Assembly: GCF_014252095.1 (NCBI RefSeq)
Contig: NZ_CP059210.1
Span: 87,773-151,772 of the forward strand
DNA length: 64,000 bases
Origin: Blattabacterium cuenoti
GTDB lineage: Bacteria; Bacteroidota; Bacteroidia; Flavobacteriales; Blattabacteriaceae
Direction of reading: 5' to 3'
The notes below the pieces were generated by a model. That model searched no databases. It was given only the letters and a program-made list of their open reading frames with translations, and was not told where the DNA came from. This document shows, one piece after another, positions 1 to 64,000 of this stretch. The position numbers and the translations under genes were made by a program. The stretch's first letter is position 1; every line of letters starts with the position of its first letter.

Positions 1-53
1 AAGGGGCCGCTCTTTTTGGAATAGTAACCGCTTTATTAGCTGTGTTTAAATAA
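1..53 (+). CDS. atpE: ATP synthase Fo subunit c, C-terminal end (partial)
   Basis: Only the last 16 codons are present, in frame from base 3 and ending in TAA at 51-53. The visible peptide ends GIVTALLAVFK, which fits the last part of the second membrane helix of the proteolipid c-ring subunit. It sits 10 bases before atpF, the expected order of the Fo genes. The rest of the gene lies outside the window, so the call rests on position and this short hydrophobic tail. Confidence 0.75.
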   Translation, partial: GAALFGIVTALLAVFK

Positions 54-63
54 GTTTTGTATC

Positions 64-558
64 ATGGATTTGGTTACTCCTTCTATCGGTTTAATTGTTT
101 GGCAGACAATAATATTTCTGATATTGATCTCCTTTCTTTCCAAATACGCGTGGAAACCAATTATGAAATTCATTGATCAAAGAGAGGAAAAAATTAGAAT
201 TTCTATAGAAAATGCGGATCTAGTTCAAAACGAATTGAAAATGGTAGAAAACAAAAAAAATAAAATTTTGAAAGAAACTCGCATAAAAAGAGATAGAATT
301 TTGGAAGAGGCCATTCAAATGAAAGAAAAAATAAAAAATAAAGCTATAGAAGAAGGTGTTTTAGAGAAAAAAAAGCTTATAAAAGAGACAAAAAAAATTA
401 TACAGGTAGAGAGAAAAATGGCTATACAAGAATTGAAAGATCAAATAATTGATATTTCCATAATAATTTCCGAAAAAATCTTAAAGAAAGAGTTAGATCC
501 AAGTCAAAAAACGAATAAACAAGAAAAATTTATCAAAGAATTAGTAAAAAAATTATAA
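64..558 (+). CDS. atpF: ATP synthase Fo subunit b
   Basis: This is the peripheral-stalk subunit that links the membrane Fo sector to the F1 head. The 164-residue product has one N-terminal membrane segment (about residues 8-27). A long, highly charged Lys/Glu-rich stretch follows that should form the dimeric coiled coil, which is the usual b-subunit architecture and length. It lies between atpE and atpH, with two bases before the atpH start, so the genes are surely co-transcribed. The ATG at 64 is the only sensible start. Confidence 0.95.
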   Translation: MDLVTPSIGLIVWQTIIFLILISFLSKYAWKPIMKFIDQREEKIRISIENADLVQNELKMVENKKNKILKETRIKRDRILEEAIQMKEKIKNKAIEEGVLEKKKLIKETKKIIQVERKMAIQELKDQIIDISIIISEKILKKELDPSQKTNKQEKFIKELVKKL

Positions 559-560
559 AA

Positions 561-1100
561 ATGTTTTCGAAAAAAAAAGTGGCTAGACATTATGCTAAAG
601 TTCTTTTTGAACATTCTATGAATCACGAGAAATGGAGTTCTACTTATCATAAAATTAAAAAAATATCCTTTCTATTATCTCAAAATCTTGATTTGAATAA
701 GGTTTTGTGTACCTCTTTGTTAAGTCTTTCAAGGAAAATACAAATTTTAGAAAAAATTTTCTATCCTTTCGATCCTTTTATTTTTTATTTTATAAAAATT
801 TTAACAGTACGAAAAAGAGAACATCTTTCTAAAAAAATTTTTTTGGAATATCAAAAAATTTATCAGGAAAAAAAAGGATTGTTAAAATGCTACCTTATTT
901 CTGCTTTTCCATTAAAAATGGATCTTCAAAAAATTATTATAAATAAAATCATTTCAGAATCAAAAAAATATCAGATTATAAATAAAATAGATGGATCCAT
1001 TCTTGGAGGTTTTTTGCTTCGTATAGGATACAAAGAATGGGATTTTAGTGTGAAAAAACAATTATTTTGTATTCAAAAACTATTAAAAAATTCAGTTTAA
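561..1100 (+). CDS. atpH: ATP synthase F1 subunit delta (OSCP)
   Basis: The delta subunit sits on top of F1 and clamps it to the b-subunit stalk. The product is 179 residues, normal for the family. Its start ([14 protein letters not shown]) matches the conserved opening helix of OSCP/delta, and the C-terminal part has the usual [20 protein letters not shown] segment. The rest is diverged and very Lys-rich, as expected in an AT-biased endosymbiont. It lies between atpF and atpA, 13 bases before atpA. Confidence 0.95.
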
Positions 1101-1113
1101 AGTATTTATTTTC

Positions 1114-2694
1114 ATGTCCGATTTAAAATATTCTGAAATATCATCGATTCTTAAAAAACAATTATTGGATTTTCAATATGAATCAAAATTATCTGAATCC
1201 GGGGTGATTGTTCAAGTAGGAGATGGGATAGCTCGATCTGTTGGATTGAATTCTGTATTTTCTGGAGAAATAGTTGAATTTCATTCAGGAATAAAAGGAA
1301 TAGTCTTGAATTTGGAAGAAGATCATGTAAGTATAGTATTAGTAAATTCCTCAAAAGATGTCAAAGAAGGAGATATTGTAAAGCGTACAGGAAAGGTTCT
1401 TTCTATTCCAGTTGGAGAAGGAATGCTAGGTCGTGTAGTGGATGTATTAGGAAATCCGATTGATGGAAAAGGTCCTATAGAAGGGAATTTATTTGATATG
1501 CCTTTGGAAAGAAAAGCTCCAGGTGTTATTTATAGAGAACCTGTAAAAGAACCTCTTCAAACAGGAATTAAATTTATAGATTCTATGATTCCTATAGGAA
1601 AAGGACAAAGAGAATTAATTATTGGAGATAGACAAACAGGAAAGACCACTATAGCCATTGATACGATTCTAAATCAGAAAGAATGGGATAATACAGATAA
1701 AAAAGTTTATTGTATTTATGTAGCTATAAGTCAAAAAGGATCTACAATAGCCAGAATCACGAAAACTTTAGAGGAAAAAGGGGGCATGTCCTATACAGTT
1801 ATAGTCGCTGCAAATGCTTCTGATTCAGCCGCAATGCAAGTTTTTGCTCCGTTTTCTGGGACAGCTATTGGAGAATACTTTCGTGATACGGGGCGTTCTT
1901 CTTTGGTAATTTATGATGATCTATCCAAACAAGCGGTTTCTTATAGGGAAGTATCTCTTTTATTACGACGTCCTCCTGGTAGAGAAGCATATCCAGGAGA
2001 TGTTTTCTATTTGCATTCTAGATTATTAGAACGCGCATCTAAAATAATAAAAGATACAAAAATAGCTCAAAAAATGAACGATATTCCAGAATCTATCAGA
2101 GAACATGTAAAAGGTGGAGGTTCTTTAACCGCACTTCCTATTATTGAAACACAATCTGGAGATGTTTCTTCTTATATTCCTACCAATGTCATTTCTATAA
2201 CAGATGGACAAATTTTTTTAGAAAAAGATCTATTTCATTCTGGAGTACGTCCTGCAATTAATGAAAGTATTTCTGTTTCCCGGGTAGGAGGTTCTGCTCA
2301 AATTCCATCTATGAGAAAAATATCTGGAACTTTGAAATTAGATCAAGCTCAATTTAGAGAATTGGAATCTTTTTCAAAATTTGGTTCTGAATTAGATCCT
2401 ACAACTATGGAAATTATAGAGAAGGGAAGAAAAAACATAGAAATATTAAAACAACCTCCTCATTCTCCATATAATATAGCCGATCAAATTGCTATTATTT
2501 ATGCTGGAACTAAAAATCTTTTAAAAAAAGTACCTATTGAAAAAATATCCTCTTTTGAAAAGGAATATCTCTTTTATTTAAATGAAAAACACCAAGAATT
2601 ATTGAAAAATTTGAAAAAAGGGATTTTCAACAAAGAATTATCTGAAATACTGGAAAAAACTGCCATGGAACTAAGTGAAAAATATTCTTCTTAA
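1114..2694 (+). CDS. atpA: ATP synthase F1 subunit alpha
   Basis: This is the non-catalytic nucleotide-binding subunit of the F1 hexamer. The 526 residues show the N-terminal beta-barrel, a Walker A motif (GDRQTGKTT, near residue 171), the Walker B region ending [12 protein letters not shown], and the alpha-subunit signature [14 protein letters not shown]. It is far better conserved than its neighbours AtpF and AtpH. It follows atpH and is followed after 10 bases by atpG. The beta and epsilon genes do not follow, so they must lie elsewhere, a common arrangement in Bacteroidota. Confidence 0.98.
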
Positions 2695-2704
2695 GAGAAG
2701 TTTT

Positions 2705-3592
2705 ATGTCTAATCCAAAAGAGATCAAAAAAAGAATTTTTTCTATAGCTTCCGTTGTAAAAACAACGGAAGCTATGAAAATGATTTCTATCGTGAAATTA
2801 CGGAAATCCAAAGAATTGCTTTTCCATATCAAAAAGTACTCAGAATCTATAGAGCAATTATTTCAACATTTTCTGTTATCATTCCATGATCAATTAGAAA
2901 ATATTCAGGATAATAAATATTTTTTTTCTTCAGGAGAAAAGAAATTGTTTATAGTCATAACTTCTAATCGTGGATTATGTGGAGCTTTCAATTCCTTGAT
3001 CTTTGATAAAATTCATAGATATATTCAAGAAAACGGTTTTTTGAAAAAAGATTGTATTTTTTTTTCTATCGGAAAAAAAGGATTTGATTTTTTATCGAGA
3101 AAATATAATATGTATAAGAAAAAAAAAATACCAAAGAATTTTACTTATAAATATCAAGATGTAATTTTTTTGGTAAAAAAATTAATTGAAGATTTTTTAT
3201 CCAAGAAATTTCATTCAATATATTTGATTTACAATAATCTAAAAAAATCCTTCTTTCAAGAAATAATTATAGAACAATTTCTTCCAATTCTTTTTACTGA
3301 AAATAAATCCTCAAAAAAATCATCAAATTATTCTATTTTAGAACCATCTAGAGAAGAAATTTTGGATTATATTATTCCTAAATTTCTTAGCGTGAAACTA
3401 TTTAAAAGTATATTAGAATCATCTACTTCAGAACATACTGCACGTATGATGTCTATGCATAAAGCTACAGAAAATGCCTCTGACATTAAAAAGAATCTTA
3501 TGTTGAACTATAATAAAGAAAGACAAACTTCCATTACTGAGGAAATACTTGAAATTATTAGTGGATTAGAAGCTTTAAGGGAAACTAATTAA
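2705..3592 (+). CDS. atpG: ATP synthase F1 subunit gamma
   Basis: The gamma subunit is the rotating central shaft of F1. The 295-residue product starts MSNPKEIKKRIFSIASVVKT and contains TEAMKMI, the conserved N-terminal helix that enters the alpha/beta ring. It ends with the matching C-terminal helix (TARMMSMHKATENASD). I place the start at 2705, because an upstream in-frame ATG at 2675 lies inside atpA and would add ten residues not seen in the family. It is the last ATP synthase gene here; trpS follows after 77 bases. Confidence 0.96.
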   Translation: MSNPKEIKKRIFSIASVVKTTEAMKMISIVKLRKSKELLFHIKKYSESIEQLFQHFLLSFHDQLENIQDNKYFFSSGEKKLFIVITSNRGLCGAFNSLIFDKIHRYIQENGFLKKDCIFFSIGKKGFDFLSRKYNMYKKKKIPKNFTYKYQDVIFLVKKLIEDFLSKKFHSIYLIYNNLKKSFFQEIIIEQFLPILFTENKSSKKSSNYSILEPSREEILDYIIPKFLSVKLFKSILESSTSEHTARMMSMHKATENASDIKKNLMLNYNKERQTSITEEILEIISGLEALRETN

Positions 3593-3669
3593 TAAGGAGT
3601 GAAGGACATTCCGTTTATTTATTACGTAATGTCATAAGATAAGGTTTTTTATTTAACATAAAAAAAATT

Positions 3670-4659
3670 ATGAAAAAAATATTAACAGGAATTCAAAGTA
3701 CAGGAACTCCTCATTTAGGGAATATTTTGGGAGTTATAATCCCATCTATACATATGGCTAATCATTCCGAATACTCTTCGTTCATCTTTGTGGCCGATTT
3801 ACATTCACTAATACAAATAAAAGATTTAGAAACTATCCGTTATAATACTTATCAAATTGCGGCAGCATGGTTAGCTTTTGGTTTAAATACAGAAAAAAGC
3901 ATATTTTATAAACAATCAGATGTTTCCGAAGTCACTGAATTAGCTTGGTATTTTAATTGTTTTTTTCCTTATCAAAGACTTACATTAGCTCATTCTTTCA
4001 AAAGAGAAATTAGTCGGAAAGGAAAAATTAATGTAGGTTTGTTTACATATCCTATGTTAATGGCGGCTGATATATTGCTTTATAATGCAGAAGTCATTCC
4101 AGTAGGAAAAGATCAGTTACAACATATAGAAATAACACGTCATATAGCTAGTCGTTTAAATAAAAAAATAGGTCAACAACTATTTGTTTTACCTAAAGCT
4201 TTCATGCCAATAGAAATTGGATTAGTTCCTGGGACAGATGGAAAAAAAATGAGTAAATCCAAAAAAAATTGGATTAATATTTTTTCTTCAGATCACATTC
4301 TGAAAAAACAAATTATGAGCATTCATACGGATAATAAATCTTTAAAAGAAAAAAAAAATCCGGATAAAGATTGTATAATGTCTTTGTACAGATTGTTGGC
4401 TCCACTTGATAGAGTAGAAGAAATGAAAAAAAGATATATAGAAGGAGGATATGGATATTTAGAGGCTAAAAAAGAATTATATGAGTGTATTATAAAAAGA
4501 TTTTCCTCTGAAAGGAAAAAATTTTTTTCTCTTGTAAAGAATAAATCTTTATTAGATCGTATTTTTTATTTAGGAGCTAAAAAAGCAAGAAATATAGCTT
4601 ATGAAAGATTAAATCAGATTCGAAAAACTTTCAAATTTAATTCTTTATCTAAAATTTGA
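3670..4659 (+). CDS. trpS: Tryptophan--tRNA ligase
   Basis: This enzyme charges tRNA-Trp with tryptophan. It is a class I synthetase of 329 residues, the normal bacterial length. The HIGH-type motif appears as GTPHLGN at residues 12-18, and the KMSKS loop is exact (GKKMSKS, near residues 191-197). The Rossmann-fold region between them is well conserved. It stands alone between the ATP synthase operon and grpE-dnaJ. Its TGA stop overlaps the first bases of the dyad repeat described upstream of grpE. Confidence 0.97.
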   Translation: MKKILTGIQSTGTPHLGNILGVIIPSIHMANHSEYSSFIFVADLHSLIQIKDLETIRYNTYQIAAAWLAFGLNTEKSIFYKQSDVSEVTELAWYFNCFFPYQRLTLAHSFKREISRKGKINVGLFTYPMLMAADILLYNAEVIPVGKDQLQHIEITRHIASRLNKKIGQQLFVLPKAFMPIEIGLVPGTDGKKMSKSKKNWINIFSSDHILKKQIMSIHTDNKSLKEKKNPDKDCIMSLYRLLAPLDRVEEMKKRYIEGGYGYLEAKKELYECIIKRFSSERKKFFSLVKNKSLLDRIFYLGAKKARNIAYERLNQIRKTFKFNSLSKI

Positions 4660-4704
4660 CATTATGTCATAATGACACAATTATAAAACATGGCAAATCT
4701 TTTG
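4658..4704 (+). promoter_or_regulatory. Dyad repeat and -7-like element upstream of grpE-dnaJ
   Basis: GACATTATGTC at 4658-4668 is a dyad (GACAT, T, ATGTC). It runs into a second one, TGTCATAATGACA, at 4665-4677. About 18 bases after that comes AATCTTTTG (4696-4704), which resembles the Bacteroidota -7 box TAnnTTTG. The same 12-mer GACATTATGTCA lies upstream of htpG. That it is a heat-shock operator or promoter is inference. The -33 box of the usual promoter is not recognisable here; the dyad occupies that area. Confidence 0.4.
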
Positions 4705-4745
4705 CTTCTAGAGCATAGAATTGTTTTCTAAATATTTTTTATGTT

Positions 4746-5300
4746 ATGAATATCAATCAAAAAAATACTGATTCTCAGGATGAAAAGAATCCTGTAGATT
4801 TATCTGAAATGGAAGATTCTTGTCAAGAAAAAAAAGAAAATTCATTAATAAAAGAAGTAGAAATTTTTAAAGAAAAATTGGAAAAAGAAAAAGATAAATT
4901 TTTACGTCTTTTTGCAGAATTTGAAAATTATAAAAAACGTATTCAAAAAGAAAGATTTGATCTTTTTAGATCTGCTCATCAAAAAATTATTATAGATTTA
5001 ATCCCTATTTTAGATGATTTTGAAAGAGGACTTAAAGAGCTGAAAAAATCAAAAGATGAAGCTCTCATTCAAGGAGTATCTCTAATACAGGAAAAACTCA
5101 TAAAAATTTTAAAAGAAAAAGGATTGAATAAAATAAAAATAAAAAGAGGAGATGATTTTAATACTGATTTCCATGAGGCCATTACACAGATTCCAGCTAC
5201 GCCAGAAAATTTAAAAGGAAAGATTATGGAGATTATAGAATCTGGATATATTCTACAGGAAAGAGTTATACGACATGCAAAAGTTATTACTGGAAAATAA
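4746..5300 (+). CDS. grpE: Nucleotide exchange factor GrpE
   Basis: GrpE releases ADP from DnaK and so drives the chaperone cycle. The 184 residues show an acidic, flexible N-terminus, then a long coiled coil with the conserved RLFAEFENYKKRIQKER segment. The beta-wing domain follows, with FHEAITQIPA and the closing YILQERVIRHAKVITG motif. The length is normal. It is followed after 15 bases by dnaJ in the same direction, an operon standard for Bacteroidota. dnaK is not in the window. An apparent regulatory dyad lies about 78 bases upstream. Confidence 0.97.
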   Translation: MNINQKNTDSQDEKNPVDLSEMEDSCQEKKENSLIKEVEIFKEKLEKEKDKFLRLFAEFENYKKRIQKERFDLFRSAHQKIIIDLIPILDDFERGLKELKKSKDEALIQGVSLIQEKLIKILKEKGLNKIKIKRGDDFNTDFHEAITQIPATPENLKGKIMEIIESGYILQERVIRHAKVITGK

Positions 5301-5315
5301 TAAACTTTTATCTTC

Positions 5316-6434
5316 ATGGTGAAAAAAGATTATTACGAAGTATTAGGTATTTCTAGAAATGCTTCTTCAGAAGAAATTAAAAAGGCTTATAGAAGATTAG
5401 CCATTAAATATCATCCAGATAAAAATCCGGATAATAAAAAGAAAGCAGAAGAAAAATTCAAAGAGGCTGCTGAAGCTTATGAAGTATTAAGCAACTCGGA
5501 AAAAAGACAACGTTATGACAAATTTGGACATGCCGGTGTTAAAGGAAGTAGTTCTGGATCAGGAATGAATATGGAAGATATTTTTGCAAATTTTGGAGAT
5601 ATTTTTTCGGACGCTTTTGGAGAGGGATTTTCTAGTTTTGGATTTGGAAAATCAACACGAAATAAAACTATTAAAGGAAGCGATTTGAGAATCAGAGTAA
5701 AACTGACCTTAGAAGAAATAGCCAACGGAATAGAAAAAAAAGTAAAAGTAAAAAGATTGAAAGTAGCTAGTGGCGTTCAATTTAAAAATTGCACTTCTTG
5801 CAATGGAACGGGGCAAATCACCCGTATAGCCAATACCATTTTAGGGAGAATGCAAACAACTTCTCAATGTTCCATATGCTCTGGAACTGGAAAAATTCTT
5901 GATAATATCCCTTCTGGAGCTAATAAACATGGATTAATGAAAGAAGAAGAACTAGTAAATATAAAAATACCTGCAGGGCTTACAGAGGGGATTCAACTGA
6001 AAGTTTCTGGAAAGGGAAATGAAGCTCCATTTGACGGAATTCCCGGAGATTTAATTGTATTAATTGAAGAAATTCCTCATTCAAAATTAAAAAGAGAAGG
6101 CTGTAATCTTCATTATGATTTATATATCTCATTCCCAGACGCAATATTAGGAGCCTCAAAAGAAGTCCCGACCATTAATGGAAAAGCCCGTATTAAAATA
6201 GATCCAGGAACACAATCAGGAAAAACTCTCAGATTAAAAAATAAGGGATTACCTAATATTGAAGGATATGGATATGGAAGCCTTTTTATTCACGTGAACG
6301 TTTGGACTCCAAGAAAAATCAATGAAGAACAGAAAAAATTCTTTGAAAAAATGAGAAAAAATGAAAATTTTCTCCCTCATCCTGGAAATTCAGAAAAATC
6401 TTTTTTTGATCGCGTTAGAGAAATGTTTTCTTAA
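5316..6434 (+). CDS. dnaJ: Chaperone DnaJ
   Basis: DnaJ delivers substrates to DnaK and stimulates its ATPase. The J domain (residues 1-70) carries the essential HPD at 33-35, followed by a Gly/Phe/Ser-rich linker. The zinc-binding region has only two CxxCxGxG motifs (CTSCNGTG and CSICSGTG) instead of four. This matches the reduced centre I recall from Bacteroidota DnaJ, so it is probably lineage-typical rather than decay. The C-terminal substrate-binding and dimerisation domains are complete (372 residues). It is co-transcribed with grpE. Confidence 0.97.
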
Positions 6435-6529
6435 ATTATATTTTTTTTCAAACTTCATGTGCTTCTTTCAACTTTACAAAAAAAATCTATTCTCTTTATG
6501 AAAACTACATTTTTTATCTTTTTATTCTG

Positions 6530-7723
6530 ATGCAAAAAAAAAGAGTAGTAGTAGGACTTTCAGGAGGAGTTGATTCTAGTGTTGCAGCATTAATTCTTAA
6601 AAAACAAGGTTATGAAGTGATCGGGTTATTTATGCATAACTGGGATGATTCTGTTTTTCATGAAATTCATCAATGTACTTGGAAAGAAGATAGTATTGAT
6701 GCTTTGTTAGTAGCTAAAGATTTAAATATTCCTTTTCAAATAATAGAAATGAAAAAAGAATACGAGGAATCTATTATTAATTATATGTTTGACGGATATA
6801 GATCTGGAAAAACTCCTAATCCAGACATTTTGTGTAACCGAAAAATAAAATTCAATGTTTTTTTGAAAAAATCCATTGATTTAGGGGCCGATTTTATTGC
6901 AACAGGTCATTACGTTAATAAAAAAAAAATTATAAAAAATAATAAAATCATATATCGTCTTCTTGTTGGAAAAGATTCTAATAAAGATCAATCCTATTTT
7001 TTATGTCAATTAACACAATATCAATTGGAAAAATCTCTATTTCCGTTAGGTTCATTGACTAAAAATCAGGTTCGTAAAATAGCGGAAAAAAATGGATTAT
7101 GTAATGCATCTAAAAAAGATTCTCAAGGATTGTGTTTTGTAGGAAAAATTCAATTATCCAAATTTCTCCAAAAAAAAATCTTTCCAAAAAAAGGAGAAAT
7201 CGTTTTGATAGATTCAAACGCTTTAATGTACCACCCCAAAAAAAAATCCTTTTTTTCAAAGGAAGAAGAATTGTTTTTTTTATCTAAAAGAAAAAAATAT
7301 CAGAAATCAGATGGAAAAGTAATTGGATACCATCATGGATCTCAATTTTTTACAAAAGGACAAAGAAAAGGAATTTCTTTAGGAGGATATAAAAAAGCTC
7401 TTTTTGTTATTGAAACAGATATCAAAGAAAATATAGTTTATACAGGGATGGGGAAAAATCATCCAGGTTTATATAAAAAATCCTTATTTATTCAGGAAAA
7501 AGACATTCATTGGATTCGGGAGGATTTAGCTCTCTTAAATGGAGAAAAAATGGAGGTTTTTTGTAGAATTCGTTATAGACAACCTTTGCAAAAAGCCTTT
7601 TTATACAAAACCAAAAACGGAATGTTTATAGAATTTGAATTTCTACAATGCGCTATTACCGAAGGACAATTCGCTGTATGGTATTTGGATGAAGAATTAA
7701 TAGGATCAGGCGTTATTTCATAA
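6530..7723 (+). CDS. mnmA: tRNA-specific 2-thiouridylase MnmA
   Basis: MnmA puts sulfur on U34 of tRNA-Lys, -Glu and -Gln. The 397-residue protein has the PP-loop GLSGGVDSSVA (residues 9-19), a first catalytic cysteine in DILCNRKIKF near residue 102, and a second in GLCFVGK near residue 201. It works on the same wobble base as MnmG, encoded at 29.6-31.4 kb. The gene contains an A10 tract at 6920-6929 that stays in frame (coding NKKKI), a site where polymerase slippage is plausible. Confidence 0.96.
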   Translation: MQKKRVVVGLSGGVDSSVAALILKKQGYEVIGLFMHNWDDSVFHEIHQCTWKEDSIDALLVAKDLNIPFQIIEMKKEYEESIINYMFDGYRSGKTPNPDILCNRKIKFNVFLKKSIDLGADFIATGHYVNKKKIIKNNKIIYRLLVGKDSNKDQSYFLCQLTQYQLEKSLFPLGSLTKNQVRKIAEKNGLCNASKKDSQGLCFVGKIQLSKFLQKKIFPKKGEIVLIDSNALMYHPKKKSFFSKEEELFFLSKRKKYQKSDGKVIGYHHGSQFFTKGQRKGISLGGYKKALFVIETDIKENIVYTGMGKNHPGLYKKSLFIQEKDIHWIREDLALLNGEKMEVFCRIRYRQPLQKAFLYKTKNGMFIEFEFLQCAITEGQFAVWYLDEELIGSGVIS

Positions 7724-7790
7724 ATTATTATAATATTTATCTGGATAGATTTATTTTTTTAAATTTTTATATCAAAATTTTATTATTTCA

Positions 7791-7812
7791 AAAAAAAACA
7801 CATGTTTTTTTT
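7791..7812 (+). terminator. Possible mnmA terminator (A/T hairpin)
   Basis: AAAAAAAACA at 7791-7800 is complementary to TGTTTTTTTT at 7803-7812. This gives an almost loopless A/T stem ending in a T tract about 70 bases after mnmA. It could act as an intrinsic terminator in either direction, but in sequence this AT-rich such complementarity can also arise by chance. Confidence 0.3.
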
Positions 7813-7922
7813 AAAAAAAATAAAATACATTATACAAACGAATTCTCAATTGTAAAATTTTCAATATTTTTTATTAAAAAAATATAAAAATTAATGATAT
7901 TATAAAAAAATATAAAAAATAA

Positions 7923-7954
7923 TTTCTATATAATCGATTTTTTTCATAATTTTG
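7923..7954 (+). promoter_or_regulatory. Bacteroidota-type promoter of the ilv operon
   Basis: TTTC at 7923-7926 is followed after 20 bases by TAATTTTG at 7947-7954. The latter is an exact match to the -7 consensus TAnnTTTG, with a near match to the -33 TTTG at the normal spacing. Transcription would start near 7961 and give a leader of roughly 107 bases before the ilvD ATG. Confidence 0.6.
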
Positions 7955-8017
7955 CATATTATATAATTTATGATATGCATCAGTAAATTTTCTTAAAGAA
8001 AGAGTATTTTTTTTAAT

Positions 8018-8050
8018 CCCTACTTGATAATCGATTCAGTAGGGCTTTTT
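8018..8050 (+). terminator. Terminator-like hairpin in the ilvD leader (candidate attenuator)
   Basis: CCCTACT at 8018-8024 pairs perfectly with AGTAGGG at 8038-8044 across a 13-base loop, followed by CTTTTT. It is the only GC-containing hairpin in the gap and has the layout of an intrinsic terminator. It lies between the apparent ilv promoter and the ilvD start (8068), not after a gene. That placement suggests transcription attenuation. The controlling signal is unknown. Confidence 0.6.
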
Positions 8051-8067
8051 GATTTATAAAACATCTC

Positions 8068-9753
8068 ATGAAAAAAAGAATTAATAATTTTAGCAGAAAA
8101 ATTACGGAAGAACCTAATTTACCAGCTTCTCACGCTATGCTTTATGCAACCGGGTTAAAAGAAACGGACTTTTGTAAAGCTCAAATAGGAATAGTTAGTA
8201 ACTGGTATGATGGAAATCCTTGTAATATGCATTTGAATGAACTAGGAAAAAAGATAAAATCTTCGATCATAAATAAAAATTTAATAGGATTTCAATTTAC
8301 TACTATAGGAGTAAGTGATGGAATTACTATGGGGACCTATGGAATGAGGTATTCACTTCCTTCTAGAGAATTAATAGCGGATAGTATAGAAACCGTGGTA
8401 GATTCACATCATTATGATGGAGTCATCGCTATACCTGGATGTGATAAAAATCTTCCAGGGGTTATGATGGCTTTACTAAGATTAAATAGACCTTCTATTA
8501 TTGTCTATGGAGGAAGCATCTCTTCAGGTGATTATAATGGAAAAAAATTAGACATTGTTTCTTCTTTTGAGGCTTTAGGTAAAAAAAATACTTGTAAAAT
8601 ATCCGAAAAAGAATATAAAGATATTGTAAAAAATTCCTGTCCAGGACCTGGAGCTTGCGGAGGAATGTATACAGCTAATACCATGGCTTCTGCTTTAGAA
8701 GCTATGGGAATGATGTTGCCTTATTCTTCATCTTCTCCATCCACAAGTGAAAATAAAAAAATAGAGTGTGAAGAAGTTTCGATTTTTATTAAAAAACTTC
8801 TAGAAAAAAACATAAAGCCTAAAGATATTGTCACAAAAACTTCTATAGAAAATGGAGTAAAACTAGCTATGTGTTTAGGTGGATCTACTAATTTAGTTTT
8901 ACATTTTTTAGCTATTGCTAAATCAGCAAATATTAATTTTACTTTAAAGGACTTTCAAAAAATTAGTCATCAAGTTCCTCTTCTTGGAAATCTAAAACCA
9001 AGTGGAATTTTTTTAATGGAGGATATCCATATGTATATTGGAGGAATGCCCGTTATTATAAAATATTTATTAAATGAAGGAATTTTATCTGGCGACTGTA
9101 TAACAGTCACGGGGAAAACTTTATATGAAAATATGAAAAATGTTCCGAATATGACTTTTAATCAAAAAATTATTTATTCCTTAAAAAAACCAATCAAGAA
9201 AGATGGACATATACGAATTTTATATGGAAATCTTTCTCCAGAAGGATCTATAGCAAAAATTACTGGTAAGGAAGGAATAATTTTTAGAGGAAAAGCGAAT
9301 GTTTTTAATTCAGAAGAAGAGGCAAATCAAGCTATTTTAAATCATCAAATTCATCATGGAGATGTTGTGGTGATTAGATATGTAGGTCCAATAGGAGGTC
9401 CAGGAATGCCTGAAATGCTGAAACCAACGTCTTATATTATGGGTTCTGGATTAGGAAAACATGTAGCTCTTATTACGGATGGAAGGTTTTCTGGAGGATC
9501 ACATGGATTTGTTGTCGGCCATATTACTCCAGAAGCACAATCTGGAGGACCAATAGCTTTGATTAAAAATGGAGATTTCATTAAAATAGATGCAAAAAAT
9601 AATACTCTAACTCTTGAAGTAAAAGAAGAGGAAATAAAAAGAAGAAAAAAAGCGTGGACCCCACCTGGATTAAAAGTGAAAAGAGGATATCTATATAAAT
9701 ATATAAAAACCGTTTCTCCAGCTTCTAAAGGTTGTATTACAGATCAATTTTAA
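8068..9753 (+). CDS. ilvD: Dihydroxy-acid dehydratase
   Basis: IlvD removes water from dihydroxy acids to give the 2-oxo acid precursors of valine and isoleucine, using an iron-sulfur cluster. The 561 residues are full length. The cluster cysteines are visible in PGCDKN (near residue 125) and in SCPGPGACGG (near residue 191), and the C-terminal GRFSGGSHGFVVGH motif is intact. It is the first gene of ilvD-B-N-C-A, ten bases before ilvB, and is preceded by a promoter and a terminator-like hairpin. Confidence 0.98.
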   Translation: MKKRINNFSRKITEEPNLPASHAMLYATGLKETDFCKAQIGIVSNWYDGNPCNMHLNELGKKIKSSIINKNLIGFQFTTIGVSDGITMGTYGMRYSLPSRELIADSIETVVDSHHYDGVIAIPGCDKNLPGVMMALLRLNRPSIIVYGGSISSGDYNGKKLDIVSSFEALGKKNTCKISEKEYKDIVKNSCPGPGACGGMYTANTMASALEAMGMMLPYSSSSPSTSENKKIECEEVSIFIKKLLEKNIKPKDIVTKTSIENGVKLAMCLGGSTNLVLHFLAIAKSANINFTLKDFQKISHQVPLLGNLKPSGIFLMEDIHMYIGGMPVIIKYLLNEGILSGDCITVTGKTLYENMKNVPNMTFNQKIIYSLKKPIKKDGHIRILYGNLSPEGSIAKITGKEGIIFRGKANVFNSEEEANQAILNHQIHHGDVVVIRYVGPIGGPGMPEMLKPTSYIMGSGLGKHVALITDGRFSGGSHGFVVGHITPEAQSGGPIALIKNGDFIKIDAKNNTLTLEVKEEEIKRRKKAWTPPGLKVKRGYLYKYIKTVSPASKGCITDQF

Positions 9754-9763
9754 TTAATTGTGT

Positions 9764-11458
9764 ATGGAAAAAAAGTTATTCTCTGGTTCAGAAATAGTAA
9801 TAAAAACTCTTTTATATGAAGAAGTAGAATATATTTTTGGATATCCAGGTGGAGCGATTATGCCTATATATGATTCTCTACACGATTATTTAAATAGGGT
9901 TTCTCATATCTTAATGCGTCATGAACAAGGATCCATTCATGCCGCGCAAGGTTATGCTAGAGCTACTGGAAAAATAGGTGTATGTTTTACTACATCCGGT
10001 CCTGGAGCTACCAATTTAATTACTGGATTAGCAGATGCATTAATAGATAGTACTCCTATCGTGTGTATTACTGGACAAGTATCTTCTCATCTTTTAGGTA
10101 CTGATGCTTTTCAGGAAACGAATATTATAGATATATCTATTCCTGTAACTAAATGGAATACTCAAGTTTTGAAAGCGAAAGATATTTGTAAGTCTATTCA
10201 AAAAGGGTTTTTTATAGCTAAAAAGGGAAGACCAGGACCCGTATTAATAGATATCACCAAAGATGCTCAATTTCAAAAAACGGAATTTCTTTATAATCGT
10301 TGTAAATATGTTAAAAATTTTCATCCATATCCTTGTATAAAAGAAGAAAGAATAAAAGAAGCCGCTGATTTAATCAATTCATCTAAAAAACCTTTAATTC
10401 TTGTAGGACAAGGAGTGATTTTGGCTCATGCAGAAAATGAATTTAAAAAATTTATCGAAAAAACTGGAATTCCAGTTGCTAGTACTCTTTTAGGATTAGG
10501 AAGTTTAGAAAGTCATCATCGTTTACATGTAGGAATGCTAGGAATGCATGGAAATTATGCTCCTAATATTCTAACCAATCAGTGTGATCTTCTCATTGCT
10601 ATAGGCATGCGTTTTGATGATCGTGTTACAGGAGATGTAAAAAAATATGCGAAACAAGCTAAAATTATCCATTTAGAAATAGATCCTTCTGAAGTGAATA
10701 AAAATATATTATGCCATCTCCCTATTTTGGGAGATTGTAAAATCTCTTTAAAAAAATTGACTTCTTATGTCAAAGAATCTACTCATGAAAAATGGATAGA
10801 AAAATTCCATGAATTAAGAAGAAAAGAAGAAGAATACGTCATAAAAAAGGATCTTTATCCAAAGAAAGAGGGAATAACTATGGGAGAAGTGATTAAGTGG
10901 ATAAATAAATATAAACAAACAAATTCCATACTTGTTACAGACGTAGGGCAACATCAAATGATAGCTTCTAGATATTTTGATTTTACCTATAAAAAAAGTC
11001 AGATAACTTCTGGAGGATTAGGAACTATGGGGTTTGCTTTACCTGCTTCTATAGGAGCAAAATTAGGGGAAAAAGAAAGACAAATCATCTGTATTGTAGG
11101 AGATGGAGGGATTCAAATGACGATACAAGAAATGGGGACTATTTTACAGAATAATATTCCTATAAAAATTATATTACTAAATAATAATTTTTTGGGAATG
11201 GTTCGTCAATGGCAACAACTTTTTTTTGATAAACGTTATTCTTGTACAGAATTAGTTAATCCAAATTTTGTAAAATTAGCCGATGCTTACAATATTGAAG
11301 CAGAGAGAGTCAATCAAAGAGACGAATTAGAAATGGCAGTTAAAAAAGCATTAGGGAAAGAGAATGCTTTTTTATTAGAAATAGTAGTAGAAAAAGAGGA
11401 TAATGTTTTTCCTATGATTCCTGCAGGTGCATCTGTAGATGAAATTCGTTTAATATAA
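9764..11458 (+). CDS. ilvB: Acetolactate synthase large subunit
   Basis: IlvB condenses pyruvate with pyruvate or 2-oxobutyrate, the committed step to valine/leucine or isoleucine. The catalytic glutamate region (RHEQGSIHAAQGYARATG) and the thiamine-diphosphate motif starting GDGGIQMT near residue 446 are intact, and the 564-residue length is normal. I take the ATG at 9764; a TTG two codons upstream (9758) is possible but unneeded. It lies between ilvD and the small subunit gene ilvN. Confidence 0.97.
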   Translation: MEKKLFSGSEIVIKTLLYEEVEYIFGYPGGAIMPIYDSLHDYLNRVSHILMRHEQGSIHAAQGYARATGKIGVCFTTSGPGATNLITGLADALIDSTPIVCITGQVSSHLLGTDAFQETNIIDISIPVTKWNTQVLKAKDICKSIQKGFFIAKKGRPGPVLIDITKDAQFQKTEFLYNRCKYVKNFHPYPCIKEERIKEAADLINSSKKPLILVGQGVILAHAENEFKKFIEKTGIPVASTLLGLGSLESHHRLHVGMLGMHGNYAPNILTNQCDLLIAIGMRFDDRVTGDVKKYAKQAKIIHLEIDPSEVNKNILCHLPILGDCKISLKKLTSYVKESTHEKWIEKFHELRRKEEEYVIKKDLYPKKEGITMGEVIKWINKYKQTNSILVTDVGQHQMIASRYFDFTYKKSQITSGGLGTMGFALPASIGAKLGEKERQIICIVGDGGIQMTIQEMGTILQNNIPIKIILLNNNFLGMVRQWQQLFFDKRYSCTELVNPNFVKLADAYNIEAERVNQRDELEMAVKKALGKENAFLLEIVVEKEDNVFPMIPAGASVDEIRLI

Positions 11459-11478
11459 TAATAAATAATAAAAATATT

Positions 11479-11793
11479 ATGAAGCATCAATTCAGAATAA
11501 TAATTGTAGTGGAAAATCAAATAAGATTGTTGAGTAGAATACTTGTTCTATTGAATCGTAGGAATTTAAAAATCAATCATATCAATGTCTCTAATCATGA
11601 AAATGAAACCATAGATATGGATAACGTTCAATATATTATTGATTTAGAATGTCACGAGGAACAATTGATTAAATTGACAAAATTAATTGAAAAATTAATT
11701 GGCATTATTCATATTTACTCTTTCAAAATAAAGGAAAAAAATTCCAGAGAAAATTCCTGGAAAAAAATAGATTTCCCGTTAGCAACGTCTTAA
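11479..11793 (+). CDS. ilvN: Acetolactate synthase small (regulatory) subunit, short and diverged
   Basis: The small subunit activates the large one and mediates valine feedback. The 104 residues cover one ACT domain; the alignable core is ENQIRLLSRILVLLNRRNL. The usual glycine-containing effector loop (ENEPGALSR in typical homologues) has become ENQIRLLSR. No C-terminal domain of the longer IlvH type is present. Length alone would fit the short IlvN form, but the altered loop suggests weak or lost valine sensing. Position between ilvB and ilvC supports the call. Confidence 0.88.
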   Translation: MKHQFRIIIVVENQIRLLSRILVLLNRRNLKINHINVSNHENETIDMDNVQYIIDLECHEEQLIKLTKLIEKLIGIIHIYSFKIKEKNSRENSWKKIDFPLATS

Positions 11794-11820
11794 TTAAGAA
11801 AATTAAATTTTAAATAAATC

Positions 11821-12864
11821 ATGAAAATAAAATTTGGATCTGTAGAAGAAAAAATTGTAACAAGAGAAGAGTTTCCATTATCGAAAGCTAAAGAAATCTT
11901 AAATAAAGAAACTATTTCTGTATTAGGATATGGAGTTCAAGGACCTGGTCAATCTCTTAATCTAAAGGATAATGGTTTTAGAGTTATTGTAGGACAAAGA
12001 AGGAATTCTTTATCTTGGAAAAAAGCTTTAGAAGATGGATGGATTGAAGGAAAGAATCTTTTTTCCTTAGAAGAGGCTTCTGAAAGGGGAACTATATTGA
12101 TGTATTTGTTATCAGATGCTGGTCAAATTTCTTTTTGGCCTACTCTTCATAAAAATCTGACCAAAGGAAAATCTTTATATTTTTCGCATGGATTTGGATT
12201 AACATTTTGTGAAAAAACTAAAATTCATCCTCCTAAAGATGTAGATGTTTTTTTAGTTGCTCCCAAAGGTTCAGGAAAAAGTTTAAGGAGACTTTTTAAA
12301 AAAGGAAAAGGAATTAATTCTAGTTATGCCATTTATCAGGATTATAGTGGAAAAAGTTTAAAAAAAGCTCTTTCTATAGGGATAGGAATTGGATCTGGAT
12401 ATTTATTTGAAACAACTTTTCAAAAAGAAGTCTATTCTGATTTAGTAGGAGAGAGAGGAACTTTAATGGGAGCCATACAAGGAATTTTTTCCGCCCAATA
12501 TCAGATTTTAAGAGAAAAAGGGCATTCTCCTTCGGAATCTTTCAATGAGACAGTAGAAGAATTAACTCAAAGTCTTATGCCATTAGTATCAGAAAATGGA
12601 ATGGATTGGATGTATGCTAATTGCTCTACCACTGCACAAAGAGGGGCTTTAGATTGGTGGAAAAAATTTAGAGATGCTACTTTACCTGTATTTAGAAGTT
12701 TATATCAAAAAGTTTCTTCAGGAAACGAGGCGGAAAGAGTTATAGAAGAAAATAGCCTTTCAGATTATAGATTGAAATTAGAAAAAGAATTGACTTCTCT
12801 TCGAGAAAGTGAATTATGGAAAGTAGGAAAGACGATTCGTGATCTCAGACCAAAAAAAAAGTAA
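11821..12864 (+). CDS. ilvC: Ketol-acid reductoisomerase
   Basis: IlvC isomerises and reduces acetolactate or acetohydroxybutyrate with NADPH. The 347-residue protein has the Rossmann motif GYGVQGPGQSLNLKDNG and the metal-binding acidic helices (SDLVGERGTLMGA; the later EE residues in ETVEELTQSL). Its length lies between the standard class I and long class II enzymes, as I recall for other Bacteroidota. It follows ilvN by 27 bases. An 8-bp stem-loop lies just after its stop. Confidence 0.96.
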   Translation: MKIKFGSVEEKIVTREEFPLSKAKEILNKETISVLGYGVQGPGQSLNLKDNGFRVIVGQRRNSLSWKKALEDGWIEGKNLFSLEEASERGTILMYLLSDAGQISFWPTLHKNLTKGKSLYFSHGFGLTFCEKTKIHPPKDVDVFLVAPKGSGKSLRRLFKKGKGINSSYAIYQDYSGKSLKKALSIGIGIGSGYLFETTFQKEVYSDLVGERGTLMGAIQGIFSAQYQILREKGHSPSESFNETVEELTQSLMPLVSENGMDWMYANCSTTAQRGALDWWKKFRDATLPVFRSLYQKVSSGNEAERVIEENSLSDYRLKLEKELTSLRESELWKVGKTIRDLRPKKK

Positions 12865-12868
12865 ATAA

Positions 12869-12892
12869 TAGTGAATGAATTAAAATTCACTA
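12869..12892 (+). terminator. Stem-loop between ilvC and ilvA
   Basis: TAGTGAAT (12869-12876) and ATTCACTA (12885-12892) form an 8-bp stem with an 8-base loop directly after ilvC. No proper T tract follows, so it may be an mRNA 3'-end or processing structure rather than a strong terminator. It could lower ilvA expression relative to the upstream genes. Confidence 0.35.
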
Positions 12893-12947
12893 TATATTAT
12901 AAAAAGAAAAGAAATTATTTTATTGACATTTTTTTATTTTTAAAATA

Positions 12948-13991
12948 TTGAAAAATAAATTATATTTTCCTTCTTATGAAGAAATTGTTAAGGCTAAAAA
13001 CCTATTAAAAGATATTATTTATGAAACTCCATTGCAGAGAAATTCTCTTTTGTCAGAAAAATATCAAGCTAATATTTTTTTGAAAAGAGAAGATTTGCAG
13101 ATTATACGTTCTTATAAAATTAGAGGAGCATATCATAAAATAAAAAGTTTATCCCATATAGAACTAAAAAAGGGAATTGTTTGTGCTAGTGCTGGAAATC
13201 ATGCACAAGGTGTAGCTTACTCTTGTAATATATTACAATTACCAGGAAAAATTTATATGCCTAGTACTACTCCTAAGCAAAAAGTAGAAAGAGTTAAAAT
13301 GTTTGGAAAAGAACATGTGAAAATTGTTCTTATTGGAGATACTTTCGATGCGGTTAGTTATGAAGCCATGAGAGATTGTAAAAAGAATAAAAAAATATTC
13401 ATTCATCCTTTTGATGATATCAAAATTATTGAAGGGCAAGCTACTGTAGGTTTAGAAATTTTAAAACAATCTAATGATCACTTTATTGATTACGTTTTTC
13501 TTCCTATTGGAGGAGGAGGATTGGCTTCAGGTGTAGGAAGTATTTTTAAACAATTTAGTCCAAAAACTAAAATCATAGGAGTAGAACCTGAGGGCGCTCC
13601 ATCTATGAGTCATTCTTTCAAAGAAGGAAAAGTCATAGAATTAAAAACCATAGATAGATTTATTGATGGAGCTTCAGTAAAAAAAGTAGGGGAATTAAAC
13701 TTTCACATATGTAATCGAGTTTTATCTGAAATAAAGACCGTCCCGGAAGGAAAGGTTTGTACTACTATTTTAGATTTATACAATTTGGAAGCTATTGTAG
13801 CGGAACCAGCTGGAGCTCTTTCAATATCTGCATTAGACCTTTATTCTAAAAAAATCAAAGGAAAGACTATAGTTTGTGTATTAAGTGGTGGAAATAACGA
13901 TATTACTAGAACAGAAGAGATAAGAGAAAGATCCCTTTTATATGAAGAAAAAAAACACTATTTTATTGTCAAGTTTCCACAAAGAGGATGA
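12948..13991 (+). CDS. ilvA: Threonine deaminase, catalytic domain only (regulatory domain cut off)
   Basis: IlvA deaminates threonine to 2-oxobutyrate, the entry to isoleucine. The PLP fold is complete: PLP lysine in SYKIRGA, glycine-rich phosphate loop GGGGLASGV, and VLSGGNNDI near the end of the catalytic domain. The start must be TTG at 12948, since an in-frame stop lies 24 bases upstream and no ATG fits. The frame enters the C-terminal ACT-like domain (HYFIVKFPQR) and then stops at 13989-13991, giving 347 residues. The rest of that domain continues in the +1 frame. The enzyme is probably active but without isoleucine feedback. Confidence 0.9.
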   Translation: MKNKLYFPSYEEIVKAKNLLKDIIYETPLQRNSLLSEKYQANIFLKREDLQIIRSYKIRGAYHKIKSLSHIELKKGIVCASAGNHAQGVAYSCNILQLPGKIYMPSTTPKQKVERVKMFGKEHVKIVLIGDTFDAVSYEAMRDCKKNKKIFIHPFDDIKIIEGQATVGLEILKQSNDHFIDYVFLPIGGGGLASGVGSIFKQFSPKTKIIGVEPEGAPSMSHSFKEGKVIELKTIDRFIDGASVKKVGELNFHICNRVLSEIKTVPEGKVCTTILDLYNLEAIVAEPAGALSISALDLYSKKIKGKTIVCVLSGGNNDITRTEEIRERSLLYEEKKHYFIVKFPQRG

Positions 13992-14166
13992 TATTGCTTA
14001 TTTCGAATACTCTAAAAAAAATTCTAAAGAAGAAGGACCAGCTATAATAGGAATAGAATTAGCAGATAAGAAGGAATTTTCTGGATTATTAGGAAGAATG
14101 AAAAAATATAGAGTTCATTTTCAGTACCTAAATAAAGATCCAGATTTATTTCGTGTTCTTATATAA
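13984..14166 (+). pseudogene. ilvA: Out-of-frame remnant of the IlvA C-terminal regulatory domain
   Basis: From 13984 the +1 frame reads EDDIAYFEYSKKN, then GPAIIGIELADKKEFSGLL, and ends at 14166 with a closing segment like that of full-length Bacteroidota IlvA. It should directly continue the upstream IlvA frame, but about a dozen residues expected between KFPQR and DDIAYFEY are absent and the frame is shifted. An internal deletion best explains this, not homopolymer slippage. An ATG at 13942 could open this frame, but a free-standing half ACT domain is not a credible gene. Confidence 0.8.
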
Positions 14167-14176
14167 TATCAATTTG

Positions 14177-14261
14177 TACCCACGACTGGATTTGAACCAG
14201 CACATCCTAATCGGATACCACCCCCTCAAGGTGGCGTGTCTCCCAATTCCACCACGTGGGC
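14177..14261 (-). tRNA. tRNA-Leu (anticodon GAG)
   Basis: Read on the minus strand, the acceptor stem GCCCACG pairs with CGTGGGT (one G-U pair) and A is the discriminator. The anticodon stem CCACC/GGTGG encloses loop TTGAGGG, giving anticodon GAG. A long variable arm and the T-arm sequence GGTTCAAATCC are present, as expected for a type II tRNA. CCA is not encoded. It lies immediately after the ilvA remnant on the opposite strand. Confidence 0.95.
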
Positions 14262-14279
14262 TATTATATTAATTTTTAA

Positions 14280-14417
14280 AAGAAAAGAGAACGAATAAAT
14301 ATATTTTTCTATAGGAATATTTTTGGAAGGAAAACTCCAATTACATCTTAAGAATTCTTTTGCTATTTCATATCCTATTCCATTTCAAAAACCTGTAGTT
14401 ATTACTTTCTTTTTCAT
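14280..14417 (-). pseudogene. Remnant of a short-chain dehydrogenase/reductase gene
   Basis: On the minus strand from the ATG at 14417 the translation is MKKKVITTGF, stop, NGIGYEIAKEFL. This is the N-terminal strand and nucleotide-binding motif of an SDR enzyme, TGxxxGIG with exact spacing, followed by the usual helix. An in-frame TGA replaces the second variable residue of the motif. After about 25 residues the similarity fades, so most of the gene is deleted. The substrate of the lost enzyme cannot be told. The apparent dapB promoter overlaps its start. Confidence 0.7.
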
Positions 14418-14443
14418 CTTTTCGTAAAGATAATTTATTTTTG
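14412..14443 (+). promoter_or_regulatory. Bacteroidota-type promoter of dapB-lepB
   Basis: TTTC at 14412-14415 and TATTTTTG at 14436-14443 (exact TAnnTTTG) are separated by 20 bases, the same spacing and -33 variant as in front of ilvD. Transcription would begin near 14450, about 47 bases before the dapB ATG. The -33 element overlaps the start codon region of the dead SDR gene on the other strand. Confidence 0.55.
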
Positions 14444-14450
14444 CTTAATC

Positions 14451-14483
14451 AAATTGATTTATATTATTATATTATATCAATTT
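14451..14483 (+). repeat. Inverted repeat at the 5' end of the dapB message
   Basis: AAATTGAT (14451-14458) and ATCAATTT (14476-14483) form an 8-bp stem with a 17-base A/T loop. It begins where the predicted transcript starts and ends 13 bases before the dapB ATG. It could be an operator or a 5' mRNA stem; nothing in the sequence decides between these. Confidence 0.45.
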
Positions 14484-14496
14484 AAAAAAAAATAAT

Positions 14497-15201
14497 ATGA
14501 ATATAGCAATAATAGGATATGGAAAAATGGGAAAATCTGTAGAAAAAATAGCGAAAATTAGAAATCATCAAATTTCCTTTTTTTCTAACGAAAGTCCTAA
14601 TTCCATTTCTTTAAAAAATACGGATGTGGCTATAGAATTTACTCAGCCAGACTCTGCTTTTCAGAATATAAAAATCTGTTTGGAAAATCATATTCCTATA
14701 GTATGTGGAACTACAGGATGGTTAGAAACATTTCCTTTTGTTAAGGATCTTTGTAAAAAAAAAAACGGAACTTTTTTATATTCTTCTAATTTCAGTATAG
14801 GAATGAATCTCTTTTTCGAAATCAATCATCAACTATCAAAATTTTTATCTACATACGCCAAAGATTATGAAGTCATAATTGAGGAAATTCATCATAAAGA
14901 AAAAATAGATAAACCTAGTGGAACTGCTATTTCTTTAGCAAAAGATATTATTAATAATAAAATGAAAAAAGCATGGATCTTAGATAAGAAAAATACAAAA
15001 GATCAAGTATTAATCATTTCCAAAAGATTGGAAAAAATCCCGGGAATACATACAGTAACATATCAATCTAAAATAGAAAATATAGAAATACAACACAAAG
15101 CTCATAGCAGAGAAGGATTTGCATTAGGAGCCATTATAGCTGCAGAATGGATTAAAAATAAAAAAGGATTTTTTTCTATGAAAGATGTATTAGGAATATA
15201 G
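14497..15201 (+). CDS. dapB: 4-hydroxy-tetrahydrodipicolinate reductase
   Basis: DapB performs the second committed step to diaminopimelate and lysine using NAD(P)H. The 234 residues begin with a Rossmann motif (IGYGKMGKS). The catalytic and substrate-binding segment HHKEKIDKPSGTA is present near residue 130. The length matches the short Bacteroidota form. It is followed after 15 bases by lepB, an order I recall as conserved in this phylum, and its own promoter is recognisable upstream. Confidence 0.96.
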   Translation: MNIAIIGYGKMGKSVEKIAKIRNHQISFFSNESPNSISLKNTDVAIEFTQPDSAFQNIKICLENHIPIVCGTTGWLETFPFVKDLCKKKNGTFLYSSNFSIGMNLFFEINHQLSKFLSTYAKDYEVIIEEIHHKEKIDKPSGTAISLAKDIINNKMKKAWILDKKNTKDQVLIISKRLEKIPGIHTVTYQSKIENIEIQHKAHSREGFALGAIIAAEWIKNKKGFFSMKDVLGI

Positions 15202-15216
15202 ATTTGATCCTATCAT

Positions 15217-16716
15217 ATGTATCAGTATCTTTTTTTTAGTGGAATTTTTTTATTTTTTGAACATATTATTCATGTTTTAGGAACATGGAAGCTTTTAAAA
15301 AAAATGGGAGTCAGTTATCATCAACAAATGATTCCTATATACAATATTGTTCTTCTTTTAAAAAAATCTCATAGACCTATTTGGTGGATTTTTCTTTTAT
15401 TTATTCCATTAACAAGTATTTTTTTGATTATCACTTTATGGATAGATTTACTTCGTATTTTTGGAAATACAAGTAAAAAAGATATTTTCTTATTTTTTCT
15501 ATCTCTAGGAGGATATATCTATTATATAAATTATTCTAAAAAACTGGAAACATTCAAAATCATCTATAAAAAGAAAAAAAATACAGGATACAATATCTTA
15601 TTGGCGATGATTTTTTCTTTTCTTACACATACTTATATAATTCAACCATTTGCCATTCCTACTTCTTCTATGGAAGGATCTTTATTAGTAGGTGATTTTA
15701 TATTAGTCAGTAAAATTCATTATGGATTGCGAATGCCTATAACTCCAATATCTATCCCTTTTACACATAACACGATTATAGATCAATGGAAATCTTATAT
15801 TTCTTTTTTTCAATGGCCTTATTTCCGTCTATCTCCTATACAATCTATAATAAGGAATGATATTGTAGTTTTTAATTTTCCTAAAGATTTAAATCATCAA
15901 GTAATAGATAGAAAAGAAAACTATATCAAACGTTGTGTAGGTTTACCGGGAGATATAATTTCTATTAAAAATGGAATTTTATTTGTAAATAATAAACAGG
16001 AACAAGAAAATCAGATAAAAAAACAACAAATTTATCTTATTAAAACAAAAAATATTCCATTAAATATAGAATTTCTTAAAGAAAATATGGATATAGAAGA
16101 TATTGATCTCATAGGGGAAAAAAATGACGAATATTTTTATCAAATTATGTTGACTGAAAAGAAAGCCATACAGATCAGTAATTTATTTGAAAATATAATT
16201 TATCTAAAAAAATACCTATTACCAAGAAATTTTTCGGAAGATTCTATATTTCCAAGCTCTTTTGGTTGGAACAGAGATTTTTTTGGCCCTTTGTATATTC
16301 CTAAGAAGGGAGATAGGATTAAATTAAATTCAAAAAATATTCATATCTATTATGATATTATTGTATATGAAGGAAATAAAATAAGAAAAGGACGTTCGTG
16401 TTTCGTTATCAATAATAAAAAAAATAATTATTATAAAATACAAAAAAACTATTATTTCATGATGGGAGATAATAGACATAATTCTTCTGATTCTCGTTAT
16501 TGGGGGTTCGTTCCGGAAGATCATATAGTAGGAAAACCTATATTTATATGGATGAGTATAGATTGGGATAGAAAAAATCCTTTAAATTTTCTCAATTGGA
16601 AATTTCGTTGGGATCGTATGATGACTACAGTAGATGGAAAAAACTCCTATTTATCCTTTTTTTTTACATTTTTATTTATATATTTTTCTTATTTTCTCTT
16701 TTATAAAAAATCTTAA
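15217..16716 (+). CDS. lepB: Signal peptidase I (long Bacteroidota form)
   Basis: LepB cleaves signal peptides of exported proteins at the outer face of the inner membrane. At 499 residues it is much longer than the E. coli enzyme, with several N-terminal membrane segments and a C-terminal one. The catalytic serine lies in PTSSMEGS (near residue 151), the general-base lysine in [11 protein letters not shown] (near residue 238), and the [17 protein letters not shown] box is intact. Its end overlaps the convergent rhomboid gene by four bases. Retention implies continuing protein export. Confidence 0.96.
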
Positions 16717-17414
16717 AAGCGATTTTCTTTTTTCAGAAAAAAATTTCCTATAAAATAACCAGATAATATTCCTCCTATGTGAGCAAAATGTGCTACTCCA
16801 GGGGACAAATTAAAAAAAGCCGAAATCAAACTTCCAAAAATAAAAATCAGAAGAGCTTTTCGTACAGCAATTGGAAAAGGAAATGGTAAAATAAATATTT
16901 TATGTTCTGGAAAATATCTAGCAAAAGCTCCTACTATTCCACTTACAGCTCCTGAAGCTCCCATCATTGGAGAATACATAGAACTGTAGAGATTGATACG
17001 TTGTTCTTGATTTAAATCATCAAATATTATTTTTGCTTTGGAAAAATCCAATGAATGAACGAAATAATAAAGAATCCCAGTATTGAACACTAATTGTAAT
17101 AATGCTGCTAAAATACCTGATAAAAAATAGGTGATTAAAAATTTTTTAATTCCTAACAAATTTTCCATTTGTCCTCCAAACATGAATAAGGCTAACATGT
17201 TGAAAATAATGTGCAGAAAAAGACGCTTAGAATGTACAAACATATGAGTAAAAATCTGATAGATTTCAAATCTATTATCCAAAGGATGATATAAAGAAAG
17301 AATATTTTCTATTTTATATTGTGAAAAAACAAAAGTAGCTGCATATACAAGTATATTAATACTAATTAAATGTTTGACAGCATCTGAATTAAAATTTGAT
17401 ATATAAAAATTCAC
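16713..17414 (-). CDS. Rhomboid family intramembrane serine protease
   Basis: Rhomboids cleave membrane proteins within the bilayer. The 233-residue protein has about six membrane segments. The catalytic serine is in GASGAVSG (S154) and the partner histidine in AHIGG (H212). The usual N-terminal HMFVH and GGQMENLLG landmarks of the family are also visible. It overlaps mutL by four bases and follows it on the minus strand. Its substrate is unknown, and survival of an intact protease in a reduced genome suggests a needed role. Confidence 0.93.
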
Positions 17415-19168
17415 TTACAAAATTGTTTTTTGAAAAAATTGTTTTTTAACACAAAAAAAACAGGGGCTCCTGTATACGTATAACTTGTATTTTCACAAGA
17501 AAAAAAATCTCTAATTAAACATTTCATTTTATAAGAATGTAATTTTGTTCCGTATTTTATAGCAGCAGATTTCGCTATAGATTTAATAAGTATTTTTTTG
17601 TTATTTTTTTCTCCTTTAGAAAAATTATATGTTAAAATATTGTGAAAAATTTCCACCAGAATATTTTGATGTATCTTTTCTGGAATAGAATATAAATAAG
17701 CAGATTTCTTACAAAAGAAAAAATGAAATCCCATTTCAATTAAGTCTTGTTTAATGTTATTTAATGAGTTGAATTCATGCTTTAACAGTCTCACTTCAAT
17801 TGGAAAAAGAAACTGTTGGCTTATTAATTTTTTTTTTCTTTTTTGAAAAAAAAATTCCAATAATATATTTTGATGAGCTCTATGTTGATCTACCAGGATG
17901 ATATTTTCTTCCTCCCATGGGAAAATTATATATTTTCCATTTATCTGAAAAGTTTTTATATCTTTTTCATTAGAAACATAGCTAGATAATTTTTTTGTCA
18001 AATGAATATCGATAAAAAAGTCTGATTCTTTCATGTGATGGAGAAAATTATCCAACTGAATTACTTTTTCTTTATAAGAAAGCTCTTCAAAAAAAGAATT
18101 ATAATGATTCATCTTTTTTGATGAATCACAAGAAAATAAAAAATCTGAATGATTTAAATCCTCCTTTTTGACTTTATACTGACAACATAAAATATTTTTT
18201 ATTTCTTGTTGAATCATATTTCCAACTAGATTTTCTTCTTCCAATTTGACTTCTTTTTTTGTAGGATGAATATTCCAATTTACTAAACTGGGGTCTATAT
18301 GAATAAAAATAAAATAGGAAACTGTTTTTAAATTTTTTAAAATTCCATCATAAGCGGAAATAATTTTTCTATGAAAGAAAGTATTTGTAATGCTACGTTG
18401 GTTAACAAATAAAAATTGATCTCCTTTTTTTTGGACATCCGTATCTGGGTTACTAACAAAACCTTCTATAAAAATTCTACTTTTTTTGATGATAATTGGT
18501 ATTAATATTTGATTTTTTTTACTAAAAATTTCTTGGATTCTATCCTTTAAAGAAGCCTTTTTAAAAGAAAAAAGAATTTTATCATTATGATAAAAACGAT
18601 AGACAATATCTCTATGTGCTAAAACGATTTTATAAAATTCATTAACAATATGTTGAAATTCTATTCTGGAAGATTTTAAAAATCGTCTCCTAGCAGGAAT
18701 TTTATAGAAAATGTTTTTCACAGAGACTCTAGTCCCTTGAAGCATATTTATGGGAATTTGTTTTTTTATTTTTCCCTCTTCTATAAAAAAGTGAAACCCC
18801 ATAACATTTTCTTTATTTTTAGTTTGTATTTCTAGTTGAGAAATGAAAGCAATGGAAGCTAATGCTTCTCCACGAAATCCTTTCGTTCTAATTCTAAAAA
18901 GATCCTCATTGGTTTTTATTTTAGAAGTAGCATGTCGCTGAAAACTCATTCTAGCATCATTCAAACTCATTCCATCTCCATTATCTATTAATTGAATTAA
19001 AGTTTTTCCTGAATCTCTTATAAATACATCAATCATTTTTGCCTTTGCATCTATTGAATTTTCAATAAGTTCTTTTAATACAGAAGAAGGACGTTGTACT
19101 ATTTCACCAGAAGCAATTTGATTGATCACTTTTTTAGGTAATAATTGAATAGTATTACTATTCATCAT
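17411..19168 (-). CDS. mutL: DNA mismatch repair protein MutL
   Basis: MutL couples mismatch recognition to strand removal. The N-terminal GHKL ATPase has EIVQRPSSVLKELIENSIDA, DNGDGM and TKGFRGEALASI. The shorter C-terminal half contains VDQHRAHQNILLE, which corresponds to the endonuclease motif DQHA-x2-E-x4-E. Here A is R and the first E is Q, so nicking activity is uncertain, though R at that place may be usual in Bacteroidota. The 585 residues are near normal length. It overlaps ribH and the rhomboid gene by four bases each. Confidence 0.95.
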   Translation of the reverse strand: MMNSNTIQLLPKKVINQIASGEIVQRPSSVLKELIENSIDAKAKMIDVFIRDSGKTLIQLIDNGDGMSLNDARMSFQRHATSKIKTNEDLFRIRTKGFRGEALASIAFISQLEIQTKNKENVMGFHFFIEEGKIKKQIPINMLQGTRVSVKNIFYKIPARRRFLKSSRIEFQHIVNEFYKIVLAHRDIVYRFYHNDKILFSFKKASLKDRIQEIFSKKNQILIPIIIKKSRIFIEGFVSNPDTDVQKKGDQFLFVNQRSITNTFFHRKIISAYDGILKNLKTVSYFIFIHIDPSLVNWNIHPTKKEVKLEEENLVGNMIQQEIKNILCCQYKVKKEDLNHSDFLFSCDSSKKMNHYNSFFEELSYKEKVIQLDNFLHHMKESDFFIDIHLTKKLSSYVSNEKDIKTFQINGKYIIFPWEEENIILVDQHRAHQNILLEFFFQKRKKKLISQQFLFPIEVRLLKHEFNSLNNIKQDLIEMGFHFFFCKKSAYLYSIPEKIHQNILVEIFHNILTYNFSKGEKNNKKILIKSIAKSAAIKYGTKLHSYKMKCLIRDFFSCENTSYTYTGAPVFFVLKNNFFKKQFCK

Positions 19169-19641
19169 TCAATAGATTTCCGAAAAATAGCCATATATAA
19201 AGCTGTTTTAGCGCATTCTATGCCTTTATTCCCTTTTTTCCCACCGGATCTATCCAAAGATTGCTGTTTATTTTTGTCAGTAAGAACACAAAATATAACT
19301 GGAACATCATATTGAATATTGATATCCTTTATTCCTTGTGAAATAGCTTGAGAAAGATACTTAAAATGAGAAGTTTCTCCTTGTATAAGAGACCCTATGA
19401 CAATAATAGAATCAAAATTATAACAAAGAGCTATTTTTTTAGCTGAATAAATAAGTTCATAGCTTCCTGGAACTTTCCAAGTTTTGATTTTTTCTTTTAA
19501 AATTCCTGATTGAATTAAAGTTTCATATGCTCCTTTATATAGGTTATCGGTAATATCATTATTCCATTGTGCCACTATGATAGCAAATCTTAGATGTTTA
19601 TTTTTTAATTTATCTGTTTGATATACAGGAGTTTGTTTCAT
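19165..19641 (-). CDS. ribH: 6,7-dimethyl-8-ribityllumazine synthase
   Basis: RibH makes the lumazine precursor of riboflavin. The protein shows RFAIIVAQWNNDIT at the substrate-binding start, WKVPGSYEL, and the conserved GSLIQGETSHFKYL segment with its catalytic histidine. I give the start at 19641 (MKQTPVY), eight bases after the preceding gene. A start at 19665 would add eight residues and overlap that gene by 17 bases. The order TPR protein, ribH, mutL, rhomboid fits what I recall from other Bacteroidota. No other riboflavin gene is nearby. Confidence 0.93.
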   Translation of the reverse strand: MKQTPVYQTDKLKNKHLRFAIIVAQWNNDITDNLYKGAYETLIQSGILKEKIKTWKVPGSYELIYSAKKIALCYNFDSIIVIGSLIQGETSHFKYLSQAISQGIKDINIQYDVPVIFCVLTDKNKQQSLDRSGGKKGNKGIECAKTALYMAIFRKSIE

Positions 19642-19648
19642 GTGAGAT

Positions 19649-20314
19649 TTACAATTTATTTTCAAGAAACATGAGATATTTTTCTACATTTTTTTTATAC
19701 AGAAAAATAGGATATCTCTTTTCAATTTTTTTAAGAAAAAATTTAGAATTTTTGTATTTTTTCATAGAAAAAGTTAATAATGCTGCTTTGTAATAATAAA
19801 GAGGCGTAGTGATTTCATTTTCTCTTATATTAGCTGCTTTAACATAATTTTTTAAAGCTTCATTTTTATTTTTAATCTGTGCAAAGGCATCTCCTATCAT
19901 TCCATATTTAATAGAGGATAAAAATTCATCTTTTGCAGAAAAATTTCTCATCATTTTTATAGATTCTTTATAGTTTCCTAATTTATAAAAGCAAATTCCA
20001 GCATAAAATTTAGAAATATTACCTGCTTTAGTAAAAGGATATTTGGTAAAAATGCCATAAAATCCTAGATAAGGAATTTTTAATTTTTTTTTATTTAAAG
20101 CTTGATCTATAGCTCCCTGAGAAAGATATTTTTGTGCATAGCTTAATTCTTCCAGAGCTTTTTCCTCGGATGGAGATAAAATAAATTTTTTATAAAAGAA
20201 ATAGCTTCCTACTGTTATAAAAATTATACTACAAAAAAAAACCATCACTTTTTTCTTTTTAAAAAAAGAAAAAAGACTAAAATTCATCATAAGGAAAACA
20301 GGATTTTTTTTCAT
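19649..20314 (-). CDS. Membrane-anchored tetratricopeptide-repeat protein
   Basis: A single N-terminal membrane segment (about residues 22-42) is followed by TPR-like helices. The best repeats are around KFYAGICFYKLGNYKESIKMM and the next unit GMIGDAFAQIKNKNEALKNYVKAA. The conserved start of the soluble part (EEKALEELSYAQKYLSQGAIDQAL) resembles a TPR protein widespread in Bacteroidota next to ribH. Its job is not established; such proteins usually scaffold complexes. The first ATG is used, but ATGs at residues 9 and 10 are equally possible. Confidence 0.8.
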   Translation of the reverse strand: MKKNPVFLMMNFSLFSFFKKKKVMVFFCSIIFITVGSYFFYKKFILSPSEEKALEELSYAQKYLSQGAIDQALNKKKLKIPYLGFYGIFTKYPFTKAGNISKFYAGICFYKLGNYKESIKMMRNFSAKDEFLSSIKYGMIGDAFAQIKNKNEALKNYVKAANIRENEITTPLYYYKAALLTFSMKKYKNSKFFLKKIEKRYPIFLYKKNVEKYLMFLENKL

Positions 20315-20360
20315 TTTTAAAGAAATACTGTGAATAAATATAAAATATACATAAAATCAT

Positions 20361-21692
20361 TTAGTTTTTTTTTCGTATGACTTCTATACTCTTTATTCTT
20401 TTATGATCTAGGCTTCTTATAATGAAAGAATAGTTTAAAAAATTAATTTTTTGTTTTCGTTTTGGAAATTCTTTATTGATTTCCATAAGAAACCCTCCCA
20501 AAGTATCTGCATCTCCTTTTTTTTTTTCGAAAAATACTTCCTCTTTTATTTCCATAATACGATAAAAATTGATCAGGGAAGTTTTTCCATCAAATAAATA
20601 ATTATTCTGATTTAGTTTTGAATAAGACATGTCTTCTTCATCAAATTCATCTACAATATCTCCTACAATCTCCTCAATAACATCTTCAAGAGTAATTAAT
20701 CCACAAGTTCCTCCGTATTCATCTACCACAATAGCTAAATGGATCTTTTTTTTTTTAAAATCATTTAAAAGATCATCTATTTTTTTGTTTTCTGGAACAA
20801 AAAAAGGAGGATGAATCAGTTTAGTCCATTCAAATTCTTTTTCATGAATAAATGGAAGAAGATCTTTAGAAAAAAGCACTCCTTCTATATCATCAATACT
20901 GTCTTTATAAATAGGAATTCTAGAATATCCTTGATAACGAATTAATTCTAAAACGTGAAAAAACAGAGTATTCCTGTTCAAAGCGAACATATCTATCCTT
21001 GGAGTCATGATTTGATGTATTTCTGTATTTCCAAAATTCACAATTCTTTGCAAAAAGAGACATTCTTTAACATTTTTTTTATGAGAAGATGCGATTTTTA
21101 AGGCTTTTGAAAGTTGATCCACAGATATTCTATTCTTTTTCTTTCTCATTTTTTTTTCTATCAGTTTAGAAATGAGGATCATAATTTTACTAAAAGGATC
21201 TAGAATTTTTCCGAGAAACATCAAGGTTTTTGACATGAAGAGAGCAAAACGAAAATTATTTTTTCGAGCATATATTTTTGGAATTATTTCTCCAAATAAA
21301 AGTAAAATAAAAGTTAAAAAAACCACTTCTAAAAGAAAATTTATAGGAATTGAAAAACTTTTTTTCAAAGATTTTGTGATTAAATATGAGCTTAATATAA
21401 CAATTCCTATATTAGAAAAATTATTGAATATCAATATCGTAGCTAAAAGTTTTTTTCTATTCTTAAGAACATTTAACACTCTATCTCCTCTAGATGGATT
21501 TTTTTTTCTTTCTCTATCAATAGTTTTTTTTTCAAGACAAAAAAAAGCAGTTTCTGATCCAGATATAAGTGCAGAAAATAATAGTAAGATGATTATTAAC
21601 ACAAATAGAAATATTTGAAAATATAGAGTGCTTTCTAAAAAAATGCTCGTAGAAGATTTTTTTTCCAAGAGATTTAATTTTGATGAAAACAA
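20361..21692 (-). CDS. gldE: GldE-like CNNM/CBS-domain membrane protein
   Basis: The 443 residues contain an N-terminal DUF21/CNNM membrane domain with about four hydrophobic segments. Two CBS modules follow (ITPRIDMFAL-type start as IMTPRIDMFAL; then VVDEYGGTCGLITLEDVIEEIVGDIVDEFDEE) and a C-terminal CorC/HlyC domain. In gliding flavobacteria a homologue next to mutY and an HU gene is gldE. Here it lies three bases from mutY, but ssb and gldD are absent. The organism is presumably non-motile, so a role in metal transport or envelope upkeep is more likely. Two A11 tracts stay in frame. Confidence 0.85.
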   Translation of the reverse strand: MFSSKLNLLEKKSSTSIFLESTLYFQIFLFVLIIILLLFSALISGSETAFFCLEKKTIDRERKKNPSRGDRVLNVLKNRKKLLATILIFNNFSNIGIVILSSYLITKSLKKSFSIPINFLLEVVFLTFILLLFGEIIPKIYARKNNFRFALFMSKTLMFLGKILDPFSKIMILISKLIEKKMRKKKNRISVDQLSKALKIASSHKKNVKECLFLQRIVNFGNTEIHQIMTPRIDMFALNRNTLFFHVLELIRYQGYSRIPIYKDSIDDIEGVLFSKDLLPFIHEKEFEWTKLIHPPFFVPENKKIDDLLNDFKKKKIHLAIVVDEYGGTCGLITLEDVIEEIVGDIVDEFDEEDMSYSKLNQNNYLFDGKTSLINFYRIMEIKEEVFFEKKKGDADTLGGFLMEINKEFPKRKQKINFLNYSFIIRSLDHKRIKSIEVIRKKN

Positions 21693-21694
21693 AA

Positions 21695-22750
21695 CTAAAT
21701 CATTTTTTCATGTTTTAAAAACAAGGTAATTGGACGAGGAAAAGGATATTCAACAATTTTTTCGTGTGGAATGAAAAAAAAATTATCAAAATATTTTTCT
21801 TTTTGAATATTTTGTATGATTTTACAATTTAAAAATTGAATGGATAATGTCTGATGAGTTAACTTATGTATTACTTTATAAATAATAGAATCAGAAATTA
21901 TCCTAAACCTCGTCCAAATCTTATCTTTGATTTCGTGAATGGAAAGATTTTTTTCTGATTCTATTAACGGAAAATCATACAACCCTTTCCATATGTCTGG
22001 GTGATTTCTTTTCTGAATACAGAGATGCTTCTTTTTATCCCATATAAAAACATAATAAAAAAATCTATGAGAAACAGATTTTTTTATTATGTTTTTAACA
22101 GGAAGATCATAGACCGTTCCATTTTTCAATGCAAAACAAGAAGATTTTACTGGACAGTAAAAACATTTAGCTTTTCTTGGAGTGCATAAAGTAGAGCCTA
22201 AATCCATAACAGCTTGATTAAAAATTCCTGGATAGTGATGATCCATTATTTTTAAAATGAAAAATCTAAATATATTTTTTGCTCTAGCAGATGTGATCTT
22301 ATGGTAAATTCCTAAATATCTAGAAAATACTCTATAAGCATTTCCATCCAAAGCAGGAATCACTTCATCGAAACATATAGAGGCTACAGCTGCTCCTGTA
22401 TATGGACCTATTCCTTTATATTTGATTAATTCTTTATATGTTTTTGGAAAAAATCCACTTGGTTTTTCTTTTACCAATTTTTTAGCAAACAAATGTAAAT
22501 AGCGAGCTCTTGTATAATAACCTAATCCTTCCCATTCTTTCAAGACTTCTTTTTCTTCTGCATAGGCTAATTTTTCTATATTTGGAAATTTTTTGACAAA
22601 ATCTAAATAATATTTTATAGTTTTTGATACTCTTGTTTGTTGCAGCATAAATTCAGAAACTAATACATAGTATGGATTTTTAGTTTCTCTCCAAGGAAGT
22701 TTTCGATAATTGTTTTTATACCAGTTTATTATTTTTTTAGAAAAATTCAT
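21695..22750 (-). CDS. mutY: A/G-specific adenine glycosylase
   Basis: MutY removes adenine mispaired with 8-oxoguanine. The protein has the catalytic glutamate in SEFMLQQTRV, the helix-hairpin-helix YKGIGPYTGAAVASI followed by the catalytic aspartate in PALDGNAYRV, and a complete 4Fe-4S site of pattern C-x6-C-x2-C-x5-C (CTPRKAKCFYCPVKSSC). A NUDIX-like C-terminal domain follows. The 351 residues are full length. It is divergent from the HU gene and precedes gldE on the minus strand. With MutL it shows that some repair capacity persists. Confidence 0.96.
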   Translation of the reverse strand: MNFSKKIINWYKNNYRKLPWRETKNPYYVLVSEFMLQQTRVSKTIKYYLDFVKKFPNIEKLAYAEEKEVLKEWEGLGYYTRARYLHLFAKKLVKEKPSGFFPKTYKELIKYKGIGPYTGAAVASICFDEVIPALDGNAYRVFSRYLGIYHKITSARAKNIFRFFILKIMDHHYPGIFNQAVMDLGSTLCTPRKAKCFYCPVKSSCFALKNGTVYDLPVKNIIKKSVSHRFFYYVFIWDKKKHLCIQKRNHPDIWKGLYDFPLIESEKNLSIHEIKDKIWTRFRIISDSIIYKVIHKLTHQTLSIQFLNCKIIQNIQKEKYFDNFFFIPHEKIVEYPFPRPITLFLKHEKMI

Positions 22751-22835
22751 ATCTATGTTAATTTTAGAGCAATTTTATAAAAAATTGGTATATTTAGGAA
22801 ACCGAATTTTGTTATTCGATTTATAATGATTCAAC

Positions 22836-23129
22836 ATGACAAAAGCAGATATAATAACAGAAATCATATCCGAAACGGGATCTGAGAGAATTGACACGCA
22901 AAAGGTGATAGAAACGTTTATGAAAAAAATAAAACAAAGCCTAAAATCTGGAGAAAATGTTTATTTACGAGGATTTGGATCCTTTATTATTAAATACAGA
23001 GCGAAAAAACTTGGACGTCATATATCCAAAGATATGTCTATTGTCATTCCTGCGCATAATATACCAGCATTTAAACCTGCAAAAGCATTTACCGAGTTAG
23101 TCAAAAAAAACGTTCCTATTAAAAAATAA
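22836..23129 (+). CDS. HU/IHF-family DNA-binding protein
   Basis: HU-type proteins bend and compact DNA. The 97-residue product has the family layout: N-terminal dimerisation helices (TKADIITEIISETG), the GSFIIKYRAKKLGRHISKDMSI beta-arm region, and the conserved proline-containing tip written here as VIPAHNIPAFKPAKAF. In flavobacteria the gene at this position beside mutY is often called himA, but the sequence alone does not separate HU from IHF. It is divergent from mutY and followed by the 30-residue basic protein and rng. Confidence 0.95.
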   Translation: MTKADIITEIISETGSERIDTQKVIETFMKKIKQSLKSGENVYLRGFGSFIIKYRAKKLGRHISKDMSIVIPAHNIPAFKPAKAFTELVKKNVPIKK

Positions 23130-23159
23130 TATGTAGGTGATAAACAACGATTTAAAATT

Positions 23160-23252
23160 ATGCCAAACGGAAAAAAAAGAAAAAGACGTAAAATTTCTAC
23201 CCATAAAAGAAAAAAAAGAAATAGGAAGAATAGACATAAAAAGAAAAAATAA
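23160..23252 (+). CDS. 30-residue Lys/Arg-rich conserved small protein
   Basis: The reading frame begins MPNGKKRKRRKISTHKRKKR and ends in TAA at 23250-23252. More than half of the residues are Lys or Arg. I recall near-identical small proteins (MPxGKKRKRHKxxTHKRKKR type) in many Bacteroidota at this same place between the HU gene and rng. That supports a real gene despite its size. The composition suggests an RNA- or ribosome-associated protein; that is inference, and I cannot equate it with a named ribosomal protein. It lies 30 bases after the HU gene. Confidence 0.75.
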   Translation: MPNGKKRKRRKISTHKRKKRNRKNRHKKKK

Positions 23253-23322
23253 AAATTTTTATCAAAAGTTCATCTTTTATAATTTTTAAAACTTTTTTTC
23301 CTTGTTTTTGTGTATGATGTGT

Positions 23323-24846
23323 ATGAATAAAGAGTTAGTTATAAATGCAGAAGAACAAGAAGTAAAAATAGCCCTTTTAGAAGAAGGGAAATTGTTAGAA
23401 CTTCATCGAGAAGTTTTCAATAAAAAGTTCTCTGTAGGGGATATATATTTAGGTGTAGTAAAAAAGATTTCATATGGATTAAATGCGGCTATCATTGATA
23501 TAGGATATTCAAAAGGAGCTTTTTTGCATTATAATGATCTTGGATTTCAAATAGAAAAAATGTTAAGTCTGATCATTCAAAAAAAAAATTCTTTTTTGAT
23601 AAAAAAAGAGAATAGGAGTTCCATAGAAAAAATTTTATATCCTGGACAAAAAATTCTGGTTCAAATTTCGAAAGAACCCATTTCCAATAAAGGACCAAAA
23701 TTAACTGCCAAGTTATGTATTCCTGGAAGAAATTTAGTGTTAATTCCTTTTTCAGAAAAGATTTCTATTTCTAAAAAAATTAAAAACACGAAAGAAAAAA
23801 GTCGATTAATTTCTTGTATAAAGAAAATACAACCAAAAGAATTTGGAATTCTTATTCGAACGGCGGCTTCTTCCAAAAAAGAACAAGTTTTCAAAAAAGA
23901 ACTATTCTTTTTAATAAAAAAATGGAAAATTATATTAAGTAATTTAATCAAATTACCTCCAGTTAGGGTTTTAAGCGAAAGTAGTAAAACTTCTTGTTTA
24001 TTAAGAGATACATTCAATAATGATTTTAAATCTATTTATTGTAACAATAGGTTTCTTTGCCAGGAAATTCGTTCTTATTTATCTTTAATTGCCCCAGAAA
24101 AAACCAGCATTATTAAACATTATAAAGGAGATATTCCCATATTTGAAAAATATGGGATTGAGAAACAGATAAAAAATTTTTTGGGAAAAAATGTTCCTCT
24201 TGCAAATGGAGCTTATCTTGTTATTGAACATACTGAAGCTTTACATGTTATAGATGTGAATAGTGGGATGATTAATCACATTAAAAAATATTGTACAGAA
24301 TCAGAAAGAATAGATACTATGTTAAAAGTCAATCTTTTAGCTGCAACAGAAATTGCTAGACAACTGAGGTTAAGGGATATGGGAGGAATAATTATAGTAG
24401 ATTTTATAGATATGTCTGAGCCCTATCAAAGAAAAAAATTATATGAACATTTGAAAGAAAAAATGAAAAATGATAGAGCCAAACACCAAATTTTACCTCC
24501 AAATGAATTTGGTTTAGTTCAATTTACCCGTCATAGAGTAAGACCTGAATTAAAAGCTAATCATCATGATAAAAAATTTAAAGAATCTCCTATAGTTTAT
24601 ATTCATCATTTAGAATTTATTCTAGAGACTCTTGTAAAAGATAAATTTCATAAAGGAATACAATTGCATATACATACTTTTGTAGCGGCTTATCTGAAAA
24701 AAGGATTTCCTTCTATTCAACATAAATGGCTTTTTAAATATAAAAAATGGATTAAAATTATTCCTAGAGATTCTTTTAAATACACGGAATATAAAATTTT
24801 CAATAAAAATAAAGAAGTAGTTTCCTCTTCTTTTAAAAGAAATTAA
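23323..24846 (+). CDS. rng: Ribonuclease G/E family endoribonuclease
   Basis: RNase G/E enzymes process rRNA and decay mRNA. The protein has the N-terminal S1-type RNA-binding domain (VGDIYLGVVKKISYGLNAAI). The catalytic core includes IEHTEALHVIDVNSG and GGIIIVDFIDM, whose aspartates bind the catalytic metal. I choose MNKELVINA at 23323, as in flavobacterial homologues; several in-frame starts lie just upstream (23302-23317). At 507 residues it lacks the long C-terminal scaffold of E. coli RNase E, so it is the RNase G form. Confidence 0.94.
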   Translation: MNKELVINAEEQEVKIALLEEGKLLELHREVFNKKFSVGDIYLGVVKKISYGLNAAIIDIGYSKGAFLHYNDLGFQIEKMLSLIIQKKNSFLIKKENRSSIEKILYPGQKILVQISKEPISNKGPKLTAKLCIPGRNLVLIPFSEKISISKKIKNTKEKSRLISCIKKIQPKEFGILIRTAASSKKEQVFKKELFFLIKKWKIILSNLIKLPPVRVLSESSKTSCLLRDTFNNDFKSIYCNNRFLCQEIRSYLSLIAPEKTSIIKHYKGDIPIFEKYGIEKQIKNFLGKNVPLANGAYLVIEHTEALHVIDVNSGMINHIKKYCTESERIDTMLKVNLLAATEIARQLRLRDMGGIIIVDFIDMSEPYQRKKLYEHLKEKMKNDRAKHQILPPNEFGLVQFTRHRVRPELKANHHDKKFKESPIVYIHHLEFILETLVKDKFHKGIQLHIHTFVAAYLKKGFPSIQHKWLFKYKKWIKIIPRDSFKYTEYKIFNKNKEVVSSSFKRN

Positions 24847-24864
24847 TTTCTTAAATTTATTAAT

Positions 24865-24947
24865 GTGGGCGTGGTGGAATTGGCAGACACGTCAGACTTA
24901 GGATCTGATGCCTATCAGGCATAAGGGTTCGAATCCCTTCGCCCGCA
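24865..24947 (+). tRNA. tRNA-Leu (anticodon UAG)
   Basis: Acceptor GTGGGCG pairs with CGCCCGC (one U-G pair) followed by discriminator A. Anticodon stem TCAGA/TCTGA encloses CTTAGGA, giving anticodon UAG. A long variable arm (TGCCTATCAGGCA) and the T arm GGGTTCGAATCCC confirm a type II tRNA. It lies between rng and the convergent GHMP kinase gene; CCA is not encoded. Confidence 0.96.
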
Positions 24948-24979
24948 CATTGTGATGTTTTTTTTTCACTCTCCTATTA

Positions 24980-25948
24980 TCATATAATCATGTCATCAAA
25001 TGAAATAAGGGTATGAAATCCTTTTTTTGAAAAATATTTTCTCATTCCATCTCTATAACTGATTAAAATAAAATCCCCTCCCCAAGCTCCTAAACTTTTT
25101 ACCAAACCTAAATAATCTGGAAAATATGTTTCTTTTATAGTAGGAATATCTAATATGTCGGATATAATCTTTTCATGTTTCAACAAAAGTTCCTCAAATT
25201 CTTTTAAAGTTTTACAAAAAGGAATTTTTTTGGTAATAGAAGATATGAAATCCATTCTTTTACTAAAGATCTTTAAATCTTTTTTTTTTTTTAGAAAAAA
25301 TCGGATACTTTCACAAGTATTCTGTTTCTTATTTAGATATAAAAAAAAAAGTTGTTCTTTAAATGGGGGATTAAAATCTATAGGAATAACATGAGGTCCT
25401 TTATTTTTTAATCTTCTAAAAATTATAGGTTTCGAATAATATCCACAAGCAATATCATATCCACTTCCTGGAAAATTTTTTTCTAATAATAAATGAGGTT
25501 TTACTCTGGACCATTTGGCTATATTACTAATCAAAGTAGAACTACTTCCTAATCCCCAATTTCTAGAAAATTCTAATTTCGTTTTTACATATATTCCAAA
25601 TGTATTGGAAAGAAAATTTTTTTGAATTTCTCTAGATTTTAGCAATAAATTTCTTAATCGAAAAGCAGTTTTTTTTTCTGTTTCATAACAGATATCTAAA
25701 GAAGGAAGTTGAAAGATTCCCTCAAACCAAAGTTGATCTTTTTCATCAAAACTCTTCCATTGTAAAAATTCAGAAGATAAAGTAGAAAAACAGGGAGAGT
25801 CATTTTTATAATAAAAAATGGTAAATGATTGTCCTTTAATTGTGGGTAAAGCTAAACCAAAAGCTCCATGCAAAATTAAATACTCTCCTGTTAATAACAA
25901 TTTTCCATGACTATAATAATAAAAAAAATGTAAATCTTTTAATTTCAT
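24980..25948 (-). CDS. GYDIA-family GHMP kinase
   Basis: This belongs to a Bacteroidota-type branch of the GHMP small-molecule kinases. The N-terminus reads SHGKLLLTGEYLILHGAFGL, the ATP-binding motif is WGLGSSST, and the family-defining GYDIA follows. The C-terminal SLGAWGGDF matches the third GHMP motif. Relatives are often linked to the mevalonate pathway, but the substrate is not established from sequence and no mevalonate gene is nearby. The 322-residue frame passes intact through an A13 tract (25280-25292 on the plus strand, as T13). fabD lies immediately upstream. Confidence 0.88.
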   Translation of the reverse strand: MKLKDLHFFYYYSHGKLLLTGEYLILHGAFGLALPTIKGQSFTIFYYKNDSPCFSTLSSEFLQWKSFDEKDQLWFEGIFQLPSLDICYETEKKTAFRLRNLLLKSREIQKNFLSNTFGIYVKTKLEFSRNWGLGSSSTLISNIAKWSRVKPHLLLEKNFPGSGYDIACGYYSKPIIFRRLKNKGPHVIPIDFNPPFKEQLFFLYLNKKQNTCESIRFFLKKKKDLKIFSKRMDFISSITKKIPFCKTLKEFEELLLKHEKIISDILDIPTIKETYFPDYLGLVKSLGAWGGDFILISYRDGMRKYFSKKGFHTLISFDDMII

Positions 25949-25952
25949 ATTT

Positions 25953-26816
25953 TTAATTATTCTTTTTTATAATTTTCTTTATTATTCCTTGTAAAACGTT
26001 TCCTGGTCCTACTTCAATAAATGAAATCGCCCCTTTTTTTATCATATTTTCTATTGATTGTTTCCATTTAACAGGAGAAGTTAATTGTTCGATAAGATTT
26101 TTTTTTATTTCATCAGAATTACTCACTGATTTAGCGGTTACATTTTGATATATTGGACATGTAGAATCTTTAAAAGTAATTCTTTCTAGAAAGATTTTTA
26201 ATCTTTTTTTAGCTGGTTCCATAATAGGAGAATGAAATGCTCCATGAACGGGAAGTTTTAAAATTTTTTTAGCCCCAATTTTTTCTAAAGAACTACAAAC
26301 TCTTTTCAAAGCTTTTTCTTCTCCTGAAATTACTAATTGTCCATGACTATTATAATTAGCTGGAACAATAATTCCAGGATCTTTTTTACAAACATTTTCT
26401 ATGATTTCATCTTCTAATCCAAACACAACTGCCATCCCTCCATATATAGACTCACATATTTCTTGCATTAGACTAGCTCTTTTTTCTACTAATTTTAATC
26501 CATCCTCAAAAGAAAATACATCAATGGCAGTTAAAGCAGAAAATTCTCCAAGAGAATGTCCAGCTACCATATCCGGATAAAAATCATTTAATATTTTTGC
26601 TTGTATTACTGAATAAATATAAATAGCCAATTGTGTATACTTAGTTTTTTTTATAATTTTCATGCTAGAACCATCGAACATGATGTTTGTTATGTTAAAT
26701 CCCAAAACGTCGTTGGATAGTTGAAACAATTTTTTTGCTAAACTAGAAGTTTTGTATAAATTTTTTCCCATTCCCAAAAATTGGGATCCTTGACCTGGAA
26801 ATATATAAGCCTTCAT
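25953..26816 (-). CDS. fabD: Malonyl-CoA--acyl carrier protein transacylase
   Basis: FabD loads malonate onto ACP for fatty-acid elongation. The 287-residue protein opens YIFPGQGSQFLGMGK, has the nucleophile elbow GHSLGEFSAL with its catalytic serine, the VHGAFHSPIMEPA segment with the catalytic histidine, and the closing FIEVGPGNVLQG. All are standard. It is four bases upstream of the GHMP kinase gene on the minus strand and divergent from tatD. Together with AccB and AccC (43-44 kb) it shows that fatty-acid synthesis is retained. Confidence 0.97.
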   Translation of the reverse strand: MKAYIFPGQGSQFLGMGKNLYKTSSLAKKLFQLSNDVLGFNITNIMFDGSSMKIIKKTKYTQLAIYIYSVIQAKILNDFYPDMVAGHSLGEFSALTAIDVFSFEDGLKLVEKRASLMQEICESIYGGMAVVFGLEDEIIENVCKKDPGIIVPANYNSHGQLVISGEEKALKRVCSSLEKIGAKKILKLPVHGAFHSPIMEPAKKRLKIFLERITFKDSTCPIYQNVTAKSVSNSDEIKKNLIEQLTSPVKWKQSIENMIKKGAISFIEVGPGNVLQGIIKKIIKKNN

Positions 26817-26863
26817 ATTCCTAATAAATTTTTAATTTGAACAAAAATTAATAACGTTTTATA

Positions 26864-27631
26864 ATGAAAATCACGGACACTCATACTCATCTATACATGC
26901 AACAATTTGATGTAGATAGAGATGTAATCATACAAAAAGCGATATCTAATGGAATAGATAGATTTTTTCTTCCTTCTATAGATAGCTCAACTATTCCTAG
27001 AATATTAAAATTGGAAAAAAAATATCCGAAAAGATGTTTTTCCATGATTGGATTGCATCCTAACAAGGTACATCCAGAAAATTTAGAACAAGAATTAAAT
27101 AATATCAAAAAATGGTTAGATCTACATTCTTTCATTTCTTTAGGGGAAGTTGGGATAGATTTTCACTTAGAAAAAAAATTTGTTCTGGAACAAGAATATG
27201 CTTTTCAAACTCAAATAAAATGGGCAAAAATGAAAAATTTACCCATAATTATTCATTGTAGAAAAGCTTTTGATCAAGTTTTTAATATTCTAAAAGAATA
27301 CTATTCTACTACAAAAGGAATTTTTCATTGTTTTTCCGGAACTTTAGAACAAGCAAAAAAAATTATTGATTTTGGATTAAAACTAGGCATTGGAGGGATT
27401 ATCACTTTTAAAAAAAACAATCTCAGTCACTTTTTACATAAAATTAGTTTAAAAAATATCGTATTAGAAACAGATTCTCCATATTTATCTCCCGTTCCAT
27501 TTAGAGGAAAAAGAAATGAACCCATTTATATAAAAATAGTTTTAAAAAAACTTTCTCAAATTTATTCTATTCCAGAGGAAAAAATAGCTGATATTATTAA
27601 TATAAATGTACAAGAACTTTTTTTTAATTAA
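26864..27631 (+). CDS. tatD: TatD-family metal-dependent hydrolase
   Basis: TatD proteins are TIM-barrel metal-dependent nucleases implicated in DNA end processing and quality control. The 255 residues have the metal-binding DTHTHLY at the start, the conserved [30 protein letters not shown] and the closing [12 protein letters not shown]. All expected metal ligands are present and the length is normal. It is divergent from fabD and overlaps the end of the convergent fumC gene by four bases. Confidence 0.94.
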
Positions 27632-29016
27632 ATCATTTTATCCGGTTTGACTAATTTATCAAATTCCTCTACGGTTAAATATCCTAACCTAATAGCTTCT
27701 TCTTTTAAAGTCGTATTATTCATATATGCACATTTTGCAATTTTTGCAGATTTTTCGTATCCTATGCTTGTGTTAAGTACCGTCACTAGCATTAAAGATC
27801 TCTCTAGTAGTTCTTGAATCCTTGCATGATTTGGAGTAATTCCTTGAACACAAAGATTGGAAAAAGAAATGCTAGCATCTGACAAGAGCTGTGCAGACTG
27901 TAAAAAATTATATGCCATTAAGGGTTTAGAAACATTGAGTTCATAATTTCCTGAGGCCCCTGCTATAGAAATAGCCATATCGTTCCCTATGATTTGTGTG
28001 CAAACCATCATAAGAGCTTCACATTGTGTAGGGTTTATTTTTCCAGGCATAATAGAAGATCCAGGTTCATTTTCAGGAATGAAAATTTCTCCTATTCCGG
28101 AACGAGGTCCAGAAGCTAGAAAACGGATATCATTTGATATTTTCATTAAAGAAACAGCTATTTGTTTTAGAGAAGCATGAGATTCTACTATGGCATCATG
28201 AGAGGCTATAGATTCGAATTTGTTATCTGCCACTTTAAATGGAAGTCCAGTATATTGACAAATATAGTCAATAACTTTAAAATCATATCCTTTAGGTGAA
28301 TTTAATCCAGTTCCTACAGCTGTTCCTCCAATAGATAATTCAGAAAGATGATCTAAAGTTTTTTTAAGAGAATTTAACCCGTGATTCATTTGAGAAACAT
28401 AACCGGAAAATTCTTGTCCTAAAGTTATAGGAACGGCATCCATAAGATGAGTTCTTCCTATTTTAATCACATTTTTGAATGAATGACTTTTTTTTTCTAA
28501 TGTGTTACGCAATTTTTCCAGAGATGGAATGGTTTGTTCTACCAATTTCTTATAAGAAGCAATATGCATAGCGGTCGAATAAGTATCATTAGATGATTGA
28601 GACTTATTAACATCATCATTAGGATGTATAATAAAAGACTTACTCTTTCCAAGCTTTTCCTCAATTAAAACTTTAGATCTATTAGATATCACTTCATTTA
28701 CATTCATATTAGAATGCGTCCCAGATCCAGTTTGCCATATCACCAAAGGAAATTGATCATCTAATTTTCCTTCTAAGATTTCTTCACAAACCAAAGAGAT
28801 CAAGTCTTTTTTCTTTTTTGACAAAATACCTAATTCAAAATTAGTATGTGCAGCCGCTTTTTTTAAAATAGAAAAAGCGTAAATAATTTCCATAGGCATA
28901 GATCCTTCCGGTCCAATTTTAAAATTATTTCTTGATCTTTCTGTTTGTGCTCCCCAATACTTATCCACAGGAACTTGAACTACTCCCAATGTATCTCTTT
29001 CTGTTCTAAAAATCAT
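27628..29016 (-). CDS. fumC: Fumarate hydratase class II
   Basis: FumC interconverts fumarate and malate in the TCA cycle without an iron-sulfur cluster. The 462-residue protein has the superfamily signature [15 protein letters not shown] and the substrate-site segments [15 protein letters not shown] and [17 protein letters not shown]. It is full length and strongly conserved. It stands alone on the minus strand between tatD and the FtsB-like gene. Its substrate fumarate is also the likely electron acceptor of the class 1A PyrD at 46-47 kb. Confidence 0.97.
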
Positions 29017-29103
29017 TTTCCTATTTTTTTTTTTACGAAATTAATAAACTTTATATAAAAAAAATTCTAATTTTTTATTAAATTTTATCAACTTTGATCA
29101 TGT

Positions 29104-29259
29104 ATGATAATTAAATTTATAGGATTTTTACTTTTCCTACTCATAGCCATCTCTGGATTTTGGTGTGTCATTTTTTTATCTTTTTTTAGTATATATTGGC
29201 TTATCAGTGTAGTAGGAATTAACATTATAAAAAAAATTGAAAAAAAAAATAGAAAATAG
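29104..29259 (+). CDS. Small hydrophobic protein, 51 residues, unknown
   Basis: The frame begins MIIKFIGFLLFLLIAISGFW and continues hydrophobic to about residue 42, then ends in a basic tail. It could form one long or two short membrane helices with a cytoplasmic positive end. I do not recognise it. It lies 87 bases after the divergent fumC start and overlaps the FtsB-like gene by 23 bases. Hydrophobic frames arise easily in T-rich DNA, so it may not be expressed, or it may be the shrunken remains of a larger gene. Confidence 0.35.
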   Translation: MIIKFIGFLLFLLIAISGFWCVIFLSFFSIYWLISVVGINIIKKIEKKNRK

Positions 29260-29551
29260 AATAGCTTTTTATGAAAAAAAAATATTTAAGAATAAATATT
29301 TTTGGATCAGTCTATTTTTTTCTATATGGATGTTTTTTTTTGATACAAATTCTTTGGTTTTGCACTGGAAATTTAAAAAAAATATAAATAAAATGATCTC
29401 AGATAGAGATTCTTTAAAGAGAAAAATTTTTTTGGAAGGAAATCATTTAAAAAAATTAAAAACAGATTCTAAATATCTGGAAAAATTAGCTAGAGAAAAA
29501 TTCTACATGAAAAAAGAAGATGAGGATTTATTTGTCATAAAAAAAAATTGA
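29237..29551 (+). CDS. Septum formation initiator (FtsB/DivIC) family protein
   Basis: FtsB/DivIC proteins are small bitopic division proteins that bridge FtsL and FtsQ. The 104 residues show a short basic N-terminus, one membrane segment (about residues 22-38, WISLFFSIWMFFFDTNS), then a coiled coil. The family end motif KLAREKFYMKKEDEDLFVI is present. WMFFFDTNS closely resembles flavobacterial homologues. The start is probably TTG at 29237, as no suitable ATG is in frame. It implies that part of the divisome is retained. Confidence 0.88.
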   Translation: MKKKIENRIAFYEKKIFKNKYFWISLFFSIWMFFFDTNSLVLHWKFKKNINKMISDRDSLKRKIFLEGNHLKKLKTDSKYLEKLAREKFYMKKEDEDLFVIKKN

Positions 29552-29563
29552 CGTTAATTTTTT

Positions 29564-31438
29564 TTAACGTCCCATATACACTAACAAAATACTTAAATCT
29601 GAAGGAGAAACTCCGCTAATTCTTGACGCTTGTGCTAAAGAATTTGGACGATGATAAGCTAATTTTTCTCTACCCTCTAGAGAAAGAGATGGGATTTTTC
29701 CATAATCAAAATTTTCGGGAATTTTAAGATTTTCAAGTTTTAACAATTTTTTTGCATTTTCTTTCTCTCTATCAAGATATCCCCTATATTTAATCTGAAT
29801 AGATACTATCTCCAAAATTTCTTGAGAAAAATTATTTTTTTCTATATTTTTTTTTAAAAATGGAATAGAAATAATATCGTGGATCTCAATTTCAGAACGG
29901 GATAGAATCCTATCTATTTTTTTTTCATGAAATATGATTGGAGATTTTTTTTCAATCAAAATAGGATTGATAATTTTTGGTTTTAAATTCTCCTTTTGAA
30001 AAAAAGAAAGACATTTTTCTATCTGAGATTTTTTTTTATCTACTGCTTTCATTTTTTCATATGAATTGAGCCCAATTTCATATCCCATTTTGGTTAATCT
30101 TTCGTCTGCATTATCTTGACGTAATAACATTCTATACTCAGCTCTTGAAGTAAACATTCTATAGGGTTCTTCTGTTCCTTTTGTGATCAAATCATCTATT
30201 AAAACCCCTATATAAGCTTGACTTCTTTTAAGAATAAAAGGTTCCTTTTGATGAATTTTTAAATGAGCATTAATTCCTGCAATTAAACCTTGTGCGGCAG
30301 CTTCTTCATATCCCGTTGTTCCATTAATTTGTCCAGCAAAAAAAAGATTACCAATCAACTTACTTTCTAAAGTAAATTTTAATTGTATAGGAGGAAAATA
30401 ATCATATTCAATTGCATATCCAGGTCTTAACATTTTGGCTTTTTCAAATCCTGAAATGTTTCTCAAAGCTTGATATTGGATTTTTTCTGGTAAAGAAGTG
30501 GAAAATCCATTTATATAGACTTCTACAGTATTCCAACCTTCTGGTTCTACAAAAATATGGTGTTCTTCTTTATCTGGAAATCTATAAATCTTTTCTTCAA
30601 TAGAAGGACAATATCGAGGACTAACACCTTGAATAGATCCTGTAAAAATTGGAGAAAATTTTAAATTTTTACGAATTAAATCATGAACTTTTTTATTGGT
30701 AAATGTAATATGGCATTTACGTTGTTTTTTTAATTTTATAGTCTTTGAAAAAGAAAATTTCTTAGGATTTAAATCTCCTTCTTGAGATTCCATTTCATGG
30801 TAGTTTAAAAAACGTCCATCTACTCTTGGAGATGTTCCTGTTTTCATTCTTCCATATCGAAATCCTAAACTTTTTAATTGCTCCGTGATCCCTTTAACTT
30901 CTTGTTCCGCTATCCTTCCTCCACTAACGATTTTTTTTCCAATATGAATTTTTCCATTTAAAAATGTTCCATTTGTAAGAATAACCGATTTTCCCTTAAT
31001 TTTGATTCCAAAAGAAGTTATAACTCCTTTTACTTTTTCCTTTTTTACAATTAAAGAAATCACTGTATCTTGGTATAGATCTAATTTTGAATTTTTTTCT
31101 AGAAAAGATCTCCAATGATTAGAAAATAATTTTCTATCACATTGAGCTCTTGGACTCCACATAGCAGGCCCCTTAGATTTATTTAACATTCTAAATTGTA
31201 TCATACTATAATCTGTAATTATTCCGGAAAAACCTCCTAAAGCATCTATTTCTCTTACAATCTGTCCTTTTGCTATTCCTCCTATAGCTGGATTACAAGA
31301 CATTTGACCGATTGTTTGTAAATTTGTAGTGATTAGTAAAGTTTTGGATCCCATATTAGCAGAAGCAGATGCAGCTTCTGCCCCAGCATGACCGCCTCCA
31401 ACCACAATTACATCATAAACACTTGAAAATAAACACAT
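29564..31438 (-). CDS. mnmG: tRNA uridine-5-carboxymethylaminomethyl modification enzyme MnmG
   Basis: MnmG (GidA) with MnmE adds the carboxymethylaminomethyl group to U34 of several tRNAs, the partner modification to MnmA thiolation. The 624 residues have the FAD-binding [17 protein letters not shown] at the N-terminus, [17 protein letters not shown], and the conserved GTSPRVDGR, ending in the helical C-terminal domain ([16 protein letters not shown]). It is full length. It follows ybeY by seven bases on the minus strand, and both gene products act on RNA. Confidence 0.97.
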
Positions 31439-31445
31439 GATTTTT

Positions 31446-31865
31446 TCAAAATTGAAATAAAATTAAATAAAACTCCTCTTTTTTCTTCATAAGTTTTTCA
31501 TTGATTTGATCCTCATATCCCAAAAAATGCAATATTGCATGTATCATAACTCTTTTTAATTCAACTTGAAAAAATTGATTCCATTGTTTAGAATTCTCTA
31601 AAACACGATCTATGCTAATAAAAACATCTCCGGATATCTTATGAGAAGGAGGAGTAGAAGAATAAGCAAAAGCGATGACATCTGTATAAAAATCTTTTTG
31701 TAGATATTTTTTATTTAAATTTAAAAGATAATGATCATTACAAAAAATATAATTAATATTTCCAATTTCTTTTCCTTCATTTTTTAATATAAGATAAATA
31801 GTTTGAATAAAAAGAGATTTATTTGTAATAGAAAAGTTAGAAATCTCGTAAAAAAAATTAATCAT
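31446..31865 (-). CDS. ybeY: Endoribonuclease YbeY (rRNA maturation factor)
   Basis: YbeY is a zinc-dependent endoribonuclease for 16S rRNA 3'-end maturation and ribosome quality control. The zinc motif is [14 protein letters not shown]; the third ligand of the E. coli HxxxHxxxxxH motif is not a histidine, which I also recall from flavobacterial homologues (GYKD). I start at MINFFYEIS (31865), the usual opening of the family here. A longer frame begins at 31904. The product has 139 residues. It is co-directional with mnmG. Confidence 0.92.
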
Positions 31866-31910
31866 AAAAAAAATTTTTTTATTTTTACGATCATAAGAGT
31901 TCATAATTAA

Positions 31911-32612
31911 ATGAAAAAAATAAGAAATGCGATTCCAAATATCTTTACTTTATTAAATCTCCTTTTTGGATGCATTTCTATAACTTTTTTACAATCAAAA
32001 TGTTTTGAATCTTCTGCTATTTGCACCATATTTTCATTGACTTTTGATTTTCTAGATGGATTTCTTTCTAGATTCATGAAAAATGAAAGTAAATTAGGTA
32101 AAGAATTAGACTCTTTAGCAGATATGATATCTTTTGGTTTAGTTCCATCTATTATTGTTTTTATGATATTGAAAAATATAGAAAAACACCAAAAAATTCC
32201 ATTCATTGAATGGTCAGCTTTTCTAATTGCTATATTTTCTGCATGGCGTTTAGCGGAGTTTAATATACACAACTCTTCTAGAAAAAATTTTGGATTAACT
32301 ACTCCAGTAAATGCTTTGTTTTTTACTTCTTTATCTATTCTAAAAAGTAGAAATACAGATTTTCTTGTTTTATCTCCTATAAAAATGCTTTTTACGATTT
32401 TCTTTTCTTGTTACTTTCTCATATCTAGAATAAAAATGCTTCCCTTGGTTTTTGAAGGTATTTCTTGGAAAAAAAATAAAATACGTTATTTATTTTTATT
32501 GATTAGTATATTTCTTTTATTAATTTTACACTTAATAGCGTTACCATGTATTATCATTTTTTACATTATAACTTCAATTTATTTTCATAGATTTAGAAAA
32601 AATTCACATTAA
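31911..32612 (+). CDS. pssA: CDP-diacylglycerol--serine O-phosphatidyltransferase
   Basis: PssA makes phosphatidylserine, the precursor of phosphatidylethanolamine. The 233 residues form several membrane segments. The CDP-alcohol phosphotransferase motif reads DGFLSRFMKNESKLGKELD then SLAD; the usual Ala before Arg is Ser, while the metal-binding aspartates are kept. The length suits the Bacteroidota enzyme. Another CDP-alcohol transferase is conceivable, but the N-terminal IPNIFTLLNLLFGC is typical of PssA. It is divergent from ybeY and precedes the exonuclease gene by three bases. Confidence 0.9.
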   Translation: MKKIRNAIPNIFTLLNLLFGCISITFLQSKCFESSAICTIFSLTFDFLDGFLSRFMKNESKLGKELDSLADMISFGLVPSIIVFMILKNIEKHQKIPFIEWSAFLIAIFSAWRLAEFNIHNSSRKNFGLTTPVNALFFTSLSILKSRNTDFLVLSPIKMLFTIFFSCYFLISRIKMLPLVFEGISWKKNKIRYLFLLISIFLLLILHLIALPCIIIFYIITSIYFHRFRKNSH

Positions 32613-32615
32613 CAC

Positions 32616-33383
32616 ATGAAACTACGACTATATCGTCCTATATGCTTCTTCGATATAGAAGCTACAGGAGTCAATATTGGAAAAGATAGAATCATAGAAA
32701 TATCTATATTGAAAATATTTCCAAATGGAAATCAGGAAGATAAAACCTGGCTTGTTTTTCCTGAAATACCTATTCCACCAAAATCTACAGCTATTCATGG
32801 AATTAAAGATGAAGATGTTGCAGGAAAATTACCATTTAAAGATGTAGCCATTCAGATTTTTAGAATGATTGAAAATACGGACTTAGCGGGATATAATTCT
32901 AATAGATTTGATATTCCTATTTTAGTGGAAGAAATGCTACGTGCTGGAATATCTTTCGATATCAAAAAACATAAAACAATAGATGTTCAAGTCATTTTTC
33001 ATAAAATGGAACCTCGAACTCTTTCAGCGGCTTATAAATATTATTGTAAAAAAAACCTTATAAAAGCTCATAGTTCCAAAGCCGATACATTGGCTACATA
33101 CGAAATATTGCTAGCACAACTAGAAAAATATCAAGATCTAAAACAAGATGTAAAAAGTTTAAATCAATTTTCCCACCAAAAAAATTTAGCGGACCTTGCT
33201 GGTTTTATAAAGATAGATGAAGAAGGAAATGAAATATTTAATTTTGGAAAATATAAAGGAGAAAAAGTTTATGAAATTTTCGAAAAAGATCCAAATTATT
33301 ATGGTTGGATACAGAATTCTAATTTTCCCTTATATACAAAAAAAATATTAACAGGTGTTAAATTACGGAAATTTAATAAATAA
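32616..33383 (+). CDS. DnaQ-like 3'-5' exonuclease (DEDDh family)
   Basis: The N-terminal domain has all exonuclease motifs: FFDIEATG (Asp, Glu), LAGYNSNRFDIPIL (Asp) and AHSSKADTLATYEIL (His, Asp). It is a proofreading-type 3'-5' exonuclease. The C-terminal part (about residues 190-255) has the small NFGKYKGEKVYEIFEKDPNYYGWI module also found in Bacteroidota homologues. It is often labelled DNA polymerase III epsilon, but the extra module and stand-alone setting leave its exact role open. It is convergent with htpG. Confidence 0.88.
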   Translation: MKLRLYRPICFFDIEATGVNIGKDRIIEISILKIFPNGNQEDKTWLVFPEIPIPPKSTAIHGIKDEDVAGKLPFKDVAIQIFRMIENTDLAGYNSNRFDIPILVEEMLRAGISFDIKKHKTIDVQVIFHKMEPRTLSAAYKYYCKKNLIKAHSSKADTLATYEILLAQLEKYQDLKQDVKSLNQFSHQKNLADLAGFIKIDEEGNEIFNFGKYKGEKVYEIFEKDPNYYGWIQNSNFPLYTKKILTGVKLRKFNK

Positions 33384-35219
33384 TTATTTAGAAAGATCTT
33401 CTAATTTTTTTGAAATAAAAAGAGTTAAATTTTTCCCCTGCAACAAATTTTTGGATAAAAGAGTTAAATTAAAAACCTCTTGAATGAGGATTTTTTTATT
33501 CTCATCTTTTGGTTCCTTTAATATTTTTTTTATTAAAAGATGATTTGTGTTAACAATTAATTGATAAAATTTATCTTGATCGTTTTCCACAATTTTTCTT
33601 CCTAGAGTATTCATTTCTTTCATCCTTCGTAAAAATTCTGGAATGATAATTAAAAAAGGAGAGTCTTTTTTTGATAAATTTTCCAACTTTACGGAAAATT
33701 TATATTCTTTCATCAAATGAGTGTTGATAAGATTTTTTAAATCTTCTTTCTCTTTTTCAGAAATTTCTGAAGAATACTTTTCTTCTTTGTGAATTAATTT
33801 ATCAATAGGATCTGAATCTATACGAACAAAAGAAATATCTGGATCATCCATTTCTAGTTTTTGGATCAAATGGACTGTAAGTGGACTATTCAAAATTAAA
33901 ACTTCATAAGATCTATCTTCCGCGTTTTGAATATAACTATATTGTTTTTCTTTGTCTGAAGTATAGAGAAAAACAATTTTTCCATCTTTGTTTTTTTGAA
34001 AGTTTTTTATTTTTTCTTTGAATTCTTCCAAAGTAAAAAACATTCCATTTATAGTAGAAAAAATAAAGAACTTTTTGGCTTTTTCAAAAAAGTTTTTTGT
34101 ACTAATCATTCCATATTCTACGATGAGTTTTATATATTCCCACTTTTTTTGAAAGTTTTCCCTATCTGTTCTAAACAGAGAATCTAGTTTATTCGAGACC
34201 TTTCTTGTAATATATTTTGATATATTTTTTACAGATGGATCTGATTGAAGATGAGAACGTGATACATTAAGAGGAATGTCAGGAGAATCAATCACTCCTT
34301 TTAATAAACTGAGAAAATCTGGAACCACTCCCTCTAAGTTATCCGTAATATAAACTTGATTTTTGTATAAATGTATTCTATCTTTCTGAAAGTCAATTTT
34401 ATTTTCTATTTTTGGAAAATATAAAATTCCTGTTAAACGAAAAGGATGATCTATGTTTAAATGAATCCAAAATAAAGCATTTTCTAATTGATTTGGATAT
34501 AGTTCATGATAAAAATCTAGATAGTCTTTGTCCTTTAAAAGGGTAGGATTTTTTTTCCAAGCAGGAGTAGTATTATTAATGAATATCTCTTTCTCCTTTT
34601 CTGTTGAAGATAGATAGATAATTATAGGCGTAAATTTACAATATTTTTGAAGCAATTTTAAGATACGATCATATTCTAAAAATTCTCTGCTTTCTTCATT
34701 AAGAAAAAGAACTATTTCCGTTCCTCTATCTCTTTTTTCTATTTCATTCATCCTGAATGTTGGAGTCCCTTCGCAAGACCAAAAAATAGAGGGGGAATTT
34801 TTTTCATAAGATTGAGTGTAAATAACTACTTTACGAGCTACCATAAAAGAAGAATAAAAACCTAATCCAAAATGTCCAATAATAGAAAAAGATGCAGAAT
34901 TTTTATATTTCTGAATGAATTCTTCCGCACCAGAAAAAGCGATTTGATTGATATATTTTTCTACTTCTTCTTTCGTCATTCCAATCCCATTATCAATGAT
35001 ATGAATCGTTTGATTTTTTTTATCAATTTTTACTTTGATTTTTAAATCATCAAGAATTTCTTCTATTTTTCCTAATTTTTCTATAGTTCTTAATTTAAGA
35101 ATAGCATCCGTTGCATTGGATACTAATTCTCTTAAAAAAACTTCTTGATCTGAATAAAGAAATCTTTTAATGATAGGAAAAATATTATCTGAAGTAACAC
35201 TAATCTTATCCTTTTCCAT
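33384..35219 (-). CDS. htpG: Chaperone HtpG (Hsp90)
   Basis: HtpG is the bacterial Hsp90, an ATP-driven chaperone. The GHKL ATP-binding domain has ELVSNATDAILKLR, DNGIGMTKEEV and GHFGLGFYSSFMVA. The middle domain with GVIDSPDIPLNVSRSHLQ follows, then a C-terminal dimerisation domain. It has 611 residues, a little shorter than the E. coli protein. A dyad repeat identical over 12 bases to the one in front of grpE lies 74 bases before its start, with a -7-like box between, which hints at joint heat-shock control. Confidence 0.97.
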   Translation of the reverse strand: MEKDKISVTSDNIFPIIKRFLYSDQEVFLRELVSNATDAILKLRTIEKLGKIEEILDDLKIKVKIDKKNQTIHIIDNGIGMTKEEVEKYINQIAFSGAEEFIQKYKNSASFSIIGHFGLGFYSSFMVARKVVIYTQSYEKNSPSIFWSCEGTPTFRMNEIEKRDRGTEIVLFLNEESREFLEYDRILKLLQKYCKFTPIIIYLSSTEKEKEIFINNTTPAWKKNPTLLKDKDYLDFYHELYPNQLENALFWIHLNIDHPFRLTGILYFPKIENKIDFQKDRIHLYKNQVYITDNLEGVVPDFLSLLKGVIDSPDIPLNVSRSHLQSDPSVKNISKYITRKVSNKLDSLFRTDRENFQKKWEYIKLIVEYGMISTKNFFEKAKKFFIFSTINGMFFTLEEFKEKIKNFQKNKDGKIVFLYTSDKEKQYSYIQNAEDRSYEVLILNSPLTVHLIQKLEMDDPDISFVRIDSDPIDKLIHKEEKYSSEISEKEKEDLKNLINTHLMKEYKFSVKLENLSKKDSPFLIIIPEFLRRMKEMNTLGRKIVENDQDKFYQLIVNTNHLLIKKILKEPKDENKKILIQEVFNLTLLSKNLLQGKNLTLFISKKLEDLSK

Positions 35220-35264
35220 AAAAATTCTAGGTTTTTTATGTATGTAAATAATAAAGAAAAATTA

Positions 35265-35303
35265 CAAAGATTATACCATTTCAAATGAAAAAGACATTAT
35301 GTC
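35265..35303 (-). promoter_or_regulatory. Dyad repeat and -7-like element upstream of htpG
   Basis: GACATTATGTC (35293-35303, followed by A) is the same dyad as at 4658-4668 before grpE. In htpG orientation it is followed after 20 bases by AATCTTTG (35272-35265), a one-mismatch version of TAnnTTTG. The dyad sits exactly where the -33 box should be. Alternatively, the dyad plus the T5 run that follows it on the minus strand could be a weak ftsY terminator. A regulatory role is inference from the match with grpE. Confidence 0.42.
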
Positions 35304-35307
35304 AGTC

Positions 35308-36264
35308 CTATATTGGTATTTCTGGTTCTGGAAGAAAAAAAGAATCAATAAACTTTTTTCCATTAAATTCTTTTAAATCTTGTATTTTTTCTCCTATTCC
35401 AATATACTTAATAGGAACTTGAAACTGATCCATTATTCCTATAACTACGCCACCTTTAGCTGTTCCTTCTAATTTAGTTAATATTATGGAAGAAATTTTT
35501 ACAAAAGAAATAAATTTTTTTACTTGTTCAAAAGCATTTTGTCCTGTAGAAGCATCCAGAACAAGCATGATTTCATGAGGAGCTTTAGCGATAACTTTTT
35601 TCATTACTCTACTTATTTTAGCCAGTTCTTCCATAAGACCAATTCGATTTTGCAATCTACCGGCTGTATCAATCAATACTACATCCATCTTTTTAGATTT
35701 AGCAGATTGTAAAGTATCGTATGCGACAGACGCAGGATCCGCATACATATGTTGTTTTATTAGTGGAACATTAGCTGTATCTGACCAGATTTCAAGTTGA
35801 TTTATAGCTGCTGCACGAAATGTGTCCGCAGCTCCTATAATCAAATTAAATCCTTTTTTTTTTAGAAAAAAAGCCAATTTACCAATTGTAGTAGTCTTTC
35901 CAACTCCATTTACTCCGACCATCATAATTACGTATGGTTTTCTTTCTTCTTCTATTTTTTTTTCTAAACATTCATTTTTAATATTCTTAAATAGAGATTC
36001 AATTTCTTCTTTAAGAAGTTGATATAATTCTTGAATCTTCCCCCCATACTTTTCCTTTTGAATTCTTTTTTCAAGATTATGAATAATCTTGATAGTAGTT
36101 TTTGTTCCTATATCTGAAGATAACAAGACTTCTTCTATATGATCAATAAAATCTGTATCTAATTTTGATTTTCGAAAAAAAAGACTCTTTATTCTAGAAA
36201 AGAAGGATTCCCTAGTTTTTTTCAATTCACGATCAAATGTTTCTTTGTTTTTTATAAAAAACAT
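35308..36264 (-). CDS. ftsY: Signal recognition particle receptor FtsY
   Basis: FtsY is the GTPase that docks SRP-ribosome complexes at the membrane. The 318 residues contain only the NG domain: the N four-helix bundle, then GTPase motifs GVNGVGKTTTIGKLA, DTFRAAAINQLE, DTAGRLQN and TKLEGTAKGG. The acidic A domain of E. coli FtsY is missing, as is normal in this phylum. It is the last gene of rpmB-rpmG-DUF4295-ftsY on the minus strand. It shows that co-translational membrane insertion is retained. Confidence 0.97.
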   Translation of the reverse strand: MFFIKNKETFDRELKKTRESFFSRIKSLFFRKSKLDTDFIDHIEEVLLSSDIGTKTTIKIIHNLEKRIQKEKYGGKIQELYQLLKEEIESLFKNIKNECLEKKIEEERKPYVIMMVGVNGVGKTTTIGKLAFFLKKKGFNLIIGAADTFRAAAINQLEIWSDTANVPLIKQHMYADPASVAYDTLQSAKSKKMDVVLIDTAGRLQNRIGLMEELAKISRVMKKVIAKAPHEIMLVLDASTGQNAFEQVKKFISFVKISSIILTKLEGTAKGGVVIGIMDQFQVPIKYIGIGEKIQDLKEFNGKKFIDSFFLPEPEIPI

Positions 36265-36287
36265 GATATCTGTGATTTATTTCGAAA

Positions 36288-36446
36288 TTAGTTATTTTTT
36301 TTAAAAAAATTCTTGACCTCGTTATCAGTTAACATTTTATCTTCAAAAGTATAAGAACCAGATTTTTTTGATTTAATTATTCTAATAGCCAAAATCATTT
36401 TTTGGGAAATTTTTTTCTTTTTCTTTTCTGTAATTTTTTTAGACAT
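36288..36446 (-). CDS. DUF4295 family small protein
   Basis: The 52-residue product starts MSKKITEKKKKKISQKMILA and contains IRIIKSKKSGSYTFEDKM, then the tail NEVKNFFKKN. This matches the small Bacteroidota-specific DUF4295 family, typically encoded between rpmG and ftsY as here. The family has no established function; the basic composition and ribosomal gene neighbours suggest a ribosome link, which is inference. It begins two bases after the rpmG stop and ends 23 bases before the ftsY start. Confidence 0.85.
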   Translation of the reverse strand: MSKKITEKKKKKISQKMILAIRIIKSKKSGSYTFEDKMLTDNEVKNFFKKNN

Positions 36447-36448
36447 AT

Positions 36449-36631
36449 TTATTTAATTTCTTTATGAAGAGTATATTTCCTCAGTATAGAATTATATTTC
36501 TTTAATTCTATTCTTTTAGGAGTATTTCTTTTATTCTTAGTAGTCACATATCTAGAAACCCCACCAATCCCACTTTTTTTCTGTTCACTACATTCCAAGA
36601 TTATTTGAATCCGATTTCCTTTTTTTCCCAT
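36449..36631 (-). CDS. rpmG: 50S ribosomal protein L33
   Basis: L33 binds near the E site of the large subunit. The 60 residues include [37 protein letters not shown] in family order: ECSEQ, then RYVTTKN, then PKRIELKKY. There is a single Cys rather than the four of the zinc-binding form, so this is the zinc-independent type. Its start overlaps the rpmB stop by one base. It is followed after two bases by the DUF4295 gene. Confidence 0.96.
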
Positions 36632-36858
36632 TAATATTTATATTTGAAACGTTTTAATGCTTTTTCGATTCCTATTTTATTAATAAGTTTAATAGCAGAA
36701 GTACAAATTTTTAAGGTAATCCATTTTTTTTCTTTTGTTAAAAAAAAACGTTTTTTACATAGATTTATGTTGAAACGACGTTTATTTTTGTTATTAGCAT
36801 GAGATACTTTATTCCCGATCATAGCTCTCTTTCCTGTAAGTTCACAAACTTTTGACAT
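36631..36858 (-). CDS. rpmB: 50S ribosomal protein L28
   Basis: L28 is a small basic large-subunit protein. The 75 residues open with [20 protein letters not shown], the conserved L28 start, and continue with the [11 protein letters not shown] and [15 protein letters not shown] segments. The length fits the Bacteroidota form. It is the first gene of the rpmB-rpmG-DUF4295-ftsY operon, and a promoter with both consensus boxes lies just upstream, with an expected leader of only about 23 bases. Confidence 0.97.
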
Positions 36859-36886
36859 AATTATTTTTTTGACTAACTTTAGTCTC

Positions 36887-36919
36887 CAAAATTAGCTAAT
36901 ATAGGTCAAATATACCAAA
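36887..36919 (-). promoter_or_regulatory. Bacteroidota-type promoter of rpmB-ftsY operon
   Basis: On the minus strand TTTG (36919-36916), 21 bases, then TAATTTTG (36894-36887) match the -33 and -7 consensus exactly. A second box, TATATTTG (36914-36907), also fits TAnnTTTG, but I see no -33 partner for it. This is the cleanest promoter match in the window and serves as an internal reference for the others. Confidence 0.65.
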
Positions 36920-36943
36920 AAATCACAACCTAACTTATTTTCC

Positions 36944-37660
36944 ATGTCAGGACACAGCAAATGGGCTAATATACAACATAGAAAATCTAATCAAGATTTT
37001 AGAAAATCTAAAAAGTTTTCTAAAATCATTAAAGAAATTTCTATTGCAGTTAAAGAATCAGGTTTAAATAAAACTTCGTTTCGTTTAAAAAACGCTCTAC
37101 TCAATGCAAAATCCGTTAATATTCCTAAAAATACTATAGAAAGAGCTATACAAAAAGCTTCACAAGCTAATACGAATCATTTTAAAAATTTAAATTTAGA
37201 AGGACAAATTTACGGAATTAGCATGATTATAGAATGTATGACAGACAATCATATTAGAACTACTTCTGACATAAGAATTTTTTTTAAAAAAAAAGGAGGA
37301 AGATTATGTCATAACGGAGAATTGGTTCATTTGTTTAATCGCATAGGAATTTTTTCAATAAGAGAAAAAAATATACCTAACTCTATGGAAGATTTTGAAC
37401 TTATGATTATAGATTTTGGAGCAAAGGATCTTCTAAAAGATGAAAAAATAGTTTACATATACACAGATTTTGAATATTTTGGGACTATGAAAAATTATTT
37501 AGACAAATTGAATATCCCCCATCAATCGATAGTCAAACGTATAGCAAAACACCCAAAACATATTTCAGAAAAGGAGGAAGAAAGAATATTAAATTTCATG
37601 AAAGAAATTGAAAAATATGAAGATATAAAAAATATATATTCTAATATAGTCCAAACATGA
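36944..37660 (+). CDS. yebC: YebC/PmpR-family protein
   Basis: YebC-family proteins act as transcription regulators in some bacteria and, in more recent work, as translation factors helping ribosomes at proline stretches. The 238 residues open GHSKWANIQHRKSNQDFRKS and have IPKNTIERAIQKA, followed by the IIECMTDNHIRT region. The length is normal. Its TGA stop (37658-37660) lies inside the 5' strand of the RNase P RNA P1 helix, so translation ends on sequence shared with that RNA gene. Confidence 0.95.
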   Translation: MSGHSKWANIQHRKSNQDFRKSKKFSKIIKEISIAVKESGLNKTSFRLKNALLNAKSVNIPKNTIERAIQKASQANTNHFKNLNLEGQIYGISMIIECMTDNHIRTTSDIRIFFKKKGGRLCHNGELVHLFNRIGIFSIREKNIPNSMEDFELMIIDFGAKDLLKDEKIVYIYTDFEYFGTMKNYLDKLNIPHQSIVKRIAKHPKHISEKEEERILNFMKEIEKYEDIKNIYSNIVQT

Positions 37661-37951
37661 AAGTAAGATGTCCTATCGCATTTTTTTTTGAAAGAATGAG
37701 GAAAGTCCGGACACCATAGAGCAGTACAATGGGTAATACCCATCCACCGAAAGGTGAGGAATAGTGCAACAGAAAGAAAGTACAGGAAAGCTGTAGTGAA
37801 ATCATGTAAACTCTGTACGGTGAAATGCCATGTATACCGGATAATTGGCTCGATTTATACCGGGGGGTCGGCAGATAGAGATAGTGGGCAACTACTATCC
37901 TAGATAAATGATAGAGATTAAACAGAATCCGGCTTATAGTCTTACTTTCAT
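37657..37951 (+). ncRNA. rnpB: RNase P RNA
   Basis: This is the catalytic RNA that cuts tRNA 5' leaders. Universal landmarks are present: GAGGAAAGTCCGGACACC (from 37698), the CAGTGCAACAGAAAG-like segment ATAGTGCAACAGAAAG, and the 3' ACAGAATCCGGCTTATAG. The ends pair over 12 bases (37657-37668 with 37940-37951) to form P1. The exact 5' end is uncertain by a few bases and shares sequence with the yebC stop codon. tRNA-Ser follows after eight bases. The protein partner gene rnpA at 49.4-49.8 kb is frameshifted. Confidence 0.95.
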
Positions 37952-37959
37952 GTTATTTT

Positions 37960-38044
37960 GGAGAGATGGCCGAGAGGATTAAGGCGCACGTTTGGAAAGC
38001 GTGTTCACAGAAGTGTGTCAAGGGTTCGAATCCCTTTCTCTCCG
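37960..38044 (+). tRNA. tRNA-Ser (anticodon GGA)
   Basis: Acceptor GGAGAGA pairs with TCTCTCC, discriminator G. Anticodon stem CACGT/GCGTG (one T-G pair) encloses TTGGAAA, giving anticodon GGA. A long variable arm and T arm GGGTTCGAATCCC complete a type II tRNA. It directly follows rnpB and is probably cut from the same transcript. Confidence 0.96.
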
Positions 38045-38056
38045 CAGTAGTTTTTT

Positions 38057-39193
38057 TTAAGAGTTCTCTATATCTCTTAATTTTTTTTCAAGTAAGTTTT
38101 TCCTGACTCCCATTACCATATCTATATCTTTAGAAGCTGCTTGTAATTTATCTTGTGCTTGATGAAGTAAAAATCCAAATTTTGTAAACTCCTTTTTTAC
38201 AGTTTCTAGAATACTCCACACTTCAGAACTTCTTTTTTGAATGGCTAATGTTCGAAAACCTATTTGCAAACTATTTAACATAGCTGCAAATGTAGATGGT
38301 CCTGCAATTACTATTTTGTACTTTCTTTGCAATTCTTCTAATAAACTTGAATTTCTTACAATTTCTGCATATATACCTTCAAAAGGTAAAAAAAGAATAG
38401 CAAAATCAGTAGTATGTGGAGGATCTATGTATTTTTCCTTAATGTCTTTGGACATTTTTTTAAGAACAGATTCCATATTTTTTTTAGCCATTTCTAATTT
38501 TTTCTTCTCTCCGAGACTATAGGCAATTTGTATTTTTTCATAAGTTTCCTTTGGAAATTTTACATCAATTGGTAACCATATAATATTTCCATCTCCCAGC
38601 CCTGGAAGTTTAATAGCAAATTCTACTACATAATTTGTACTAGTTTTAGTAATGACATTGCAGGCGTATTGTTCTGGAGCCAAAATTTGTTGTAAAAGCA
38701 TAGAAAGTTGCATTTCACTGAAACTTCCACATACTTTTACATGATTTAAAGTTCTTTTTAATGCATTCACATCTTGTGCTAAAATTTTCATATCTCCCAA
38801 TCCATTCTGTAAGAATAACAATTGATTTCCAATAAATTCAAAAGATTTTCCCAAATGTAAATTCAAGGATTTTTGAAGTTTTTCATTTACACTTTCTCTG
38901 ATATCTTCTAATTTCTTTTCTGTTAATTTAACTAATTTTTCTTGTTCTATATGAACCGCATTTAATTTATGAGATTGATTCTCAAAAGAGAGATTCATTT
39001 TTTCCTCAATAGAATTTTTAAAATCTCTTGTAGATTGAATCAGACCATCTTTGAAATCTTTCAAAGTATTTGCTAACTCATTTCGCTGATCTTTTGATTC
39101 CTCCCTTAAAAGAATTTCCAGTTTTCTAAAAAAATAAAGGAAAAAAACAAAAAAGAATAATAATAAAATTCCTAAAGGATAGTAGATTACCAT
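38057..39193 (-). CDS. rmuC: DNA recombination protein RmuC
   Basis: RmuC is a predicted nuclease-fold protein that limits DNA rearrangements; its biochemical role is unsettled. The 378 residues have an N-terminal membrane segment, a coiled coil (about residues 35-110), and the PD-(D/E)XK-like domain. The domain contains YVVEFAIKLPG, then IWLPIDVKFPKE, and FLPFEGIYAEIV followed by AGPSTFAAMLNSL. The length is somewhat shorter than E. coli RmuC. It lies between tRNA-Ser and the initiator tRNA. Confidence 0.93.
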   Translation of the reverse strand: MVIYYPLGILLLFFFVFFLYFFRKLEILLREESKDQRNELANTLKDFKDGLIQSTRDFKNSIEEKMNLSFENQSHKLNAVHIEQEKLVKLTEKKLEDIRESVNEKLQKSLNLHLGKSFEFIGNQLLFLQNGLGDMKILAQDVNALKRTLNHVKVCGSFSEMQLSMLLQQILAPEQYACNVITKTSTNYVVEFAIKLPGLGDGNIIWLPIDVKFPKETYEKIQIAYSLGEKKKLEMAKKNMESVLKKMSKDIKEKYIDPPHTTDFAILFLPFEGIYAEIVRNSSLLEELQRKYKIVIAGPSTFAAMLNSLQIGFRTLAIQKRSSEVWSILETVKKEFTKFGFLLHQAQDKLQAASKDIDMVMGVRKNLLEKKLRDIENS

Positions 39194-39235
39194 AAAATAA
39201 TCTCAAGAATTCTTTGTTTTAGAAGAAGAAATAAA

Positions 39236-39308
<73 letters not shown>

Positions 39309-39364
39309 AATCCCGTAATATAAAGTTTTTTAGTTATAAAACAAAATTATCGATAAAATTTATT

Positions 39365-40918
39365 TTATCCATTCATAGATATTAGAAATTCTTCATTATT
39401 TAGAGTTCTAGCCATACGTGATCTTAAAAATTCCATAGCTTCTACAGGATTCATATCGGAAAGATGTTTTCGTAAAATCCACATTCTTTGTAATGTATTG
39501 GAATCTAATAACAAATCATCTTTTCTAGTACTAGAAGAAACCAAATCAATAGCCGGATAAATTCGTTTGTTTGCAATTTTTCTATCTAATTGAAGTTCTT
39601 TATTTCCTGTTCCTTTAAATTCTTCAAAAATAACCTCATCCATTTTAGATCCTGTATCGATCATAGCAGTAGCAATAATAGATAAAGAACCTCCATTTTC
39701 TATATTTCTTGCTGCTCCAAAAAACCTTTTTGGTCTATGCAGAGCATTTGCATCAACTCCTCCTGATAACACTTTTCCAGATGCAGGAGCAACAGTGTTA
39801 TAAGCTCTAGCTAAACGTGTTATAGAATCTAATAAAATAACTACATCATGAGAACATTCTACCATTCTCTTAGCTTTTTGCAACACAATATTAGCTACTT
39901 TCACATGTCTTTCTGCAGGTTCATCAAAAGTAGACGCGATCACTTCTCCTTTAACATTTCGTTGCATATCCGTTACTTCCTCTGGACGTTCATCAATAAG
40001 TAATATAATCAAATAGACTTCTGGATGATTAGCTGCAATAGCATTAGCTATTTCTTTTAATAAAGTAGTTTTTCCTGTTTTTGGAGGAGCCACAATCATT
40101 CCTCTTTGTCCTTTTCCTATAGGAGTAAAAAGATCGACTATCCTTGTAGAAAGAGTTGCATTTTTTTCAGCCAGTTTGAATTTTTCATTTGGAAATAGTG
40201 GAGTCAAATGTTCAAAAGAATCTCTTTCTCTGACAAAAGAAGGAGGCCTCCCATTTATTTCAAGAATTTTAATCAAAGGAAAATATTTTTCTCCATCTTT
40301 GGGTGGACGAACTTCTCCTCTTATAGTGTCTCCCGTTTTCATTCCAAAAAGTCTAATTTGAGATTGAGAAACGTAAATATCATCAGGAGATGATAAATAA
40401 TTAAAATCAGAAGATCTTAAAAATCCATAATTTTCTGGCATAATTTCTAATACCCCTTCACTAATTATAATGCCCTCAAATTCATATTCAGGAGTACGAT
40501 ATTTATTAGTAATTTTCTGTGAAAATCCACTTTCTGATCCAGTAGAAAATTCTGATTTATCATTTTTTTTCCAATTTTGAAAATATTTTTTTTTGGATTT
40601 TCCAATTTCTTCTGAAGGTTTTGAATAATTTTTGAAATTTTCTTGATTGGTTAATTTTTTTTTCCCATTAATATTTTCTAAAAATGTGGTCTTTGACTCC
40701 GTATTTTTTCTACCTTTAAATCCTTTTTTTAATAAAGAATTTTCTATCTTTGGATTTCTTGTAGATGTTGTATTTTTATTATTACTATTGAAAATGGAAA
40801 TAATTTTTTCTAGGAGTTCGTTTTTTCGTAATTGTGTGCATTTTTTTAATCCTGAAGAACGAGCAATCTCCTGTAATTCAAAAAGTTTTTTACTTTTTAA
40901 TTCAGTAATATCAAACAT
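39365..40918 (-). CDS. rho: Transcription termination factor Rho
   Basis: Rho is the RNA helicase that ends many transcripts. The 517-residue protein has the N-terminal SAP-like helical part ([20 protein letters not shown]), a low-complexity Asn/Lys/Ser-rich insert (about residues 45-145), the cold-shock RNA-binding domain ([22 protein letters not shown]), Walker [12 protein letters not shown] and Walker [17 protein letters not shown]. The insert is typical of Bacteroidota Rho. With few intrinsic terminators visible here, Rho may carry most termination. Confidence 0.97.
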
Positions 40919-41026
40919 AAAGTAATTGGGTTATATTTATGCCACTCTTGGCTTAATAAGACAGTATAACAATTATACAAATTAATTTGAACTTCTAGAG
41001 AATAAATTAGAAAATATTTTTTACCT

Positions 41027-41434
41027 ATGTTCTATCGGATACAAACTTTTTATTTATTTATATCCATATTAGTTTCTTCTATTTCTTTACATTTTTATCC
41101 ATATTCAAAAAAAAATATCCAGCATTCCTTTTTTTTATTAGATAAATTCATTTTAATTTTTATAATAACATGTTTAATTCTATCTGTTTTAAGTTTTCTT
41201 TTTTTTAAAAAAAAACCATTACAAATATTTTTCAATGGTCTAAATATACTTCTAAATAGTACTACTTTTATATTGATTCTTATTTTTTCATGTTTTCAAT
41301 CAAATAAATATTTCCTGTTTTCAAGAACAACTAATCTTTTTCTTACATTTTTATCTATATGTTTCTTATATCTTTCTAGTCAAGAAATCAAAAAGGATAT
41401 AAAATTAATCCATTCCATGAATAGAATACGATGA
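41027..41434 (+). CDS. DUF4293 family membrane protein
   Basis: The 135-residue product has four hydrophobic segments (about residues 7-22, 38-60, 68-88 and 98-113). It opens FYRIQTFYLFISILVSS and ends SSQEIKKDIKLIHSMNRIR. The opening and the charged tail match DUF4293, a Bacteroidota family commonly found divergent from rho, as here. No function is known. It is followed after 39 bases by prfA. Confidence 0.8.
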   Translation: MFYRIQTFYLFISILVSSISLHFYPYSKKNIQHSFFLLDKFILIFIITCLILSVLSFLFFKKKPLQIFFNGLNILLNSTTFILILIFSCFQSNKYFLFSRTTNLFLTFLSICFLYLSSQEIKKDIKLIHSMNRIR

Positions 41435-41473
41435 CAGATGAAATAGATATTTCAAATCTTTTTACTAAAAAAA

Positions 41474-42565
41474 ATGAAAAACATTTCATTAATTAAGAAA
41501 TTTGAAATTCTTGAAAAAGAATTTCATAAAATTTCAAATTCCATTATACAACCTCATATTGTATCTAATCAAAAAAAATATAAAACATTATTAAAAAAGT
41601 ATCGAAACTTAGAAAAAATAGTAACTATTTATGAAAAATACAAAAAAAAGTTAACAGCTCTTCAAGAAGCTAACTTTATTTTAAAAAATGATTCAGATCC
41701 AGAAATGAAAGAAATAGCTTTTTTGGAAAAAAATAAAATTTTAGAAGATCTGTCTGATATTGAAAAAAAATCAGATAATCTACTATTTTCTCTTTTTCCT
41801 ACAGGAAAAGAAAATAGAGTAGAAGACGATCATAGAAACGCTATTGTAGAATTACGTTCTGGAACAGGAGGTGATGAGGCTTGTCTTTTTGTAGAAGATA
41901 TATTACGAATGTATATAATGTATTTTAAACAAGTAGGTTGGAAATATAAAATTCTCCATGCTCAAAAAGGAGGAATACAAGGTTACAAAGAAATAATTTT
42001 AGATGTCAGTGGAAAAGAAGAAGTTTATGGAAATTTAAAATTTGAATCTGGAGTACACAGAGTTCAAAGAATTCCAAAAACAGAATCTCAAGGTAGAGTA
42101 CACACATCTGCTATCACTGTAGCAGTTCTACCTGAGATAAAAGATATAGAAATGAAAATTCATATATCGGATATAAAAAAAGACACATTTCGATCCAGTG
42201 GATCTGGAGGACAACATGTCAATAAAACAGAATCAGCTGTACGATTAACACATATTCCAACTAAAATCACAGTGGAATGTCAAGAAGAACGTTCGCAACA
42301 CAAAAATTTTGAAAAAGCTATGAACGTTTTACGATCACGTATTTATCAAAATGAAAAGGAAAAAAGATTGAAAGAACGATCTATTAAGAGAAAATCTTTA
42401 GTTTCTACAGGAGATAGATCCGTAAAAATACGAACCTATAATTATCCTAAAGGAAGAGTGACGGATCATAGAATTCATAAATCCATTTATAATCTTGTAG
42501 GATTCATGAACGGAAATATTCAAGAAATGATTAATTTCTTAAAATTATCTGAAAAAAATCAATAA
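41474..42565 (+). CDS. prfA: Peptide chain release factor 1
   Basis: RF1 ends translation at UAA and UAG. The 363 residues include the GGQ peptidyl-hydrolysis motif in SSGSGGQHVNKTESAV (near residue 245) and a PxT-type recognition loop region ahead of it (IPKTESQGRVHTSA is the neighbouring conserved block). The length and domain order are normal. UGA is used as a stop codon in this window, so RF2 should also exist elsewhere. Its end overlaps the convergent accC by seven bases. Confidence 0.96.
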   Translation: MKNISLIKKFEILEKEFHKISNSIIQPHIVSNQKKYKTLLKKYRNLEKIVTIYEKYKKKLTALQEANFILKNDSDPEMKEIAFLEKNKILEDLSDIEKKSDNLLFSLFPTGKENRVEDDHRNAIVELRSGTGGDEACLFVEDILRMYIMYFKQVGWKYKILHAQKGGIQGYKEIILDVSGKEEVYGNLKFESGVHRVQRIPKTESQGRVHTSAITVAVLPEIKDIEMKIHISDIKKDTFRSSGSGGQHVNKTESAVRLTHIPTKITVECQEERSQHKNFEKAMNVLRSRIYQNEKEKRLKERSIKRKSLVSTGDRSVKIRTYNYPKGRVTDHRIHKSIYNLVGFMNGNIQEMINFLKLSEKNQ

Positions 42566-43935
42566 TTCGGATTTGATTCATTTTTATAAAAATTTGAATC
42601 TAAATGAAGTGTATCTAAAAAATTTGTATTATAATTTCCTTTCAAAAAGTTATTATTTTGCATAAGCTGTTTATGAAAAGGGATAGTCGTACGAATCCCT
42701 TCTATTACAAATTCATCTAATGAACGACGCATTTTTTCAATAGTTTCTTTTCTACTTTTTGCTGTAGTGATAACTTTAGCAATCATAGAATCATAATAAT
42801 GTGGGACTCTATATCCTGCATAAACATGGGTGTCTACACGAACCCCTTTTCCTCCTGGTAAATGCATTTGAGTAATTTTCCCAGGCATAGGACGAAAATC
42901 TTGAGAAGGTTCTTCTGCATTAATTCTACATTCCATAGAATACATTTTTGGATAAAAGTTTTTTCCAGAAAGTTTTTTTCCATTAGCTAAAAAAATTTGT
43001 TCTTGTATAAGGTCTAAACCAGTTATTTCTTCTGTAATAGGATGTTCTACTTGAATTCTAGTATTCATTTCCATAAAATAAAAATTACGATTTTTATCTA
43101 CTAAAAATTCTATCGTTCCTACTCCTTCATAACGAATAAATTCAGCAGCTTTTATGGCTGCTTCTCCCATTTTTTTTCTCAAAGAAGAAGTTAAAAAAGG
43201 AGAAGGGGCTTCTTCCAACAGTTTTTGATTTCTTCTTTGAATGGAACAATCTCTTTCGGATAGATGACAAGCTTTTCCATATTGATCACTAATAATTTGT
43301 ATTTCTATATGTCTTGGATTGAGAATTAATTTTTCTATATACATATCTTTTTTTCCAAAAAAAGCAAAAGATTCTTTTTTTGCTTCTTCCCAAGAACGTT
43401 TTAATCCTTTTTTATCTAAAACAGATCGTATTCCTTTTCCACCTCCTCCAGAAACCGCTTTGATAATGAGAGGATATCCTATTTGTTCTGCAATTCTTTC
43501 TATTTCCTTATAAGAAGATTTTAAAAAAAAATCTGATCCAGGAAGACACGAGATTCCAGCTTTTTTCATAGTTTTTTTAGCTGAAATTTTATTTCCCATC
43601 TGAATAATATGATTTGGAAGTGGACCGATAAACTTAATTCTATGTTTTTTACACATAGATGAAAAATATGCATTTTCAGATAAAAAACCATATCCAGGAT
43701 GAATGGCATCTGCATTTGTAATTTCTGCCGCAGATATTAAATTTGGAACATTTAAATACGATTGATATGGAGAAGCAGGACCAATACAGACTGCTTCATC
43801 TGCAAAATAAACATGAAGACTATGTTTATCGGCGGTAGAATAAACCGCTACCGTTTTTATCCCCATTTCTTTAGCCGTACGTATCACTCGTAAGGCAATT
43901 TCTCCACGATTAGCAATTAATATTTTTTTAAACAT
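42559..43935 (-). CDS. accC: Acetyl-CoA carboxylase, biotin carboxylase subunit
   Basis: AccC carboxylates the biotin on AccB using ATP and bicarbonate. The 458 residues begin FKKILIANRGEIALRVIRTA. They show the ATP-grasp glycine loop GGGGKGIRSV, the HIEIQIISDQYG segment, MEMNTRIQVEHPITEEITG with the catalytic arginine, and the lid region. It is full length. It lies 19 bases after accB on the minus strand in rpmF-accB-accC. The carboxyltransferase genes accA and accD are not in the window. Confidence 0.97.
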   Translation of the reverse strand: MFKKILIANRGEIALRVIRTAKEMGIKTVAVYSTADKHSLHVYFADEAVCIGPASPYQSYLNVPNLISAAEITNADAIHPGYGFLSENAYFSSMCKKHRIKFIGPLPNHIIQMGNKISAKKTMKKAGISCLPGSDFFLKSSYKEIERIAEQIGYPLIIKAVSGGGGKGIRSVLDKKGLKRSWEEAKKESFAFFGKKDMYIEKLILNPRHIEIQIISDQYGKACHLSERDCSIQRRNQKLLEEAPSPFLTSSLRKKMGEAAIKAAEFIRYEGVGTIEFLVDKNRNFYFMEMNTRIQVEHPITEEITGLDLIQEQIFLANGKKLSGKNFYPKMYSMECRINAEEPSQDFRPMPGKITQMHLPGGKGVRVDTHVYAGYRVPHYYDSMIAKVITTAKSRKETIEKMRRSLDEFVIEGIRTTIPFHKQLMQNNNFLKGNYNTNFLDTLHLDSNFYKNESNPNY

Positions 43936-43954
43936 ACATTGATGATGTCTCCTT

Positions 43955-44428
43955 TTAATAATTAGGATCTAACATAAATAAAGGTTGATCATAATCAACT
44001 GGAGTAGAGTCTTCTACAAGAATTTTTACGATTTTTCCATCTACTTCAGATTCTATATCATTAAATAGTTTCATAGCTTCTATTACACAAATTTTTGTTC
44101 CTATTTTCACCTGATCGCCTACTTTCACAAAGGGATCTTTATCTGGATGAGGTCTACGATAGAAAGTTCCAATCATAGGAGATTTAATAATAATGTACTG
44201 ATTTTTATCAGATTTTTTTTCCATTTCTAATTTAGAAAACCTATCGGAAAAATCCGAAATAGGAGAATAAACTCTTCTGTTCCTGGATAAAATTGGGTTC
44301 AATAACTTTTTTCTTTTTTTTCTGTTATTCTTAATATGAATTTGAGTTTCTCCTATCTTCACTCTTATTTCACGAATATTAGATTTAGAAATCAATTGAA
44401 TCAGTGATTTAATATTTTTAAAATCCAT
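43955..44428 (-). CDS. accB: Acetyl-CoA carboxylase, biotin carboxyl carrier protein
   Basis: AccB carries the carboxyl group on biotin between the two half-reactions. The 157 residues have an N-terminal helix (LIQLISKSNIREIRVKIGE), a flexible Lys/Arg-rich linker, and the biotinyl domain starting IIKSPMIGTFYRRP. The biotinylated lysine is in CVIEAMKLFNDIES. The length is normal. It sits between rpmF and accC on the minus strand. Confidence 0.97.
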   Translation of the reverse strand: MDFKNIKSLIQLISKSNIREIRVKIGETQIHIKNNRKKRKKLLNPILSRNRRVYSPISDFSDRFSKLEMEKKSDKNQYIIIKSPMIGTFYRRPHPDKDPFVKVGDQVKIGTKICVIEAMKLFNDIESEVDGKIVKILVEDSTPVDYDQPLFMLDPNY

Positions 44429-44460
44429 AAATTTTACCGAAGATCTACCTATTATTATGA

Positions 44461-44655
44461 TTACATGGATGGATTATCTTTTTTCAATACCATTTTTCCT
44501 CTATAATAGAGTTTTCCTTCATGCCAATAAGCATGGTGATATAAGTGTTTTTGGTGATTTAAAGGACATGTAACTAATAATGGTTCCTGTATTTTTAAAT
44601 GAGTTCTTCTTTTATTTCTTCTAGATTTAGATTGCCTTCTTTTAGGATGTGCCAT
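44461..44655 (-). CDS. rpmF: 50S ribosomal protein L32
   Basis: L32 is a small large-subunit protein. I start at MAHPKRRQSKSRRNKRRTHL (44655), the invariant opening, not at an in-frame ATG 24 codons upstream. The 64 residues contain one Cys (LVTCPLNHQ) instead of the two CxxC pairs of the zinc form. It is the first gene of the rpmF-accB-accC group, linking ribosome and fatty-acid genes as in many bacteria. Confidence 0.95.
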   Translation of the reverse strand: MAHPKRRQSKSRRNKRRTHLKIQEPLLVTCPLNHQKHLYHHAYWHEGKLYYRGKMVLKKDNPSM

Positions 44656-44744
44656 GATAATGTACTCTTTTAATAAATCACTAATAAAAATAATTTTTTT
44701 ATATTTAATGATTGTAATCCTAATCAATTTTTCTTTATTTTTTT

Positions 44745-46217
44745 ATGCATCAATTAACTAAACGTAGTGTGGATTATTCCAAATGGTATAATGAAATTAT
44801 CATTAGATCTGGTTTAGCAGAATTTTCCGGAATTCGTGGTTTTATGATTATAAAGCCATATGGTTTTTCTATATGGGAAATCATCAAAAAAACATTAGAC
44901 AAAATGTTTAAAGAAACGGGACATAAAAATGTTTATTTTCCTATGCTTATTCCTAAATCTTCTTTTTCAAAAGAAAAAAAACATATTGAAAATTTTTCTA
45001 GAGAATGTGCTATAGTCACGCATTGTAGGTTGAAAAAAAATACAGATAGAGAAGAATTAACTGTAGATCCAAAATCTAAACTTCAAGAAGAATTAGTGAT
45101 TCGACCTACTTCTGAAAGTATCATATGGAAAACTTTTAGACATTGGATTCATTCTTATAGAGATCTTCCTCTTCTTTTGAATCAATGGGGAAATGCTATT
45201 AGATGGGAAATGCGAACCCGTTTATTTTTAAGAACTTCTGAATTTTTATGGCAAGAAGGTCATACAGCTCATTCTACTGAAAAAGAAGCCATAGAAGAAA
45301 CTAAAAAAATATTAAATATTTATGCAGATTTTTCTGAAAAAATTATGGCAATTCCTGTAGTTCAAGGAATTAAACCTTACATGGATAAATTTTCTGGTTC
45401 TGAAACAACATTTAGTCTAGAGGCCATGATGCAAGATGGAAAAGCGTTACAAATTGGAACTTCACATTTTCTTGGACAAAATTTTTCAAAAGCTTTCGAT
45501 GTGAAATTCACTAATAAAAATGGAAAGAAAGAATATGTCTGGTCTACATCTTGGGGGGTTTCGACTAGATTAATAGGTGGAATAGTTATGTTACACTCAG
45601 ATGATCATGGACTGATATTACCTCCCAGAATAGCTCCTATACAAATAGTTATTATACCTATATATAAAAACAAGCAAGAATTAAGTAAAATAAATGAAAT
45701 AGCTGAAAGGATCCAAAACATTATAGAAGAAAAAGGATTCAGTGTGAAATATGATAACAGAGAGATTTTTACTCCTGGATGGAAATTTCATGAATACGAA
45801 ATGAAGGGGGTCCCTATACGAATTAACATTGGATTGGATGAAATCATAAAAGAAAAAGCAGAAGTTTTTAGAAGAGATACTTACGAAAAAGTAGATGTTT
45901 CTTTGAATCAGATTATCACTTTTATTCCACAACTTCTTGAGAAAATACAAAAGAATCTCTATCAAAGAGCTTTAACTAGAACAAAAAAATTGACCATGAT
46001 TTCAGATCATTATGAGGATTTTAAAAAAAAAATAAACAGTGTAGGAGGTTTTATCCTTGCTCATTGGGATGGGACAAAAAGTACAGGGAAAAAAATTCAA
46101 GAAGAAACGGAAGCTACTATACGTTGTATTCCAATTTCTACTAAAAAAGAAGAAGGAAAGTGTATTTATTCTGGAAATCCTTCTTCTCAAAGAGTTTTTT
46201 TTGCAAAATCTTATTAA
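44745..46217 (+). CDS. proS: Proline--tRNA ligase (short, archaeal/eukaryotic-like form)
   Basis: ProS charges tRNA-Pro. The 490-residue class II synthetase has motif 2 (NQWGNAIRWEMRTRLFLRTSEFLWQEG region) and motif 3 (GLILPPRIAPIQIVIIP as the anticodon-domain junction). It lacks the editing insertion of the long bacterial form, so it is the archaeal/eukaryotic-like type found in Bacteroidota and some other bacteria. A C-terminal extension after the anticodon domain is present. It is divergent from rpmF and its stop is two bases from the convergent pyrD end. Confidence 0.96.
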   Translation: MHQLTKRSVDYSKWYNEIIIRSGLAEFSGIRGFMIIKPYGFSIWEIIKKTLDKMFKETGHKNVYFPMLIPKSSFSKEKKHIENFSRECAIVTHCRLKKNTDREELTVDPKSKLQEELVIRPTSESIIWKTFRHWIHSYRDLPLLLNQWGNAIRWEMRTRLFLRTSEFLWQEGHTAHSTEKEAIEETKKILNIYADFSEKIMAIPVVQGIKPYMDKFSGSETTFSLEAMMQDGKALQIGTSHFLGQNFSKAFDVKFTNKNGKKEYVWSTSWGVSTRLIGGIVMLHSDDHGLILPPRIAPIQIVIIPIYKNKQELSKINEIAERIQNIIEEKGFSVKYDNREIFTPGWKFHEYEMKGVPIRINIGLDEIIKEKAEVFRRDTYEKVDVSLNQIITFIPQLLEKIQKNLYQRALTRTKKLTMISDHYEDFKKKINSVGGFILAHWDGTKSTGKKIQEETEATIRCIPISTKKEEGKCIYSGNPSSQRVFFAKSY

Positions 46218-46218
46218 T

Positions 46219-47172
46219 TTAAGGAAATTCAATCACGTTTAGTTTTCCTATAAATCTATTTATAGATGGAAATTTTTTTTTTTGCAGAAGATCAACTAAT
46301 TCTTTTCTCAATCTATCAAAAACAGTAACCCCTTCTTTTATAAATTGTGTTCCTATTTGAACCGCTGAGGCTCCACACAATATGTGTTCAAAAATATCTT
46401 TTCCGGAACAAATTCCCCCACAACCTATTATAGGAATCTCTTTTCGGAGATAAGTATAAAATTGACGAATATTTGCTAATGCAAATGGTTTGATAGTTTT
46501 TCCTCCTATCCCTCCAAAACCCATTTTTGGTTGAATTACCACAGTTTCTTTCTTGATATCAATGAAAAGACCATTAGGTAAACTATTAATACAGGTAACA
46601 AAGAAAATAGGATATTTATTTAAAATACAAGCCATTTTTTTAATATGTCTATTTTCAAAATAAGGTGGCAACTTAACTCCTAAAGGTTTTTTATAAAATT
46701 TAAATATCTTTTCGAAAAAATTCGAAATATGATTAAAATCATAACCTAATACTTTATCTTTTCCAATAATATTTGGACAAGATAAATTTAATTCTACTGC
46801 ACTGATACGGGAAGAAAGATTGGCTTTATGAAGAAGAAGATAATTTTCCTCTATAGAAAGTCCTGATATAGATAAGAAAAAAGGTTTTTTAAGATTTTTT
46901 TTTTCTAAAAAATCTAAATAAAAATCTATTCCAAGATTTGGGAGGCCCATAGAATTAATGCTTCCAATATTCCATCCAAAATATCTAGGTTCTAAATTTC
47001 CTTTTCTTGGTTTCAAGGTACAACTCTTTGTTACAACAGCTCCTGAAGAGCTAGTAATCAATTTTTTAAGATCTTTTTCTGTAGTACAAAGTACTCCTGA
47101 AGCATTCATAATACAAGAAGAAAGTTGGATCCCATTTATATCAGCAGATATATCTATTTTCTTTTTTTTCAT
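46219..47172 (-). CDS. pyrD: Dihydroorotate dehydrogenase, class 1A (fumarate-type)
   Basis: PyrD oxidises dihydroorotate to orotate. The active-site cysteine motif ELNLSCPN, the GVKLPPYFENRHI segment, and GFGGIGGKTIKPFALANIR are those of the soluble class 1A enzymes (as in Lactococcus PyrDA), which use fumarate as electron acceptor, rather than the membrane, quinone-linked class 2. I start at 47172 (317 residues); an ATG at 47178 and a longer frame from 47214 exist. It is divergent from the pyrE-pyrF fusion by under 80 bases. Confidence 0.92.
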   Translation of the reverse strand: MKKKKIDISADINGIQLSSCIMNASGVLCTTEKDLKKLITSSSGAVVTKSCTLKPRKGNLEPRYFGWNIGSINSMGLPNLGIDFYLDFLEKKNLKKPFFLSISGLSIEENYLLLHKANLSSRISAVELNLSCPNIIGKDKVLGYDFNHISNFFEKIFKFYKKPLGVKLPPYFENRHIKKMACILNKYPIFFVTCINSLPNGLFIDIKKETVVIQPKMGFGGIGGKTIKPFALANIRQFYTYLRKEIPIIGCGGICSGKDIFEHILCGASAVQIGTQFIKEGVTVFDRLRKELVDLLQKKKFPSINRFIGKLNVIEFP

Positions 47173-47251
47173 GATCATAGAAATTGTATAAGTAATATAA
47201 TACAAAACCCACAAGGAGAAAATTTTTAACTTTAACCAAAAAAGGTTTTTT

Positions 47252-48619
47252 ATGGAAGAAAAAGAACAGTTTTTCTTAAAAATTTATAATTTAGGAATTA
47301 TCAAATTTGGTCATTTTACCTTGAAAAGTGGAATGACTTCTCCTATATATATAGACTTTCGTCCAATAGCTTCTAGACCAGATTTATTAATAAAACTTTC
47401 TGATTTGCTTCTTAGAGAAGTTCCAGATCATACGCTTGAACTTATTTGTGGAGTTCCCTATGCGGCTTTACCTATAGCTACTACTTTATCCTTAAGGTCA
47501 AATATCCCTTTGATTATTAAGAGAAAAGAAAATAAAGGTTATGGTACCAAACGAATGATAGAAGGGATTTACAAAAAAGGACAAAATTGTCTTCTTATAG
47601 AAGATGTAATCACCAGTGGTGATAGTTTATTACAAACCGTGAGAGATCTTGAAAAAGAAGGATTAATTATTAAAAACATTCTATCCATTCTTGATCGTGA
47701 ACAAGGAGGAATAGATAATATAAAAAAAAGAGGATTTAATATCCGAACTTTATTTCGGATAGGAGAAGTTTTAAAGATGTTAGAAAACAAAGATCTTTTA
47801 AAGGAAAAAGAAATACATATAATTCAACTTTTTTTCAAAAAAAAGAATAAAAAAAATTTTCAGGAAAAACGTATTTCCTATGAAGAAAAAAAAGAAAAAA
47901 TTTCCCATCCCATTGGAAAAAAACTTCTTGATATAACGTTGAAAAAAAAAACAAATTTGATTGTTTCAGCTGACTTAATATACTCTGAAAAAATTTTAGA
48001 ACTAGGGAATTTGACTGGAGATTCCATTTGTGGATTGAAACTTCATGCAGATATTATTAGTGATTTTTCATCTTCATTCATTGCATCTCTTAAAAAGATT
48101 TCTGTAGAAAAGAAATTTTTATTATTTGAAGATAGAAAATTATGTGATGTGGGACCTATAAATTATCTACAATTACATCATGGATTACACAAAATTTCTT
48201 CTTGGGTAGATATTTTAACCGTCCATCTACTTGCAGGAAGTATCAGTATACAAAACTTGAATATTCCTTCAAATATGGGATTAATTACTGTGTCTGAAAT
48301 GTCTTCTTTTGGAAGATTATCTGATGATAATTATATAAGAAAAGCTTTAAACATTTCTTTAAAAAATCCAAAAGTAATTGGAACTGTGGCACAAAGAAGA
48401 GTAGACGATCGATTATTATTATTTACCCCTGGAATACATTTTTCTCAATCAAAAGAAAATTCGATGGGAAATACGTACATTCATCCTAATCAAGCTTTTC
48501 AAAAAAATAAAAGTGATTTTATCATAGTTGGAAAAGCTATTTATCAATCTACAAATCCAAAAATTGTGGCAGAAAAATATAGAGAGGCAGGATGGACCGC
48601 TTATGAAAATGGACTTTAG
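47252..48619 (+). CDS. pyrEF: Bifunctional UMP synthase: orotate phosphoribosyltransferase fused to OMP decarboxylase
   Basis: Residues 1 to about 190 are PyrE, with PRPP-binding CLLIEDVITSGDSLLQTV and the catalytic loop KENKGYGTKRMIEG. After a Lys-rich linker (about 190-228) comes a complete PyrF barrel with CGLKLHADI, FEDRKLCDVG (catalytic Asp-Lys-Asp) and SWVDILTVHLLAG. The decarboxylase motifs resemble the eukaryotic type, and the order matches animal UMP synthase. In the phosphate-binding loop FIIVGKAIY, Lys replaces the usual Arg. With PyrD it completes UMP synthesis. Confidence 0.95.
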   Translation: MEEKEQFFLKIYNLGIIKFGHFTLKSGMTSPIYIDFRPIASRPDLLIKLSDLLLREVPDHTLELICGVPYAALPIATTLSLRSNIPLIIKRKENKGYGTKRMIEGIYKKGQNCLLIEDVITSGDSLLQTVRDLEKEGLIIKNILSILDREQGGIDNIKKRGFNIRTLFRIGEVLKMLENKDLLKEKEIHIIQLFFKKKNKKNFQEKRISYEEKKEKISHPIGKKLLDITLKKKTNLIVSADLIYSEKILELGNLTGDSICGLKLHADIISDFSSSFIASLKKISVEKKFLLFEDRKLCDVGPINYLQLHHGLHKISSWVDILTVHLLAGSISIQNLNIPSNMGLITVSEMSSFGRLSDDNYIRKALNISLKNPKVIGTVAQRRVDDRLLLFTPGIHFSQSKENSMGNTYIHPNQAFQKNKSDFIIVGKAIYQSTNPKIVAEKYREAGWTAYENGL

Positions 48620-48676
48620 AAATTATACTTAATACAACAAAGCTTAAAATTAAAACATGAATAGATTAAATTTTTT

Positions 48677-48711
48677 TTTCAAAAAAATTAATGGTACTGA
48701 TTATATTTTTG
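48677..48711 (+). promoter_or_regulatory. Possible promoter upstream of marC
   Basis: TTTC (48677-48680), 23 bases, then TATTTTTG (48704-48711) fit the Bacteroidota pattern with a slightly long spacer. A further TAnnTTTG match (TATGTTTG, 48763-48770) has no recognisable -33 partner. The region is T-rich, so chance matches are a concern. Confidence 0.35.
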
Positions 48712-48733
48712 TTTAATTTGTGATAGATAAGAG

Positions 48734-48786
48734 GAGGATAATAGATCATAGATATTATTAATTATGTTTGATCATGTTTTATCCTC
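48734..48786 (+). repeat. Extended imperfect inverted repeat in the marC leader
   Basis: GAGGATAA (48734-48741) pairs exactly with TTATCCTC (48779-48786). Inside it, GATCA-containing segments can extend the stem after a small bulge. The whole forms a hairpin of about 53 bases ending 61 bases before the marC start. No T tract follows, so it is not a classical terminator. A perfect palindrome TCGAATTCGA follows at 48795-48804. Confidence 0.5.
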
Positions 48787-48847
48787 AAAAAGACTCGAAT
48801 TCGAAACTTAAAAATAAACTTAAAAATTTTTTGAATAAATTTTGAAT

Positions 48848-49420
48848 ATGGAATGGATAAATTCATTAATCAGTTGTTTCATGATCCTTTTTAGCATTAT
48901 CGATATACTAGGAAATGCTCCCATAATTATGGGTTTTAAATCCAAAGGAAATATTATAGAGACAAAAAAAGTGATAGTGACTTCTCTTATTATCTTTTTA
49001 TCTTTTTTGTTTTTAGGACAACCTATGCTAAAAATTATTGGTGTGGATGTTCACTCTTTTTCCATTGCAGGATCTATCGTTTTGTTTTTAATTGGGTTAG
49101 AAATGATTTTAGGCATAGATCTTCATAAAGTAACAGAAAACGCCCAAACTTCTATCGTTCCAATTGCCTTTCCACTTATAGCTGGCCCCGGATCCTTAAC
49201 TACTCTAATTTCTCTAAGAACTACTTATGATGTAAAAATCATACTTATTTCTTTGATACTAAATATGATAGTAGTCTATTTTGTCATAGATAGATGTGAT
49301 TTTATAGCCGAAAAAATAGGAACTAATGGTTTAGATATACTAAAAAAGATATTCGGGATCGTTTTATTGGCTTTTGCAGTAAAAATTTTTGGAGCTAATG
49401 CCAGTCAATTATTTCAATAA
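48848..49420 (+). CDS. MarC family integral membrane protein
   Basis: MarC-family proteins are six-helix membrane proteins of unknown function (earlier links to multiple antibiotic resistance were not upheld). The 190 residues have the expected hydrophobic segments and the family motifs DILGNAPIIMGF near the start and PIAFPLIAGPGSLTTLISL in the middle. I start at ATG 48848 rather than the TTG two codons before. Its end overlaps the end of the convergent rnpA by 12 bases. Confidence 0.9.
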   Translation: MEWINSLISCFMILFSIIDILGNAPIIMGFKSKGNIIETKKVIVTSLIIFLSFLFLGQPMLKIIGVDVHSFSIAGSIVLFLIGLEMILGIDLHKVTENAQTSIVPIAFPLIAGPGSLTTLISLRTTYDVKIILISLILNMIVVYFVIDRCDFIAEKIGTNGLDILKKIFGIVLLAFAVKIFGANASQLFQ

Positions 49421-49796
49421 AAATGAGAGGTCAGTATCTCTTATGAGATTAAATATTTTTTTAATAGAGGGGTTAATATCCTGAAATTTTGGTAAAAATT
49501 TTCCTATATAAATAAATACAATATGATAACTACAACGAGTTTGTTCTATTTTTTCTTCTAAAATAGATTTATTTAATAAAAAAGAGGCCCGCAATAAACG
49601 TTTTATTCTATTTCTATGTACGGCTTTTTTGAAATTTTTTTTTTACCAAAGTTCCAATTAGTTCTGTACATCTCATTTTATTTTCATTATGGGGATACAA
49701 TAAAAAAAAACTATAAATAGGAAATACAGGTAATAATTTTCCGTATTTGATTGTATGATAAATAATATTTTTTTTTCTTTTTACTTGAAAACCCAT
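49409..49796 (-). pseudogene. rnpA: Ribonuclease P protein component, frameshifted at an A10 tract
   Basis: RnpA is the protein cofactor of RNase P. From 49796 the frame reads through VFPIYSFFLLY to GTLVKKKF and stops shortly after. The rest, KKAVHRNRIKRLLRASFLL (the RNR-type RNA-binding motif) and the C-terminal helices, continues in another frame to 49409. The break is exactly at ten A (T10 on the plus strand, 49635-49644). With nine A the frame reads VKKNFKKAVHRN, just as in homologues. It may be rescued by polymerase slippage, be a true pseudogene, or be a sequencing error. Confidence 0.82.
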
Positions 49797-49799
49797 ACC

Positions 49800-50807
49800 T
49801 TATCTATCTGATGATTGATTATTCATAAATTCCTCCAACTTAGAAACCATCCCGACAGGTCCACAAATGAATGGAGTCCTTTGATGTAACTTGAAAGGTT
49901 CTATATCTAGAATTCTTTTTTTTCCATCAGAAGCTTTTCCACCCGCTTGTTCTGTTAAAAATGCCATCGGATTACATTCATAAAGTAGCCTCAATTTTCC
50001 ATTTGGAGAAAGCGCTGTTTTGGGGTAAATATATATACCTCCTTGTATCATATTTCTATGAAAATCTCCCACTAATGATCCAATATATCGTGCCGTATAA
50101 GGACGATTATCTTTTTCTTCTTGACAGTATCTTATAAATTTCTTGATCCCATTAGGGAATCTAACATAATTTCCCTCGTTGATAGAATAAATTTTTTCTA
50201 CTTTAGGGAAATGAAGTTGAGGATGAGATAAATAAAAAGTTCCCACAGAAGGATCCAAAGTAAATCCATGTACCCCATTTCCTGTAGTATAGACCAAAAT
50301 AGTGGAGGATCCATAAATAATATATCCTGCAAGAATTTGTTTATTTCCTTTTTGCAAAAAATCTTCTATTCTCAAATCCATTTGAATGGGAGTCTTCTTG
50401 ATATACACTGAAAATATAGTCCCAATAGACACATTGACATCTATATTGGAAGAACCATCTAGTGGATCTATTAAAACAATGTATTTCTTTTGAAAAGGAT
50501 TTTCTTTTTCTCCCTTTATCACTATAAAATCTTTGCTTTCTTCCGAAGCTATTCCACAAACTACATTTCTGCTTTTAAATGATTCAATAAAAATTCTGTG
50601 TGCAAAATCATCTAGTTTCTGTTGATTTTCTCCTTGTATATTAGTTATTCCTGAACTTCCAATTTTTTCTGTTAAACCTGCTTTATTCACCTCCTTGTTA
50701 ATAGCTTTAGCTGCTAATTTAATAGAACTAAATAACCGTAATAAATCTTCTGTTGAATATAAAAAACGATCTCTATTTTCTATGATAAATTCTCCTAAGG
50801 TATACAT
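49800..50807 (-). CDS. fbp: Fructose-1,6-bisphosphatase class 1
   Basis: Fbp is the key gluconeogenic phosphatase. The 335 residues show the metal-binding acidic motifs [23 protein letters not shown] and the C-terminal [16 protein letters not shown] start at MYTLGEFI (50807), which gives normal length; an in-frame ATG at 50864 would add 19 unrelated residues. Its presence implies the symbiont makes sugar phosphates from amino-acid carbon or TCA intermediates. It lies four bases upstream of rnpA on the minus strand. Confidence 0.96.
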
Positions 50808-50863
50808 GATGTATTGGAAAATATATATAAATATCAGATTTTTTTTCGTTTCTAAAAACGACA

Positions 50864-50886
50864 AAGATTTTTAAAAAAAAAATCTT
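50864..50886. repeat. A/T hairpin in the fbp-plsC divergent gap
   Basis: AAGATTTTT (50864-50872) and AAAAATCTT (50878-50886) form a 9-bp stem with an A5 loop. On the minus strand the sequence AATCTTTG next to it (50869-50862) resembles the -7-like boxes seen before grpE and htpG and could serve fbp. The rest of this 267-base gap shows no gene or clear promoter. Confidence 0.3.
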
Positions 50887-51074
50887 CTATTTTTTAGAAA
50901 AATTTATAGTTAATTCCATTTGAAAAAATGATAGAATATAAACTGTAAAAATTCAAATTTTAATCTTTTAAAAAAAAGTTATAAATTTTTTATTTTTCAC
51001 CAAAAAAAAAAAGAAGGAATAAATAATACATTATAAATAACTTTCATTTGTTTTTTGAGTAATTTTATTAGTTC

Positions 51075-51836
51075 ATGAAAATTCTTCAAATTTCATTTAT
51101 ATTATTATGGCGGGTCTGGTTTTTTCTAATCAATATATTTTTAGTTCCATTATGGGCAGGGGCTTCTATTCCATTTCTTTTTCAAGATAAATATTATCAT
51201 ATTGCATATTGGTTTCACCAAATGTGGGCGAGAAGCAATCTTTTTCTCATGGGTTTTTGGTATGTATTAGAAAAAGATCAAGAAACATTAGATAAGAATA
51301 AACAATATATGATAATCAGTAATCATAGTTCTATTATGGACATTATGTTGATTTACTCTTTAATGAGAAACCATCCCTTAGTTTTTGTAGGGAAAGCGGA
51401 ACTAGCCAAACTTCCTTTTTTCGGTTTTGTTTATAGAAGAAGCAATATATTAATAGAAAGGAAAAATTTTTCTAGTTGTATGCAAGTATTTAAACAAATA
51501 CAGAAAAAAGTAGATTCTGGAAAAAGTGTCTGTATTTTCCCAGAAGGAGGGGTACCTAACCCTTCTATTTTTTTAGATCATTTTAAAAGTGGTGCCTTTT
51601 CTATTGCTATAATAAAAAAAATACCTATCATTCCATTTACCATAGCTGATATAAAAACAAAGTTTCCAAGTTTTCCTATTATAAAGGGTGGACCTGGAAA
51701 AATACGAATAAAACAACATCACTCCATCTCAACAAAAAACTTGTCCTTAAAAGACAAAAATTTTCTAAAAGAAAAATGTTTTAATTTAATTAAATATCAA
51801 TTAGAACAATTTGAACGTGAAAAAATTAACTCGTGA
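51075..51836 (+). CDS. plsC: 1-acyl-sn-glycerol-3-phosphate acyltransferase
   Basis: PlsC adds the second acyl chain to form phosphatidic acid. The 253 residues have an N-terminal membrane segment (about 4-28), the catalytic H-x4-D motif in NHSSIMDI, VGKAELAKLPFFGF, and the glycerol-3-phosphate-binding CIFPEGGVPN, then PIIPFTI. The length is normal. Its stop overlaps the GTG start of rnhA (GTGA), so the two are translationally coupled. Confidence 0.93.
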   Translation: MKILQISFILLWRVWFFLINIFLVPLWAGASIPFLFQDKYYHIAYWFHQMWARSNLFLMGFWYVLEKDQETLDKNKQYMIISNHSSIMDIMLIYSLMRNHPLVFVGKAELAKLPFFGFVYRRSNILIERKNFSSCMQVFKQIQKKVDSGKSVCIFPEGGVPNPSIFLDHFKSGAFSIAIIKKIPIIPFTIADIKTKFPSFPIIKGGPGKIRIKQHHSISTKNLSLKDKNFLKEKCFNLIKYQLEQFEREKINS

Positions 51837-52317
51837 ATAAAAAAATTCATATTTACACCGATGGTTCTTCCAAAGGAAATCCTGGACCTGGGGGATATGC
51901 TATTTTTATAGAAGTAGTAGGGACTACCTATAGAAAAGTTATTTCCGAAGGTTTTCGTTATACCACTAATAATCGAATGGAACTATTAGCTGTCATAGTT
52001 GGATTAGAAAAAATTACAAAAAAGAAACAGAATATTGTTGTATTTACCGATTCTAAATATGTGGTAAATCCTATTCAAAAAAATTGGATATTTCAATGGA
52101 AAAAAAATAATTTTTATAAAAAAAAAACGCAGATCTATGGATCCGATTTTTAGATATATTTCGTCAACATTTTATTGTTTTCAAATGGATAAAAGGACAT
52201 GATTTTCATTATATTAATGATTATTGTGATCGACTATCAGCAGAAGCTTCCAAAAGAAAGAATTTAAAAATAGATTATGTTTATGAAACATATGAAAAGA
52301 AAAAAAATATTCATTAA
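51833..52317 (+). pseudogene. rnhA: Ribonuclease HI, frameshifted at an A10 tract
   Basis: RNase HI cuts RNA in RNA-DNA hybrids. From GTG at 51833 the frame gives IYTDGSSKGNPGPGGYA, TNNRMELLA and FTDSKY (three of the four catalytic acids) and stops at 52151-52153. The remainder, ADLWIRFLDIFRQHF and WIKGHDFHYINDYCDRLS with the last catalytic Asp and the His, lies in another frame to 52317. The break is exactly at ten A (52118-52127); eleven or eight would restore the frame. Without correction the enzyme would be inactive. Slippage rescue, decay or sequencing error are all open. Confidence 0.85.
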
Positions 52318-53093
52318 TTATAATTTCTTTGTCTAAGAATTTCATATATGATTACAGACATAGCATTACTTACATTTAGAGAATCCATATTTCCAAACAT
52401 AGGAATGGTTACTATTTTGTGAGCGATTTTTAACCAAATAGGCGATACCCCATTGCTTTCTGAACCTAAAACGATGGCTAAATGTGAAGAAAATTTCGTT
52501 CTATATAATTGTATAGCCTTTTCATGAAATCCTGTTACTATAATTTCTATTTTTTTCTTTAGCAACCAGGAAATAATGGATTCTTTTTCCTCAATGAGAA
52601 TTTTGTTTGTAAAAACACTTCCTAGACTACATCTAATTATATTAGGATTGTAAATATAGGTTTTTATATTACATAATATAATCAAATGAACCCCTACCGC
52701 ATCAGCTATTCTTAGCATGGATCCTAAATTTCCAGGTTTTTCTATCCCATCTAATATAAGAATAAAAGGATTTTGAGATATTTTTATATTTTCTAGTCTT
52801 TCAAGATTTTTTCTTTTAAATAAGGCGATGATTCCACCGGAATTTTCTCTATAGGCTAATTTTTTAAAGGCTTTTATGCTAATAAAAAAAACAATGTGAT
52901 TAAACGATTTGATAATATTATATTTGTGAAATATTTTTTTGCATATGAAAATTTCTATGGGTAAAAAATTACCTTTTATTGCCATTTCAAATTCTTTAAT
53001 TCCTTCTACAAAAAAGATTTTTCTGGAACTTTTTTTATAAATTTTTCTTAAATTATTAATTTTATGACTACGTGTCCCATATATGTTTTCCAT
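52314..53093 (-). CDS. SpoU/TrmH-family RNA 2'-O-methyltransferase
   Basis: These enzymes methylate ribose 2'-OH groups of tRNA or rRNA. The 259 residues have the N-terminal substrate-binding domain and the SPOUT knot motifs: LDGIEKPGNLGSMLRIADA, VLGSESNGVSP, and IPMFGNMDSLNVSNAMSVII. All three are intact. The exact RNA target cannot be read from sequence; rRNA (RlmB-like) and tRNA are both possible. It is convergent with rnhA (four-base overlap) and divergent from the dCMP deaminase gene. Confidence 0.9.
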   Translation of the reverse strand: MENIYGTRSHKINNLRKIYKKSSRKIFFVEGIKEFEMAIKGNFLPIEIFICKKIFHKYNIIKSFNHIVFFISIKAFKKLAYRENSGGIIALFKRKNLERLENIKISQNPFILILDGIEKPGNLGSMLRIADAVGVHLIILCNIKTYIYNPNIIRCSLGSVFTNKILIEEKESIISWLLKKKIEIIVTGFHEKAIQLYRTKFSSHLAIVLGSESNGVSPIWLKIAHKIVTIPMFGNMDSLNVSNAMSVIIYEILRQRNYN

Positions 53094-53104
53094 ATTATCT
53101 TAAA

Positions 53105-53563
53105 ATGAATTATGAAATATTTAAAAAATATGATCAAACTTACATGAGTCTAGCTATAGAATGGTCAAAATTATCTTTTTGTAAAAAAAAAAAAGTAGGA
53201 GCTATTATAGTCAAAAAAAACAGAATCATATCCGATGGATACAACGGAACTCCAAGTGGATTTGATAATATATGTGAAGATAAAAATGGAGAAACCAAAT
53301 GGTATGTTTTACATGCAGAAGCAAATGCTATATTAAAAATATCTACTTCTTCGTATTCTTGTAAAGGCGCTTTTTTATACATTACACATTTTCCATGTCT
53401 AGAATGCAGCAAATTGATTTATCAATCTAAAATTAAAAGAGTAGTATATTTATATGATCACAAATATACCATCAAAAATGATGGATTAAATTTTTTAATA
53501 AAATCTAAAATCATAGTAGATCCTATTTTTATAAATGATCAAAAAACCCAGATGGCGGAATAG
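53105..53563 (+). CDS. dCMP deaminase
   Basis: This enzyme converts dCMP to dUMP, the substrate of ThyA at 61 kb. The zinc motifs are HAEANAIL and FPCLECSKLI, and DGYNGTPSGFDN binds the nucleotide. I start at 53105 (152 residues); 53072 would overlap the divergent methyltransferase gene. A12 at 53183-53194 stays in frame. The last six codons including the TAG stop lie inside the following tRNA-Leu gene, so the original C-terminus may have been replaced by reading into the tRNA. Confidence 0.93.
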   Translation: MNYEIFKKYDQTYMSLAIEWSKLSFCKKKKVGAIIVKKNRIISDGYNGTPSGFDNICEDKNGETKWYVLHAEANAILKISTSSYSCKGAFLYITHFPCLECSKLIYQSKIKRVVYLYDHKYTIKNDGLNFLIKSKIIVDPIFINDQKTQMAE

Positions 53564-53628
53564 GCAGACGCGTTGGACTCAAAATCCAATGATTTTACAT
53601 CATGCGGGTTCAAATCCCGCTCTGGGTA
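53546..53628 (+). tRNA. tRNA-Leu (anticodon CAA)
   Basis: Acceptor ACCCAGA pairs with TCTGGGT, discriminator A. Anticodon stem TTGGA/TCCAA encloses CTCAAAA, giving anticodon CAA. A long variable arm and T arm GCGGGTTCAAATCCCGC are present. The first base pair is A-U rather than the more usual G-C of tRNA-Leu. Its 5' end overlaps the dCMP deaminase gene by 18 bases. Confidence 0.95.
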
Positions 53629-53649
53629 CTAATTCTCATATTCTTATTC

Positions 53650-55362
53650 TTAGAATAAAAAATATCGTTGAGAAAGCGGTAAAAAATCCGATGGTTTGGA
53701 AGTGATTTTTTTTCCTTCTATATAAACGCTATAATTTTTTGGATCTACCTCTAAATCTGGAGTTTCTCCATTTAATATCATGTCTTTTTTGGATAAAGAA
53801 CGACATCCTTTGACTATCTTAATTTTCTTTTTTATCTCATTTGTTTCCAAAAAACCATCGTTGATAGCATGTGATGAAACAAAAATACTGCTCAATTTTG
53901 GTTCAAAATAACCAAACATTTTACGATACATAAATGGTTGTGGAGTAGGAATAGTCGCATTAGGATCTCCCATACTAGCGTACGCAACCATTCCGCTTTT
54001 TATAACTAATTCAGGTTTCACTCCAAAAAACGAGGGTTTCCATAAGATTAAATCTGCCATTTTTCCAATAGAAATGGATCCAACATATTCTGAAATTCCA
54101 TGAGTTATAGCAGGATTTATGGTATATTTAGAAATATATCTTTTGACTCTAAAATTATCATTTTGATGAGAATCATTTTTTAGAGATCCTCGTTCTTTTT
54201 TCATTTTATCTGCCGTTTGCCAAGTCCGTTTTACGACTTCTCCAATTCTTCCCATAGCTTGAGAATCTGAACTAGTCATACTAATTGCTCCTATGTCATG
54301 TAATACTCCTTCTGCACTAATTGTTTCAGATCTAATACGTGATTTAGCAAAAGCTATGTCTTCTGGAAGATTGGAATCTAAATGATGACATATCATTAAC
54401 ATATCTAAATGTTCATCAATAGTATTGTTAGTATAAGGCATAGTAGGACTTGTAGATGACGGTAAAATATTGGTATGAGATATCACTTTTAATAAATCAG
54501 GAGAATGCCCACCACCGGCACCTTCTGTATGATAGGTATGAATAGTTCTATTTTTAAATGTTTTTAAAGTATCTTCTACATAACCTGATTCATTTAAGGA
54601 ATCCGTATGAATATTTACTTGGACATCCGTTTTTTCCGATACATTTAAACATTGATCTATCACATATGGAGTACTTCCCCAATCCTCATGAATTTTTAAT
54701 CCACCGGCACCAGCCTTTATCTGTTCAATTAGAGCTTCAGGATGAGAACTATTTCCACTCGCAAGAAAGATAAAATTTATCGGAACGTGATCTGTACTTT
54801 TTAACATTCTTTGAATATTCCAAACTCCAGAAGTACAATTAGTAGCTATAGTTCCGGTAGCAGGACCTGATCCTCCACCAATAATGGTGGTCGTTCCATT
54901 TTCTAATGCAACTTCAAATAATTGAGGACAAATATAATGAACATGACTATCTACACTACCAGCCGTAACGATCATGTTTTCTGAAGAAATCACTTCAGTT
55001 CCCGCTCCAATATACATATTTGAAGTCACCCCATCCATAAAATATGGATTCCCTGCTTTTCCTATTCCAACAATGATTCCATTCTTGATTCCAAGATCTG
55101 CTTTTATAATTCCCCAATGATCAATGATAATAGCATTGGTTAAAACTAAATCCAGAACTCCTTCTTTTCTAGTAGCAAATGGATGTTGGCCCATTCCATC
55201 TCGAATAACTTTACCTCCTCCGAAAACACACTCATCTCCATAAATAGTGTAATCTTTCTCAATTTCAATCCACAAAGAGGTATCTCCCAAACGGACTTTA
55301 TCCCCTTTAGTGGGACCATACATACTTGCATAAGATTCTCTATCTAACTTTTTTATATTCAT
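53650..55362 (-). CDS. ureC: Urease subunit alpha
   Basis: UreC is the catalytic subunit that hydrolyses urea to ammonia and carbamate. The 570 residues keep the nickel ligands: [11 protein letters not shown], the carbamylated lysine in [36 protein letters not shown], and the aspartate in [11 protein letters not shown]. The flap histidine is in MICHHLDSN. The end PLSQRYFLF is conserved. It overlaps ureAB by four bases. The accessory genes for nickel insertion are not in the window. Its role is presumably nitrogen recycling for the host and for local amino-acid synthesis. Confidence 0.98.
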
Positions 55363-56000
55363 ATTTTTGTATTCTCTTTTCCGGAAAATCCATAAATTTT
55401 TTGACTCCCACCTATTTTTACCAAAAAAACTTTTTTTGTTTCACCTGGCTCAAAACGAATAGACCTTCCAGAAGGAATATCTAGTCTGTATCCCTTAGTT
55501 CCATTTCTATCAAAATGAAGTGCTGCATTGGTTTCATAAAAATGAAAATGAGACCCGATTTGTATGGGACGAGTTCCAACATTCGATACTACTCTTTCTA
55601 TACGATGTCTCCCAGGTAATAAAGAAATTTCCTCTTTGAGAAGATCATATTGTCCTGGGATCATCATATTGTTATTGGAGGAATTCTTCTTAATGCTTTT
55701 TTTAATAGGACGGTGTATGGTTACTAGTTTTGTCCCATCAGGAAAAGTTGCTTCTACTTGAACATTATTAAGCATTTCATATACTCCATCCATCACTTGA
55801 TCATCATGTAGAAGGTTTCCCGCTTCCAACATAAGTTTTTTCACTGTTTTTCCATCACGTGCGCCTTCCATAACATAATGAGTAATTAATGCCACAGACT
55901 CAGGATAATTTAATTTTAATCCTCTTTCTAAACGCTTTTTTGCCAGTTCTCCAGCCATGTGAAGAAGAATTTTTTCCTTTTCATAAGAAGTTAAATGCAT
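55359..56000 (-). CDS. ureAB: Urease fused gamma-beta subunit (UreAB)
   Basis: Residues 1-100 are the gamma subunit (opening [20 protein letters not shown]; conserved [21 protein letters not shown]). Residues from about 113 to 213 are the beta subunit ([49 protein letters not shown]). A short Lys/Asn/Ser linker joins them. The fusion resembles that of Helicobacter UreA and the arrangement I recall from Blattabacterium. It is the first gene of the ureAB-ureC pair, divergent from thrA across 371 bases. Confidence 0.97.
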
Positions 56001-56035
56001 AGTTTCAATTATCGTTGCAATAAATAACAGTTACA

Positions 56036-56043
56036 CAAATTTA
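56036..56043 (-). promoter_or_regulatory. Possible -7 box of the urease operon
   Basis: TAAATTTG on the minus strand matches TAnnTTTG exactly, 36 bases before the ureAB start. No -33 TTTG is present at 19-21 bases; the position is occupied by a T-rich run. Support is therefore limited to one box and its position. Confidence 0.35.
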
Positions 56044-56109
56044 AATATATTCTTATCGAAAAAAAAATTCCACGTTATTCATCACATTGATGTTTTTTTC
56101 GTGTAAACT

Positions 56110-56145
56110 TTTGATAAAAAAAACACAAAAGGATTCGTATCTTTG
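56110..56145 (+). promoter_or_regulatory. Possible promoter of thrA-B-C
   Basis: TTTG (56110-56113), 24 bases, TATCTTTG (56138-56145). Both boxes match the consensus, but the spacer is three bases or more longer than usual. Transcription from here would give an unusually long leader of about 220 bases. Confidence 0.4.
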
Positions 56146-56371
56146 ATAATAAAAAAAAGAAATCTAAAAGCTTAATTTTTCAATTAAAACTTTTCAAAGT
56201 CACAGAAAATTATTCAGGAGAATTTTTTATAGAGAAAGGATAGCATAAATAATCTTCATGTAGAAAGATTTTTAAACCTGAAAAAGACACTTCTCTGCAA
56301 ATTATCATTATTTTTGTCTTCATCTTTGAAATAACAGGGGAAAATTGTTTTAATAAATAATTCATTAGAAA

Positions 56372-58819
56372 ATGCAAGTTTTAAAATTTGGGGGAAGTTC
56401 CGTGGCTCATTCTGATTCCATAAAACGTATTTGTTCTTTATTAGAAAAGAAACCAAAAGGAAGATATGCTATGGTGGTATCTGCATTAGGAAATATTACC
56501 GATCAGTTAATTCAATGTGGAAAATTAGCTTCTGAAAGAAAAAATATTTATAAAAATATTTTAGAAGAAATAGAAATTCGTCATCTTAATATTATCAGAG
56601 AGTTATTTCCAATTACTTATCAAAGTCATTTAATTAGTTGGATAAAAAAGAATATCAATGATTTAGAAATTTTATGTGACGGAATTTTTCAGGTAAAAGA
56701 ACTCTCAAAACGTTCTTTAGATAAAATCATGAGTTTTGGAGAACTAAGTTCTTCTTTTCTCATTGCGGAAAAACTAAAACAAACTGGTTTAGATGCGGTT
56801 TGCAAAGACAGCAGAGAATTGATTATCACTGATTCTCAATTCGGATGTGCACAAGTAGATTTTATCACAAGCAATCACCATATTATTCAGTTTTTTAGGG
56901 AAAAAACATCCGAATATATTGTTTTACCAGGTTTTATAGGATCTACTTTAGAAAATGAAACCACAACTCTTGGAAGAGGAGGTTCTGATTATACAGCCGC
57001 TATTTTAGCAGCGGCTATATCTGCAAGTTTACTTGAAATATGGACGGATGTGAGTGGAATGATGACGGCAAATCCAAAAATCGTGAATCAAGCTTTTCCT
57101 ATTAAAGAGATTTCTTATGAAGAGGCTATGGAACTATCGCATTTTGGGGCAAAAGTTATTTATCCTCCTACGATACAACCAGCTATGAAAAAACATATTC
57201 CTATACAAATTAAAAATACTTTTTCTCCTGTAGACCCAGGAACTTTAATTTATCTTAGCAAAAGTACTAATATTAGTCAACCAGTTACCGGAATTTCTGG
57301 AATTCAGAATTTGGCTTTACTCACTCTTGAAGGAAGTGGGATGGTAGGGATTCCAGGCTATTCAAAACGATTATTTGAAGCTTTGTCACGTGAAAAAATA
57401 AATGTTATTTTTATTACCCAAAGTTCTTCAGAACATTCTATAACTACCGGAATCCATGAAATGGATGTAATTAAAGCAAAGGCTGTAATAGATAGCGAAT
57501 TTTCTCAAGAGATCCATCAAAGACGTATTGATCCATTAACGATCGAAAAAGACCTTTGTATCATCGCTGTAGTCGGAGACAATATGAAAAACCTTCATGG
57601 AACTAGTGGGAAAATGTTTGCTTCCTTAGGGAGAAATAGTATTAATGTTAGAGCTATTGCACAAGGATCTACTGAAAAAAATATATCTGCTGTTATTCGA
57701 AAAGAAGATTTTAAAAAAGCTTTGAATACCTTGCATGAAGCTTTTTTTGAAAGCCCTCCAAAACAAATTAATCTCTTCATTTGTGGAGTAGGTCAAGTTG
57801 GGAGTAAATTACTTGAACAAATTGATCAACAAAAAAATTACTTGCTTGAAGAGTTAAAACTTCAAGTAAGAGTAATTGGATTAGCTAATAGCAAAAAAAT
57901 GTATTTTGATGATAATGGAATAAATCTACTTCAATGGAAAAATAATCTAAATGAAAAAGGTCATAAAATGAATATCTATTCTTTCATGGAAGAAGTCTGG
58001 AAATTTAATCTAAGAAATAGTTTATTTGTAGATAATACAGCTAGTGAAGAAATGGCTATGACTTATGAAAAATTTTTGCAAAATGGAATTGGAGTAATCA
58101 CTTGTAACAAAATAGCTTGTTCTTCTGATTATGATCATTATAAAAGATTAAAAACTCTTTCTAGACATTTTCAAGCTCCCTTTTTATTCGAAACTAATGT
58201 AGGAGCAAGTCTACCAGTGATTAGCACTCTTAACGATCTTATAAACAGTGGAGATAAAATAAAAAAAATAGAAGCTGTATTATCTGGAAGTTTAAATTTC
58301 ATTTTTAATCATTTTTTAGGAGAAAAATCATTTTTAGAAGTTGTAAAAGAAGCTCAATTACAAGGATATACGGAACCAGATCCTCGTATTGATCTTAGCG
58401 GATTAGATGTCATGCGAAAAATACTTATTTTAGCAAGAGAATGTGGCGCTCCATTAGAAATTAGTGATATTCATCAAAAATCTTTTCTTCCTGAAAGTTG
58501 TTCAAAAGTGATTTCTATTGAAAATTTTTATCAAGAATTACATCAATATAGAGATTACTTTTTTAAAATTAGAAAAGAAGCAGAAAAAGAAAAAAAACGT
58601 CTACGTTTTATTGCTCGTTATGAAAATGGTCGAGCTTTTGTAGGTTTAGAATCTGTAAAACAAAGCCATCCTTTTTATCAGTTAGAAGGAAAAGATAATA
58701 TGGTTTTATATAATACATTTCGTTATGCTGAACAACCTTTGATTATAAGGGGAGCAGGAGCTGGAGCAGAAGTAACTGCTTCTGGAGTATTTTCTGATAT
58801 TATTAAAGCTACTAAATAA
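56372..58819 (+). CDS. thrA: Bifunctional aspartate kinase / homoserine dehydrogenase I
   Basis: ThrA starts and later branches the aspartate pathway to threonine. Residues 1 to about 290 are the kinase (LKFGGSSVAHSDS; GRGGSDYTAAILAAA). About 310-455 hold two ACT regulatory units (LEGSGMVGIPG and VGDNMKNLHGTSGKMF). The homoserine dehydrogenase from about 465 begins FICGVGQVGSKLL and has the catalytic LSGSLNFIF and GYTEPDPRIDLSGLDV. At 815 residues it is full length, and the regulatory units look intact, unlike those of IlvA. It is followed after five bases by thrB. Confidence 0.98.
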   Translation: MQVLKFGGSSVAHSDSIKRICSLLEKKPKGRYAMVVSALGNITDQLIQCGKLASERKNIYKNILEEIEIRHLNIIRELFPITYQSHLISWIKKNINDLEILCDGIFQVKELSKRSLDKIMSFGELSSSFLIAEKLKQTGLDAVCKDSRELIITDSQFGCAQVDFITSNHHIIQFFREKTSEYIVLPGFIGSTLENETTTLGRGGSDYTAAILAAAISASLLEIWTDVSGMMTANPKIVNQAFPIKEISYEEAMELSHFGAKVIYPPTIQPAMKKHIPIQIKNTFSPVDPGTLIYLSKSTNISQPVTGISGIQNLALLTLEGSGMVGIPGYSKRLFEALSREKINVIFITQSSSEHSITTGIHEMDVIKAKAVIDSEFSQEIHQRRIDPLTIEKDLCIIAVVGDNMKNLHGTSGKMFASLGRNSINVRAIAQGSTEKNISAVIRKEDFKKALNTLHEAFFESPPKQINLFICGVGQVGSKLLEQIDQQKNYLLEELKLQVRVIGLANSKKMYFDDNGINLLQWKNNLNEKGHKMNIYSFMEEVWKFNLRNSLFVDNTASEEMAMTYEKFLQNGIGVITCNKIACSSDYDHYKRLKTLSRHFQAPFLFETNVGASLPVISTLNDLINSGDKIKKIEAVLSGSLNFIFNHFLGEKSFLEVVKEAQLQGYTEPDPRIDLSGLDVMRKILILARECGAPLEISDIHQKSFLPESCSKVISIENFYQELHQYRDYFFKIRKEAEKEKKRLRFIARYENGRAFVGLESVKQSHPFYQLEGKDNMVLYNTFRYAEQPLIIRGAGAGAEVTASGVFSDIIKATK

Positions 58820-58824
58820 AAATC

Positions 58825-59772
58825 ATGAATAGGATTAAAATATTGTCACCAGCTACTGTAGCTAATTTAGCTTGCGGTTTTGATGTTATTGGATTAGCTT
58901 TAGATATTCCAGTAGATGAAATTCTTTTATACAAATCCAATAGTCCTGGAATACGTATTAATCGAATAGATGGAACCACCTTACCTAAGGATCAAAAAAA
59001 AAATGTAGCTTTTGTGTCTTTACAAGCTTTGTTAAAAAAATATCAGCAAAGATTTTATAAAGAAAAAAAAATAGGTTTTGAAATAGAATTAATTAAAAAT
59101 ATACATCCAGGAAGTGGGATCGGCTCTAGTGCTGCTAGTGCTGCTGGAGTGGTATATGGAGCTAATATATTACTAGGAAACCCGTTTAATAGAATGCAAT
59201 TGATCCGTTTTGCTATGGAAGGAGAACGTATAGCCAGTGGAAGTGCTCATGCAGATAATGTAGCTCCTGCTATTATGGGGGGTGTCACTTTAGTAAGAAG
59301 TTATCAACCTTTAGACATTACTAAATTGCATTCTCCAAATGAATTATGGGTAAGCATAATTCATCCACAAATTGAAATAAAAACCTCGGACGCTAGAGAA
59401 ATACTAAAACAAAAAATCTTAATGACAGATGCTATACGACAATGGGGAAATATCGGGGCATTAGTAGCAGGATTATATCAAGAAAATTATGAACTCATTA
59501 GTAGATCTCTAGAAGATTTTATTGTTGAACCCATACGTGCTATGCTGATTCCTGCATTTTACGAATTAAAAATAAGATGTAAAGAAATAGGAGCTTTAGG
59601 TGGTGGGATATCTGGATCAGGTCCTTCTGTATTTATGTTAAGTAAAGGAAATGATATCGCAAAAAAAGTTACTGAAGTGATGAATCTTGTTTATTCTCCA
59701 TTGAAAGTAGATTATAAAACTTATACTTCTCCTATTAATCAAAAAGGAGTAAAGTTTTCTGAAATCCTTTAA
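58825..59772 (+). CDS. thrB: Homoserine kinase
   Basis: ThrB phosphorylates homoserine. The 315 residues have the GHMP-kinase motifs: SPATVANLACGFDVIGLAL at the start, the ATP loop HPGSGIGSSAASAAG near residue 95, and GGGISGSGPSVFML near the end. The length is normal. It is the middle gene of thrA-B-C, five bases after thrA and 37 before thrC. Confidence 0.97.
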   Translation: MNRIKILSPATVANLACGFDVIGLALDIPVDEILLYKSNSPGIRINRIDGTTLPKDQKKNVAFVSLQALLKKYQQRFYKEKKIGFEIELIKNIHPGSGIGSSAASAAGVVYGANILLGNPFNRMQLIRFAMEGERIASGSAHADNVAPAIMGGVTLVRSYQPLDITKLHSPNELWVSIIHPQIEIKTSDAREILKQKILMTDAIRQWGNIGALVAGLYQENYELISRSLEDFIVEPIRAMLIPAFYELKIRCKEIGALGGGISGSGPSVFMLSKGNDIAKKVTEVMNLVYSPLKVDYKTYTSPINQKGVKFSEIL

Positions 59773-59809
59773 GAATCCAATCCATTCAAAAAAATCAAAT
59801 TTTTCTTTT

Positions 59810-61120
59810 ATGTTATATTACAGTTTAGAAGATCATAAAAACCTCGTTTCTTTTGAAAAAGCGGTTTTAAGAGGTTTAGCAAAAGATGGGGGATTATATT
59901 TTCCGGAAAATATTCCTATTCTAAAACGAAAATTTCTGGAAAATATCCAAAAATATGATATATATACTCTTGCGATGGAGATTATCCAACCCTATATAGG
60001 AGAATCTATTTCTGAAGAATCTATCTTCCGTATTATTCAGAAAACTTTGAATTTTTCTTTTCCATTACAAAGAATTCATGACAATATATACGTATTAGAG
60101 CTTTTTCATGGACCTACTTTAGCCTTTAAAGACGTAGGAGCTCAATTTATGGCCGGATGTTTAAGTCATTTTTACAAAAAAATAGGAAAATTAGTGACTG
60201 TTTTAGTAGCCACTTCTGGAGATACTGGAGGTGCGGTAGCTAAAGGATTTCATAATGTTTCTGGAATAGAGGTTATTATATTGTATCCCTATAAAGGGGT
60301 TAGCTTATTGCAGGAAAAGCAAATGACTTGTTTAGGGGGGAATATTCTAGCTATAGAAATAAAGGGAAATTTTGATGATTGTCAATCCATAGTTAAAAAA
60401 GCTTTTTTAGACAAGAAAATACGAGATAAATATCTACTAACTTCTGCTAATTCTATTAACATAGCAAGATGGCTTCCTCAAATGTTTTATTATTTTTTAG
60501 CTTATAGACAAATAATAGAAGAAAATAGAAAATTGATTTTTTCAGTTCCAAGTGGAAACTTTGGAAATATTTGTGCAGGAATGATGGCTGAAAAAATGGG
60601 ATTACCTATCAAGTATTTTATAGCATCCACAAATATTAATGACACCATTCCTAGATTTTTAAAAACGGAAAAATATCATCCTCTTCCAGTAAAAAAAACG
60701 ATATCCAATGCCATGGACATATCCCATCCAAGTAATTTTTCTCGTATATGGCATTTATATAAAGAAAGCATAGTGAAATTACGAAAAAAATTATCCTCTT
60801 ATCAATTTACAGATGAAGAAACTTTAGCCATTATAGAAATGGTATGGAAAGAACATAAATATATGTTAGATCCTCATGGAGCTATTGGTTATTTAGGACT
60901 TAGACAATACCTAAAAGAGGTTAAAGATCCTTTAGCTACAGCTGTTTTTTTAGAAACAGCTCATCCTATTAAATTTTTAGATCATATGCCATATTCTTTG
61001 CGAGAAGAAATTCTTATTCCTAAAAAATTAGAAGTTCTTTTGAATTCAGAAAAAAGTGAAAAAAAAATATCTATGTCCAACAATTACGATCTATTTAAAA
61101 ATTGGTTAATCAATAAATAG
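59810..61120 (+). CDS. thrC: Threonine synthase
   Basis: ThrC makes threonine from phosphohomoserine with PLP. The 436 residues show the N-terminal domain (LRGLAKDGGLYFPENIP), the PLP lysine in TLAFKDVGAQFM near residue 108, ATSGDTGGAVAKGF, and VPSGNFGNICAGMMA. The length is normal. Its product feeds protein synthesis and the IlvA reaction at 13 kb. It ends the thr operon, 21 bases before the convergent thyA end. Confidence 0.97.
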   Translation: MLYYSLEDHKNLVSFEKAVLRGLAKDGGLYFPENIPILKRKFLENIQKYDIYTLAMEIIQPYIGESISEESIFRIIQKTLNFSFPLQRIHDNIYVLELFHGPTLAFKDVGAQFMAGCLSHFYKKIGKLVTVLVATSGDTGGAVAKGFHNVSGIEVIILYPYKGVSLLQEKQMTCLGGNILAIEIKGNFDDCQSIVKKAFLDKKIRDKYLLTSANSINIARWLPQMFYYFLAYRQIIEENRKLIFSVPSGNFGNICAGMMAEKMGLPIKYFIASTNINDTIPRFLKTEKYHPLPVKKTISNAMDISHPSNFSRIWHLYKESIVKLRKKLSSYQFTDEETLAIIEMVWKEHKYMLDPHGAIGYLGLRQYLKEVKDPLATAVFLETAHPIKFLDHMPYSLREEILIPKKLEVLLNSEKSEKKISMSNNYDLFKNWLINK

Positions 61121-61141
61121 GAATCATTACAAAGTTCTAAA

Positions 61142-61939
61142 TTAAACAGCGACATCTCCTTTTATATGGGGATGAGGGTTGTAATTGATTAATTTAAAAT
61201 CTTCGAAAGAAAAATTAAATACATTTTTTATAGAGGGATTTAAAAGAATTTTTGGTAAAGGTTTAGGGGAACGTTGTATTTGAAGTTGAACTTGTTCTAT
61301 ATGGTTATTATATATATGAGCATCCCCTATAGTATGAATGAATTCCTTGGCTATAAAATTGAGTGTTTTAGCTACCATGGTAAGTAATAAAGCATAAGAA
61401 GCAATATTAAAAGGTAATCCAAGAAAAATATCTGCACTTCTTTGATATAATTGTAAAGACAATTGTTTTTTTTCTGAAACATAAAATTGAAAAAGTAAAT
61501 GACAGGGAGGTAGTCTCATTTCTTGAATCATTCCTACATTCCAAGAAGAAACGATCAAACGTCGTGAATGAGGATTTGATTTTATTTCTTTTATAAGATG
61601 AGTGATTTGATCAATAAAACGACCATCATAAGTAGGCCATTTACGCCATTGTAATCCATATATTGGACCTAGATCTCCGTTTTCATTAGCCCATTCATTC
61701 CATATAGATACTTTATTATCTTTTAGATACTGGATATTGGTATATCCTTTCAAAAACCATAATAACTCATAAATAATAGAACGAATACTTAATTTCTTTG
61801 TAGTTAAAAGAGGAAATCCTTTTTTTAAATCAAATCTCATTTGAGATCCAAATAAACTTTTTGTTCCTATCCCAGTACGATCCATTTTTTTTATTCCATT
61901 TTTTAAGACATTTTTTAAAAGATCTAAATATTGTTCCAT
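61142..61939 (-). CDS. thyA: Thymidylate synthase
   Basis: ThyA methylates dUMP to dTMP with methylene-tetrahydrofolate. I start at [15 protein letters not shown] (61939), giving 265 residues like E. coli; an upstream in-frame start at 61981 would add 14. Motifs are [12 protein letters not shown], the active-site cysteine in [32 protein letters not shown], and the conserved [11 protein letters not shown]-terminus. It complements the dCMP deaminase at 53 kb. Confidence 0.97.
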
Positions 61940-61959
61940 AACTAAAGTTATTTCTTGAG

Positions 61960-61967
61960 TATTTTTG
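61960..61967 (+). promoter_or_regulatory. Possible -7 box of prs-rplY-tadA
   Basis: TATTTTTG fits TAnnTTTG exactly and lies 19 bases before the prs ATG, so the leader would be very short. It is within the 47-base thyA-prs divergent gap. No good -33 TTTG is found at the proper distance. Confidence 0.35.
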
Positions 61968-61986
61968 CATAAAAAAAACATAACAT

Positions 61987-62919
61987 ATGAATCAAAAGGT
62001 ACTCTTTTTTTCTACAAAAAGTGGATTAAAACTATCAGAGAATATAGCTTATCATTATGGAAGTTTTTTAGGAAAAGTTTGTTTTTTGGAATTTAGTGAT
62101 GGAGAATATTCCCCTTTTTTTGAACAGTCTGTTCGTGGATCACGAGTATTTTTGATTGGATCTACTTTTCCTCCAGTGGATAATTTGATGGAATTACTTT
62201 TAATGTGTGATGCAGCACGAAGGGCCTCCGCTCATAACATTACACTTGTTATTCCATATTTTGGATGGGGTAGACAAGATCATAAGGATAAACCAAGAAC
62301 TCCTATAGCCGCAAAACTTATAGCGAATTTAATGGTAGCCGCAGGAGCTCATAGAGTCATGACCATGGATTTACATGCAGATCAGATTCAGGGATTTTTT
62401 GATATTCCTGTAGATCATTTATATGCATCTAGAATATTTATTGATTATATCAAAAAATTGAACATGGATCAATTAACCATAGCTTCTCCAGATATGGGAG
62501 GAGCAAAAAGAGCTAGAAGTTATGCAGGATATTTAGGCACAGATGTGGTTATCTGCTATAAAGAAAGAAAGAAGGCAAATGAAATAGAATTTATGAATCT
62601 TATTGGAAATGTCAAAGAAAAAAATATCATTCTCCTAGATGATATGGTAGATACAGCAGGAACTTTAACAGAAGCAGCTAGTCTAATTAAAAAACAAGGA
62701 GCTAAAAGTGTACGTGCTATAGCTACTCATCCCGTTTTGTCAGGAAATTCATATGAAAGAATAATAAAATCCTCTCTTGAAGAATTAGTCGTCACGGATA
62801 CCATTCCTCTAAAGAAAAATAATGAAAAAATCAAAGTATTATCTTGCGCTCCTCTTTTCGCAGAAGTGATGCAATCGATTCATAATGACGAATCTATTAG
62901 TAATAAATTTATAATTTAA
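61987..62919 (+). CDS. prs: Ribose-phosphate pyrophosphokinase
   Basis: Prs makes PRPP for nucleotides, histidine and tryptophan, and for the PyrE reaction at 47 kb. The 310 residues have the catalytic flexible loop region [31 protein letters not shown], and the PRPP-binding [13 protein letters not shown]. The length is normal. It is five bases upstream of rplY. Confidence 0.97.
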
Positions 62920-62924
62920 TTATT

Positions 62925-63563
62925 ATGCAATATGTAAATATATCCGGTAAAAAAAGAAATATAGGGAAAAAGGTTCTTGAAACCATTCGACTTTCCGGAG
63001 AAGTCCCTTGCATTTTATATGGAAAAAATATCAATATTCCATTTTCTACTTCTTTAGACACTTTTAAAAAGTTGCTATATACACAAGAATTTTATTGGGT
63101 TTCTATTCAAATAGAAGGAGAAAAGAAAAACATCAAAGCAGTTAAAAAAGAAATTCAATTTGATCCTATTAGTGAAAAAATTTTGCATGCTGATTTTTGC
63201 AAAATAGAAGATTGTAAACCTATAATATTGGAAATTCCTATAAAAACTTTTGGAAGACCTATTGGAGTTTCCAAAGGAGGAGAATATTATTCTCCGATTA
63301 GAAAATTAAAAGTCAAAGCGATTCCTTCTTCTTTTCCAAAATATATCAAATTGGATATTCAATCTTTAGACATAGGAGATAGAATAACGGTGAAAGATCT
63401 ATTGAAAAAGGAATATAATATTTTACATCCTTTAAATACTTTGCTAGCGAGAGTAAAAACTTCTCGTATTATTTCTACTACTGATGATGTTGTAAAAAGC
63501 TCTCAAGACGAAAAAAAAGACCTGATCCCTAACCCTAAAGAAGATAAAAAAGTTAAGAAATAA
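62925..63563 (+). CDS. rplY: 50S ribosomal protein L25 (long, CTC form)
   Basis: L25 binds 5S rRNA. The 212 residues have the N-terminal 5S-binding domain (SGEVPCILYGKN) and the C-terminal beta domain of the TL5/CTC form (PIKTFGRPIGVSKGGEYYSPIRKL), ending in a charged tail. The prs-rplY pairing is common among bacteria. It is followed after four bases by the probable GTG start of tadA. Confidence 0.95.
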   Translation: MQYVNISGKKRNIGKKVLETIRLSGEVPCILYGKNINIPFSTSLDTFKKLLYTQEFYWVSIQIEGEKKNIKAVKKEIQFDPISEKILHADFCKIEDCKPIILEIPIKTFGRPIGVSKGGEYYSPIRKLKVKAIPSSFPKYIKLDIQSLDIGDRITVKDLLKKEYNILHPLNTLLARVKTSRIISTTDDVVKSSQDEKKDLIPNPKEDKKVKK

Positions 63564-63567
63564 TCAA

Positions 63568-64000
63568 GTGAACGATTGTGATTTTATGAAAATAGCTCTA
63601 GAAGAGGCTTTAATAGCTTTTCATAAAGATGAAGTCCCTATAGGAGCTGCAATCACATATGAAAATATAATTATAGCTAGAGCACATAACTTAACTGAAA
63701 CTTTAAGTGATATTACTGCACATGCAGAAATGTTAGTCATCAACTTAGCTTCTGATTATCTAGAAAAGAAATATATACAAGAATGTACTTTATATGTGAC
63801 TATGGAACCTTGTATTATGTGTGCTGGAGCTTTGTTTTTTTCTCAAATAGGAAGAGTAGTATGTGGAGCTCTTTCTTATAAAAGAGGTTTTTTATATACG
63901 GGAATTAAATTGCATCCTAAAACAAAATTTTTATCTGGAATAATGAAAAATCAATGTAAGAATCTTCTACAGGAATTCTTCTTTTTCAAAAGAAAAAAAA
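63568..64000 (+). CDS. tadA: tRNA-specific adenosine deaminase TadA (3' end outside the window)
   Basis: TadA converts A34 to inosine in tRNA-Arg(ACG). The visible 144 residues hold the zinc and catalytic motifs TAHAEMLVINLAS and MEPCIMCAGALFF and the C-terminal TGIKLHPKTKFLSGIM. I start at GTG 63568, which preserves the NDCDFMKIALEEA helix seen in homologues; the first ATG is six codons later. No stop is reached by the window end, though only a few residues should be missing. An A8 run lies at the very end. Confidence 0.93.
   Translation, partial: MNDCDFMKIALEEALIAFHKDEVPIGAAITYENIIIARAHNLTETLSDITAHAEMLVINLASDYLEKKYIQECTLYVTMEPCIMCAGALFFSQIGRVVCGALSYKRGFLYTGIKLHPKTKFLSGIMKNQCKNLLQEFFFFKRKK

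Follow-up and report, generated by a model that had tools for sequence, protein, structure and literature searches.

The question raised by this locus is whether an RNase HI gene (rnhA) that loses its reading frame inside a run of adenines is being lost or is still kept in use by slippage during expression. The window analysed here is a 64-kb stretch (positions 87,773-151,772) of a 630,985-base genome of the cockroach symbiont Blattabacterium, hereafter G000, and all coordinates below refer to that window. The genus named in the preliminary description was borne out, its closest named hits being records of Blattabacterium cuenoti. The gene rnhA occupies positions 51833-52317 of the forward strand, and the tract within it (52118-52127) consists of exactly ten A, preceded by T and followed by C, in the context TTTTAT-A10-CGCAGAT (Table 1). 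The ORF opened by the GTG reads ...WKKNNFYKKKTQIYGSDF and ends at a premature TAG (52151-52153), which gives a product of 106 amino acids whose last eight residues are out of frame. The frame followed from 52102 reads KKNADLWIRFLDIF...FKWIKGH...NDYCDRLS... and is free of stops from the tract to the TAA; read one base back, the gene gives KKNADLWIRFLDIFRQHFIVFKWIKGHDFHYINDYCDRLSAEASKRKNLKIDYVYETYEKKKNIH and ends at 52317. Thus the preliminary description was right that the frame is lost exactly at the A10 tract, and a check of the frames confirmed that A11 or A8 would rejoin the two parts.

Table 1. Positions of the features at the rnhA and rnpA loci, in window coordinates
Feature	Position	Strand	Family match or basis
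rnhA (RNase HI) 5′ part; GTG start	51833..52153	+	PF00075, E=1.4e-23
A10 tract, point of frame loss in rnhA	52118..52127	+	sequence and relatives
A AAA AAA in zero frame, candidate -1 ribosomal slippery heptamer; would yield KKKN	52120..52126	+	sequence
rnhA 3′ part, -1 frame, NADLW...WIKGH...DYCDRLS..., no ATG, TAA 52315-52317	52126..52317	+	
rnpA (RNase P protein), split at poly-A tract	49412..49796	-	PF00825
A10 tract, point of frame loss in rnpA	49635..49644	-	

The two parts together make one complete RNase HI. On the DNA, the Pfam RNase_H profile (PF00075) matched in tandem in two frames, with profile positions 2-93 followed by 96-140, and the read-through protein matched positions 2-140 of the 141-position profile at 2e-33. 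The joined protein aligned over its whole length with RNases HI of solved structure, and its WIKGH (WVKGH) and the last Asp in CDxL aligned with those of E. coli-type RNase HI. As had been described, the region after the tract keeps WIKGH and the last catalytic aspartate, stop-free to 52317. The four catalytic acids (Asp, Glu, Asp, Asp) do not stand in one open frame, as the first three (in YTDGS, NRMEL and TDSKY) lie within the 106-residue ORF and the last (in DYCDRLS) lies in the other frame. Peptides from DLWIRFLDIF or IKGHDFHYINDYCDR would mark full-length RNase HI. Separate expression of the 3′ part was ruled out because it lacks an ATG and stops precede it.

A10 runs by themselves are nothing special in the window, in which 34 matches were found against 23.6 expected and 20 A/T runs of at least 10 lie inside ORFs. 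The part that chance does not explain is that the rnhA break falls on the tract and that it recurs in other lineages. Among the 56 A/T tracts of at least 9 inside window ORFs, only two, those of rnhA and rnpA, lie at frame breaks. This survey covered the 64-kb window and the homologous stretches of four relatives, and further split matches in the window were explained by different start regions or by small ORFs without a family match. The threonine ammonia-lyase gene ilvA (12948-14163, forward strand) is also out of frame, owing to a 44-bp deletion near 13985 that sits between short AAAGA-like repeats and is not a homopolymer break; ilvA is intact in the relatives G018 and G045.

To place the break among relatives, rnhA was compared across the genus. 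The gene was found in 49/49 Blattabacterium genomes, and the A-run at this site ranges from 5 to 14, with at least 10 A in 21 genomes. A10 was found in G000 alone. The comparison with sister genomes that had been proposed for this locus showed that G018, with 91.8% identity to G000 over 64 kb, carries A11 and is in frame. The rnhA of G000 thus has an indel in an A-run of at least 9, is otherwise in frame, and has in-frame relatives. The nearest relative, G045 (94.2% identity), has A9 and is in frame because an upstream A-run is also one base shorter, a compensating indel. In G045, the two A-runs, about 17 bases apart, have changed from A8 to A7 and from A11 or A10 to A9, and the residues are RIFIKKN compared with NNFYKKKN in the others; either the frame was broken and then mended, or both indels may have arisen simultaneously. 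G047 has A13 and is out of frame, its relatives G001 and G041 have A14, an independent loss of one A at the same tract. In the fast-evolving lineage of G029, the rnhA frame is lost at an A12 that lies about 100 bases upstream of the G000 site. These comparisons mark the rnhA tract as a hotspot of mutation, at which G000 has lost one A (A11 to A10).

Among the 21 genomes with at least 10 A, 19 are in frame and 2 out of frame, a distribution with a probability of 8e-8 if frame were irrelevant and the genomes are treated as independent despite their shared ancestry. Tract length does not ignore frame, which implied that rnhA is normally kept in frame by selection; the G000 lineage has left that regime. 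Its gene is, moreover, the only RNase H, since RNase HII (PF01351) was absent from 49/49 Blattabacterium genomes, with the search control detected in 14/14, and PF00075 occurs once in the G000 genome, a second such gene not being found. Therefore, the G000 lineage may be losing its sole RNase H.

Selection was then compared on either side of the tract. Changes unique to one of three close relatives (G000, G018 and G045) were counted, and over the 63 codons downstream of the tract G000 showed 6 amino-acid changes, or 7 when a codon absent from G045 is counted, against 1 silent change, compared with 0 amino-acid and 4 silent changes in G018 and G045 together. The Fisher probability of this difference was 0.008 with a three-way site taken as silent and 7/462 = 0.015 without that site. 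Upstream of the tract, G000 had 3 amino-acid changes and 6 silent ones. Over 50 intact genes of the window, G000 showed 653 amino-acid and 754 silent changes, and none of 724 63-codon segments of these genes matched the rnhA downstream pattern, defined as at least 6 amino-acid changes and at most 1 silent change in G000 with no amino-acid change in G018 or G045.

A codon likelihood model, run on 12 genomes with code written for this analysis, gave the same picture. On the G000 branch the downstream omega was 0.955 against a background of 0.061 (P = 0.0053), and it did not differ from 1 (P = 0.98). The 2.4-kb tree pairs G018 with G045 and the 64-kb tree pairs G000 with G045, so that the topologies conflict; the tests on G000 were run on both with unchanged outcome, the downstream test giving P = 0.0036 under the alternative topology. 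The 95% interval of the downstream omega is wide, from about 0.13 up, so weak selection on the 3′ part is possible. Upstream, omega was 0.087 and rejected 1 at P = 0.0045, and the likelihood profiles of the two parts differed only at about P = 0.07, so that one omega near 0.2 fits both. For the joined gene, one omega of 0.203 rejected both the background (P = 0.038) and 1 (P = 0.013), suggesting that the whole of rnhA is relaxed in G000, most clearly after the tract. Downstream omega was close to 0 for both G018 and G045, and for G029, on a long branch, it was 0.034; the test had no power for G047. Purifying selection after the tract, which is expected of a slippage-rescued frameshift, was not what G000 showed, and the relaxed selection that had been named beforehand as counting against the suggestion was seen in this lineage, with dN/dS about 1 against a background of 0.06.

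The undamaged look of the 3′ part had been called unexpected, an argument that proved weak. Under neutral change, about 5.6% of substitutions in this stretch (39 of 696 weighted) would create a stop, and in comparisons of noncoding DNA of G000 with that of its relatives, each substitution is matched by about 0.22 indels. About 8 substitutions after the tract would thus be expected to bring about 0.45 stops and about 1.8 indels; none of either was seen in G000, an outcome with a neutral chance of roughly one in ten. The lack of stops and indels is weak evidence either way, and it needs no special cause because only about eight changes have accrued.

Taken together, these results favour a slippage deletion followed by relaxed selection, with rnhA in early loss or at much reduced function, to which we give a probability of about 0.6. 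In the proposed course of events, replication slippage in a hypermutable tract of lysine codons shortened A11 to A10, a step shown by the comparison with relatives, and put the sole RNase H gene out of frame. As predicted from the sequence, most translation would then yield the 106-residue protein, which lacks both the C-terminal part and the last catalytic Asp. Afterwards the downstream third has evolved under little or no amino-acid selection, as shown by the counts, which are small. Any full-length RNase HI would require transcripts to which one A has been added, or a -1 slip of the ribosome on A AAA AAA, and would presumably be made at a level too low for normal constraint on the C-terminal part. 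The removal of R-loops and primers would be left to other enzymes, such as a PolA-type 5′ nuclease, whose 5′-3′ exonuclease domain was detected in the G000 genome. Gene damage under way in G000, namely the ilvA deletion, was counted for early loss. Counted against it were the upstream constraint (omega 0.087), because a dead gene needs none, the retention of rnhA by all 49 genomes as the sole RNase H, the lack of stops and indels in the 3′ part, and the hint of rescue given by rnpA.

This hint comes from the RNase P protein gene, which served as the comparison case. In 33 of 40 classed Blattabacterium genomes, rnpA loses its frame at a tract of A9-A11, with both wrong frames represented, and the in-frame species are interspersed among the broken ones; beyond these 40, inspection placed 4 more in frame and 2 more as broken. 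Tract length in rnpA is nearly indifferent to frame, unlike in rnhA. In the 33 out-of-frame genes, the half downstream of the tract, with the RNR motif, had an omega of 0.172 (2 delta lnL of 278 against 1), and terminal branches alone gave 0.156. Within the clade of G000 the out-of-frame tips are looser (0.46 vs 0.14), so rescue may be incomplete there. Since rnpA is out of frame yet constrained downstream, poly-A frame breaks can probably be rescued in Blattabacterium. Neither the search across the genus nor the expected neighbourhood yielded an rnpA match in G038, which may truly have lost the gene.

The most serious alternative is that rnhA is still functional, with RNA polymerase slippage (+1 A) or -1 frameshifting giving enough RNase HI. 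Frameshifted genes of endosymbionts have been reported with 12-50% slippage-corrected transcripts (PMC5009743), rescue of rnhA needs one added A, and transcription indels in homopolymers of Buchnera are mostly insertions (PMC5574713). A -1 ribosomal slip on the candidate heptamer would yield the same protein. Also in favour are the standing of rnhA as sole RNase H gene, the constraint on its upstream part, the downstream constraint that rnpA genes keep when out of frame, and the low downstream omega of G029 after its A12 break. Against this stand the downstream omega of about 1 in G000, the 19 in-frame genes among 21 with long tracts, which indicate that correction is not cost-free, and the lack of any frame-restoring transcription error in a transcriptome-wide study of Buchnera (PMC5574713). 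Full function thus appears rather unlikely to us, and of the two options originally offered, recent or ongoing loss is the one favoured by the downstream dN/dS of about 1, while selection fully kept up by slippage is not. The relaxed selection downstream of the tract makes full maintenance less likely than early loss or a weakening of function; slippage as a partial rescue is plausible because rnhA is constrained upstream and rnpA behaves as if rescued throughout the genus.

It is improbable that A10 is a sequencing or assembly error for A11 in an intact gene. Homopolymers are prone to error on some sequencing platforms, but so few of the long tracts in window ORFs lie at frame breaks, the rnpA break recurs across many genomes, and an intact rnhA would not be expected to give a downstream omega of about 1. 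Least probable of all, and very much so, is that the truncated 106-residue product is itself retained in some role as the C-terminal part decays, an idea suggested by the omega of 0.087 upstream and 0.955 downstream and by the three catalytic acids of the N-terminal part, since the difference between the parts (about P = 0.07) depends on amino-acid changes that number 1 to 3 upstream and 6-7 downstream, and an RNase HI fold without its last third and fourth catalytic acid is, from general knowledge of the fold, unlikely to be active.

The rnhA frame break resembles known cases among endosymbionts. Poly-A frameshifts in genes of Buchnera and Blochmannia that are corrected by transcriptional slippage have been reviewed (PMC5009743), and eight poly-A frameshifted genes were listed for Blochmannia vafer (PMC3017870). 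Like these, rnhA of G000 belongs to an AT-rich insect endosymbiont, has an indel of one base within about 9-12 consecutive A with the remaining frame intact, and shows an in-frame relative and independent events in other lineages. The difference is that the Buchnera and Blochmannia genes show no raised rate or have a correction proven by cDNA, whereas rnhA of G000 has a downstream dN/dS near 1. It also resembles early endosymbiont pseudogenes (PMC3017870), with a homopolymer indel as the first lesion and neutral changes after it, and differs from them in being the only RNase H with a 5′ part still under constraint. In the genome paper of Blattabacterium strain Bge, rnpA is the only pseudogene (PMC2768785). 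That gene is like our rnhA in genus and in being an RNase gene interrupted at a poly-A region and otherwise conserved; its interruption was attributed to a point mutation to a stop (PMC2768785), whereas the break seen across the genus is one of tract length, and rnpA is strongly selected downstream, unlike rnhA of G000. The literature searched yielded no report of slippage in Blattabacterium, of a broken rnhA there or of the genus-wide rnpA break. The frame-break event in rnhA is of a known kind; more surprising is the pattern met along the way in rnpA.

The contrast between rnhA, relaxed downstream of its tract, and rnpA, constrained there, offers a direct way to separate rescued poly-A frameshifts from dying genes, and rnpA is a better place than rnhA to test slippage in Blattabacterium. 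It is conceivable, if doubtful, that the RNase P protein in most species and the sole RNase H in G000, the latter reduced and weakly selected, are both made via polymerase or ribosome slippage. If the sole RNase H of G000 is being lost or dimmed, the bacterium would be left with no enzyme devoted to RNA:DNA hybrids, an unusual condition.
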